A DNA stretch of 46,987 bases from assembly GCA_947041225.1 (NCBI GenBank), contig CAMRDM010000004.1, positions 1-46,987 on the forward strand, in the 5' to 3' direction. The notes under the pieces are model-generated. The model was not told where the DNA came from. It made no database searches and worked only from the letters and a program-made list of their open reading frames with translations. This stretch comes from an uncultured Deferribacteraceae bacterium (GTDB lineage: Bacteria > Chrysiogenota > Deferribacteres > Deferribacterales > Mucispirillaceae). The position numbers and the translations under genes are program-made. Shown here one piece after another: positions 1 to 46,987 of the stretch (position 1 is the first letter of the stretch; each line of letters starts with the position of its first letter).

Positions 1-972
1 AAACAGTAAACCTAATCCTGCTATAAATGCATTAGGAACAACATATCTTAAAGACTCTCCTATCGTTACAGATCTTTTTGCCTCACTTATCGTTGAATAG
101 ACGTTAGGGAAAAAGTTATCAAAATTAGATGATTTAACAGGAAATAAATATACCTGTATAGATTGGATCATCTGCATAACAGAGTCTTTTAAATAGTATG
201 GATTTGTAAATATTATGAATAATATTGAAGCGATCACTATATCTTTAATTTTAAATTTTGATATAGCTAACATAAATATAAGTAACGCTAGATATACGAT
301 ATTAAATACACCATGATGATACCAGTAGAAGAACACTCCTATCGTAAATCCTGCAAGCGATGAATAAAGATATAACTTCCATTTTTTATCATCCCTAACA
401 GTTGTTGCAAGGTACACAAATAATGATGCTAGAACCATAAAGAAAACTATCATACTATCAGCATCAATTCGTCCAAGCGATGTTCTACCTGCATACATAG
501 GTGCAAACATACCTATTAATCCACCGAAAATTCCGAGTGCTGGGTATCCCAGTAAATAAAAATATATTCCAAGTGGTATAACAAATAAGCCGAACATAAA
601 AGGTATAGTATATATAGCAGATTGATGAATATTTATATCAAATAACGTAGATACTTTTTCAATAAGTACGCTTATTAAAGGTACAGGATCAGGAAAGTTT
701 GCACCTTCAGGATAGTATATTTTTTTATCCATTATAGATGTGTCATATACGCCTTGACGATATTCTTCAGCGTGTCGTGTAAATTTATATGCATCTAAAG
801 TTGTCATCATCGGTATATCATCAGAATAGAAAACTTGTTTATTTTCATTCCAAAAATTAAGTTGATAAAGTTTACTAGATATCGATATCGCTACAACTAT
901 AAATATCGCAATAGACACTATAATAAGTGCTACCTTATCCTTCTTAAATGGTTTATTTAGAAAATTAAGCAT
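1..972 (-). CDS. STT3/PglB-like oligosaccharyltransferase, N-terminal part (truncated by window edge)
   Basis: My own translation of the complement gives 324 open codons from an ATG at 972: MLNFLNKPFKKDKVALIIVSIAIF...FYSDDIPMMTTLDAYKFTRHAEEYRQGVYD...MYAGRTSLGRIDADSMIVFF, polytopic. Resembles PglB/STT3 (luminal DxD-like motifs, 'NRTxxGxxDxD'-like segment). Not in the ORF track because it runs off the window. Confidence 0.7.
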   Translation of the reverse strand, partial: MLNFLNKPFKKDKVALIIVSIAIFIVVAISISSKLYQLNFWNENKQVFYSDDIPMMTTLDAYKFTRHAEEYRQGVYDTSIMDKKIYYPEGANFPDPVPLISVLIEKVSTLFDINIHQSAIYTIPFMFGLFVIPLGIYFYLLGYPALGIFGGLIGMFAPMYAGRTSLGRIDADSMIVFFMVLASLFVYLATTVRDDKKWKLYLYSSLAGFTIGVFFYWYHHGVFNIVYLALLIFMLAISKFKIKDIVIASILFIIFTNPYYLKDSVMQMIQSIQVYLFPVKSSNFDNFFPNVYSTISEAKRSVTIGESLRYVVPNAFIAGLGLLF

Positions 973-2471
973 TACTCTCCCCTTTTACAATAATGTGTTT
1001 TAATAAAGTTATATATTAATCTCACTCCAAATCCTGTTGCTTCTTTTCCAAATATAGGATGTTCTCTATCTAAGAAAGCAGGCCCTGCGATATCTAAATG
1101 TATCCATGGATAGTTATCTACGAACTGTTTAAGAAAGATTGCAGCGTGTATAGCACCACCCTCTCTTTTAAATGAACTCATATTTTGCATATCAGCAACT
1201 GTGCTATCTATACCCGACTCATACCCTTCATATATAGGTAGCTCCCATACATCTTCAGCTATCTCGCTAGATATATCTGCTAGCTGTTTGCTTAAAAATT
1301 TTCTATTAGAGAAGAACCCTGCACAGTATGGACCAAGTGCCACAACGCAAGCACCAGTTAATGTTGCAACATCAACGATAACTTCAGGATCGGTTTTTGT
1401 AGCAAGATAACAAGCATCAGCTAAGATCAGACGTCCTTCAGCATCGGTATTCATAATCTCAACAGTTTTTCCAGATGCTGATTTTATAACATCACTAGGT
1501 TTAATAGCTGTGCTACTAATACAGTTTTCAACAAGAGGTAGATAAGCGTATATATTAACTTTAAGTTTTAATTCTGCAATAAGATTTATAACAGAAAACA
1601 CAGTTGCAGCTCCAGCCATATCACATTTCATACTCTCAATACTACCGCTAGGTTTTAAGTTTGTACCACCAGTATCGAATGTTACCCCTTTACCAACTAG
1701 AGCGATATTAAACTCTGTAGCCTCATCACCGTTATAAAACAATTTAACAAATCTAGGTTTATTAGCAGATCCTCTACCTACTGCATCTATTAATGAGTAT
1801 CCGTTATCAACGATTGCTTTTTCATCAAATATTTCTATATTGATATTTTCAGCTAGTTGATCTTTAATATATTTTGCAAAAGCGATAGGTGTTAGATCGT
1901 TTGCAGGAATATTAACTAAATCTCTTGTCATGTTAACATTTTTAAATATGGTATTAACATCATCAGAACATTCATCGATATAATTTTTTAATCGTTGTTG
2001 AGATGTAATAACCTCAAGTTCAACAGGAGAGTAACTCTCTTTTTTTGTTTTATACATATCAAACGAGTACAGTCCGAACATCATCCCTTCGATAAATCCA
2101 TAAGTTGCAGAGAAATCTTTTTTCTCATTATAAATATCTTCAAACGATATCATAGATATGCTTTCAATTTTATCTGTTTTAAGGATTTTTGCAAATTTTG
2201 CACCTAATTCAAGATATTTTTTCTTATCTTCAAGTTCTTTAGGAGCGTTAATTAGATAGATTTTTTTCAATTTTTTATTTATTTCAATATAAAAACTCTT
2301 AACCTCTTTCTCTTGAAAGTTAAAATAATCTGATTGAATAATATTTTCTATTTCATCATCAATTTTTCTTCCAGTTATAGGTTTTAACGACCTAATGTTC
2401 TTATAAACTGGGACTAGTATTGCATCTTTTTTAGAATCGAAAGCTATTTTTTTTCTACAAGAAATCTTCAT
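972..2471 (-). CDS. pepA: Leucyl aminopeptidase (M17 family)
   Basis: GKGVTFDTGGTNLKPSGSIESMKCDMAGAA and NTDAEGRLILADA signature motifs; 499 aa. Confidence 0.95.
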   Translation of the reverse strand: MKISCRKKIAFDSKKDAILVPVYKNIRSLKPITGRKIDDEIENIIQSDYFNFQEKEVKSFYIEINKKLKKIYLINAPKELEDKKKYLELGAKFAKILKTDKIESISMISFEDIYNEKKDFSATYGFIEGMMFGLYSFDMYKTKKESYSPVELEVITSQQRLKNYIDECSDDVNTIFKNVNMTRDLVNIPANDLTPIAFAKYIKDQLAENINIEIFDEKAIVDNGYSLIDAVGRGSANKPRFVKLFYNGDEATEFNIALVGKGVTFDTGGTNLKPSGSIESMKCDMAGAATVFSVINLIAELKLKVNIYAYLPLVENCISSTAIKPSDVIKSASGKTVEIMNTDAEGRLILADACYLATKTDPEVIVDVATLTGACVVALGPYCAGFFSNRKFLSKQLADISSEIAEDVWELPIYEGYESGIDSTVADMQNMSSFKREGGAIHAAIFLKQFVDNYPWIHLDIAGPAFLDREHPIFGKEATGFGVRLIYNFIKTHYCKRGE

Positions 2472-2553
2472 TATTGCACTCCAATGGACATAACTAATTT
2501 AAACTTGATTTAATACATCAAATAATATATTTTTCATTATAGTTAAGATTTTA

Positions 2554-2582
2554 TTGATTGCAATAGAATAAAATGATATAAT
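2554..2582 (+). promoter_or_regulatory. Sigma70-like promoter upstream of parA
   Basis: TTGATT (2554-2559), 17-nt spacer, TATAAT (2577-2582), about 45 nt before the parA ATG. Confidence 0.6.
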
Positions 2583-2626
2583 CATAACTCACATTAATTT
2601 TATATAAACAGGGAAACCTATAAATC

Positions 2627-3397
2627 ATGAGCGGAAAAATAATTGCAGTAGTTAATCAAAAGGGTGGCGTAGGTAAAACTACTACATCAATCAACCTATC
2701 TTCATCGCTAGCAATAGCTGATGCAAAGGTATTACTGATTGATTTTGATCCACAAGCGAACGCTACAAGTGGACTTGGAATTTTTGCAGAATCGTTTGAC
2801 AAAACTATATACGAAGTTTTAATTGATGATATAGATCCTAAAAGTGCTATCATCAAAACTGAAATAGATGGATTAGATCTTATCCCTGCAACAATTGATC
2901 TATCGGCATCTGAGATAGAATTAATCAATACTATGTCTAGGGAACAAAAATTAAAAAAATCTCTGGCAAAAATTAAAGATGAGTACGATATTATATTAAT
3001 AGACTGTCCTCCATCGTTAGGATTACTAACTATAAACGCATTAACTGCAGCAAATTCTGTTATAATACCTTTACAATGTGAGTATTATGCAATGGAAGGT
3101 TTAGGGAAACTATTAAACACTATCAATCTTATAAAAGAGAACTTAAATAAAGATTTAGAGGTAGAAGGTGTACTTCTTACTATGTATGATAAAAGAAATA
3201 ATTTATCTAAAGATGTGTACGATCAAGTAAAAGAACATATGCCCGATCAACTGTTTAACACAATTATCCCTAGAGCTGTCGCATTGAGTGAAGCACCTAG
3301 CCACGGTATGCCTATCATAACATATCAGACAAAATCTAAAGGTGCTGAAGTTTATATCGATCTTGCAAAAGAGATATTAGGAAGGCAAAAAACATGA
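2627..3397 (+). CDS. parA: Chromosome partitioning ATPase ParA/Soj
   Basis: Deviant Walker A KGGVGKTTTSINLSSSLA; DFDPQANATSGLG; DCPPSLGLLTINAL. Confidence 0.95.
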   Translation: MSGKIIAVVNQKGGVGKTTTSINLSSSLAIADAKVLLIDFDPQANATSGLGIFAESFDKTIYEVLIDDIDPKSAIIKTEIDGLDLIPATIDLSASEIELINTMSREQKLKKSLAKIKDEYDIILIDCPPSLGLLTINALTAANSVIIPLQCEYYAMEGLGKLLNTINLIKENLNKDLEVEGVLLTMYDKRNNLSKDVYDQVKEHMPDQLFNTIIPRAVALSEAPSHGMPIITYQTKSKGAEVYIDLAKEILGRQKT

Positions 3398-4338
3398 AAA
3401 AACAACGCTTAGGTAGAGGATTAAATCTTCTTATACCTCAAGGAAATCAAACATCTGATGGTAACAATGATAGCGATATCAACGATAATAACAGTAATGA
3501 TGATAACATTCAAAATAATGGTACTGTTAGAGCTAATACATTATTAGAGATACCGTTAACAGATATTGTCCCTAACGATCAACAACCTAGAACAGTTTTT
3601 GATGATGAACTTATATCTGAACTTGCAAAATCTATTCTTGAAAAAGGTGTTATTCAGCCTATCGTTGTAACTAAAACAGATAGTTCTGATAAATATATGA
3701 TAATCGAAGGGGAAAGACGTTGGAGAGCATCAGGACTCGCTGGTAAAACAACTATCCCTGCAATCTTTAGAAAAGTTGATACAGAAGTTGAAAGGTTAGA
3801 ACTTGCATTAATCACAAATGCTCAAAGAGAAGATCTAAATCCTATCGAGCTTGCAAAAGCATATAAAAAATTAATAGATGAATTTAATTATCGTCAAGAA
3901 GATCTTGGAAAAATAATGGGTAGAAGTAGATCTGCTATAACAAACAGATTAAGACTTTTAAACCTACCACAAGATATTCTTCAAGCGATAGAAGATAAAG
4001 TGATTACAGAAGGACACGGTAGAGCTTTGTTGACTATAACTGATCCTGAACGTACACTAGAGTTATATAGAGAGATCGTTGACAAAGATTTAACTGTTAG
4101 GGATATTGAGAAGCTAGTTAACAAAATTAATAAAAGTATAGATGATGGAGTTAATACAGACGTTGCATCACCCGAACCTATAGATCCTCATGTTGGTGCA
4201 TTAGCAGAAGAGTTTGAGAATTTTTTCTCATCTAAAGTTATAATAAAGGATAAGAAAGGTTCTGGAACAATTGAAATTAAGTATAGATCACACGATGATT
4301 TAGATAGAATTATTAAAAAGGTTAGAGGAGAAATATGA
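3394..4338 (+). CDS. parB: Chromosome partitioning protein ParB/Spo0J
   Basis: GERRWRASGLAGKTTIPAI, NAQREDLNPIELAKAYKKL and HTH region; 4-nt ATGA overlap with parA; Asn/Asp-rich N-terminal linker. Confidence 0.95.
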   Translation: MKKQRLGRGLNLLIPQGNQTSDGNNDSDINDNNSNDDNIQNNGTVRANTLLEIPLTDIVPNDQQPRTVFDDELISELAKSILEKGVIQPIVVTKTDSSDKYMIIEGERRWRASGLAGKTTIPAIFRKVDTEVERLELALITNAQREDLNPIELAKAYKKLIDEFNYRQEDLGKIMGRSRSAITNRLRLLNLPQDILQAIEDKVITEGHGRALLTITDPERTLELYREIVDKDLTVRDIEKLVNKINKSIDDGVNTDVASPEPIDPHVGALAEEFENFFSSKVIIKDKKGSGTIEIKYRSHDDLDRIIKKVRGEI

Positions 4339-4706
4339 TTAAAACAAATGATGCAAACGGTGGGATAGATGCTTTTCTAGGTCAGAACACTTCGTTCAAT
4401 GGAACATTAGTTTTCGACGGTGTTGTTCGTATTGATGGCAACTTTGAGGGCAATATTAAAACTAATGACACGTTAGTTATTGCAGAATCTGGAAGCGTTA
4501 ATGCTGAAGTTGAAGCAGGTACTATTAAAATTTACGGTAAATTCGATGGCGTTATATCTGCGAAACATAAAGTTGAACTTTATAAACCTGCAATTGTATC
4601 TGGTATTATAAGAAGTGCTACTATAAAGATGGAAGAAGGCGCTATATTTAATGGTAAGTCTGAAATGACTCCTCTTAAAAATATTGAAGAACATAAAACT
4701 AAGTAG
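4335..4706 (+). CDS. Bactofilin family protein
   Basis: FNGTLVFDGVVRIDGNFEGNIKTNDTLVIAESGSVNAEVEAGTIKIYGKFDGVI, the beta-helical bactofilin (DUF583) pattern; ATGA overlap with parB. Confidence 0.9.
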   Translation: MIKTNDANGGIDAFLGQNTSFNGTLVFDGVVRIDGNFEGNIKTNDTLVIAESGSVNAEVEAGTIKIYGKFDGVISAKHKVELYKPAIVSGIIRSATIKMEEGAIFNGKSEMTPLKNIEEHKTK

Positions 4707-4766
4707 TAGACAATGGTAGATAGTTTTTAATATTGTAATTATAGTATATAATTTGGAGATAAAACA

Positions 4767-5531
4767 ATGTCAAAGCGTAAACCGTTCATAGCAGGAAACT
4801 GGAAGATGAATTTAGATAAACTAACTGCTAAAAAGTTAGTTGAAGAGTTAGCGAACGCTAATATCGATTATAAAAAAGTAGATGTGCTTGTTGCTCCATC
4901 TGCAATACTTATTCAACCAGCTATTTGTAGTTTATCGAAGATTAAAAATTCGATAATTGTAGCAGCACAAAATATTTCAGATGTTGAGAATGGTGCATTT
5001 ACTGGTGAAACTTCAGCAGCTATGGTTGCAGCAAGTGGAGCTAAATACACACTTATCGGACACTCTGAACGTAGACAACTTTATTCTGATACAGATCAGT
5101 TAATTAATCAAAAAGTGAAAAAAGCTTTAGAACATAATTTAAATGTGATACTATGTGTCGGTGAAACTTTATGGGATAGAGAAGCTTCAGCTGCTGTTGA
5201 AACTGTTTTAGCTCAAGTTGGTAAAGGTTTAAAGGATATTAAGTCGTTATCTAAAATAGTTTTAGCTTATGAGCCTGTCTGGGCGATAGGTACTGGTGTT
5301 ACAGCTTCACCTAAAGATGCTCAAAATATGCATAAAGCTATAAGAGAGTATGTTGCTAAGATTAGGGGTAAAGCTGCGGCTGATAAATTACGTATACTGT
5401 ATGGTGGCTCAGTTACTCCAAAGAATGCAAAAGAGTTACTATCTCAGAAAGATATCGATGGTGCATTAGTAGGTGGTGCTTCATTAAAAAGTGAAGATTT
5501 TCTCAAGATAATAAATTTTGATAAAAAATAA
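4767..5531 (+). CDS. tpiA: Triosephosphate isomerase
   Basis: AGNWKMN, IGHSERR, AYEPVWAIGTG, YGGSVTPKN motifs. Confidence 0.97.
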   Translation: MSKRKPFIAGNWKMNLDKLTAKKLVEELANANIDYKKVDVLVAPSAILIQPAICSLSKIKNSIIVAAQNISDVENGAFTGETSAAMVAASGAKYTLIGHSERRQLYSDTDQLINQKVKKALEHNLNVILCVGETLWDREASAAVETVLAQVGKGLKDIKSLSKIVLAYEPVWAIGTGVTASPKDAQNMHKAIREYVAKIRGKAAADKLRILYGGSVTPKNAKELLSQKDIDGALVGGASLKSEDFLKIINFDKK

Positions 5532-5554
5532 TATGAATTCGAGGGTTTGAAAAA

Positions 5555-5926
5555 ATGTATAATGTTATTTTAGGGTTACATATATTCGTTTCTATTCTAT
5601 TGATTATAGTTGTGTTACTACAAAATAGTAAAGGATCGGATTTAGGTTCAGCGTTAGGTGGAGGTTCAGGAGAGATGTTTGGTCCTAAAGCACCAGCAAA
5701 TATAATGAACAGAATAACTACGGTTATTGCTGCTACATTTCTTGTTCTATCGTTAACTTTAGCGGTTATATCAAGCAATAGTAATAAATCACTTTTAAGA
5801 GATGCAAGAACATTACCTTCTGCGACTACTGAAGAGACTATGCCAATCATTCCAAATGCTGGAGCAAAAACAGGTGGCGCTTCTCTTGGACATGATGAGT
5901 CTATACATTTAGAAGAGAATAAGTAA
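5555..5926 (+). CDS. secG: Preprotein translocase subunit SecG
   Basis: LLQNSKGSDLGSALGGGSGEMFGPKAPANIMNRITTVIAATFLVLSL. Confidence 0.9.
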   Translation: MYNVILGLHIFVSILLIIVVLLQNSKGSDLGSALGGGSGEMFGPKAPANIMNRITTVIAATFLVLSLTLAVISSNSNKSLLRDARTLPSATTEETMPIIPNAGAKTGGASLGHDESIHLEENK

Positions 5927-6184
5927 GATAATTGTTAATACACAGTAGCGATATAACTGCTAATCTATTTACAATTATAGATATTTCCACTATCATTTAG
6001 TAGAAAGGACAATGACAATAAAATGATTATCATTAAAAAACATTAGATTTTTAAGTTTAATGTTTTATGTTTTTATGAGTTGTGATAACCTAAAATTTAT
6101 ATTTTAACTTTAGGTGTAAGTATAAATTTAAGTATTAATCTATATATTGAAATGGGATATATATTAAAAGGGGATAAATTCAAA

Positions 6185-7288
6185 ATGTTTAAAAATCTAA
6201 AAGTATTACCGTTCATAATTTATTCATTTGTGTTTCTGCTAGGAAACTCTATAGATGCGATTGCTCAAGATGAAATTATTGATATAACCGACTATAAAGA
6301 GGTTTCTACAGCTGAAGAGAAAACAGATAAAATTGTTAAACAACAAAATTTAGTTATAGATCAAGAAAATCAAAAAATATTAAATTCTTTATTAGAAAAA
6401 TCACCTTTAACATTTACTAATCCATCTGAGTCTGATGAATATCGTAAAATGGCTAACGAGTTATCTGTTCTTATTTATAAAGATAGGTACGATCTACTTA
6501 TATGGTATATCAACAGATATCTATCAGATAATAAAACCGTTTTAAAAGATAAGTATAGTTCATTTGATGAGTTTAAAACTGTAATAAGTGATATTTTTCC
6601 TAAGAACAGATTTTCTACTCAAACAGATATGAATGAGATGAGTCGTATGAAACAACGTTTCTATGAGCTAATGTTTCAATCTTATGAACATCAATATCTT
6701 TCATCATTAACGGATAAACAGAAAAAAATTATACTTAAAGAGAAGGAAGCTTGGATCAAATATAAAGAGCTTGCTATTGGCACCTTTTATAAACTTCATA
6801 TTGAAGAGGGTGGATCAATCGGACATACATATTATAGCGGTTACGCAACTAACCTCACCAATCAATATTACGGCACAATTTTAAGTTGTTCATTTGATAA
6901 TGAGTATCTTGGTTCAACGGTTAAAGTTGATAATAAATTAATTAACTCTGCCCCGAAATATTTTAGAAAATATCTTACCTATCTTGGAGACTACTCTAAA
7001 GAAACTATTGATAAAGTTATCACTGCACTAAATATAGAACTTAAAGCGTGGAATGAGTGGATAAAAATTAGAGAGTCGTATAGTAAAAACGGATTAGAGA
7101 GTACAGATTGTGCGTATGATTACTATACAGAGAAATTAAAGAAACAGAAATTAATTGATCTAAGAAATGTATATGAGAACTATGCAACTTCATCAAGCTC
7201 TTACGGTAAAATTTTACTAAAGGATAACAGTTCTATGAAAGATGTTATCAACTATAATCTTAAAGATGTTAGAGAAGAAGCATTCTAA
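6185..7288 (+). CDS. Secreted protein with LprI/DUF1311-like segments (paralog 1)
   Basis: ORF track starts at 6152; the internal ATG at 6185 gives a signal peptide MFKNLKVLPFIIYSFVFLLGNSIDAIAQ with an upstream GGGG RBS. SLTDKQKKIILKEKEAWIKYKELAIGTFYKLHIEEGGSIGHTYYSGYATNLTNQYYGTIL resembles LprI-like domains. Confidence 0.5.
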   Translation: MFKNLKVLPFIIYSFVFLLGNSIDAIAQDEIIDITDYKEVSTAEEKTDKIVKQQNLVIDQENQKILNSLLEKSPLTFTNPSESDEYRKMANELSVLIYKDRYDLLIWYINRYLSDNKTVLKDKYSSFDEFKTVISDIFPKNRFSTQTDMNEMSRMKQRFYELMFQSYEHQYLSSLTDKQKKIILKEKEAWIKYKELAIGTFYKLHIEEGGSIGHTYYSGYATNLTNQYYGTILSCSFDNEYLGSTVKVDNKLINSAPKYFRKYLTYLGDYSKETIDKVITALNIELKAWNEWIKIRESYSKNGLESTDCAYDYYTEKLKKQKLIDLRNVYENYATSSSSYGKILLKDNSSMKDVINYNLKDVREEAF

Positions 7289-7379
7289 TATAATTCAGAT
7301 AAACGGTTGACCTTATTGTTCTAATAATTTTAGATTATATAATACGCAATATTCTTAGCTGTGCATAAGGAGATAAATT

Positions 7380-8543
7380 TTGTTTAAAAAATTATCACTA
7401 TCACTTTTAATAATTTGTTTATCGTTTCTTATATATGGATACACAACTGCTACTAAATCTAAAGATCATAGTAACGATGTAAGCCAAGACAAAAAAATCA
7501 CTACTAAAAACAGTGAAATAGTAACAGATAAAAAGTATCAAAACATCTTAACTATTTTAGAGAAAGAAACAGCAGAAAGTAATAACGGTGTATTTTTTAC
7601 AGATCCTGATATGCCAAAAAATGAACTTCTAATCTCTAATCAATTACATATGATTGTAAATAGTGAGTTAAAGAAACATATACCTTCAAGGAACTATGAT
7701 TTTGTTTTATGGTATATCAATAAATATTTAACAACTAAAGATACCGCATTAAAAAATAAATATAACTCCTATAGCGAATTGATTGAGGGTGTAAAGAAAG
7801 CTTTTCCAAAGCTATATAACTTTAATAATCAAGCAGATATGACAAATATAAGTTATGTTGAAAGTGGTTTTAACCGATTACTATTAGAGTATTATGAGTA
7901 TAAATATTTTCTCTCTTTAACTAAACAACAACAAGCTATCGTTGAAAAAGAACGTATCGCATGGCAAGAGTATAAGTCTGTTGCAATGAAATTTTTTACT
8001 GCGTTTCATGTTGAAGATGGTGGTTCTATCGCTGGGATTTTTAGAGCAAACTATTTAGACTCACTAAATGAACAGTATCTAAGCACAGTTTTAGGATGTT
8101 CTTTTACAGAGAGTACTACTGATACCGATATAGGCAGTAACGACGATAATAATAAAAAGTTGAAATTAAATTATACGTTTATCGATACCTTCCCTAAATA
8201 TTTAGAGAAAGTTTACAGTAATAAGTCTACTAAATCAGTTATCACTGACTCCTATAACAGTAAAAAAAGTTTTGAGAAACTTCTAGAATTATCTAAAGCA
8301 GAAGTCGTGGCATGGAATAATTGGATAAATATTAGGAACTCTTATAATACAAATGAGTTTGATAGTAAAAATTGTAACTACGAATATTATACAGATATGT
8401 TGAAACGAACAAAATTAATTGATATGAAAAACCTTTACTTCAATCATGCGTATGCAGATAGCTCAGTTAAAGAGATTTTGCTTAGACCTTCTAGCACAGT
8501 AGAAGAAATTTTAGATTATGATTTTATAACAAGATATAAATAG
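7380..8543 (+). CDS. Secreted protein with LprI/DUF1311-like segments (paralog 2)
   Basis: TTG start after AAGGAGATAAAT; signal peptide; alignable with 6185-7288 (LTKQQQAIVEKERIAWQEYKSVAMKFFTAFHVEDGGSI; DFVLWYINKYL vs DLLIWYINRYL). Confidence 0.5.
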   Translation: MFKKLSLSLLIICLSFLIYGYTTATKSKDHSNDVSQDKKITTKNSEIVTDKKYQNILTILEKETAESNNGVFFTDPDMPKNELLISNQLHMIVNSELKKHIPSRNYDFVLWYINKYLTTKDTALKNKYNSYSELIEGVKKAFPKLYNFNNQADMTNISYVESGFNRLLLEYYEYKYFLSLTKQQQAIVEKERIAWQEYKSVAMKFFTAFHVEDGGSIAGIFRANYLDSLNEQYLSTVLGCSFTESTTDTDIGSNDDNNKKLKLNYTFIDTFPKYLEKVYSNKSTKSVITDSYNSKKSFEKLLELSKAEVVAWNNWINIRNSYNTNEFDSKNCNYEYYTDMLKRTKLIDMKNLYFNHAYADSSVKEILLRPSSTVEEILDYDFITRYK

Positions 8544-8802
8544 TTATCTAGATATTTAACAAATAAAATCATTCACAAATACTTAGACAAAATAATTGTG
8601 AACTATATAAGAAGTAAGTAGTTTACAAATTAAATAGCGATCTATATACCTAGTAAATAAATAAACAACTTCTACACTTAAAAAATAAAATAAAGTTTAT
8701 AAACTTCATAGATAAAAAATGATTTACAAATATAACAAATAAAAGTAATTTATAATAATAAGTAAAATATATTCATTAATAAAAAGTAATAGAGTGTTTA
8801 AA

Positions 8803-10485
8803 ATGTCAAAAATCGTATACATAATTTTAGCAGTAATAGTCGTAACAGTCGCAGTTGTCGCCATCGTTTTCCTAAATAGTGGCACAGATAAAACAGATTT
8901 TCATTATGAAGCATCAAATACAAAACTTGATGAATTACATTCATTTATATCAAGAGATCCTATCCCTGGAGATGCTCTTGCAACAGCTACAATAAGTGAG
9001 CCTATCAATCTTATCCCTGCAATATCATCAGACTCAGCATCGCATGATGTTACAAGTTATATATATAATGGACTTGTTAAGTATAATAAAAATTTAGAAC
9101 TAGTTGGCGATTTAGCCTCATCTTGGGAGATCTCTGATGATAAAAAAGAGATTACTTTTCATCTTCGTAAAGATGTTAAATGGCACGATGGCAAACCGTT
9201 TACAGCAAAAGATGTAGAATTTACATATAGATTTATGATAGATAATCTTACACCAACATCTTATGATGCAGATTTTAGATTAGTTGACTCATTTGAAGTT
9301 ATAGATAACTACACTGTAAAAGTTAGATATAAAACTTTATTTTCACCTGCATTAAATAGTTGGGGTATATGGATGATGCCTCAGCATCTGCTTGATGGAA
9401 AACTTGTAACTCAATCTGCTCTACAAAGAAATCCGATAGGTACTGGTCCATATAAACTGCTTAGCTGGTCTGAAGGCGATTCAATTCACTTAGCTGTGAA
9501 CGAAGATTATTTTGAATCTAAACCTTTTCTTGAAAGAATTATATTTAGAGTAATTCCAGATACAGCAACATCGTTTTTAGAACTGCTTAACGGATCAATA
9601 GATACGATGTCATTATCAGCTATGCAAGCCACAAAACAAACAGATATGAAAAGATATAAAGAGAACTATAACACATACTCATATTTAGATTCATCATACA
9701 CTTATGTAGGATTTAATCTTCGACGTGCACCATTTGATAATCAAACATTAAGAAAAGCATTAAGTTATGCAACACCTAAAAAAGATATCATCACTGGAAT
9801 TCTGTTTGATAGAGCAGAAGAGTCAACAGGTCCATATAAAACAGATACAATATGGTATAACAAAAATGTTGAACGATACGATTATAATCCAGAGAAAGCT
9901 AAAGCACTATTAAAAGAGTTAGGTTATGAAGATAGTGATAACGATGGGTTTCTTGATAAAAAAGGTAAAAAGTTTGAGTTTGAAATATTGATTAATCAAG
10001 GAAATAAAGTTAGAAGCCAGATAGCAGAAATTTTACAAAGAGCATATAAAGATATAGGTATAGATGTAACGATTAGGGTTGTTGAGTGGTCTACCTTCTT
10101 ATCAGAAAATATCAATAAAGGAAGATTTTCTGTTATAGTAATGGGTTGGAATATAGTTCAAGATCCAGATCTTTTTGATGTATGGCATTCATCACGATGC
10201 GATGGTAACGGTTTAAACTTTATCTGTTATAAGAATGATGAAGTTGATAAGCTACTAATAGAAGGTAGAGAAACATACGATGTTGCACAACGTCAAGTTA
10301 TATATAATAAAATACAAGAATTGATAGCTGATGATGCTCCGTATATATTTCTATACACCCCTTATGCAAATATAGCACTAAATAAAAGATTTAAAAATAT
10401 TGAACCAGCGCCTGCTGGATTGAAGCATAACCTTATCAATTGGTATGTACGCAAACTTGAACAAAAATATTATTTTAAGCAGTAG
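8803..10485 (+). CDS. Peptide/oligopeptide ABC transporter substrate-binding protein (family 5)
   Basis: YNGLVKYNKNLELVGDLASSWEISDDKKEITFHLRKDVKWHDGKPFTAKDVEFTY, typical of OppA/DppA; ORF track starts at GTG 8794 but MSKIVYI at 8803 looks better. Confidence 0.9.
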   Translation: MSKIVYIILAVIVVTVAVVAIVFLNSGTDKTDFHYEASNTKLDELHSFISRDPIPGDALATATISEPINLIPAISSDSASHDVTSYIYNGLVKYNKNLELVGDLASSWEISDDKKEITFHLRKDVKWHDGKPFTAKDVEFTYRFMIDNLTPTSYDADFRLVDSFEVIDNYTVKVRYKTLFSPALNSWGIWMMPQHLLDGKLVTQSALQRNPIGTGPYKLLSWSEGDSIHLAVNEDYFESKPFLERIIFRVIPDTATSFLELLNGSIDTMSLSAMQATKQTDMKRYKENYNTYSYLDSSYTYVGFNLRRAPFDNQTLRKALSYATPKKDIITGILFDRAEESTGPYKTDTIWYNKNVERYDYNPEKAKALLKELGYEDSDNDGFLDKKGKKFEFEILINQGNKVRSQIAEILQRAYKDIGIDVTIRVVEWSTFLSENINKGRFSVIVMGWNIVQDPDLFDVWHSSRCDGNGLNFICYKNDEVDKLLIEGRETYDVAQRQVIYNKIQELIADDAPYIFLYTPYANIALNKRFKNIEPAPAGLKHNLINWYVRKLEQKYYFKQ

Positions 10486-10611
10486 ATGAAAACTAGCTTT
10501 AATATTGCTGTTTCAAGCAGTACTATTTTAAGCAGTAAGGTATATAAATAATTACCTTCAACGCTCCTACAGTGAACAGTCTTATTTTAAGCAGTAGAGG
10601 ATATCTAAATT

Positions 10612-11586
10612 ATGTTAAAATATATTATTAAAAGATTAATTTCAATGTTTCCTATATTAATAGGTATAACTATCATATCCTTCTTTGTTATGCATTTAGC
10701 ACCTGGAGATACTGTAACTATACAACAATCATTAAACCCTAAATACTCTGAAACTGCACGAGAAAAATTTGTGAAAATGTATAACCTTGATCAACCTATT
10801 TATAAACAGTACCTAATATGGTTAAAGAAGTTTGCAACGCTAGATTTTGGAGACTCATTCTCATCTGACGGGCGTAAAGTTATAGATAAAATAGGCGACA
10901 GATTACCTATCACCTTAGGTTTAAATATTATAAGTATGATATTAATATTCATAATCGCACTCCCTCTCGGAGTTCTTTCAGCATATTATAGAAACTCCAT
11001 ATTCGATAAAACAGTAACTATTATCGTGTTCATAGGTTTTGCTATTCCTATGTTTTGGTTAGCACTTATGTGTATGTATTTTTTCGGAATTGTTTTAGGG
11101 TGGCTACCGATATCAGGACTTACATCATACAACTTTGATTCACTCACATTAACAGGAAAAATAGCAGATGTGATAAAACATATAACTTTACCGATAGCGA
11201 TAACTGTATTCGGTGGTATAGCCTCTATATCAAGATTTGGCAGAACATCAACATTAGAAGTTTTAGGACAAGATTATATAATGTCCGCAAGAGCTAGAGG
11301 GGTTAGTGAAAAAACTATCCTTTTTAGATACGCATTAAAAAATGCTATGTTGCCTATTGTTACGATATTAGGATTATCTATCCCAGGACTAATCGGATCA
11401 TCTGTTATATTTGAGTCGGTATTTTCAATACCAGGTATGGGACAATTATTTTATCAATCAGTAATGATGAGAGATTATCCTACAGTTATGGGTATATTAG
11501 TTATCGGTTCTCTATTAACATTGATAGGTAACTTGATTGCAGATATAGCGTACGCATATATAGATCCAAGAATTAGATACTCATAA
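10612..11586 (+). CDS. Peptide ABC transporter permease (DppB/OppB family)
   Basis: MLKYIIKRLISMFPILIGITIISFFVMHLAPGD; binding-protein-dependent permease motif DYIMSARARGVSEKTIL. Confidence 0.92.
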   Translation: MLKYIIKRLISMFPILIGITIISFFVMHLAPGDTVTIQQSLNPKYSETAREKFVKMYNLDQPIYKQYLIWLKKFATLDFGDSFSSDGRKVIDKIGDRLPITLGLNIISMILIFIIALPLGVLSAYYRNSIFDKTVTIIVFIGFAIPMFWLALMCMYFFGIVLGWLPISGLTSYNFDSLTLTGKIADVIKHITLPIAITVFGGIASISRFGRTSTLEVLGQDYIMSARARGVSEKTILFRYALKNAMLPIVTILGLSIPGLIGSSVIFESVFSIPGMGQLFYQSVMMRDYPTVMGILVIGSLLTLIGNLIADIAYAYIDPRIRYS

Positions 11587-11706
11587 ATATATAAACTAAT
11601 CACAAATACCATTTATATATTTATTGAACTAAAATTTATATACTTATAATATCCGTATATATCTATTTAAAAAGTAATACTCATAAAAGTATTATAAATT
11701 TCACAG

Positions 11707-12552
11707 ATGAGTAAAAGGAGCATAAATCACTTTATGAGAAGATTAACATTAAAGAAAGATTTAATACTTATAATAGGATTATCGATTGTTTTATTCTTTG
11801 TAATAATCGCTATCTTTGCACCGTTAATAACAAAATATAATCCTGAAGAGATAAATATATTATCAACATTTGAACCACCAAGTAGAGAACATTTATTTGG
11901 TACAGATGAGTTAGGTAGAGATTTATTTTCAAGAGTTTTATACGGTTCAAGAGTTTCATTATTTGTAGGATTTGTAGCCGTTGGCATATCAGTATTCATC
12001 GGTGCTATATTAGGATTGTTATCAGGTTTTTACGGTAGATTTGTTGATACTATTATAATGCGATTTACAGATATCATGTTAGCCTTTCCATCATTCTTTC
12101 TTATATTAGCAGTGATCGCATTTCTTAAACCATCAATTATTAATGTGATGATAATCATCGGCTTAACAGGTTGGATGGGTGTAGCTCGTCTTGTTAGAGC
12201 AGAGACGTTATCAGTCGTTGGAAGAGAGTATGTACTTGCTGCAAAAATATCAGGAGTTTCATCATTCAAAATTTTGTTTAAACATATATTACCGAACGTT
12301 GCATCGCCGATATTTGTTATAGCAACTCTATCTATGTCAGGTGTGATCTTAACAGAATCAAGTTTATCATTCTTAGGATTAGGCGTTCAACCACCTACAC
12401 CATCGTGGGGAAATATATTAACTAGTGGTAAAGATAATATTATTTTTGCATGGTGGCTATCTTTATTTCCGGGAGTTGCAATTTTAATGACAGCGTTAGG
12501 GTACAATCTTTTCGGTGAAGGGCTTCGAGACTATTTAGATAAAAAGTTGTAA
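11707..12552 (+). CDS. Peptide ABC transporter permease (DppC/OppC family)
   Basis: EPPSREHLFGTDELGRDLFSRVLYGSRVSL; EYVLAAKISGVSSFKILFKHILPN. Confidence 0.93.
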   Translation: MSKRSINHFMRRLTLKKDLILIIGLSIVLFFVIIAIFAPLITKYNPEEINILSTFEPPSREHLFGTDELGRDLFSRVLYGSRVSLFVGFVAVGISVFIGAILGLLSGFYGRFVDTIIMRFTDIMLAFPSFFLILAVIAFLKPSIINVMIIIGLTGWMGVARLVRAETLSVVGREYVLAAKISGVSSFKILFKHILPNVASPIFVIATLSMSGVILTESSLSFLGLGVQPPTPSWGNILTSGKDNIIFAWWLSLFPGVAILMTALGYNLFGEGLRDYLDKKL

Positions 12553-12646
12553 ATTCATATATAAAGCTTGTATATTTTATTTTAATAACTTATACTTATG
12601 ACAAGTAAATATAAAAGCATTATATAAACTATGGAGGATTAAGACT

Positions 12647-13048
12647 ATGTCAAAGATTAGAATTTTGATGGCTAAACCTGGGTTAGATGGCCATGACAGG
12701 GGTGTTAAAGTTATGTCTCGTGCGTTGAGAGATGCTGGGTTTGAAGTGATCTATACAGGATTAAGACAAACACCTGAAGCGATTGTTGCAACTGCTATCC
12801 AAGAAGATGTAGATGCAATCGGTCTATCTATACTATCAGGAGCACACGCAACAGTTTTTCCAAGAGTTATTGAGTTATTGAAAGAGAAAGGTGCCTCAGA
12901 TATATCTGTGTTTGGTGGTGGAGTTATTCCTGAAGATGATATACCTGCTTTATATAAAGCTGGTGTAACAAGAATATTTACTCCAGGTACTCCAACAGAT
13001 GATGCAGTACAATTTATTAATGATAATATCAAGCCTAAGTCTGCTTAA
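12647..13048 (+). CDS. Methylmalonyl-CoA mutase-type cobalamin-binding subunit
   Basis: Stand-alone B12-binding domain: [35 protein letters not shown] (DxHxxG), SILSGAH, FGGGVIP; 133 aa. Confidence 0.92.
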
Positions 13049-13076
13049 TTGTTTTAAAAATTTATCACTATAAATA

Positions 13077-13107
13077 AAAAGCCGCCTATATTTTCTGGGC
13101 GGTTTTA
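13077..13107 (+). terminator. Rho-independent terminator
   Basis: AAAA-G-CCGCC-loop-GGCGG-TTTTATTT: CCGCC 13082-13086 pairs with GGCGG 13098-13102, followed by a T run. Confidence 0.75.
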
Positions 13108-13169
13108 TTTCTATTATATTCTGTGTTTGTAAGCTTTTTAGCTATGATTAAAATATTTAAAGGTGAAAA

Positions 13170-14084
13170 ATGAGTAATCTTGTTGAAAGAGCATTAAACG
13201 GAGAAGTAATTGCTGCCGCTAGATTAATGCGATTATCAGATGATAGACGTGAAGGCTATCAAGTATTTATGAAAGAGATATGGAAAAAAACAGGACACGC
13301 TCATATTATAGGCATAACAGGAGCACCAGGATCAGGGAAATCAACTTTAACCGATCAACTTATAACAAAGTTTCGTGCAGCTGGTAAAACAGTTGGAGTT
13401 GTTGCAATAGATCCTACAAGTCCATTTACAGGTGGAGCTATCTTAGGTGATAGAATACGCATGGCAACACACTCACTTGATGAAGGTGTTTTCATTAGAA
13501 GCGTTGGTACAAGAGGAAATCTTGGTGGACTATCGGTTTCAACTATGGATATCGTTGCTATCATGGACGCTATGGGTAAAGATATAGTTATAATTGAAAC
13601 AGTTGGTGTTGGACAAGATGAAGTAGAGATCGCTATGGTTGCTGATACTTGTATCGTCGTAACCGTTCCAGGACTAGGAGATGATATACAAGCGATTAAA
13701 GCAGGTATATTTGAAATAGCAGATATATTTGTTGTTAATAAATCAGATAGAGATGGTGCTGAAAGAACAAGTAACGATCTTAAAATGATGCTAGAAATTA
13801 CTCCTAAACGTGATGAATGGACCGTTGAAGTTCTAAAAACTATGGCAGAAAAAGGCGAAGGTGTTGATGAACTAATTGAAAGAATTAGCATTCACGAAGA
13901 TTTCTTTAAAGAGAATAAATTAAAAAGAAGAAAACTAAATGAAAGATTAGTACATGTTGCATACGGTGCTGTAAAAGAGAAATTAGTTAATGATATTTTT
14001 CCACCAGATAAAATAAAGGCACTTATTGAAGATGGTAACGATCCATATACTACTGTAGAAATCTTATGGAATAATATTAAGTGA
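13170..14084 (+). CDS. meaB: Methylmalonyl-CoA mutase-associated GTPase MeaB (ArgK family)
   Basis: GITGAPGSGKSTLTDQL, AIDPTSPFTGGAILGDRIRM, ETVGVGQDEVEIA, VVNKSDRDGA. Confidence 0.95.
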   Translation: MSNLVERALNGEVIAAARLMRLSDDRREGYQVFMKEIWKKTGHAHIIGITGAPGSGKSTLTDQLITKFRAAGKTVGVVAIDPTSPFTGGAILGDRIRMATHSLDEGVFIRSVGTRGNLGGLSVSTMDIVAIMDAMGKDIVIIETVGVGQDEVEIAMVADTCIVVTVPGLGDDIQAIKAGIFEIADIFVVNKSDRDGAERTSNDLKMMLEITPKRDEWTVEVLKTMAEKGEGVDELIERISIHEDFFKENKLKRRKLNERLVHVAYGAVKEKLVNDIFPPDKIKALIEDGNDPYTTVEILWNNIK

Positions 14085-15157
14085 GTAAAAGTAATTTAGT
14101 ATCTGTTATACTGCCCACTTATAATGGTGAGTTGTTTATAGCAGATACGTTACAATCTGTACTAGATCAAACATATAAAAACCTAGAAGTGATTATTATT
14201 GATGATGCGTCAACTGATAGAACTGTTGAGATCATTAGATCATTTAACGATGATAGAATTAAATTATATGTGAATGAAACAAATCTAGGTATCGGAGAAA
14301 ATAGTAACAAAGCGTTATCCTTAGCAACGGGAGAGTTTATTATGATGCAAGATCATGATGATATATCTTCTCCATCTAGGGCAGAACTACAGTATAAATG
14401 TTTAGTAGATAATCCTGATGTTACAGGGGTTGCTTTACATGTAAAAAGTTTTAAGGATACGCCACCTGATGATATCTATAAAACATTAGATAATTATCAT
14501 ATAGATAAAAATTCTAAAGAGTTAAAAGCGTTAGGTTTATATCACTTCCTTACTCATCCGACACTTTTTTACAGAAGCTCTATCTTAGATAAGTTAGATA
14601 ACTATTATAGTAGTAAATTTACTATAGCAGGTGATTTATATTTTATTGAGCAGTTGAATAGTGTAGGTGCAAGTTGGATACTATTAAAAGATGATCTTCT
14701 TGCCTATAGAGTTCATCAGAGTATGACAACGGCAAAATATAAAAAACCTCAAATATATAGAGAAGTTTTAGAGATATCACTGCTTCTTGTAAGGCGACAT
14801 TTTCCAAATATATCAGATACCGAAGCTCTCATGCACGCAAAGGTAATGGCACGACGAGAACTGTTAGAGATAGATAACATAAGTTTGATTAATCATTTTA
14901 AAAGAATTCTTGCATTAAATATAAGTAACGATTTCTGTGATGACACAACATTAAAAAAAGAAACAGAGATGAAGTTTAGAACAGCATCTATCTTATCAAA
15001 TATATATTCACCTCTTAAAGCTTATAAAGTATATAAATCAATTGATGAGTTAAAACCGTATAGAGTTTCATTTTGGAAATTTATTAATGAGTATCAGAAA
15101 AGATTTTTTACAAATTTAACATGGCTAACATATAAAAAGAGAAGAAATACAGAGTAA
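14081..15157 (+). CDS. Glycosyltransferase family 2 (array copy 1)
   Basis: SVILPTYNGELFIADTLQSVLDQTYKNLEVIIIDDASTDRT; GEFIMMQDHDDISSP; GTG start overlaps the meaB stop. Confidence 0.92.
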   Translation: MSKSNLVSVILPTYNGELFIADTLQSVLDQTYKNLEVIIIDDASTDRTVEIIRSFNDDRIKLYVNETNLGIGENSNKALSLATGEFIMMQDHDDISSPSRAELQYKCLVDNPDVTGVALHVKSFKDTPPDDIYKTLDNYHIDKNSKELKALGLYHFLTHPTLFYRSSILDKLDNYYSSKFTIAGDLYFIEQLNSVGASWILLKDDLLAYRVHQSMTTAKYKKPQIYREVLEISLLLVRRHFPNISDTEALMHAKVMARRELLEIDNISLINHFKRILALNISNDFCDDTTLKKETEMKFRTASILSNIYSPLKAYKVYKSIDELKPYRVSFWKFINEYQKRFFTNLTWLTYKKRRNTE

Positions 15158-15239
15158 ATTATATCTGTTATTATTTCAATAATTATTAAAACATTATATC
15201 TTAGATAGTAAATAATAGTAATAAGGATCAACGTATAAA

Positions 15240-16322
15240 ATGAGTACAATTAGCACCAATTCTCCTTTAGTATCAGTAATTCTGACTACTTATAATGGTG
15301 AGAAATATATAGCTGAAACGTTGCAGTCTGTATTTAATCAAACTTATACAAATCTTGAGATAATTATCGTAGATGATTTATCAACTGATAAGACGGTAGA
15401 TATTATTAAGTCGTTCAATGATGATAGAATTAAATTATATATTAATGATAAAAATCTAGGTATAGGTGATAACACAAATAAAGCGTTATCGTTATCCACT
15501 GGCGAGTTTATTATGATGCAAGATCATGATGATATATCTTCTCCATCACGAGCTGAACTACAACTTAAATGTTTGCAAGATTATCCAGATGTTACTGGTG
15601 TAACTTTACACGCAAGACGTTTTAAAGATAATCCTCCAAGTGCGATCTATAATAAAGTAGAGACATATCATATAGATAAAACTGCTCATGAGTTTAATGC
15701 GATCGGTGTATATAGTTATCCAGGACACCAAACACTTTTCTATAGAAGATCACTGCTAGATAAATTAGATAGCTATTACAGCAATAAGTTTATAGTCGAT
15801 GGCGACATTTATTTTATGAGTAAGCTAAACGTTGCAGGTGCAAGTTGGATACTGTTAAAAGATGATCTTCTTGCATATAGAATTCATGATACGAATACAA
15901 CTGTAAAGTTTAGAAATCCACAAATTTATAAAGATAAGTTAGAGATATTAACGATCTCAATAAAAGGATATTTAAAAGATATATCAGATAGTGATGCGCT
16001 TATCCATGCAAAGTTGATGCTGAAACAAGAGTTACTTAAAATAGATAATGAAAGTTTAATCAATCATTTTAAAAAAATCTTAGCATTAAATATTAATAAC
16101 GATTTCTGTGATGATAATATTTTAAAAAAAGAAACTGTTGCTAGATTTAAAACAGCATCAATTTTAGCAAATATATATTCACCTTTTAAAGCATATAAAG
16201 TATACACATCTATTGATGAGTTAAAACCGTATACCGTATCTTTTTCAAAATTTTTGAGTGAGTATCAGAAAAGATTTTTAAGAAATTTAAGTTGGATTTT
16301 ATTTAAAAATAAAGATATATAA
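15240..16322 (+). CDS. Glycosyltransferase family 2 (array copy 2)
   Basis: SVILTTYNGEKYIAETLQSVFNQTYTNLEIIIVDDLSTDKT; GEFIMMQDHDDISSP; near full-length similarity to copies 1 and 4. Confidence 0.92.
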   Translation: MSTISTNSPLVSVILTTYNGEKYIAETLQSVFNQTYTNLEIIIVDDLSTDKTVDIIKSFNDDRIKLYINDKNLGIGDNTNKALSLSTGEFIMMQDHDDISSPSRAELQLKCLQDYPDVTGVTLHARRFKDNPPSAIYNKVETYHIDKTAHEFNAIGVYSYPGHQTLFYRRSLLDKLDSYYSNKFIVDGDIYFMSKLNVAGASWILLKDDLLAYRIHDTNTTVKFRNPQIYKDKLEILTISIKGYLKDISDSDALIHAKLMLKQELLKIDNESLINHFKKILALNINNDFCDDNILKKETVARFKTASILANIYSPFKAYKVYTSIDELKPYTVSFSKFLSEYQKRFLRNLSWILFKNKDI

Positions 16323-16458
16323 TATATTTATATATGTTATCACTTGATTACTGTCGATAATGATATATGATAATCAATATAAAATATTTATCACATAATA
16401 AATATTAGTTACACTACGCTTTGATTAGCAGATAAATAGAAAGGAATAAAATAATAGT

Positions 16459-17586
16459 ATGAGTAAAGATAGTTTAACTTCTCCATTAATATCGGTTATT
16501 CTCCCAACATATAACGGTGAGAAATATATAGCTGAAACGTTAGAGTCTGTATTAAATCAAACTCACAAAAACCTTGAGATAATTATTACTGATGATTGTT
16601 CAAAAGATAAAACTGTTGAAATAATTAAATCTTATAATGATGCGAGAATAAAGTTATACGAAAATGAGAACAATCTAGGTATCGCAAATAACACAAATAA
16701 AGCGTTATCACTTGCAACTGGAGAGTTTATAATGATGCAAGATCACGATGATATATCTTCTCCGTATAGAGCTGAAGGAATGTTAAAAGTGCTTCTGGAG
16801 AATAAAGATCTTATAGGATTAAACTCACGAATGTTTTATTTTCAAACAGATGTTAGTAGAGAAGAGATAGATAAAAACCTTAGCGTATCAGAACCTATTA
16901 TAGATCTTAATGAGAAACAGTTAGCTGTTGGAAATCTTTTCGATGTAAACTTTTTTCATCCAACAATAATGTATAGATCTTCTATATTGCAATCATTAGA
17001 TACGCCGTATACGCCTGAATTAAAAGTTACAGCAGACAGTATTTTATTTGCAAGATTTATGGGACTTAAAGCAAAGTGGTATGTATTAAAGAATAACTAT
17101 GTAGCTTATAGACTTCATCCAACTAATACATCTAAAGTTGATATAAATGTAAACTATAGAGAAGATATTATTATGATTGAACATTTAGTAAAAGCGACAC
17201 TACCATTTGTTACTAAAGAAGATATAGCTAATCATATTATTGGAAGAAAACACGACAAGGTATTATCATATATCGGTAAAACAAATAAATGGATTGTTGA
17301 CTACTACAAAAGAATTATCCAATATAACATAGATAATGATGTGTTAGATCATGAAATGCTTTTAAAAACATTAGCATTAAATTTGAAATATTTTACTAAT
17401 TTATCTAATGTTTTAAGACCTTTTAACTCATTAAAAGTTTATCGTTCTATTGATGAGTTAAAGCCATATTTAGAGAGCAACACGTCTGTTTTATATGATT
17501 GGCAAAAAAGATTTTTCCGTGCGATAAATTGGTATTTTGTAGGCGATAGAAGATTATTAAGAACTAAAGAAATTAGTAAAAAATAA
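16459..17586 (+). CDS. Glycosyltransferase family 2 (array copy 3, divergent C-terminal half)
   Basis: Same N-terminal catalytic domain (SVILPTYNGEKYIAETLESVLNQTHKNLEIIITDDCSKDKT; MMQDHDDISSP), then a different middle and C-terminal region. Confidence 0.92.
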   Translation: MSKDSLTSPLISVILPTYNGEKYIAETLESVLNQTHKNLEIIITDDCSKDKTVEIIKSYNDARIKLYENENNLGIANNTNKALSLATGEFIMMQDHDDISSPYRAEGMLKVLLENKDLIGLNSRMFYFQTDVSREEIDKNLSVSEPIIDLNEKQLAVGNLFDVNFFHPTIMYRSSILQSLDTPYTPELKVTADSILFARFMGLKAKWYVLKNNYVAYRLHPTNTSKVDINVNYREDIIMIEHLVKATLPFVTKEDIANHIIGRKHDKVLSYIGKTNKWIVDYYKRIIQYNIDNDVLDHEMLLKTLALNLKYFTNLSNVLRPFNSLKVYRSIDELKPYLESNTSVLYDWQKRFFRAINWYFVGDRRLLRTKEISKK

Positions 17587-17587
17587 T

Positions 17588-18679
17588 ATGAATAAGCAAA
17601 CAGATAACCAACATTTAGTATCAGTTATTATGCCAACTTATAACGGTGAAAAATATATAGCTGAAACTTTGGAGTCTATATTAAATCAAACGTATAGAGA
17701 TCTTGAGATAATTATTGTTGATGATAACTCAACTGATAAAACTGTTGAAATAATTAAATCTTATAACGATGAAAGAATAAAATTATATTTCAATGAAAAA
17801 AATCTTGGTATCGGCGATAATACGAATAAAGCGTTATCGCTAGCAACTGGCGAATTTATTATGATGCAAGATCACGATGATATATCTTCACATTATAGAG
17901 TAGAGCTACAGCTTCAATGTTTACTCGATCACCCAGATGTTACAGGTGTTGGTTTACATGCAGAATCGTTTTTTAACGATATCCCTCCACGTGAGATATA
18001 TAGTAAATTGGATACTTACCATATAGATAAAACTGATAGAGAATTTAAACCGTATGAGTTATATAGTTATCCTGCACATCAGACACTTTTCTATAGACGA
18101 TCGATACTAGAGAAATTAGATATTTATTACAGTAATCATTTCACAGTAGCAGGAGATCTTTACTTTATGAATAAATTAAATATAGCAGGTGCAAGATGGA
18201 TACTGTTAAAAGATCGTCTACTTGGCTATAGAGTTCATCAAAATATGACATCAAAAAAGCATAAGAGACGTCAGATATATAAAGAGCTTTTAGAGATATC
18301 ATTAATATTTATTAAAAACCTTTTTCCAGATATATCAGATCGAGATGCACTTATGCATGCAAAATTGATGCAAAGACAAGAACTGCTTAAAATAGATAAC
18401 GTTAGTTTAGTTAACCACTTTAATAGAATATTATCATTAAATGCAAATAACGATTACTGTGATGATATAGCTTTAAAGAAAGAAACAGTGACTAAATTTC
18501 AAACAGCAACTATATTAGCAAATATATATTCACCTTTTAAAGCATATAAAGTATATAGATCAATTGATGAATTGAAACCGTATACAGTATCATTTGGAAA
18601 GTTTTTAAATGAATATCAGAAAAGATTTTTCAGAAATTTAGGTTGGATAATATTAGGAAATGAAAGAATAAAAGATTAG
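17588..18679 (+). CDS. Glycosyltransferase family 2 (array copy 4)
   Basis: SVIMPTYNGEKYIAETLESILNQTYRDLEIIIVDDNSTDKT; MMQDHDDISS; YSPFKAYKVYRSIDELKPYTVSF tail shared with copies 1 and 2. Confidence 0.92.
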   Translation: MNKQTDNQHLVSVIMPTYNGEKYIAETLESILNQTYRDLEIIIVDDNSTDKTVEIIKSYNDERIKLYFNEKNLGIGDNTNKALSLATGEFIMMQDHDDISSHYRVELQLQCLLDHPDVTGVGLHAESFFNDIPPREIYSKLDTYHIDKTDREFKPYELYSYPAHQTLFYRRSILEKLDIYYSNHFTVAGDLYFMNKLNIAGARWILLKDRLLGYRVHQNMTSKKHKRRQIYKELLEISLIFIKNLFPDISDRDALMHAKLMQRQELLKIDNVSLVNHFNRILSLNANNDYCDDIALKKETVTKFQTATILANIYSPFKAYKVYRSIDELKPYTVSFGKFLNEYQKRFFRNLGWIILGNERIKD

Positions 18680-18705
18680 TATACTATATATATATCTATT
18701 ATCTA

Positions 18706-18734
18706 TTGACACAATGTTATAAGCTATATATACT
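18706..18734 (+). promoter_or_regulatory. Sigma70-like promoter upstream of rplU
   Basis: TTGACA (18706-18711), 17-nt spacer, TATACT (18729-18734), about 43 nt before the rplU start. Confidence 0.75.
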
Positions 18735-18776
18735 ACTAGTCCATGTTATTAAATATGAAGATGGAGCATGATAATT

Positions 18777-19091
18777 ATGTTTGCAGTTATGAAAAGTGGT
18801 GGAAAACAATTTACTATTAAAGTTGGTGATATTGTTGACCTAGAAAAATTGGAAGTAGAAACAGGTTCTAAGCATGACATTAAAGAGGTTTTATTAATCT
18901 CTAATGGATCAGTACCCGTAATCGGTTCACCGTTTATTAAAGATGCGTCAATCAGTGTTGAAGTTATGGCACATGGTAAGGCTGAAAAAGTTTTTATCTT
19001 TAAGAAAAAACGTAGAAAAGATTACCGTAAACGTCAAGGTCACAGACAGTGTTACACAAGAGTTAAGGTTTTATCAATTAACTCAGCATAA
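18777..19091 (+). CDS. rplU: 50S ribosomal protein L21
   Basis: MFAVMKSGGKQFTIKVGDIVDLEKLE...KRRKDYRKRQGHRQCYTRVKVLSI; ATG at 18777 preferred over 18768 because of GGAG spacing. Confidence 0.96.
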   Translation: MFAVMKSGGKQFTIKVGDIVDLEKLEVETGSKHDIKEVLLISNGSVPVIGSPFIKDASISVEVMAHGKAEKVFIFKKKRRKDYRKRQGHRQCYTRVKVLSINSA

Positions 19092-19160
19092 ACATAGTGA
19101 CAACTATATGTTTATATTTTGGTTATGATTTCACAATATTTATTCAGAAGGTGATGTAAG

Positions 19161-19427
19161 ATGGCACATAAGAAAGCGGGCGGTAGCTCAAGAAATGGTC
19201 GTGATAGTAATGCTCAGTATCTAGGCGTAAAGAAATTTGGTGGCGAAGCAGTTTTAGCTGGCAATATATTAGTACGTCAACGTGGTACAAAGTTCAAACC
19301 TGGCAAAGGCGTTGGTATCGGTAAAGATGACACTTTATTTGCTCTTATTCATGGAAATGTAAAATTTCTTGATAAAGGTAGATTAGGTAAATTTGTTACA
19401 ATAGTTGAAAAAACAGTAGTAGTTTAG
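19161..19427 (+). CDS. rpmA: 50S ribosomal protein L27
   Basis: [62 protein letters not shown]. Confidence 0.98.
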
Positions 19428-19468
19428 TTTTTATATTTTTCAGCACTTGTTAACATTTGGAGAAAAGT

Positions 19469-19921
19469 TTGAGAATTTTAGGTAATATTATATGGCTTAT
19501 ACCGTGTTTTGGCATTGTTACAGCCTTTTTTACTTTCATACTGGGTGCTTTTTTAACGGTTATTGTGATTCCTGCACCGATCGGTCTTGGGCTTATGCAA
19601 CTGGCTAAATTTGAATTAGCGCCTTTCAGTTATGAAATGATAAGTAAGAAACATATTAAATCTACGTCTGAAAGTAAGTGGGAAACATATTCTAAAGTAA
19701 TTATGCTTTTTTATATACCACTTGGATGCCTTATTGTAATATGTGCAGTGATGCAGATGATTGTATTGTGTATAACTATTATAGGTATTCCTATAGCGGT
19801 TATACTTGCAAAATCTCTTTCGACATATTTCAACCCTGTTAATAAAATTTGTGTGCCTCGTGGAGTTAGCAATATACTTGCCGATCAGAAAGCTCAAGAT
19901 TTTATACGATCAAATGGTTGA
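19469..19921 (+). CDS. YccF-like (DUF307) inner membrane protein
   Basis: RILGNIIWLIPCFGIVTAFFTFILGAFLTVIVIPAPIGLGLMQLAKFELAPFSYEMI plus a second hydrophobic repeat; TTG at 19469 after GGAGAAAAG (track starts 19457). Confidence 0.6.
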   Translation: MRILGNIIWLIPCFGIVTAFFTFILGAFLTVIVIPAPIGLGLMQLAKFELAPFSYEMISKKHIKSTSESKWETYSKVIMLFYIPLGCLIVICAVMQMIVLCITIIGIPIAVILAKSLSTYFNPVNKICVPRGVSNILADQKAQDFIRSNG

Positions 19922-19954
19922 AATTTTTACAGTGATAATTATACAAATATAATT

Positions 19955-19978
19955 GCTAGCATAATGCTAGCTTTTTTT
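19955..19978 (+). terminator. Rho-independent terminator
   Basis: GCTAGC-ATAAT-GCTAGC followed by TTTTTTT, 34 nt after the yccF-like stop. Confidence 0.7.
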
Positions 19979-20029
19979 ATATGCAGATCGTAAACGCTAA
20001 ATTTATCTCTGTTATTGAGAGTGGTCGAA

Positions 20030-20225
20030 ATTTGATTTTGCACTTAGATTACAGTTTACGAATAAGATTTAATTTTACATTTAGATTATAGTTTTACTAT
20101 CGGAGTGTAGTTTTCCTAAATTAAGATTTAATTTTACACTAATATTATAGTTTACGATTAAGATTTAATTTTACATTTAGATTATAGTTTGCTATTAGAG
20201 TTAAATTTTCCTAAAGTATAGTTTA
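20030..20225. repeat. Intergenic imperfect tandem repeat upstream of obgE
   Basis: Four imperfect copies of AAGATTTAATTTTACATTTAGATTATAGTTTAC, with two types of linker alternating. Confidence 0.75.
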
Positions 20226-20248
20226 TTATTTAAACAAAAGGTTATATT

Positions 20249-21262
20249 ATGAAATTTATTGATACAGCAAAATTTAAGTTAATAGCAGGAAACGGTGGAA
20301 ACGGTGCTATTGCATTTCGTAGAGAAAAGTTTGTTCCTCATGGTGGCCCAAACGGTGGAAACGGTGGCAATGGTGCATCTATATATTTTGTAGGAGATAA
20401 GAGCAGACATACCCTTTTAGATTTTAGATATAAAAGAGAGTATAAAGGTAAAAACGGTGCAGGCGGTGGCGGTACAGATAAATACGGTGCAGCTGGCGAG
20501 GATCTTATTTTACCTGTGCCACTTGGAACAGTTATATTTAATACAGATACTGGTGAATTGATTGCTGATATAACTGAAGATCAGAAAAAGTTCTTAATCG
20601 CTAAAGGTGGAGATGGTGGTAGAGGTAATATGCACTTTGCAACACCGACACAACGTGCACCTAGACACGCAGAAGATGGCTGGCCCGGAGAAGAGATTGA
20701 TATAACTCTAGAGTTAAAACTTATAGCCGATATCGCAATAGTCGGATTACCGAACGCAGGTAAATCTACATTTATTGCAAGGGTTTCAGCTGCAAAACCT
20801 AAGATAGCTGATTATCCTTTTACAACACTTACTCCGAATTTAGGAGTTGTTAAAACTCCGTACGGAGATTCATACGTTATAGCAGATATGCCGGGATTAA
20901 TTGAAAATGCACATAAAGGTGCAGGATTAGGATTAGAGTTTTTAAGACATATAGAAAGAACAGTTTTATTACTTCACTTTGTTGATGCCTCAACTGAAGA
21001 GTCTATGGTTGATAGCTATAAACTTATTAGAAATGAGTTAACAAAACATAAAAATAATCTATCTGGCAAAAAAGAAGTTATCGCACTTACAAAAATTGAA
21101 GCAGCAAATGAAGATAATGTAAAAGAATTTTTAGATTTTATCGCTAAAGAAAAGGATGCTGAATGTTACTCTATATCTTCTGTAACTGGAGAAAATATAG
21201 ATAACATCCTTACAAGACTTTATGAGCTAATTACAGAGAAGAGAAAAGAAAATAAAAAGTAA
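20249..21262 (+). CDS. obgE: GTPase ObgE/CgtA
   Basis: Gly-rich Obg fold (GGNGGNGGNGA), VGLPNAGKSTF, DYPFTTLTPNLGVV, ADMPGLIENAHKGAGLG. Confidence 0.97.
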   Translation: MKFIDTAKFKLIAGNGGNGAIAFRREKFVPHGGPNGGNGGNGASIYFVGDKSRHTLLDFRYKREYKGKNGAGGGGTDKYGAAGEDLILPVPLGTVIFNTDTGELIADITEDQKKFLIAKGGDGGRGNMHFATPTQRAPRHAEDGWPGEEIDITLELKLIADIAIVGLPNAGKSTFIARVSAAKPKIADYPFTTLTPNLGVVKTPYGDSYVIADMPGLIENAHKGAGLGLEFLRHIERTVLLLHFVDASTEESMVDSYKLIRNELTKHKNNLSGKKEVIALTKIEAANEDNVKEFLDFIAKEKDAECYSISSVTGENIDNILTRLYELITEKRKENKK

Positions 21263-21270
21263 TCTGTTTG

Positions 21271-21394
21271 TAGCAAGCTACTCGTAAATAAGATACTTGT
21301 AAATAAGATACTTATAGCAAGCTACCCATTGCAAGATACTTATGGCAAGATACTTATAGCAAGCTACTCATTGCAAGCTACTCGTAGCAAGCTA
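21271..21394. repeat. 14-15 nt tandem repeat downstream of obgE
   Basis: About nine units: TAGCAAGCTACTCG, TAAATAAGATACTTG, TAAATAAGATACTTA, TAGCAAGCTACCCA, TTGCAAGATACTTA, TGGCAAGATACTTA, TAGCAAGCTACTCA, TTGCAAGCTACTCG, TAGCAAGCTAAAACA. Confidence 0.85.
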
Positions 21395-21610
21395 AAACAA
21401 ATAATTTATATTTAGTCGAAAAATATTAATAACTCATATCTCATTACAGTATGTAAATATATTTTTTAGTCGTAGAACTTTATCACTAATTTATAAGTCG
21501 TCGTAGTATATAGATAATTTATGAGTAATAGATATTTAAGTAATTTATAAGCTATAAAAAATTAATAATTTATGAGTAATAGAAATATATAAATAAACGA
21601 TGAGTAATAA

Positions 21611-22069
21611 ATGAATAAAATTACTGATGTGATAAATAACAATATCGGAACTACAGCTATCTCTAACTACTTATTACTAGAGAGAAAATGGCGATTATCT
21701 GTTACTAAAAAGATCAGTGATAATACAACTCCTATCAAGATTAGTGATAAACATGTGCTGACTGTTCTGGTTCATGATAACCTTTGGTTGCAAGAATTAG
21801 GATATTTGAAAGAAGAAACTATTGAAATGTTACGTAAAAATGATATATTTATAATGGATATAAAATTTAAATACTCGCCTCATAAAGAGACACTTAAAGA
21901 ACAAGCTAAGTATGATGAGTATCCTATAACTCAAGAGATAGAAAATGAGATACATTATTCAACATTAAAGTTTAAATCAGAGCCGTTTTATAATGAATTG
22001 AACTCTGCTTTACGAAAGTATTTTACTAGATATACATTAACGGATTATAGAAATAGGAATAAATTATGA
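21611..22069 (+). CDS. DUF721 (DciA-like) protein
   Basis: LLLERKWRLSVTKKISDNTTPIKISDKHVLTVLVHDNLWLQELGYLKEETIEML, the DUF721 pattern; 4-nt overlap with def. Confidence 0.7.
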   Translation: MNKITDVINNNIGTTAISNYLLLERKWRLSVTKKISDNTTPIKISDKHVLTVLVHDNLWLQELGYLKEETIEMLRKNDIFIMDIKFKYSPHKETLKEQAKYDEYPITQEIENEIHYSTLKFKSEPFYNELNSALRKYFTRYTLTDYRNRNKL

Positions 22070-22593
22070 TATTAGAAATTAAAAAATACCCCGATGAAGT
22101 TTTAAGACAGAAATCTCATCCTATAGATGAAATAACAGATGAGATAAAAGAGTTAGCCTCTAATATGGCTGAAACAATGTATAACGCTCCGGGCTACGGT
22201 ATCGCTGCACCACAAGTTGGTGTGAGTAAGAGATTACTTGTTATAGATGATTCTTTAGGATCTGATCCTACTAGACTGATGAAAATTGTTAATCCAGTTA
22301 TTATCGAATCTTCAGGTGAGCTATTTGAAGAAGAGGGTTGTCTATCTATCCCTGGTGAGTACGAACTTGTAAAACGATTTAGTCATGTTAAAGTTAAGTA
22401 TACTGATATTGATGGTAAAGAGTGTATAATTGAAGCTGAAGGACTTCTATCAAGAATTTTTCAACATGAGATAGATCACCTTGATGGACACCTTTTTATC
22501 GATGATGTAACTATGCTTCAAAGAGAGAGAATAAAGAAAAGTATTAAAAGCAGAATAAAAGCTGGCGACTATAACGTTACTGAAACACTTTAA
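22066..22593 (+). CDS. def: Peptide deformylase
   Basis: GYGIAAPQVGVSKRLLV, EEGCLSIPG, FQHEIDHLDGHLF. Confidence 0.97.
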   Translation: MILEIKKYPDEVLRQKSHPIDEITDEIKELASNMAETMYNAPGYGIAAPQVGVSKRLLVIDDSLGSDPTRLMKIVNPVIIESSGELFEEEGCLSIPGEYELVKRFSHVKVKYTDIDGKECIIEAEGLLSRIFQHEIDHLDGHLFIDDVTMLQRERIKKSIKSRIKAGDYNVTETL

Positions 22594-22620
22594 TCTTATA
22601 GTTTGATTGTGCATATTTTA

Positions 22621-22757
22621 TATACTTACTATTTAATCTATTACAATGAGTTATAACTTTCTAGTTCTAGAGCTTGATACATATCTTTTTGTATACTTAC
22701 TATTTAATCTATTACAGTGAGTTATAACTTTCTAGTTCTAGAACTTGATAGATATCT
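22621..22757. repeat. Tandem duplication (period about 71 bp)
   Basis: TATACTTACTATTTAATCTATTACARTGAGTTATAACTTTCTAGTTCTAGARCTTGATA twice (22621 and 22692). Confidence 0.9.
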
Positions 22758-22818
22758 TACGGTTATAATTTATTAGTTTTATAATCTTTTCTAACTACTT
22801 TTAGAGATCTTTTTGCTA

Positions 22819-22974
22819 CTGATAAGTTACCGTTACATTTTATCATCTCAATACTTATTCTGTGTCTATCATGTTACAGAAACATTATAATTTTGATCCT
22901 GATAAGTTATCGTTACATTTTATAATCTCAATATTTATTCTGTGTTTATCATATTACAGAAACATTATAATTTT
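22819..22974. repeat. Tandem duplication (period about 80 bp)
   Basis: CTGATAAGTTAYCGTTACATTTTATMATCTCAATAYTTATTCTGTGTYTATCATRTTACAGAAACATTATAATTTT twice (22819 and 22899). Confidence 0.9.
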
Positions 22975-23040
22975 ATAGCAGTACCCTAATACAGATTTTG
23001 TATACTCAATCAACTAAATAAATTGAAATATTTAAAGTAT

Positions 23041-23541
23041 CTATATTTTCTCAAAAATAAATACACTTCGTCTAACATTAAGTGAGAATTTTGAACCATC
23101 AACTTTTAAACTAACCTTACTCTTAATTTCATCGCGTACATCAAGCACTCCTTTTTCAAGTATACTATTACTCTCAAAATTTGAACTCATTATATCTTCC
23201 TGCAACTTACCATAACTTATCAATCTATAAAACTTACTACTCACATCTATAATTTCACCTAACGTATAAACTCTTAAATGTTTATTATTCATTATAAACA
23301 TTAGCGAATTGATATACGCATCATCTATATCTACAACATTACTGATAACTACTAAAACCGAGTTACTATCTTTATCATTAGCCATAGACTTAAATATATT
23401 TAAGTTTTTATCTATCAAATTGACTATATCAACATTATCTTTACAGTCGCTATCAGAAATTGCCTTAACTAATTTATCAGTTACAACTGTTTTATTACTA
23501 TTAATAATATCTTCTAATTCTTTAAAAATGTTATCATACAT
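23041..23541 (-). CDS. Hypothetical protein downstream of metX
   Basis: 166-aa ORF, same strand as metX and 22 bp from it; no family recognised. Confidence 0.55.
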   Translation of the reverse strand: MYDNIFKELEDIINSNKTVVTDKLVKAISDSDCKDNVDIVNLIDKNLNIFKSMANDKDSNSVLVVISNVVDIDDAYINSLMFIMNNKHLRVYTLGEIIDVSSKFYRLISYGKLQEDIMSSNFESNSILEKGVLDVRDEIKSKVSLKVDGSKFSLNVRRSVFIFEKI

Positions 23542-23563
23542 AAAATATATCCCTTCACTTTCT

Positions 23564-24676
23564 CTATTTATTTAGAAAATTTATTATTATTTTACTCTGT
23601 TCATCAACTTCTATCAGAAAAGAGTCGTGCCCGTAATGAGCATCAATCGTTTCTCTCACAACATCAACTCCCTTAGAAATCATTACATCATTCAACTCAT
23701 CACCTTGATATAGAGGAAAAAGAAAGTCTGATGTGAAATCTATTAATAAAACTTTAGCCTTAATACTTTCAACTGCCTCATCTAGCGATTCAAAATTATA
23801 TGATAAGTCAAAAATATCCATAGCTTTCAATAGATATAAGTAACTGTTTGCATCAAACCGTTCAGTAAATTTATGACCGTTATATACGAGATAGTTTTCT
23901 ACCTCATATCTTGAATAGAAATCATATATAGAATCTTGTCCTGATAATCTTCTACCAAATTTATTATGGAACGCTGTATCTGATAGATATGTAATATGTC
24001 CAGCCATACGAGCTACAGCTAATCCATCTTTAGGATACTCTTTACCGTAATAGTTTCCATCATTAAAATTACGATCAGATCTTATAGCTTCTCTTGCCAC
24101 AGTATTGAACGCAATAGCCATAGGTGTGATCTTGCTTGTTGCAGAGATAACTATTAACTTCTCTGCAATATCAGGAAAGTTGACACCCCACTCAAGTACT
24201 TGCATTCCCCCTAACGATCCACCTGCAACTGCATAAAGTTTATCTATCTTAAGATGATCTAACAGTATCTTCTGAAGTTTTATCATATCCTTAATAGTTA
24301 CAACTGGAAAATCTAAACCGTACGGACTCTGCTTGCTAGGATCAATAGACGCAGGACCTGTTGTACCGTAGCAACTACCTAATATATTCGGACATATAAT
24401 ATGATATTTATCAGTATCAAAAGCTTTCTGAGATCCAACCATACTATCCCACCAGCCGACAACTTTTTTGTTATCATCGTTATCTAGTTGAAAAGCTGCA
24501 TGTGCCGATCCTGTTAAAGCATGGCATAACAAAATAACATTACTCTTATCGCTATTTATTTTCCCGTACCGTTGATATGCAACTGTTATTGGCGATAGTA
24601 CTCTACCACTTTCTAACCTAAAATCTTGCTTGAATGTTACATACTCTGTTTTTACTTTGTTCAACTTAATCCTCAT
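23564..24676 (-). CDS. metX: Homoserine O-acetyltransferase (MetX)
   Basis: VILLCHALTGSAHAAF, GGSLGGMQVLEWG, DAHYGHDSFLIE. Confidence 0.93.
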   Translation of the reverse strand: MRIKLNKVKTEYVTFKQDFRLESGRVLSPITVAYQRYGKINSDKSNVILLCHALTGSAHAAFQLDNDDNKKVVGWWDSMVGSQKAFDTDKYHIICPNILGSCYGTTGPASIDPSKQSPYGLDFPVVTIKDMIKLQKILLDHLKIDKLYAVAGGSLGGMQVLEWGVNFPDIAEKLIVISATSKITPMAIAFNTVAREAIRSDRNFNDGNYYGKEYPKDGLAVARMAGHITYLSDTAFHNKFGRRLSGQDSIYDFYSRYEVENYLVYNGHKFTERFDANSYLYLLKAMDIFDLSYNFESLDEAVESIKAKVLLIDFTSDFLFPLYQGDELNDVMISKGVDVVRETIDAHYGHDSFLIEVDEQSKIIINFLNK

Positions 24677-24758
24677 TTTATAACTTCTTAGATAGTATAT
24701 AACATTATATATTTTTTTCTACTAATAATTTATTAAATTATAGATGGTTATAAAGTTA

Positions 24759-24787
24759 TTGCATTACATTCTGTGTTAAGATATACT
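24759..24787 (+). promoter_or_regulatory. Sigma70-like promoter
   Basis: TTGCAT (24759-24764), 17-nt spacer, TATACT (24782-24787), upstream of the ATG at 24812. Confidence 0.6.
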
Positions 24788-24811
24788 TACAATCATATAA
24801 TTAGGTGCAGA

Positions 24812-27459
24812 ATGAGTAAATTTCTATTTTTTTTATTAATGTTTTCGATGTATACAAACTCACTTTTTGCATCGATATTAACTTTTACCGATTCTTCTTC
24901 TGTATCTGCAAAATCGTCACAATCAAATAATATTATTGCTGACTATCTTAAGGTAAAAACTTTCTTAAATATAATAGATCAATCTGTACCGTATCTTCTT
25001 AAATCTCCTGAACTTGCTAATAGAACAAATAATAATGTTGATGAAATAAAATATCTAGCTGCAATCGTTGCAAGAATATCTATGGATAAATTAAATTTAT
25101 CTAAAAAACCTAAAAAAGATAGTAAGGCTGTAACAGCAGGTGAAATGACTCTCATTGTTACAATAGATGCTGATGCAATAAGTAGGTTTCTCGATAAATC
25201 GTTAGAGAATAATCAATTTAAAGCATTCGCTAAATTATATTATAATGATATGAATAAAATGCTTAAACAATTAACTGAAGCTACAAAAAATAACTCTGCT
25301 GTATTAGATGAAGATGTTATACGATTATTTTCTATTCAACGATCTAGATCTTACGAAATGAACCAACTTGCTTATAATAATTTTATTCAAACAGCTACTG
25401 AAAAAGAGATGGAAAGTAGAGCTTATAAAGCTAAAGCTAAAAAGAAAGAAGCACAAATAGATTATATTTTAGGCGATATTGCTGAAAGTGAAAAAATTCT
25501 TTTACAGTTTATAGATCAAGAAATTGATAAAGTATATGAAATGTCTGATAGCATTATTAAACATATTCAAGCTGAAGGTAAACAATATATTGAAAATATT
25601 CCTACGTTTTCTCTTGATGGTATAACCAATATCATAGAAGCTAAAAATTACGCTATAGGGCTTAGAAAAGAAATTATAAATGTAACTCAACAATTTCTTG
25701 ATTATACAAATCCTCTATTTACTAAAATCCAACTATCGTTTGATGAACTAGAACTCGCCTTAGCATCGCATAGACTATACGATGTTGAACCTATAAAAAG
25801 TAGATGGGAAGCTAGTTATCAATACCAATTCAGATTGAACAACTATGAGAAACGTTTAGAAAGAATTCAGCCGATGCTAAACAGTAACTCATCACGATTT
25901 ATACAATTAAAAACAGAGATCACTGCTCAAGCAAAAATCGCTGGATATGTTGAGCTTATAAAAATATTATCTCCTTACGAAAATGCGTTACAAAATGCAC
26001 AACTTACACAATGGATCGGTAATGTGAATAAGTACGCATATATAATGAGCCTAGGTGATTTAAATAGAGTTATTGGTGCTATTCCATTAAATGTTAGATA
26101 CGACGGTGTTGAGTATCTATTTAACTTCGATATTAATGAATTCAATACCGATCAGATAGTGTACTTTCTTGCTAATCCATCAAGATTTGGAGCATACCCT
26201 CTTTTCAGAATGATGCCTGACGGTGAAACTATATATGATATCGGAGAAGTTCTTTCTGGGTTTATTGTAAATATTAGACCTGATGATATATCTCAAACAT
26301 TTTTATCTAACGATAATTTAACTCTCTTTCCAGAGATAAAATATACTGAAAAATTTAGAGAACTTTTAGATGAAGAGTCAAATATATTAAATCTGCTTTT
26401 AGAAAATAAAGCTGTAATCGATATTAATATAGATAATAAAAGTAGAGAGGGAGAAGTTATTGATCCTCCTCCTGCATCGCTTGAGACTGAAGAACGAATA
26501 TTAATTATCTCTCGTGTAGATAATTTTAAAAAAAAAATCCATCTAAGTTTAAGTTAGAATATCCATATCCATACCCATCTTTTCATAGAATATCATCTCT
26601 TAATATCTATCAAACTGTAACTAAACTCAGTAAAATTGAAATAGATAACGCAATTAATCAACAAGACAGAATTAATATAGATATAGTAAATAATAGTAAT
26701 CAAAATATAAACTCACAAAATGTTCTAGTTTTAGAGAGTAATTCAACTACTCAAAATGTTGCAATAGTACCAACTAACAGTATTTCAGAAACTATTACAA
26801 TATCTCCATACTCTCATCTAAATAATTTTAATGTTAATCGTTATCAACTTAACGTAAATTTAGAAGATATTATAAATGCTATAAATGTTAATGATAAACT
26901 TGAATACAGTACAAAATTAGCTTATTCAGGAAGTATACTCTTAAACGTTTCAAAGCCTGTATTTGCTTTTGGTGATAATGATTTTTCTGCTCCATTAGTA
27001 TCTGGAGGAATAGGTGTTGTTGGACAGTATCAACTTCCCTTCTATATGGCTCTTGAGTCTCAAATATCATACTCAGATGAACTCCCATCGTTCGGTGATC
27101 CGATGTTGTCAAGCTATACGGTTAACAAATTAGATTATATGATAAACATATTATATCAACAAACAGTTTATAGCGATAACACCTTTTTAATTATGCCATT
27201 TGCAGGTGTTGGTTTTGGTGGATCAACTTTCTTCCTTGACAGATACGACCCTATTATAGATAATATTGAACCGATCAATGCCAACGCAATAACTTCTTTC
27301 CTTATGTCCTCGAAAATAGGGATTAGAGTTACAACAGCAGTATTTATATTTTCAGTCGGTGGACAGTATATGTATTCACGACCAGAGATTAATGGTTCTT
27401 ATAAAAATTTTGATTCGTTTGTGTTCTTCTTTGAAGCAGGAACATGGTTTTCTAAATAA
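24812..27459 (+). CDS. Large secreted/envelope protein interrupted by a -1 frameshift at A10 (26528-26537)
   Basis: Signal peptide MSKFLFFLLMFSMYTNSLFA. Frame 24812-26557 ends shortly after A10; the -1 frame is open from 26530 to 27459 with coding-like sequence (NPSKFKLEYPYPYPSFHRISSLNIYQTVTKL...LPFYMALESQISYSDELPSF...GTWFSK). Tail has beta-barrel-like alternation. Confidence 0.7.
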
Positions 27460-27480
27460 ACGCATGGAGGAAATAATTTA

Positions 27481-27753
27481 ATGCCGTATTATTACTATGA
27501 TATCTTTTGTAGGTTTTGTGAAAAAATATTTGAAATTAGAAGCAAAAATAACGTTGTACCACTATCATTTCAATGTCCACATTGTAGTAAAGTTGCTATC
27601 GGAGTTGTATCTAAAACGCAACACTATCCATCATATTTTAGATCTAATATGGATGATACTACTGATTTTCTTGAAGATGAAGAATTCAAGTCAGAGAATA
27701 AGTATAGCGAAATATTAAAATCTCAATCTAAAAAGAAACCTCATAAAAGATAA
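27481..27753 (+). CDS. FmdB-like zinc ribbon protein
   Basis: MPYYYYDIFCRFCEKIFEIRS...SFQCPHCSK, paired CxxC motifs; RBS GGAGG upstream. Confidence 0.75.
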   Translation: MPYYYYDIFCRFCEKIFEIRSKNNVVPLSFQCPHCSKVAIGVVSKTQHYPSYFRSNMDDTTDFLEDEEFKSENKYSEILKSQSKKKPHKR

Positions 27754-27934
27754 TTAAAACTATCTCTAACTAGTTATGTTGTTAATAAATATTCAATGAT
27801 CTAACTAGTAGTTAAAATATATAATCTATACATCAATCATCTAATAGTTAAATAGGTTGATATAATCATTAGCTACCATTCATAACTTACGATCAATTAA
27901 ACTTTTTGAGGAACATTTATAAATATAGTTACTA

Positions 27935-29566
27935 CTACAAATCCCACGATTTTGAAAAATAGTAATATAGTTTATCAATTATCTCTGTATATGTTTTTCT
28001 ATCAAGTGCAGATATAAATATCGCTTCACCTTTATACTTACTTTTAATCTCTTGAAGGGTTTCCACATCTAACATATCTACCTTATTAAAAACGATAACT
28101 CTATTCTTATTAGCTAAATCAATATCTTCTAAAACTTTTTCAACCGACTCTATATGTTTATCGTAATCCATATCTGAACTATCAACTAGATGAATAAAGT
28201 AATCAGCAGATTTTATCTCCTCTAACGTCGACTTAAATGCTGGTAGAAGATTTTCTGGAAGATTTCTGATAAACCCAACTGTATCTATTAAAATAATCTC
28301 TTTATCTTCTGGAAATCTTATCCTTCTTGATGATGTTTCTAAGGTTGCAAACATCATATCATCTGCATATATATTCGAGTTGCTAAGATTATTGAGTAAT
28401 GTTGTCTTACCAGCGTTTGTATAGCCGATTACAGCCACTATCGGTATATCTTTCTTTGTACGCTTATGTCGTTTCACAACCCTTGATTTTTCTATACCTT
28501 TTAACTTCTTTTTCAAAAATGCTATTCTATCTGTTACCTTTCTTTTATCTATCTCTAACTTTGTCTCTCCAGGACCTTTACCACCTATCCCACCTGTTAA
28601 ACGTGATAGAGAATCATCTTTCATTCCTAATCTTGGTAAGATATATTTTAACTGTGCAAGTTCAACTATTACTCTACCATCGTTATCTTTTGCACGATTG
28701 GCAAAAATATCCAATATAAGTTGAGTTCGATCAATTACTTTAATCTCTGTAAATTCAGCAATCATTCTGCTCTGACTTGGCGTTAAAGTATTATCATATA
28801 TTAAATACTCCGCTCCTGATGAAACTGTTTTAATTACAATTTCTTTAAGTTTTCCTGTTCCAACCACATATTTTGCATCAATCTTATTTCGTATCTGATA
28901 TATATTATCTATTACCTCAAGGTTTGCTGTTCTTGCCAACTCCTTAAGTTCTAAAAGGTTTCTTGCAGCCTCTGTACTATTTTTAAATGCTCCAGTCAAG
29001 ACTGCCATCGTTCTGCCTTTAGTAATGTTTAACTTACTTGCTTTAAACCCTATCTCATCTTCTAATCCCTCGATAAATTTATCGTAATCTATATTTTGAT
29101 TATATACATCTTTATCATCTAATGTACCGTACTCTCCGTTACCACCCTCTGGTAGTAGATAAATAGTCGACATAGATAACGGTAATCCATCGTTATCATC
29201 AACCGTTATAACTGTTAAACTATCGAGCCTTAATAGTGCAAGATCTGCTCTATCATCTTCATCTGGAGTGCTATTTTTGAAATCTGTTCTGATTAATCTA
29301 ATACCTCTAAGTTTTCCTGATATCAATCCAAACCTATTTAATTTTGGAATAACTAACTCTTCACTATTACCTACGATAATATATTCAATATTACCTCTTC
29401 TATCTATAATTATCCCTATCTGTCTTTTAGTGATGAAAGATATCTCTACAATAACTTTTGCTAAATCAACAGATATGAGGTTCTCACTCTTATTTTTACG
29501 ACTATATAATTTTTCTAACCTTTTAAGAATATTTGCGGTAAGTCCTTCTGTTTTCCCGTGTAATAT
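27935..29566 (-). CDS. hflX: GTPase HflX (ORF track start 29326; conserved frame extends to an ATA codon at 29566)
   Basis: TGGIGGKGPGETKLEIDKRKV, VIGYTNAGKTTLLN, DTVGFIRNLP. In-frame upstream translation ILHGKTEGLTANILKRLEKLYSRK...VDLAKVIVEISFITKRQIGIIIDRRGNIEYIIVGN matches the HflX N-terminal domain pattern. Confidence 0.9.
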   Translation of the reverse strand: MLHGKTEGLTANILKRLEKLYSRKNKSENLISVDLAKVIVEISFITKRQIGIIIDRRGNIEYIIVGNSEELVIPKLNRFGLISGKLRGIRLIRTDFKNSTPDEDDRADLALLRLDSLTVITVDDNDGLPLSMSTIYLLPEGGNGEYGTLDDKDVYNQNIDYDKFIEGLEDEIGFKASKLNITKGRTMAVLTGAFKNSTEAARNLLELKELARTANLEVIDNIYQIRNKIDAKYVVGTGKLKEIVIKTVSSGAEYLIYDNTLTPSQSRMIAEFTEIKVIDRTQLILDIFANRAKDNDGRVIVELAQLKYILPRLGMKDDSLSRLTGGIGGKGPGETKLEIDKRKVTDRIAFLKKKLKGIEKSRVVKRHKRTKKDIPIVAVIGYTNAGKTTLLNNLSNSNIYADDMMFATLETSSRRIRFPEDKEIILIDTVGFIRNLPENLLPAFKSTLEEIKSADYFIHLVDSSDMDYDKHIESVEKVLEDIDLANKNRVIVFNKVDMLDVETLQEIKSKYKGEAIFISALDRKTYTEIIDKLYYYFSKSWDL

Positions 29567-29676
29567 ATTACACCTCCTTCATATCGATATTTTAATCTAA
29601 ATATCATAATAGTTAAAGATATTTATTCTGTACAATAACAGTAGAAATAAATTTAAAAATATGTTAGCATTTTGTA

Positions 29677-30729
29677 ATGAAAACTGTTAGTACTTTTAAT
29701 AACATTCTTATATTTAATCCTGCTTTTTTAGGCGATGCCGTTTTAAGCACACCACTTATAAAAGCTGTAAAAAAACTTTATCCATCTGCATCAATCACTT
29801 TTACAACTAGACCTGAATATGCAGAACTGTTTACTGATATAGATATAATTGATACTGTGCTTCCTTTTGATAAGTATGGTAAGTACAAAGGTATATTTGG
29901 TACGCTTAAATTTGCGAAAATTTTAAAAGAGAAAAAGTTTGATCTTATTATTAATCTTCACAGATATATGCGATCAACTCTCTTACTTAAACTTGCAAAA
30001 CCTAAATATTTAGTTGGATTTAAAGTTGCATCGTTATCATTTTTATTCGATAAATCTGTGTTTCGTGATAAAGAACTCCATGAAGTACACAGAAACTTAT
30101 CTATACTTGAACCGTTAGTTGAAGATTATACTTTAGCCTCAGCAATTGAACTTGCTGGAAAAGTTATTACTAGATTTGATAGAGCGCTTTTTAGTAAAAT
30201 AAAATTATATCAATCTACAATCTCTCCAAACAAAAAAATAATCGGATTAGCTATAGGATCAGTATGGAAAACTAAACGCTATCCACCAGAACTGTTTGCT
30301 GAACTTGCTACATTGCTTTATCTATCTAACTATACTATAGTTCTGTTTGGTTCATCTACAGATAAAGAAGCTTACGATAAATTCTTTAAATATTATAAAC
30401 ACCCGTATATAGATTATCTATATAAAATTGATATAAAAGATCTTTCAACATTTATTGCATCTGTGGATATTCTTATATCTAACGACTCAGGGCCTGTACA
30501 TATAGCCTCATCAACAATCACTACAATTATTGATATTTTTGGAGCAACTGTACCTCAACAAGGTTTCTCTCCATATACTAATAGCTCCTATATTGTTGAA
30601 AACCTTGATTTAAAGTGTAGACCTTGCGGTGCGCATGGTGGAAACAAATGTCCTTTGAAACATTTTAGATGTATGAACGATATAGATTATAACGAAATTA
30701 AAACTATTATTGATAAAATTGGTGAGTAA
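29677..30729 (+). CDS. Glycosyltransferase family 9 (heptosyltransferase-like)
   Basis: ILIFNPAFLGDAVLSTPLIKAVKKLYPSASITF; DILISNDSGPVHIAS; CRPCGAHGGNKCPLKHFRCM. Confidence 0.88.
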   Translation: MKTVSTFNNILIFNPAFLGDAVLSTPLIKAVKKLYPSASITFTTRPEYAELFTDIDIIDTVLPFDKYGKYKGIFGTLKFAKILKEKKFDLIINLHRYMRSTLLLKLAKPKYLVGFKVASLSFLFDKSVFRDKELHEVHRNLSILEPLVEDYTLASAIELAGKVITRFDRALFSKIKLYQSTISPNKKIIGLAIGSVWKTKRYPPELFAELATLLYLSNYTIVLFGSSTDKEAYDKFFKYYKHPYIDYLYKIDIKDLSTFIASVDILISNDSGPVHIASSTITTIIDIFGATVPQQGFSPYTNSSYIVENLDLKCRPCGAHGGNKCPLKHFRCMNDIDYNEIKTIIDKIGE

Positions 30730-30733
30730 CTAA

Positions 30734-31711
30734 ATGAAAAACATCCTCATAATACGATTCTCTTCTTTCGGAGATATAATATTAACAACTGGTATAATAA
30801 AACAGATTAAGTTTCAACGACCAAACTATAGGATCGATGTTTTAACATCTGCCGAATACGCACCTATTTTTAGAAAGTTTCCATATGTTAGAGATATTTA
30901 TATCTTAGATAAAGAGATGCCGTTAACATCATATATCGCATACCTTAAAAAAATCCCTAGCTACGACTATATTTTTGATCTACATGCTAATATGTACTCT
31001 CTAATAGCTAAATTTTTTCTGCACGGAAAAACAGTTACTTATAATAAAAACCCTATCGCAAGAAGATTGTTTGTGAAATTTAAAATAGGTAAAATGTTTC
31101 TCAAAAAACATGTCGTAGAGAAATATTACGATGTTGTTCAAAAAACATTAAATCTTAAAAAAATATTAAATATTAACGAACTTAAACCTTTCATTCCGAA
31201 CACATTTGCTACTGAAAAGAGGCTGGAAGAAAACTCAGCAACTGTTATCACTATACATCCTTTTGCTAGTAAACAAACGAAGGTTTGGCCACACTTTAAT
31301 GATCTTATTAAAATATTATCTGATAGTGGTGCAGTTGTGAACATAATTGGTATAGGCGATATTGAGGTTTCTCCAACAGTTAACAATCTTACTGGACATA
31401 GACACTTTGATAGCTTAGTTGAGATTATAGCTAAATCAGATATATTAATCAGTAACGACTCTGGACCTATGCATCTAGCTGTGGCATTAAATATTAACTT
31501 GATTGCGATATTTGGATCAACAACTAAAGAGTTAGGGTTTTATCCGATATTTGAGAACTGTAAGATTTTAGAGTATCCTAATCTATCGTGCAGACCTTGC
31601 CACGTGCATGGATTAGATGAGTGTCCGTTAAATGATTTTAGTTGTATGTTATCAACATCTATCGAAGAAGTTAGGTTTAATACTATATCTATCTTATCTA
31701 CACTTATATAA
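30734..31711 (+). CDS. Glycosyltransferase family 9 (heptosyltransferase-like)
   Basis: ILIIRFSSFGDIILTTGIIKQIKFQRP; DILISNDSGPMHLAVAL; CRPCHVHGLDECPLNDFSCM. Confidence 0.88.
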   Translation: MKNILIIRFSSFGDIILTTGIIKQIKFQRPNYRIDVLTSAEYAPIFRKFPYVRDIYILDKEMPLTSYIAYLKKIPSYDYIFDLHANMYSLIAKFFLHGKTVTYNKNPIARRLFVKFKIGKMFLKKHVVEKYYDVVQKTLNLKKILNINELKPFIPNTFATEKRLEENSATVITIHPFASKQTKVWPHFNDLIKILSDSGAVVNIIGIGDIEVSPTVNNLTGHRHFDSLVEIIAKSDILISNDSGPMHLAVALNINLIAIFGSTTKELGFYPIFENCKILEYPNLSCRPCHVHGLDECPLNDFSCMLSTSIEEVRFNTISILSTLI

Positions 31712-31719
31712 TTTAGGTA

Positions 31720-31862
31720 GATTGATATTGATATTTATATTCAAGCAATCTAACTTGTCTAACTGATTATTACCTATATTTAAGCAATCTAACTTGTCTA
31801 ACTGATTGATATTTATATTTAAGCAATCTAACTGATCTAACTAATTAATATTTATATTCAAC
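31720..31862. repeat. Intergenic tandem repeat (unit about 40 bp, about 3.5 copies)
   Basis: ATTGATATTTATATTCAAGCAATCTAACTTGTCTAACTG repeated with variation between convergent genes. Confidence 0.85.
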
Positions 31863-31919
31863 ACACATCTATCCATGTAACTACTTGATAAAACTGACTT
31901 TCTATTACAATAAATACAT

Positions 31920-33341
31920 CTATCTACTTTTAATAACTATCTTCTGTCCTATACGTAATTTATGTACATTACTTATCCTAGGATTAAGACGCTTTAATGA
32001 TGTAGTTTTCATTCCATGTTTATGTGCTATAGCTATAAATGTATCGCCACTTCTAACAACATAATATTTTGGAGTATATTTATTTAATAGTTTTGAGATA
32101 CCTTTATCCATATCCCTATCAGAATACTTACTTATAGGAAGTAAAATAGGCTTACTTTGTAAAATAGTATTTCCATCAAGACAATTTATATCCTTTAATC
32201 TTGATAAACTCACACCATATCTCTTTGCTATACCCTTAATATTTGATCCACTTTTAACATTCACAAGCGTGTATTGTAATCTCTCTGCTTTATCTGTCTT
32301 GCTTAATAGATCGATTACCTCTTTATCCCTTCCATAAGGAACTCTTAAAGAGTAGCTTTTCACTGGTGGTGTTATACCTACTTTTAATGATGGGTTTAAC
32401 TCTATCATATCTTCAAATTTAATATCTAACTTCTCTGCTAACCAGAAAAGATTAACTTGAGAGTCTATATCTATCTTAGAGAAAAATAATGGCGTAGTTG
32501 TTGGAGCGTCAAAACCAAATTTGAGATAGTTCTTATAAATTATTAATAACGCTATAAATTTTGGAACATAATCTCTTGTTTCAAGTGCTAATGTTCGCGT
32601 GCTTGCAATCTTAAAATAATCATCTGTTTTATGTTTTACTGATGCACGATGTATTCTTCCCGGTCCTGCATTATACGCTGCTAATGCTAAAAACCAATCA
32701 TCGAACCTTTTATATAGATCACTCAAAAACCTTGCTGCTGATTTAGTTGAAATCTCAAAATCTCTTCTTTCATCTACCCAAAAATCATTCTTCATTCCAT
32801 ACATTCTACCAGTGCTTGGCATAAATTGCCACATACCCGTTGCACCTACTCGTGATATAGCATGATTATTAAATCCTGACTCTGTAAATGCTAAAGCTAC
32901 TAAATCTGAAGGTAGTTCTGCTTCCAGAAAAACATTCTCTACAACATACATATATTTATTTGCTCTATTTAACCATTTCTGTGTTACATGAGGTATTTTT
33001 TCAGTAAAATATTTTAAATAACGCTCAACTCGTGGAGTCATAACTATCGGAACATTAAACTCTTTCATCTCATAAAAATATTCATACTCAGTAACTTTCT
33101 CTCTTCCTTCAACAATAGATGAGTAAAGTCCTATATCTGGAACTAATAACGATAACTCATCTGACTCTGTAATTTCAATACTGCTTTCAAGATTTTCTAA
33201 GTTATGCTCCTCACTTAACAGGTTTGTCATTGACTCTGTATCATATGAAACTAAAGAACTATTCTTTGTGCAACCTGAAACTATAAAGAGAGTAAAAAGT
33301 ATTATTAATCCCTTCAATTTTAGTCGTAATAAATCGATCAT
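31920..33341 (-). CDS. mltD: Membrane-bound lytic murein transglycosylase D-like, LysM-containing
   Basis: Lipobox FIVSGC; LVALAFTESGFNNHAISRVGATGMWQFMPSTGRMYG; C-terminal LysM (YYVVRSGDTFIAIAHKHGMKTTSLKRLNP). Confidence 0.92.
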   Translation of the reverse strand: MIDLLRLKLKGLIILFTLFIVSGCTKNSSLVSYDTESMTNLLSEEHNLENLESSIEITESDELSLLVPDIGLYSSIVEGREKVTEYEYFYEMKEFNVPIVMTPRVERYLKYFTEKIPHVTQKWLNRANKYMYVVENVFLEAELPSDLVALAFTESGFNNHAISRVGATGMWQFMPSTGRMYGMKNDFWVDERRDFEISTKSAARFLSDLYKRFDDWFLALAAYNAGPGRIHRASVKHKTDDYFKIASTRTLALETRDYVPKFIALLIIYKNYLKFGFDAPTTTPLFFSKIDIDSQVNLFWLAEKLDIKFEDMIELNPSLKVGITPPVKSYSLRVPYGRDKEVIDLLSKTDKAERLQYTLVNVKSGSNIKGIAKRYGVSLSRLKDINCLDGNTILQSKPILLPISKYSDRDMDKGISKLLNKYTPKYYVVRSGDTFIAIAHKHGMKTTSLKRLNPRISNVHKLRIGQKIVIKSR

Positions 33342-33344
33342 TAT

Positions 33345-34922
33345 TTACCTTATCTCTCTTAATTTGTAATTCAAATTGATATAATATTTTTTAGGATACC
33401 TAATAACATTGTTACTCTCTATCTTAACTATATTTGTTAAATAGTTACCTTTTACATTATTTATATTACTAGTTAAAAACTCTATCATATCGTAACCTAT
33501 CATACTACTATAACTCATCTCTTCACCGAAAAAAGTTTTATAGTTATCTGATAACTTCTCGATGTTATCATCAATTATATATAAATTAGGTGTAACAATA
33601 TGTATTTTTTTAAAATATACTTTATAATCATCGTTATAACTTAATGAACTTAATGAACTTGTTACAACAACAACTTTATGCAGATTATCGTCTGTCTGTG
33701 TGTACCTAACGATCGGTAAAAGAGACTCCAACTGATCATCATCACTTATAAGAATATTAACTATACTCTTCTTCTTATTTTTTGTGTAATAGTTTTGTAG
33801 ATAATTTTGTAGATCTGTTGAACCGTTTCTAGCAACATAAATAGTCGCCTTAATATTCATATTTGATAACACTTCTTGCATATATTCTGCTTCATCTTTT
33901 TTATCGTGTGAAGCTGTAATTAACACCTCTGCACGAGTATTAAATACTGATAACGTCGTTGCTGTGTCTAATAACTGATTTAATGATGTGTCAAAATTGA
34001 TATAAGTATCATCAACTAAAAGAGTTCTATTCTCAAGATTAATCAGTACCTCATTATCTTCTGATATCATATAATCGCTGTAGACTGTTTTAATCGTATA
34101 TTTTGATCCTAACGTCTGCATATTATATATCATACCTTTAACATGAGCATTCTCAATATTTGAGTTAATAATGTTTATTACCACATTCTCATCAACTGAA
34201 CGTACATACTTTTTCTGTTCTTTCTTCTGCTTACTATCATTAACTACATCTGTATCCGTATATTTACTGTCATCAACTTCTATACCACTACTATTAATCG
34301 AACCATCTGGAACGATTAACGGAATTCCTGTACTCTTATCTGTATCTACTATACCATCTTCGATATTATTAATATTAGTATTAATCTTATTTATGTTTTT
34401 TAATGATTTAATTCTTAACCTATCATCAATACATCGTATAGGAGATTCTCCAGCTTTTAATGTTATATTAAGCTGATTACAGTAACTCTTTAATACATTT
34501 TGATACTGAACTGTCATCTCTCTATTTTTTAATCTATTAGCAATTCTTTTTGCTCTATTTCTATCCTTGACTTCTAGAAGTAGATCATACAGCCATAGAT
34601 CATAAAACATTCTTATATCTTCTTCTGCTATCGCATTTAGATTAACTTTCTCGAATAAAAATTTTGCGTAAGCTCTATCACCACTAATTAAGTAGTAGTA
34701 ACCTAAAAATAACGTTGCAGAATTAGCTACACTGCTATCACTACCTGCAGCATAAAATCTTAACTGAACAATATCATCTGTTTGCAACTCTTTATTAACA
34801 TATTGATATATATCAAAAGAATCTTTTTTTGATGACGTAATAGCAGCACAGCTACTTACCGATATCGCCACTAATAATACAATAACTACGTTTAAAAATC
34901 TCTTCAATTCTGGTAATTTCAA
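33345..34922 (-). CDS. Lipoprotein with periplasmic-binding-like C-terminal domain (LpoA/PBP-activator-like)
   Basis: Lipobox VSSC; N-terminal helical region then alternating beta/alpha (VNILISDDDQLESLLPIVRYTQ...VVVVTSS...IGYDMIEFL). Confidence 0.55.
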   Translation of the reverse strand: MKLPELKRFLNVVIVLLVAISVSSCAAITSSKKDSFDIYQYVNKELQTDDIVQLRFYAAGSDSSVANSATLFLGYYYLISGDRAYAKFLFEKVNLNAIAEEDIRMFYDLWLYDLLLEVKDRNRAKRIANRLKNREMTVQYQNVLKSYCNQLNITLKAGESPIRCIDDRLRIKSLKNINKINTNINNIEDGIVDTDKSTGIPLIVPDGSINSSGIEVDDSKYTDTDVVNDSKQKKEQKKYVRSVDENVVINIINSNIENAHVKGMIYNMQTLGSKYTIKTVYSDYMISEDNEVLINLENRTLLVDDTYINFDTSLNQLLDTATTLSVFNTRAEVLITASHDKKDEAEYMQEVLSNMNIKATIYVARNGSTDLQNYLQNYYTKNKKKSIVNILISDDDQLESLLPIVRYTQTDDNLHKVVVVTSSLSSLSYNDDYKVYFKKIHIVTPNLYIIDDNIEKLSDNYKTFFGEEMSYSSMIGYDMIEFLTSNINNVKGNYLTNIVKIESNNVIRYPKKYYINLNYKLREIR

Positions 34923-35481
34923 TATCTAACCCTCTGTGATTTATAGTCTCTGAAGCATCTTGCAACTCTTCTTCTAACATCTCACCTTTATACAATATAA
35001 GCTTAAACTTCTTTGCTAAAACTTTCTCTGTGTGCTTTAGAACTTTATCTACCTTTGCAACTCCACGAGCTGTTACATAATTAAATCTAAAACCTTCAAG
35101 GTTTTCTACTCTATCATTTATTACAGTTACATTTTTTAATCCTAACCTACCAATAGCATCGTTTAGAAAATCACACTTCTTGCGTATAGACTCTATCAGC
35201 GTAACTTTAAGCTCTGGATAACATATCGCTATAACTATCCCTGGAAAACCACCACCTGAACCGATATCAGCTAATTTATCGCTAGTCTTAAAATATCTAA
35301 CTGATTGTGCAACCTCTAATAAATGAAAGTAATAAACACTATCTAAATAATGCTTACAATAAAACTCATCTCTATCCTTAATATTGGTAAGGTTAAGTGT
35401 AGCATTTTTATGTAACTCATAAAATATCTCTAACTTATCTGCTATACCATCATCAACATATATATCTTTACCTACTATCAA
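34852..35481 (-). CDS. rsmG: 16S rRNA (guanine527-N7)-methyltransferase RsmG
   Basis: KLADIGSGGGFPGIVIAICYPELKVTLIESIRKKCDFL; NYVTARGVAKVDKVL. Confidence 0.95.
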   Translation of the reverse strand: MIVGKDIYVDDGIADKLEIFYELHKNATLNLTNIKDRDEFYCKHYLDSVYYFHLLEVAQSVRYFKTSDKLADIGSGGGFPGIVIAICYPELKVTLIESIRKKCDFLNDAIGRLGLKNVTVINDRVENLEGFRFNYVTARGVAKVDKVLKHTEKVLAKKFKLILYKGEMLEEELQDASETINHRGLDIEITRIEEIFKRSYCIISGDIGK

Positions 35482-35497
35482 ACTAATACTTCCTATC

Positions 35498-37366
35498 TTA
35501 TACTTTTTTAAACTTCTCTATTGCTATCTCTAACATAGATATAGCGTTATGTGTCATCCCTGGAATTCGTAAAGCTTGTCCTAGATTTTCAGGCGATATC
35601 CTCTTTAACTTCTCAACCTGTTCTAATCTTAATCCAGATACTGAACCGTAATCTATATTTTGTGGAATTCGTATAAACTCTAACTTATTAGATTTAGCAA
35701 TTTCTTGCTCCTCTTTCTTGATGTATCCTTCATAAAATATCTCTATCCAAACCTGTTCTTGAAGCTTCGTTGGTATCTGTTCAATAAGGTTCATCTCTTC
35801 CAACATATCGTAACTAGCCTCTGGACGTTTTAGAAAATCATATGCTGTAATACTCTCATTAAGTATTATATTATATTTAGATATTATATCAACTATATTC
35901 TTATCTGAGATCCTTATCTTTATACCCTTTAACTTCTCAATTGTATTACTCACTACAACACAATCTTCCATAAACCGATCATATCTTTTATCTGTTATTA
36001 ACCCTAAATCTTTACCGTACTCAATCAATCTAGCCTCTGCATTATCCTCTCTTAATCGCATACGATGTTCAGCTCTTGATGAAAATATTCTATATGGCTC
36101 ATCTACACCTTTAGTTGTTAAATCATCTGTCATCACACCTATATAACTTTCATCTCTATTAAGTATAAACGGCTCTTTACCCTCTATCGATAATGTAGCA
36201 TTAACCGATGCCATAAAACCTTGTACTGCTGCTTCTTCATATCCTGATGTACCGTTTATCTGTCCTGCAAAATATAATCCATCTATTAATTTCGTCTCAT
36301 AACTTTTTTTCAATATAGTCGGCTGAAACGCTATATACTCTATTGCGTACGCTGGACGGATAAACTCTGCTCGCTCTAATCCTACTATCGTTCTATACGC
36401 TTCAAGTTGCGCATCTATAGGTAGAGATGATGAGAAACCATTGATATATATCTCATTACTTCCTATACCTTCTTCCTCTAATACAATTAAATGACGCTCT
36501 CTATCTGGAAATTTCGATACTTTGTCCTCCATTGATGGACAGTATCTAGGGCCTAAAGCTTTATCTTTATTATTAAAGTATAACGATCTATATGTGTTCT
36601 CTCTAACAACTTGATGTGTTCTATCTGATGTATATGTTATAAAACAATCTATCTGATCATCACCTAATATACCTGTCTCAAATGAAAATCCTCTTCTTGT
36701 TGTTTCTTTCTTATATGCTTCTACTTTATCAAAATCTATACTACGCTTATCAACTCTCGCAGGTGTTCCTGTCTTTAATCTTATAGGCTCAAAACCTAAC
36801 GATGTTAATGAGCTTACTAAATGTGTTGATGATATATCATTCATCCTACCACCCTCATAACTCTTATCTCCAACAAATATCTTACCGTTCAAAAATGTAC
36901 CCGTTGTAACGATAACCTTACTTGCATGATACTCTTCACCCGATACAGCTCTTACACCATATACAACTTTATCCTTAACCAATATATCCGATACAACAGC
37001 TTGCTTTACAGATAGATTATCTGCAGTAAATAAACTCTTCTTCATTCGCTCTGAATATTTACGTTTATCTGCTTGTGCTCTTGAACTTCTTGCAGCTACA
37101 CCTTTACTCTCGTTTAATAATTGAAACTGTATAAATGTTGCATCTATATTCCGTCCCATTTCGCCGCCTAAAGCATCTAAGTCTTTAACTAGAGAACCTT
37201 TAGCTAATCCACCTATCGCAGGGTTACAGCTCATATATGCTATCTTATCAAGCGATATTGTTATAAGCATCGTGCTAAACCCACGTCTAGCTGATGCTAA
37301 TGCTGCCTCGCAACCTGCATGTCCAGCACCTACAACAATAACATCATATATATCATTCTTTAACAT
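35498..37366 (-). CDS. mnmG: tRNA uridine-5-carboxymethylaminomethyl modification protein MnmG (paralog 2)
   Basis: GAGHAGCEAALASARRG, CNPAIGGLAKGSLVKDLDALGGEMG, RLKTGTPAR, GPRYCPSMEDK, GTSGYEEAAVQG. Confidence 0.96.
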   Translation of the reverse strand: MLKNDIYDVIVVGAGHAGCEAALASARRGFSTMLITISLDKIAYMSCNPAIGGLAKGSLVKDLDALGGEMGRNIDATFIQFQLLNESKGVAARSSRAQADKRKYSERMKKSLFTADNLSVKQAVVSDILVKDKVVYGVRAVSGEEYHASKVIVTTGTFLNGKIFVGDKSYEGGRMNDISSTHLVSSLTSLGFEPIRLKTGTPARVDKRSIDFDKVEAYKKETTRRGFSFETGILGDDQIDCFITYTSDRTHQVVRENTYRSLYFNNKDKALGPRYCPSMEDKVSKFPDRERHLIVLEEEGIGSNEIYINGFSSSLPIDAQLEAYRTIVGLERAEFIRPAYAIEYIAFQPTILKKSYETKLIDGLYFAGQINGTSGYEEAAVQGFMASVNATLSIEGKEPFILNRDESYIGVMTDDLTTKGVDEPYRIFSSRAEHRMRLREDNAEARLIEYGKDLGLITDKRYDRFMEDCVVVSNTIEKLKGIKIRISDKNIVDIISKYNIILNESITAYDFLKRPEASYDMLEEMNLIEQIPTKLQEQVWIEIFYEGYIKKEEQEIAKSNKLEFIRIPQNIDYGSVSGLRLEQVEKLKRISPENLGQALRIPGMTHNAISMLEIAIEKFKKV

Positions 37367-37531
37367 TTCTTAATTCCTTCAATTTACAAATATACTATTT
37401 AATACTTTATCCAATCTAACTCTTACTTAAACTCTACTGTACCGATACAAAAACATAATAAGATAAACTTGATCTTTAATTGATACTATTACTCTTCAAA
37501 ACATATCGAAAACCTTTAAATGTTTTCTGCT

Positions 37532-39361
37532 TTATCTATCTTTTTCAATCTTCTCTATCTTAGATATCTCTATCGCTATAACCGATATAGCCGCTGGAGA
37601 AATCCCCGGAATACCTCTTATCTCTTTTAAAGTTTTAGGTTTTAATAAAGCGATCTTCTCTGCATACTCTAACCTAAGTCCTGGGATAGATTTATAACTT
37701 ATACTATCAGGTACCAATATACCATCGTATATATCAGCTTTCTCTACCTCTTTCTTCTCTTTATCTATATAGCCTTTATACTTAATCTCTACCTCTAACT
37801 GATCGATCAACTTTTCAGATAGATTTCCCTCTCCTATACCACTCTCTTTAATCATATCCCTATATAACACTTCTGGTCTTTTTAATAGATCATGATACGA
37901 TATGTTTCTATCTTTATCTTTTAATTTATTAAGCCTAGCTATCTCTAAATCAATTAACTCTCTATCATTTAAAAATCTATCAAACCTTTCTTTACCTATC
38001 AATCCTAATTTATATCCGTACTGTAACAATCTAGCTTCAGCTCTATCTTCTCTTAACAGTAACCTGTACTCTCCTCTTGAAGTAAACATTCTATATGGCT
38101 CATCAATACCTTTACTCATTATATCATCACCTAATACACCGATATAACTTTCATCTCTACCTAAGATTAACGGTTCTTTACTATCAATAGATAGAACTGC
38201 ATTAACTCCCGCCATAAACCCTTGTACACCTGCCTCTTCATATCCTGATGTTCCATTTAACTGTCCTGCAAGATATAAACCTTTAAGTTTCTTAGACTCA
38301 TATGAGTAATGTAAATCTTTCGGATCGTAAACATTATACTCTATTGCATAAGCCGGTCTCGTAAACACAGCATTCTCTAACCCTTTAATTGATCTATAAG
38401 CAGCAACTTGAACATCATACGGAAGAGATGTTGACATTCCATTAATATGACACTCAAACATATCTAAACTTTCAGGTTCGATAACTATATTATGTGATGT
38501 TTTCTCTGGAAAGTTTTTGATCTTATCTTCAATAGATGGACAATATCTAGGTCCTTTTACAGCGATCTCGCCACTATATAACTGTGATGTTTTTATATTA
38601 TCAGCAACTATTCTACAAGTTTCATCATTAGTATATGTTAGGTAACAATCTATATTCTTTAAACCGTTCTTAACACTATCTGGAGAGAATGTTATATCTC
38701 CACTATCAGAAGATAGAACTTCTAATCCACTTATATCTATAGAGTCAAATCGTATCCTTGCAGGCGTATCTGTTTTCATCTTAAAATGATTTAAACCTAA
38801 TTTACTTAATGACTCTCCTAATGCAACACTAGCAGGTTCATACATTCTTCCAGCTGACATCTTCATACTACCGATATATATATGCCCATCTATAAATGTT
38901 CCTGCTGTAACCACTATTTTCTTACAGTAATACACTTCACCTGATGCAACACTTACTGACTCTACTTCACCATTCTTAGCATTTATATCTGTAACGATCC
39001 CTTGTTTTAAGTCTAGTTTTGGTGTATCAAATATCGTTGTTAGCATTCTATCTTTATACAGATATTTATCTGCTTGAGCTCTTGTTGCTCTTACAGCCAC
39101 ACCTTTACTTCTATTTAATATTCTAAACTGTATCCCTGTTGCATCTATATTTCTTCCCATTTCGCCACCTAAGGCGTCCATATCTTTAACTAGATTACCT
39201 TTACCTATTCCACCTATCGCTGGATTACACGGCATTAACGCCACGTTCTCGATAGATATAGTTAGTAGTAAGGTTTCTGCACCCATGCGTGCTGATGCTA
39301 ACGCTGCTTCACAACCTGCATGTCCTGCACCTATCACTATTACATCATACTTCTTAAACAT
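37532..39361 (-). CDS. mnmG: MnmG paralog 1
   Basis: GAGHAGCEAALASARMG, CNPAIGGIGKGNLVKDMDALGGEMG, GPRYCPSIEDK, GTSGYEEAGVQG; altered KMKTDTPAR where MnmG2 has RLKTGTPAR. Confidence 0.95.
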   Translation of the reverse strand: MFKKYDVIVIGAGHAGCEAALASARMGAETLLLTISIENVALMPCNPAIGGIGKGNLVKDMDALGGEMGRNIDATGIQFRILNRSKGVAVRATRAQADKYLYKDRMLTTIFDTPKLDLKQGIVTDINAKNGEVESVSVASGEVYYCKKIVVTAGTFIDGHIYIGSMKMSAGRMYEPASVALGESLSKLGLNHFKMKTDTPARIRFDSIDISGLEVLSSDSGDITFSPDSVKNGLKNIDCYLTYTNDETCRIVADNIKTSQLYSGEIAVKGPRYCPSIEDKIKNFPEKTSHNIVIEPESLDMFECHINGMSTSLPYDVQVAAYRSIKGLENAVFTRPAYAIEYNVYDPKDLHYSYESKKLKGLYLAGQLNGTSGYEEAGVQGFMAGVNAVLSIDSKEPLILGRDESYIGVLGDDIMSKGIDEPYRMFTSRGEYRLLLREDRAEARLLQYGYKLGLIGKERFDRFLNDRELIDLEIARLNKLKDKDRNISYHDLLKRPEVLYRDMIKESGIGEGNLSEKLIDQLEVEIKYKGYIDKEKKEVEKADIYDGILVPDSISYKSIPGLRLEYAEKIALLKPKTLKEIRGIPGISPAAISVIAIEISKIEKIEKDR

Positions 39362-39396
39362 CTTAGAACCTCTATTTAAACAAACTACATATACAA

Positions 39397-39412
39397 TGTT
39401 TCACGTGAAACA
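39397..39412. promoter_or_regulatory. parS: parS centromere site 1
   Basis: TGTTTCACGTGAAACA, perfect 16-bp consensus palindrome. Confidence 0.95.
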
Positions 39413-39500
39413 TAACAACCTAACTGATAACGGATAAGAACCAATACTGATTAACCACTTTCTGTCACTCACAACTTTAACAGATTAACAAACGCTCCAA

Positions 39501-39516
39501 TGTTTCACGTGAAACA
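39501..39516. promoter_or_regulatory. parS: parS centromere site 2
   Basis: TGTTTCACGTGAAACA, perfect 16-bp consensus palindrome. Confidence 0.95.
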
Positions 39517-39606
39517 TAACCATCTCAAAACAATCAAACTAACACAGATCAAGCCGTGTCAACAAATGTTTCCAATCAATATATTTATACCAACCGATCT
39601 ACACAA

Positions 39607-39622
39607 TGTTTCACGTGAAACA
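39607..39622. promoter_or_regulatory. parS: parS centromere site 3
   Basis: TGTTTCACGTGAAACA, perfect 16-bp consensus palindrome. Confidence 0.95.
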
Positions 39623-39709
39623 TAACAATATAGCCGACAACCGATAAGGACAAATACTGCTTAACTCTTCTCTACCAATCACAACTTTAACCTATTAACA
39701 AACATATAA

Positions 39710-39725
39710 TGTTTCACGTGAAACA
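39710..39725. promoter_or_regulatory. parS: parS centromere site 4
   Basis: TGTTTCACGTGAAACA, perfect 16-bp consensus palindrome, starting 14 bp from the mnmE stop. Confidence 0.95.
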
Positions 39726-39738
39726 TTTAACATAAAAT

Positions 39739-41133
39739 CTACTTGCCTATACAGAACTTATTAAAGATAATAGAGAGAACATCTTCAGTATAACTCTCTC
39801 CAGTGATCTCCTCTATATTCCTAATAGACTCATTTAAATCAAATATAATCATATCTTCAGGAAAGTTACTACCAATATTCTTAACAACCGATTGAAGCGA
39901 ACTCTTTACAATATCTAATAACATAGCGTGTCTTTCTGACACAATACCGATAGAATTAACTTTGATATCCTTACTGCCTGCAACTATATCCTTAATCAAT
40001 ACCAATAATCTATCAACGCCATCTCCACTCTTAGATGAGATAACTATATCGAACTTAGAGATATCTATACTATGCTCTAAATCACTCTTATTACCAACCT
40101 TTATAACCTTACTGCCGTTAGCAGAGTTAATAATCATATCAAGGTTCTTATCATCAAGAATAGAGAGATCGCCATCATTTATATCAAACAGTATCAAAAC
40201 AATATCAGCTTTACTAACAACCTCTAAAGATTTCGATATACCTATGCTCTCAATCTCATCAGTTGATTCTCTGATCCCTGCTGTATCGGTTACCGTTACT
40301 GGTATCCCTGATATCAGAAATCTCTCACTAATAAAATCTCTTGTAGTGCCTGCAACAGATGAAACTATCGCTCTATTACTATCTAACAGTTTATTAAGCA
40401 GAGATGATTTACCTACATTCGGCTTACCAACAATAACTAAATTAACATCGTTACTAACAGATCGTAAAGATTTATACGACTCTAATAGTTCATCAGTTTG
40501 AAGTAATAATGGATTAACAATTGCCAACAACCTTGCATAAATACTAGAAATATCTGTATCTTCAGCAAAATCTATATCAGCCTCAAGTATAGCTTTACAG
40601 TTAAGTAACTCAGATTTAAATCTATCAAACAACATACCTACAGATCCATTCATCTGCTCATAAGCATATCTTAAAGATATATCTGAGTCCGATGCGATAA
40701 ACTCCTGTATAGCTTCCGCTTCACTCAACGATATCTTATCATTTAAAAATGCTCGCATAGTGAACTCACCATTCTTTGCATCTCTAAATCCTAGATCGTA
40801 AAACGATCTAAGTGCTGATGATATAAGGATAGGATTACCATGAAATGATATCTCAACAACATCTTCACCTGTATATGAATAAGGTGCTTTAAAATATGTT
40901 ACTAAAACATCATCACAAAACTGATCATATAACGATATAAACTTAGCAAAATACACCTTATTTGGCTCTATATCAACGATTTCACTGCCTTTCCTATCTT
41001 GGATAAGATTAAACGTCTTAATCGCCTCTACGCCCGAAATACGCACTACTATCACAGGTGAAGTTAGTACAACTGTTATCGGTGCAACGATTGTTTCTTT
41101 ATTATAACTATTTCTCTTAATATCTTTACTCAT
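39739..41133 (-). CDS. mnmE: tRNA modification GTPase MnmE
   Basis: VGKPNVGKSSLLNKLLDSNRAIVSSVAGTTRD, DTAGIRES, C-terminal CIGK. Confidence 0.95.
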   Translation of the reverse strand: MSKDIKRNSYNKETIVAPITVVLTSPVIVVRISGVEAIKTFNLIQDRKGSEIVDIEPNKVYFAKFISLYDQFCDDVLVTYFKAPYSYTGEDVVEISFHGNPILISSALRSFYDLGFRDAKNGEFTMRAFLNDKISLSEAEAIQEFIASDSDISLRYAYEQMNGSVGMLFDRFKSELLNCKAILEADIDFAEDTDISSIYARLLAIVNPLLLQTDELLESYKSLRSVSNDVNLVIVGKPNVGKSSLLNKLLDSNRAIVSSVAGTTRDFISERFLISGIPVTVTDTAGIRESTDEIESIGISKSLEVVSKADIVLILFDINDGDLSILDDKNLDMIINSANGSKVIKVGNKSDLEHSIDISKFDIVISSKSGDGVDRLLVLIKDIVAGSKDIKVNSIGIVSERHAMLLDIVKSSLQSVVKNIGSNFPEDMIIFDLNESIRNIEEITGESYTEDVLSIIFNKFCIGK

Positions 41134-41310
41134 ACACTATATATTCTCACTCTATAAATCTCTCTACCATATACTATATATATTCTCACTCTCTAAATAT
41201 CTACTCATATGATACATATTATCTATCTATAAATATCTCTACTAATATACTATATATATTCTCACTCTCTAAATCTTTCCACCATATACTATATATTCTC
41301 TAAATCTAAA
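41131..41310. repeat. Tandem repeats upstream of mnmE
   Basis: About four imperfect copies of CATATACTATATATATTCTCACTCTCTAAAT; the first includes the mnmE start codon region. Confidence 0.8.
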
Positions 41311-41417
41311 TTCCTTTCTAAACCAATATCTGCAATTACTAAAAAAGTTAACCAATCAAACAATTAGTTAACTTTAAAAATTAAATATAATAAAACTCTT
41401 TATACATCACAATATAC

Positions 41418-42287
41418 TTATCTATCCATTCTAAGCATGAATGATTTTAATGTGTTAGACATGAGCATAGTGATCGTCATAGGCCCAACTCCACCCGGAA
41501 CTGGAGTAATAGCCGATACAATATCTTTTACATCTTCATAATCAACATCACCACAAAGTTTGTTATTCTCATCTCTATTCATACCAACATCGATAACAAC
41601 TGCTCCTTTCTTAATAAAAGAGGCTTTAACAAATTTAGGCATTCCGATTGCAGCAACTAATATATCTGCTTCACTACATTTCTTCTCAATATCTTTTGTC
41701 TTAGAGTGACAAACCGTAACCGTAGCATTGGCCTTAATCATCATTGCAGACATAGGTTTACCAACAATATTACTTCTACCGATAATAACACAATCTTTAC
41801 CAGCTGTATCAATATTATAATATTTAAGGATTTCCATTATTCCAGCAGGTGTACAGCTGATTAAAGTATCCTCGCCGATATTCAGTAACCCTACATTGAA
41901 CGGATGAAACCCATCTACATCTTTAGTTGGATCGATTGCACGCAATATCTTTTTATCATCAACACCTTTAGGGACAGGTAGTTGTACTAAAATACCATCG
42001 ATCTTCTCATCTTTATTGTATTTATCGATCAACGCTAATAGTTCGTCTGTAGTAATACTATCAGAAACTCTATCAACTATAGAGTAAAATCCAATATCAG
42101 ATGCTGCTTTCTCTTTTGATGATACATAGACGTGTGATGCTGGATCATCTCCTGCAATTATAACAGCTATACCCGGAACTCTTCCAAACTTCTCTTTACA
42201 ACCAGCAACTGATTGCTTTAATTTCTCACGAATACTCGCTGAAACTACCTTGCCGTCTAACAATAAAGACATAGACTTCCTCCGCAC
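41418..42287 (-). CDS. folD: Bifunctional methylenetetrahydrofolate dehydrogenase/cyclohydrolase FolD
   Basis: DGILVQLPVP, DPTKDVDGFHPFNVG, VIGRSNIVGKPMSAMM, PVPGGVGPMTITMLM. Confidence 0.96.
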   Translation of the reverse strand: MRRKSMSLLLDGKVVSASIREKLKQSVAGCKEKFGRVPGIAVIIAGDDPASHVYVSSKEKAASDIGFYSIVDRVSDSITTDELLALIDKYNKDEKIDGILVQLPVPKGVDDKKILRAIDPTKDVDGFHPFNVGLLNIGEDTLISCTPAGIMEILKYYNIDTAGKDCVIIGRSNIVGKPMSAMMIKANATVTVCHSKTKDIEKKCSEADILVAAIGMPKFVKASFIKKGAVVIDVGMNRDENNKLCGDVDYEDVKDIVSAITPVPGGVGPMTITMLMSNTLKSFMLRMDR

Positions 42288-42368
42288 AAATATTAATATT
42301 TACTAATAAGGTTACAGAACTTTTAATATATATATAAACAACATATTAAGCGTTAAGTAACCTACTTA

Positions 42369-44813
42369 TTAACTTTCTAAAAACTCTTCATCTTCATTAA
42401 TATCAGATGTTACAACAGCTACAGAGATAATCTCATCGCCTGATGTATTCATTATAGAAACACCTTTAGCACTTCTGCTTAGCGTTAATCTTATTTTAGA
42501 AACAGATGTTCGTATTATTTTACCACTTCTAGTAATAAGCATAATATCGTGATCCATAGTAACTTGTTTAGCGCCAACAACAGTACTACCTTTATCAAGT
42601 TTCATCAAGATAACACCTTTACCACCACGAGATTGAACTCTGTACTCATCAACAGGAGTACATTTTCCACGTCCAGCAGTAGTAACAGCGAATATCTGAG
42701 ACTCTGTTTTAATAACTTCTAACGATACAACAAAATCATCAGTGTTCAGAGAAATACCTCGAACACCAGTTGCAGTTCTACCCATTGTTCTAACTTCAGA
42801 TATATTAAATCTAATCGCTTTACCTTGACTAGTAGTAATAAATATATCATCATCTTGAGCTGTTAATAGTGTTGATACAATTTCATCATCTTCTCTTAAT
42901 TTAAGTGCGATCATACCAGATCTACCAGATTTAAAGTCAGACACTAACACACGTTTAACAACACCTTGTTTCGTTCCAAAGAATATACATTTCGTATTAT
43001 CATCATCAGAGATCGTCAATATTGAAGCGATTTTTTCATCAATATCTAAGGTTAGGAGGTTAGATATATGTCTACCTTTACTATCTCTATTCTGTTCAGG
43101 TACTTGATAAACTTTTAAGAAGTGTACTTTACCTCTATTAGTAAAGAACATCTGTAAGCAGTGGTTAGTAGTCGGAATTAACTGTTCAACGAAATCCTCA
43201 CCTTTAGATGATGCTCCAGTTTTACCTTTACCACCACGTTTCTGTGCAGCAAAGTTAGATAGTAATGTACGTTTAATATATCCGTTATGAGTAATAGTAA
43301 CGATTGTTTCATCGTTAGGAATAAGATCTTCCATATTAAAACCAGTTATTTCATTAGATATCTCTGTTTTACGAACATCGCCGTAAACGGTTTTCACTTC
43401 TTCAAGTTCTTTACGAATCATAGCCATAAGTTTCTTTTTAGAATCAAGTAGTGAGTTATAATAATCTATATCCTTTAATAATCTTGCATACTCTTCCATA
43501 AGTTTATCGATCTCAAGTCCAGTGATCTTAGCTAATCTCATATCTAATACGGCTTGAGCTTGAATATCAGATAACTCATATTTAGATATTAAATTTTTCT
43601 TAGCCGTTGCCGTATCAGGAGATGATTTAATAAGTTCAACAATAGCATCGATATTTTCAACAGCTATTTTCAATCCCTCTACAAGGTGCATACGCTCAAG
43701 AGTTTTTCTTAATAGGTATTTTGTTCTACGAGTAACAACATCTACTCTATGAGCTAAAAACGCTTGTAAGATCGGCATTAAACCTAATACTTGTGGCTTA
43801 CCGTTGACTAAGGCTACCATGTTATAGCTAAATGTAGACTCTAACGCTGTGAATTTATATAATCTATTAAGGATAACTTCAGCAGACTCTCCTCTACGAA
43901 CATCTATTAATATTTTGATACCTTTTCTATTAGATGTATCACGAATATCTGTAATACCAACCATTTTCTTTGCATTAACGAGTTCGGCTATCTTTTCAAC
44001 TAACGATGCTTTATTAACTTGATAGGGGATTTCAGTTATAATTATCTGTTCTTTCCCACCTTTTTTAAGTTCTATAATTTCAGTTCTAGCTCTAACTTTA
44101 ACAGATCCTCTACCTGTTTTAAATGCTTGAATAACCTCTCCTCTACCCATAACTATAGCAGATGTAGGAAAATCAGGCCCTTTGATTATTTCACATATAT
44201 CATCAATTGTTCCCTCAGGGTTATCAACAAGAAATAAAAGAGCGTCCATAACTTCAGTTAAATTATGTGGAGGGATATTTGTTGCCATACCAACAGCGAT
44301 ACCAGATATACCGTTAATAAGTAGATTAGGTACTCTAGTTGGAAAAACAACTGGTTCTTCCATAGATCCATCGTAACTTGGTATAAAATCAACTGTATCA
44401 GAGTCTATATCTGCCATAAGATCGCTAGTGATTTTCGCCATACGAGTTTCAGTATAACGCATTGCAGCAGGAGAATCTCCATCTATTGAACCAAAGTTAC
44501 CTTGTCCAATAGCAAGTGGGTAACGCATAGAAAAGTCTTGTGCTAAACGTACAAGTGCGTCATAGATAGCTGTATCACCATGAGGGTGAAGCTTACCCAT
44601 AACATCTCCGACAACTCTAGCTGATTTTTTATTCGGTTTATTAAATTGCAGACCCATTTCATTCATAATATATAGAACACGACGGTGAACAGGTTTAAGC
44701 CCATCACGTACGTCAGGCAAAGCTCGTCCTGCTATAACACTCATAGCGTAATCTAGATAACTATTTTTTAATGTTTCTTCAATACTTATCTCTAGTATCT
44801 GTTTATTATCCAC
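42369..44813 (-). CDS. gyrA: DNA gyrase subunit A
   Basis: [42 protein letters not shown]-terminal beta-pinwheel with QRGGKGKTG. Confidence 0.98.
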
Positions 44814-44862
44814 TGTTTATATCTCCTAATTGAAAAGTAACAATAACTTGATGATGAAAAAA

Positions 44863-46987
<2,125 letters not shown>

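Follow-up and report, generated by a model that had tools for sequence, protein, structure and literature searches.

A compact tandem array of parS sites as the probable chromosomal centromere of an uncultured Deferribacteraceae bacterium

Four exact parS sites stand within one 329-bp stretch of the chromosome of an uncultured Deferribacteraceae bacterium, and we consider it highly likely that this array is the organism's sole chromosomal centromere and ParB-loading zone, that it grew from one ancestral site, and that the length of its repeating unit is mainly inherited. The reading builds on the sequences themselves and their conservation, on gene context, on a parS-type ParB, on a change from a single site to an array among relatives, and on the duplication of one unit. 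The components are those of a standard chromosomal ParABS system and the layout is a single compact tandem array. The array is real, very probably functional and mechanistically ordinary.

The array and its genetic setting

The window, which is the whole contig of 46,987 nucleotides, carries parA and parB in its left part and, in its right part, rsmG, two tandem mnmG genes, the array, mnmE, folD, gyrA and a gyrB truncated by the contig end (Table 1). A preliminary description had recognized four perfect palindromes between mnmG and mnmE. All four are exact copies of the 16-mer TGTTTCACGTGAAACA, at offsets of 104, 106 and 103 bp, in agreement with the parS consensus palindrome TGTTNCACGTGAAACA, and profile matches over cut-off on either side (TIGR00136 and TIGR00450) bear out the identity of the two flanking genes. 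Shuffling the window gave 0.24 parS matches at up to three mismatches, and four matches were reached in no shuffle. The flank CAATGTTTCACGTGAAACATAAC is common to sites 1-3, as had also been noted, and site 4 has TAA...TTT instead. Across the 17 sites of the four species in the genus, an A precedes the 16-mer (position -1) in every case and a T follows it (position +1) in 16; the background frequencies of these bases are 0.41 and 0.29. We propose that the ParB target is probably to be read as the 18-mer ATGTTTCACGTGAAACAT rather than as a 16-bp palindrome.

Table 1. Positions of the array, its neighbours and other features of the window
Feature	Positions	Strand	Remarks
ParA (Soj) ATPase	2627..3397	+	overlaps parB start
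ParB (Spo0J) CTPase clamp, predicted parS reader	3394..4338	+	TIGR00180 (parB_part), 178.6 bits, over cut-off
Run of four glycosyltransferase ORFs	14081..18679	+	family-2-like
Other mnmG (gidA) of the tandem pair	35498..37366	-	over MnmG cut-off
mnmG copy 1 (gidA), left neighbour of array	37532..39361	-	TIGR00136, 702 bits, over cut-off
113-nt direct repeat, first copy	39381..39493		contains parS 1
parS site 1	39397..39412	no strand	exact TGTTTCACGTGAAACA
Spacer 1	39413..39500		88 bp; homologous to spacer 3
parS site 2	39501..39516	no strand	exact TGTTTCACGTGAAACA
Spacer 2	39517..39606		90 bp; weakly alignable to corresponding G001 spacer, z = 3.2
Terminator-like hairpin in spacer 2	39538..39563	-	mnmE-mnmG strand
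113-nt direct repeat, second copy	39591..39703		contains parS 3
parS site 3	39607..39622	no strand	exact TGTTTCACGTGAAACA
Spacer 3	39623..39709		87 bp; weakly alignable to last G001 spacer, z = 3.2
parS site 4	39710..39725	no strand	exact TGTTTCACGTGAAACA
mnmE (trmE), right neighbour of array	39739..41133	-	TIGR00450, 318 bits, over cut-off

A scan of the whole genome (2.19 Mb, in a 162-contig draft that is 96% complete), which had been proposed as a check when the array was first described, found the four array sites as the only ones at zero or one mismatch, and a single 2-mismatch site on another contig. Because the resident ParABS has no other parS at zero or one mismatch, a centromere role must rest on the array. 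The ParA ORF of this system has a MVNQKGGVGKTT-type start and a KGGVGKTT motif, and its matches in the ParA/MinD superfamily each lie under their own equivalog cut-off. ParB has its best solved-structure matches among ParB/Spo0J/Noc proteins, and its alignment contains the GERRWR motif together with the parS-type R...G specificity residues (R173/G201-type), which are conserved in ParB orthologues (PMC7383237); it is the one protein of the genome with a parB_part match far over cut-off. A full-length SMC and a ScpA are encoded in the genome as well. The parAB pair lies among housekeeping genes, 35 kb from the array on the same contig. In three further species of the genus (G001, G002 and G003), dnaA and the array share a contig and are separated by about 10.5 kb; in the window's own genome dnaA is on another contig of the draft, and the distance to the origin is read from these relatives.

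ParB proteins of the genus are 314 aa long, against 280-297 in relatives, and have a longer Asn/Asp-rich linker (residues ~17-48) after an N-terminal LGRGL peptide, a linker that coincides with the array. As a cause of the array, an altered ParB was rejected: the motifs are canonical and only the N-terminal linker is longer. Second, more distant ParB-family proteins occur in two of the four species (G001:C1:35102 and G003:C10:46785; L225 and L226), perhaps from plasmids or integrated elements. A plasmid search for DNA resembling the array region returned mnmG-derived matches only. Elsewhere in the window, the four glycosyltransferase ORFs, recognized from their translations, are related to one another and form an apparent local gene amplification.

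The array does not look like an oriC or DnaA-box cluster: DnaA boxes (TTATCCACA-like) at up to one mismatch are absent from 39361-39740, and their whole-window total is near chance. A main role in ParB-dependent regulation of the mnmE-mnmG operon, in place of a centromere role, is also very unlikely for the array. It does sit between two co-directional genes, and ParB spreading affects nearby genes in some bacteria (PMC7022226). However, the genome offers the resident ParABS no other parS, the location is where the order conserves its ori-proximal parS, and promoter-like matches in the array region are at chance level.

Origin of the array within the genus

One unit of the array has been duplicated. 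Spacers 1 and 3 are alignable, as had been reported, with 68 of 89 alignment columns identical (z = 11.3), and the two copies of the 113-nt direct repeat are 80% identical and 210 bp apart. Between spacer 2 and either of the others, alignment detects no similarity. The earlier suggestion of growth by segmental duplication thus stands in part: the array is multiplied at least partly in this way, as seen directly in spacers 1 and 3 only, and spacer 2 has no such counterpart. Spacer 2 contains a terminator-like hairpin (one found against 0.2 expected), which might attenuate read-through from mnmE into mnmG.

Arrays of 3-5 parS sites lie in the same mnmE-mnmG spacer in all four species of the genus. 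The intervals are 104/106/103 bp in the window, 102/105/110/283 bp in G001, 102/105/111/50 bp in G002, where one site carries a mismatch, and 109/113 bp in G003. Eleven of these 13 intervals fall at 102-113 bp and the remaining two are 50 and 283 bp; spacer lengths in the relatives, whose comparison the preliminary description had put forward, are therefore neither random nor fixed. Beyond the genus, the sister genera have two parS sites that flank mnmG copy 1 at a separation of ~1.9-2.7 kb, and a single parS occupies the mnmE-mnmG spacer in 17 genomes from four other families; in several genomes rsmG contains a further parS, ~2.3 kb away. Because these 17 genomes keep one parS in the spacer, we reason that a single site became an array. 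Under the simplest history, the ancestor of the order had one parS between mnmE and mnmG, this site was multiplied in the present genus, and a second ancestral site, found in rsmG in several other families and on the far side of mnmG in the sister genera, was lost here. The tandem mnmG genes of the window are ~50% identical to each other and both score over the MnmG cut-off; the pair is present also in both sister genera, and the other families of the order have, where the locus was read, a single mnmG adjoining rsmG or mnmE.

Two spacers are orthologous between G001 and G002 (67/89 and 66/86 identical), with 42 substitutions and no gaps; in the window, spacers 2 and 3 are their weakly matching counterparts (z about 3). 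On this evidence the array seems older than the divergence of these three species. The sites have hardly changed: parS is exact in 16 of 17 sites in the four species, while the spacers diverge to ~75% identity or past alignability. The three sites that bound the G001/G002 orthologous spacers are unchanged over 48 bases, for which the chance at ~76% spacer identity is ~2 in a million. Unchanged site bases amid diverged spacers indicate that the parS sites are under strong purifying selection. These relatives also bear on the idea that the array is a product of chance or an artefact of the draft metagenome assembly, which might have collapsed or multiplied repeats. The locus is repetitive and the draft is in 162 contigs, but 3-5-site arrays with diverged spacers stand at the same locus in three further separate genomes, and the chance expectation is negligible; we find either explanation barely credible.

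Length of the repeating unit

In the window alone, intervals of 103-106 bp correspond to 9.8-10.1 turns, and the preliminary description proposed that such spacing could place ParB nucleation on one DNA face or specify a ParB loading structure. Neither proposal is supported. Genus intervals of 102-113 bp span 9.7-10.8 turns at 10.5 bp/turn (R = 0.28, n = 9), those of 109-111 bp are about half a turn off, and G001, G002 and G003 thereby contradict a common face. ParB that has bound parS forms a closed CTP clamp, which slides off and accumulates, and more parS sites give a higher loading rate (PMC8299390); because the clamps leave parS and slide, a fixed DNA face is not expected. Among the matches listed, tight parS pairs elsewhere show a weak ~10.5-11 bp periodicity (uncorrected p ~0.05 when de-duplicated and smaller in the redundant set), which would favour helical phasing, but this periodicity fits best at a value other than 10.5 bp, changes phase from one length class to another and disappears at 133-300 bp. 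That sites are set ~ten turns apart for ParB to nucleate on one face is highly improbable.

A scan of GTDB species genomes for exact parS pairs 72-132 bp apart returned at least 120 stretches outside the genus. Among the matches listed, 8 of 61 clusters fall at 102-107 bp after homologous loci are merged, which is no significant excess (p = 0.25), and a universal ~105-bp preference is rejected on this count. The raw excess in that range (25/129, among the matches listed) is due to related loci and to a few tandem arrays that contribute similar intervals several times over. Among the at least 120 tight-pair loci listed (L064-L183), no two parS sites at up to one mismatch lie less than 33 bp apart, which would fit a steric minimum for ParB. 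At least one of parA, parB, rsmG, mnmG, mnmE, gyrA and gyrB is carried by 89 of the at least 120 listed stretches, which makes tight parS clusters a recurrent feature of that neighbourhood.

Some of these loci are regular tandem arrays, and in unrelated bacteria such arrays often lie beside gyrA or in the mnmG-rsmG-parAB region. Four of them (L093, L112, L135 and L176) are drawn from uncultured Bacilli, Lachnospiraceae and Oscillospiraceae. L093, an uncultured Bacilli contig, has what amounts to a centromere satellite, ten parS at exactly 55-bp period just beyond gyrA (5384-5894); L135, also from uncultured Bacilli, has seven sites mostly 106-109 bp apart beside gyrA; the sites of L112 are mostly 56-58 bp apart and those of L176 (Oscillospiraceae) mostly 106-110 bp; other tandem arrays have intervals of 40-57 or about 95 bp. 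The spacers of L093, L135 and L176 are mutually homologous (65-95% identical in L135 and L176), so the regular spacing of these arrays is a matter of duplication. Like the window, the arrays of these three groups have at least three near-perfect tandem parS sites, some beside gyrA or mnmG-rsmG-parA; unlike it, they belong to unrelated lineages, include other unit lengths and, where spacers are clearly homologous (L093, L135 and L176), look younger. In the open-licence PMC literature we found no paper describing these tandem arrays, no account of their recurrence in Firmicutes, and no arrays of the window's kind described in its own phylum.

Could the ~105-bp interval itself be functional, such that ParB-parS complexes must sit 102-113 bp apart to bridge, to loop or to load SMC? 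Eleven of 13 intervals in four species lie in that range, regular 106-110 bp arrays recur in L135 (Bacilli) and L176 (Oscillospiraceae), and the G001/G002 spacers took 42 substitutions with no indel, whereas gaps are missing from only 2 of 13 length-matched control intergenic windows that had 12 substitutions or more, a weak comparison in which the windows are few and overlapping and which was made after seeing the data. A constraint on spacer length would, on this comparison, be suggestive only. Against a functional interval stand the 50 and 283 bp exceptions inside the genus, the duplication behind the regularity of L135 and L176, the tandem arrays with other unit lengths, the de-duplicated clusters without an excess, and a loading model that responds little to spacings between 40 and 200 bp (below). 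We consider such a function unlikely. A related idea, that length and not sequence is selected, with adjacent ParB-parS complexes forming a repeating nucleoprotein unit of preferred length and no fixed face, strikes us as quite unlikely. The near-constant interval length may instead reflect duplication history, although duplication history alone sits uneasily with 11 of 13 intervals at 102-113 bp when most spacers are unalignable within species. We propose that the ~105-bp unit is mainly an inherited repeat length and not a helical-face device.

ParB loading and comparison with other centromeres

We re-ran a published one-dimensional exclusion (sliding-clamp) model on the geometry of the array with Caulobacter parameters (PMC10387095), as a plausibility argument whose parameters may not be those of this organism. 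In the model, four sites at 104/106/103 bp hold 1.5-3.2 times as much ParB as a single site and gather it in one peak, with 37 against 25 dimers in the central kb under slow diffusion and high loading. Spacings of 40-200 bp load nearly equally; the ~105-bp spacing is accordingly rejected as a kinetic loading optimum, and the loading structure suggested earlier is not supported. Under slow diffusion and high loading the compact array holds 75 dimers against 91 for two sites 2 kb apart, whereas in the other three settings it stands above them; higher loading alone may therefore not explain why the array is retained. The model outcome suggests a loading zone that is both focused and redundant, with a mainly inherited unit length.

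We hypothesize that ParB dimers would bind each 16-bp palindrome and close around the DNA with CTP, and that the closed clamps would slide off parS and gather on neighbouring DNA. ParA would pull apart the DNA so coated, which in the relatives lies about 10.5 kb from dnaA, and SMC-ScpA would be recruited to it. Multiplication of the sites, together with loss of the second ancestral site, would have focused loading in one spot of 0.3-0.6 kb, and the chief benefit of having several sites may be redundancy and a denser complex.

The system resembles the chromosomal ParABS of Bacillus subtilis, Caulobacter crescentus, Pseudomonas aeruginosa and Myxococcus xanthus in its consensus palindrome, its ParB with a CTPase motif, its ParA upstream of and overlapping parB, its ori-proximal position and the SMC-ScpA of its genome. 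In those systems, however, the sites are mostly separate, whereas here all lie in 329 bp, 35 kb from parAB. The preferred parS cluster of B. subtilis spans ~60 kb (PMC8357415), and a review-level statement describes separated sites as typical of chromosomes and single clusters as typical of plasmids, with separated sites proposed to help SMC loading (PMC10387095). Caulobacter has five parS sites, two of them 42 bp apart (PMC10387095). The view that parS sites are usually scattered over kilobases, from which the preliminary description started, holds for many model chromosomes, but tight pairs are frequent too, as in this Caulobacter pair and the at least 120 stretches of our scan.

With sopC, the F-plasmid parS, which consists of twelve 43-bp tandem repeats with ten 16-bp inverted repeats (PMC6238139), the array shares a compact tandem set of ParB sites, a role (predicted for the array) as the replicon's only centromere, and a regular spacing from repeated units. 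Unlike sopC, it is chromosomal, differs in palindrome, copy number and unit length (~105 vs 43 bp), has only partly homologous spacers and does not adjoin parAB. A sopC-type centromere was rejected: 43-bp repeats are absent, the unit is 103-106 bp, the parS is of chromosomal type and parAB is 35 kb away. The array is a compact, plasmid-like variant of a chromosomal centromere.

This chromosome thus appears to rely on one plasmid-like cluster as its centromere. Within a single order, its relatives document how one or two sites gave way to an array, with ParB family and gene neighbourhood unchanged, and the contrast between the array and these relatives amounts to a natural experiment on whether the number and separation of parS sites matter. 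The recurrence of tandem arrays in unrelated Firmicutes suggests that tandem duplication is a recurrent route by which bacterial centromeres expand and turn over.
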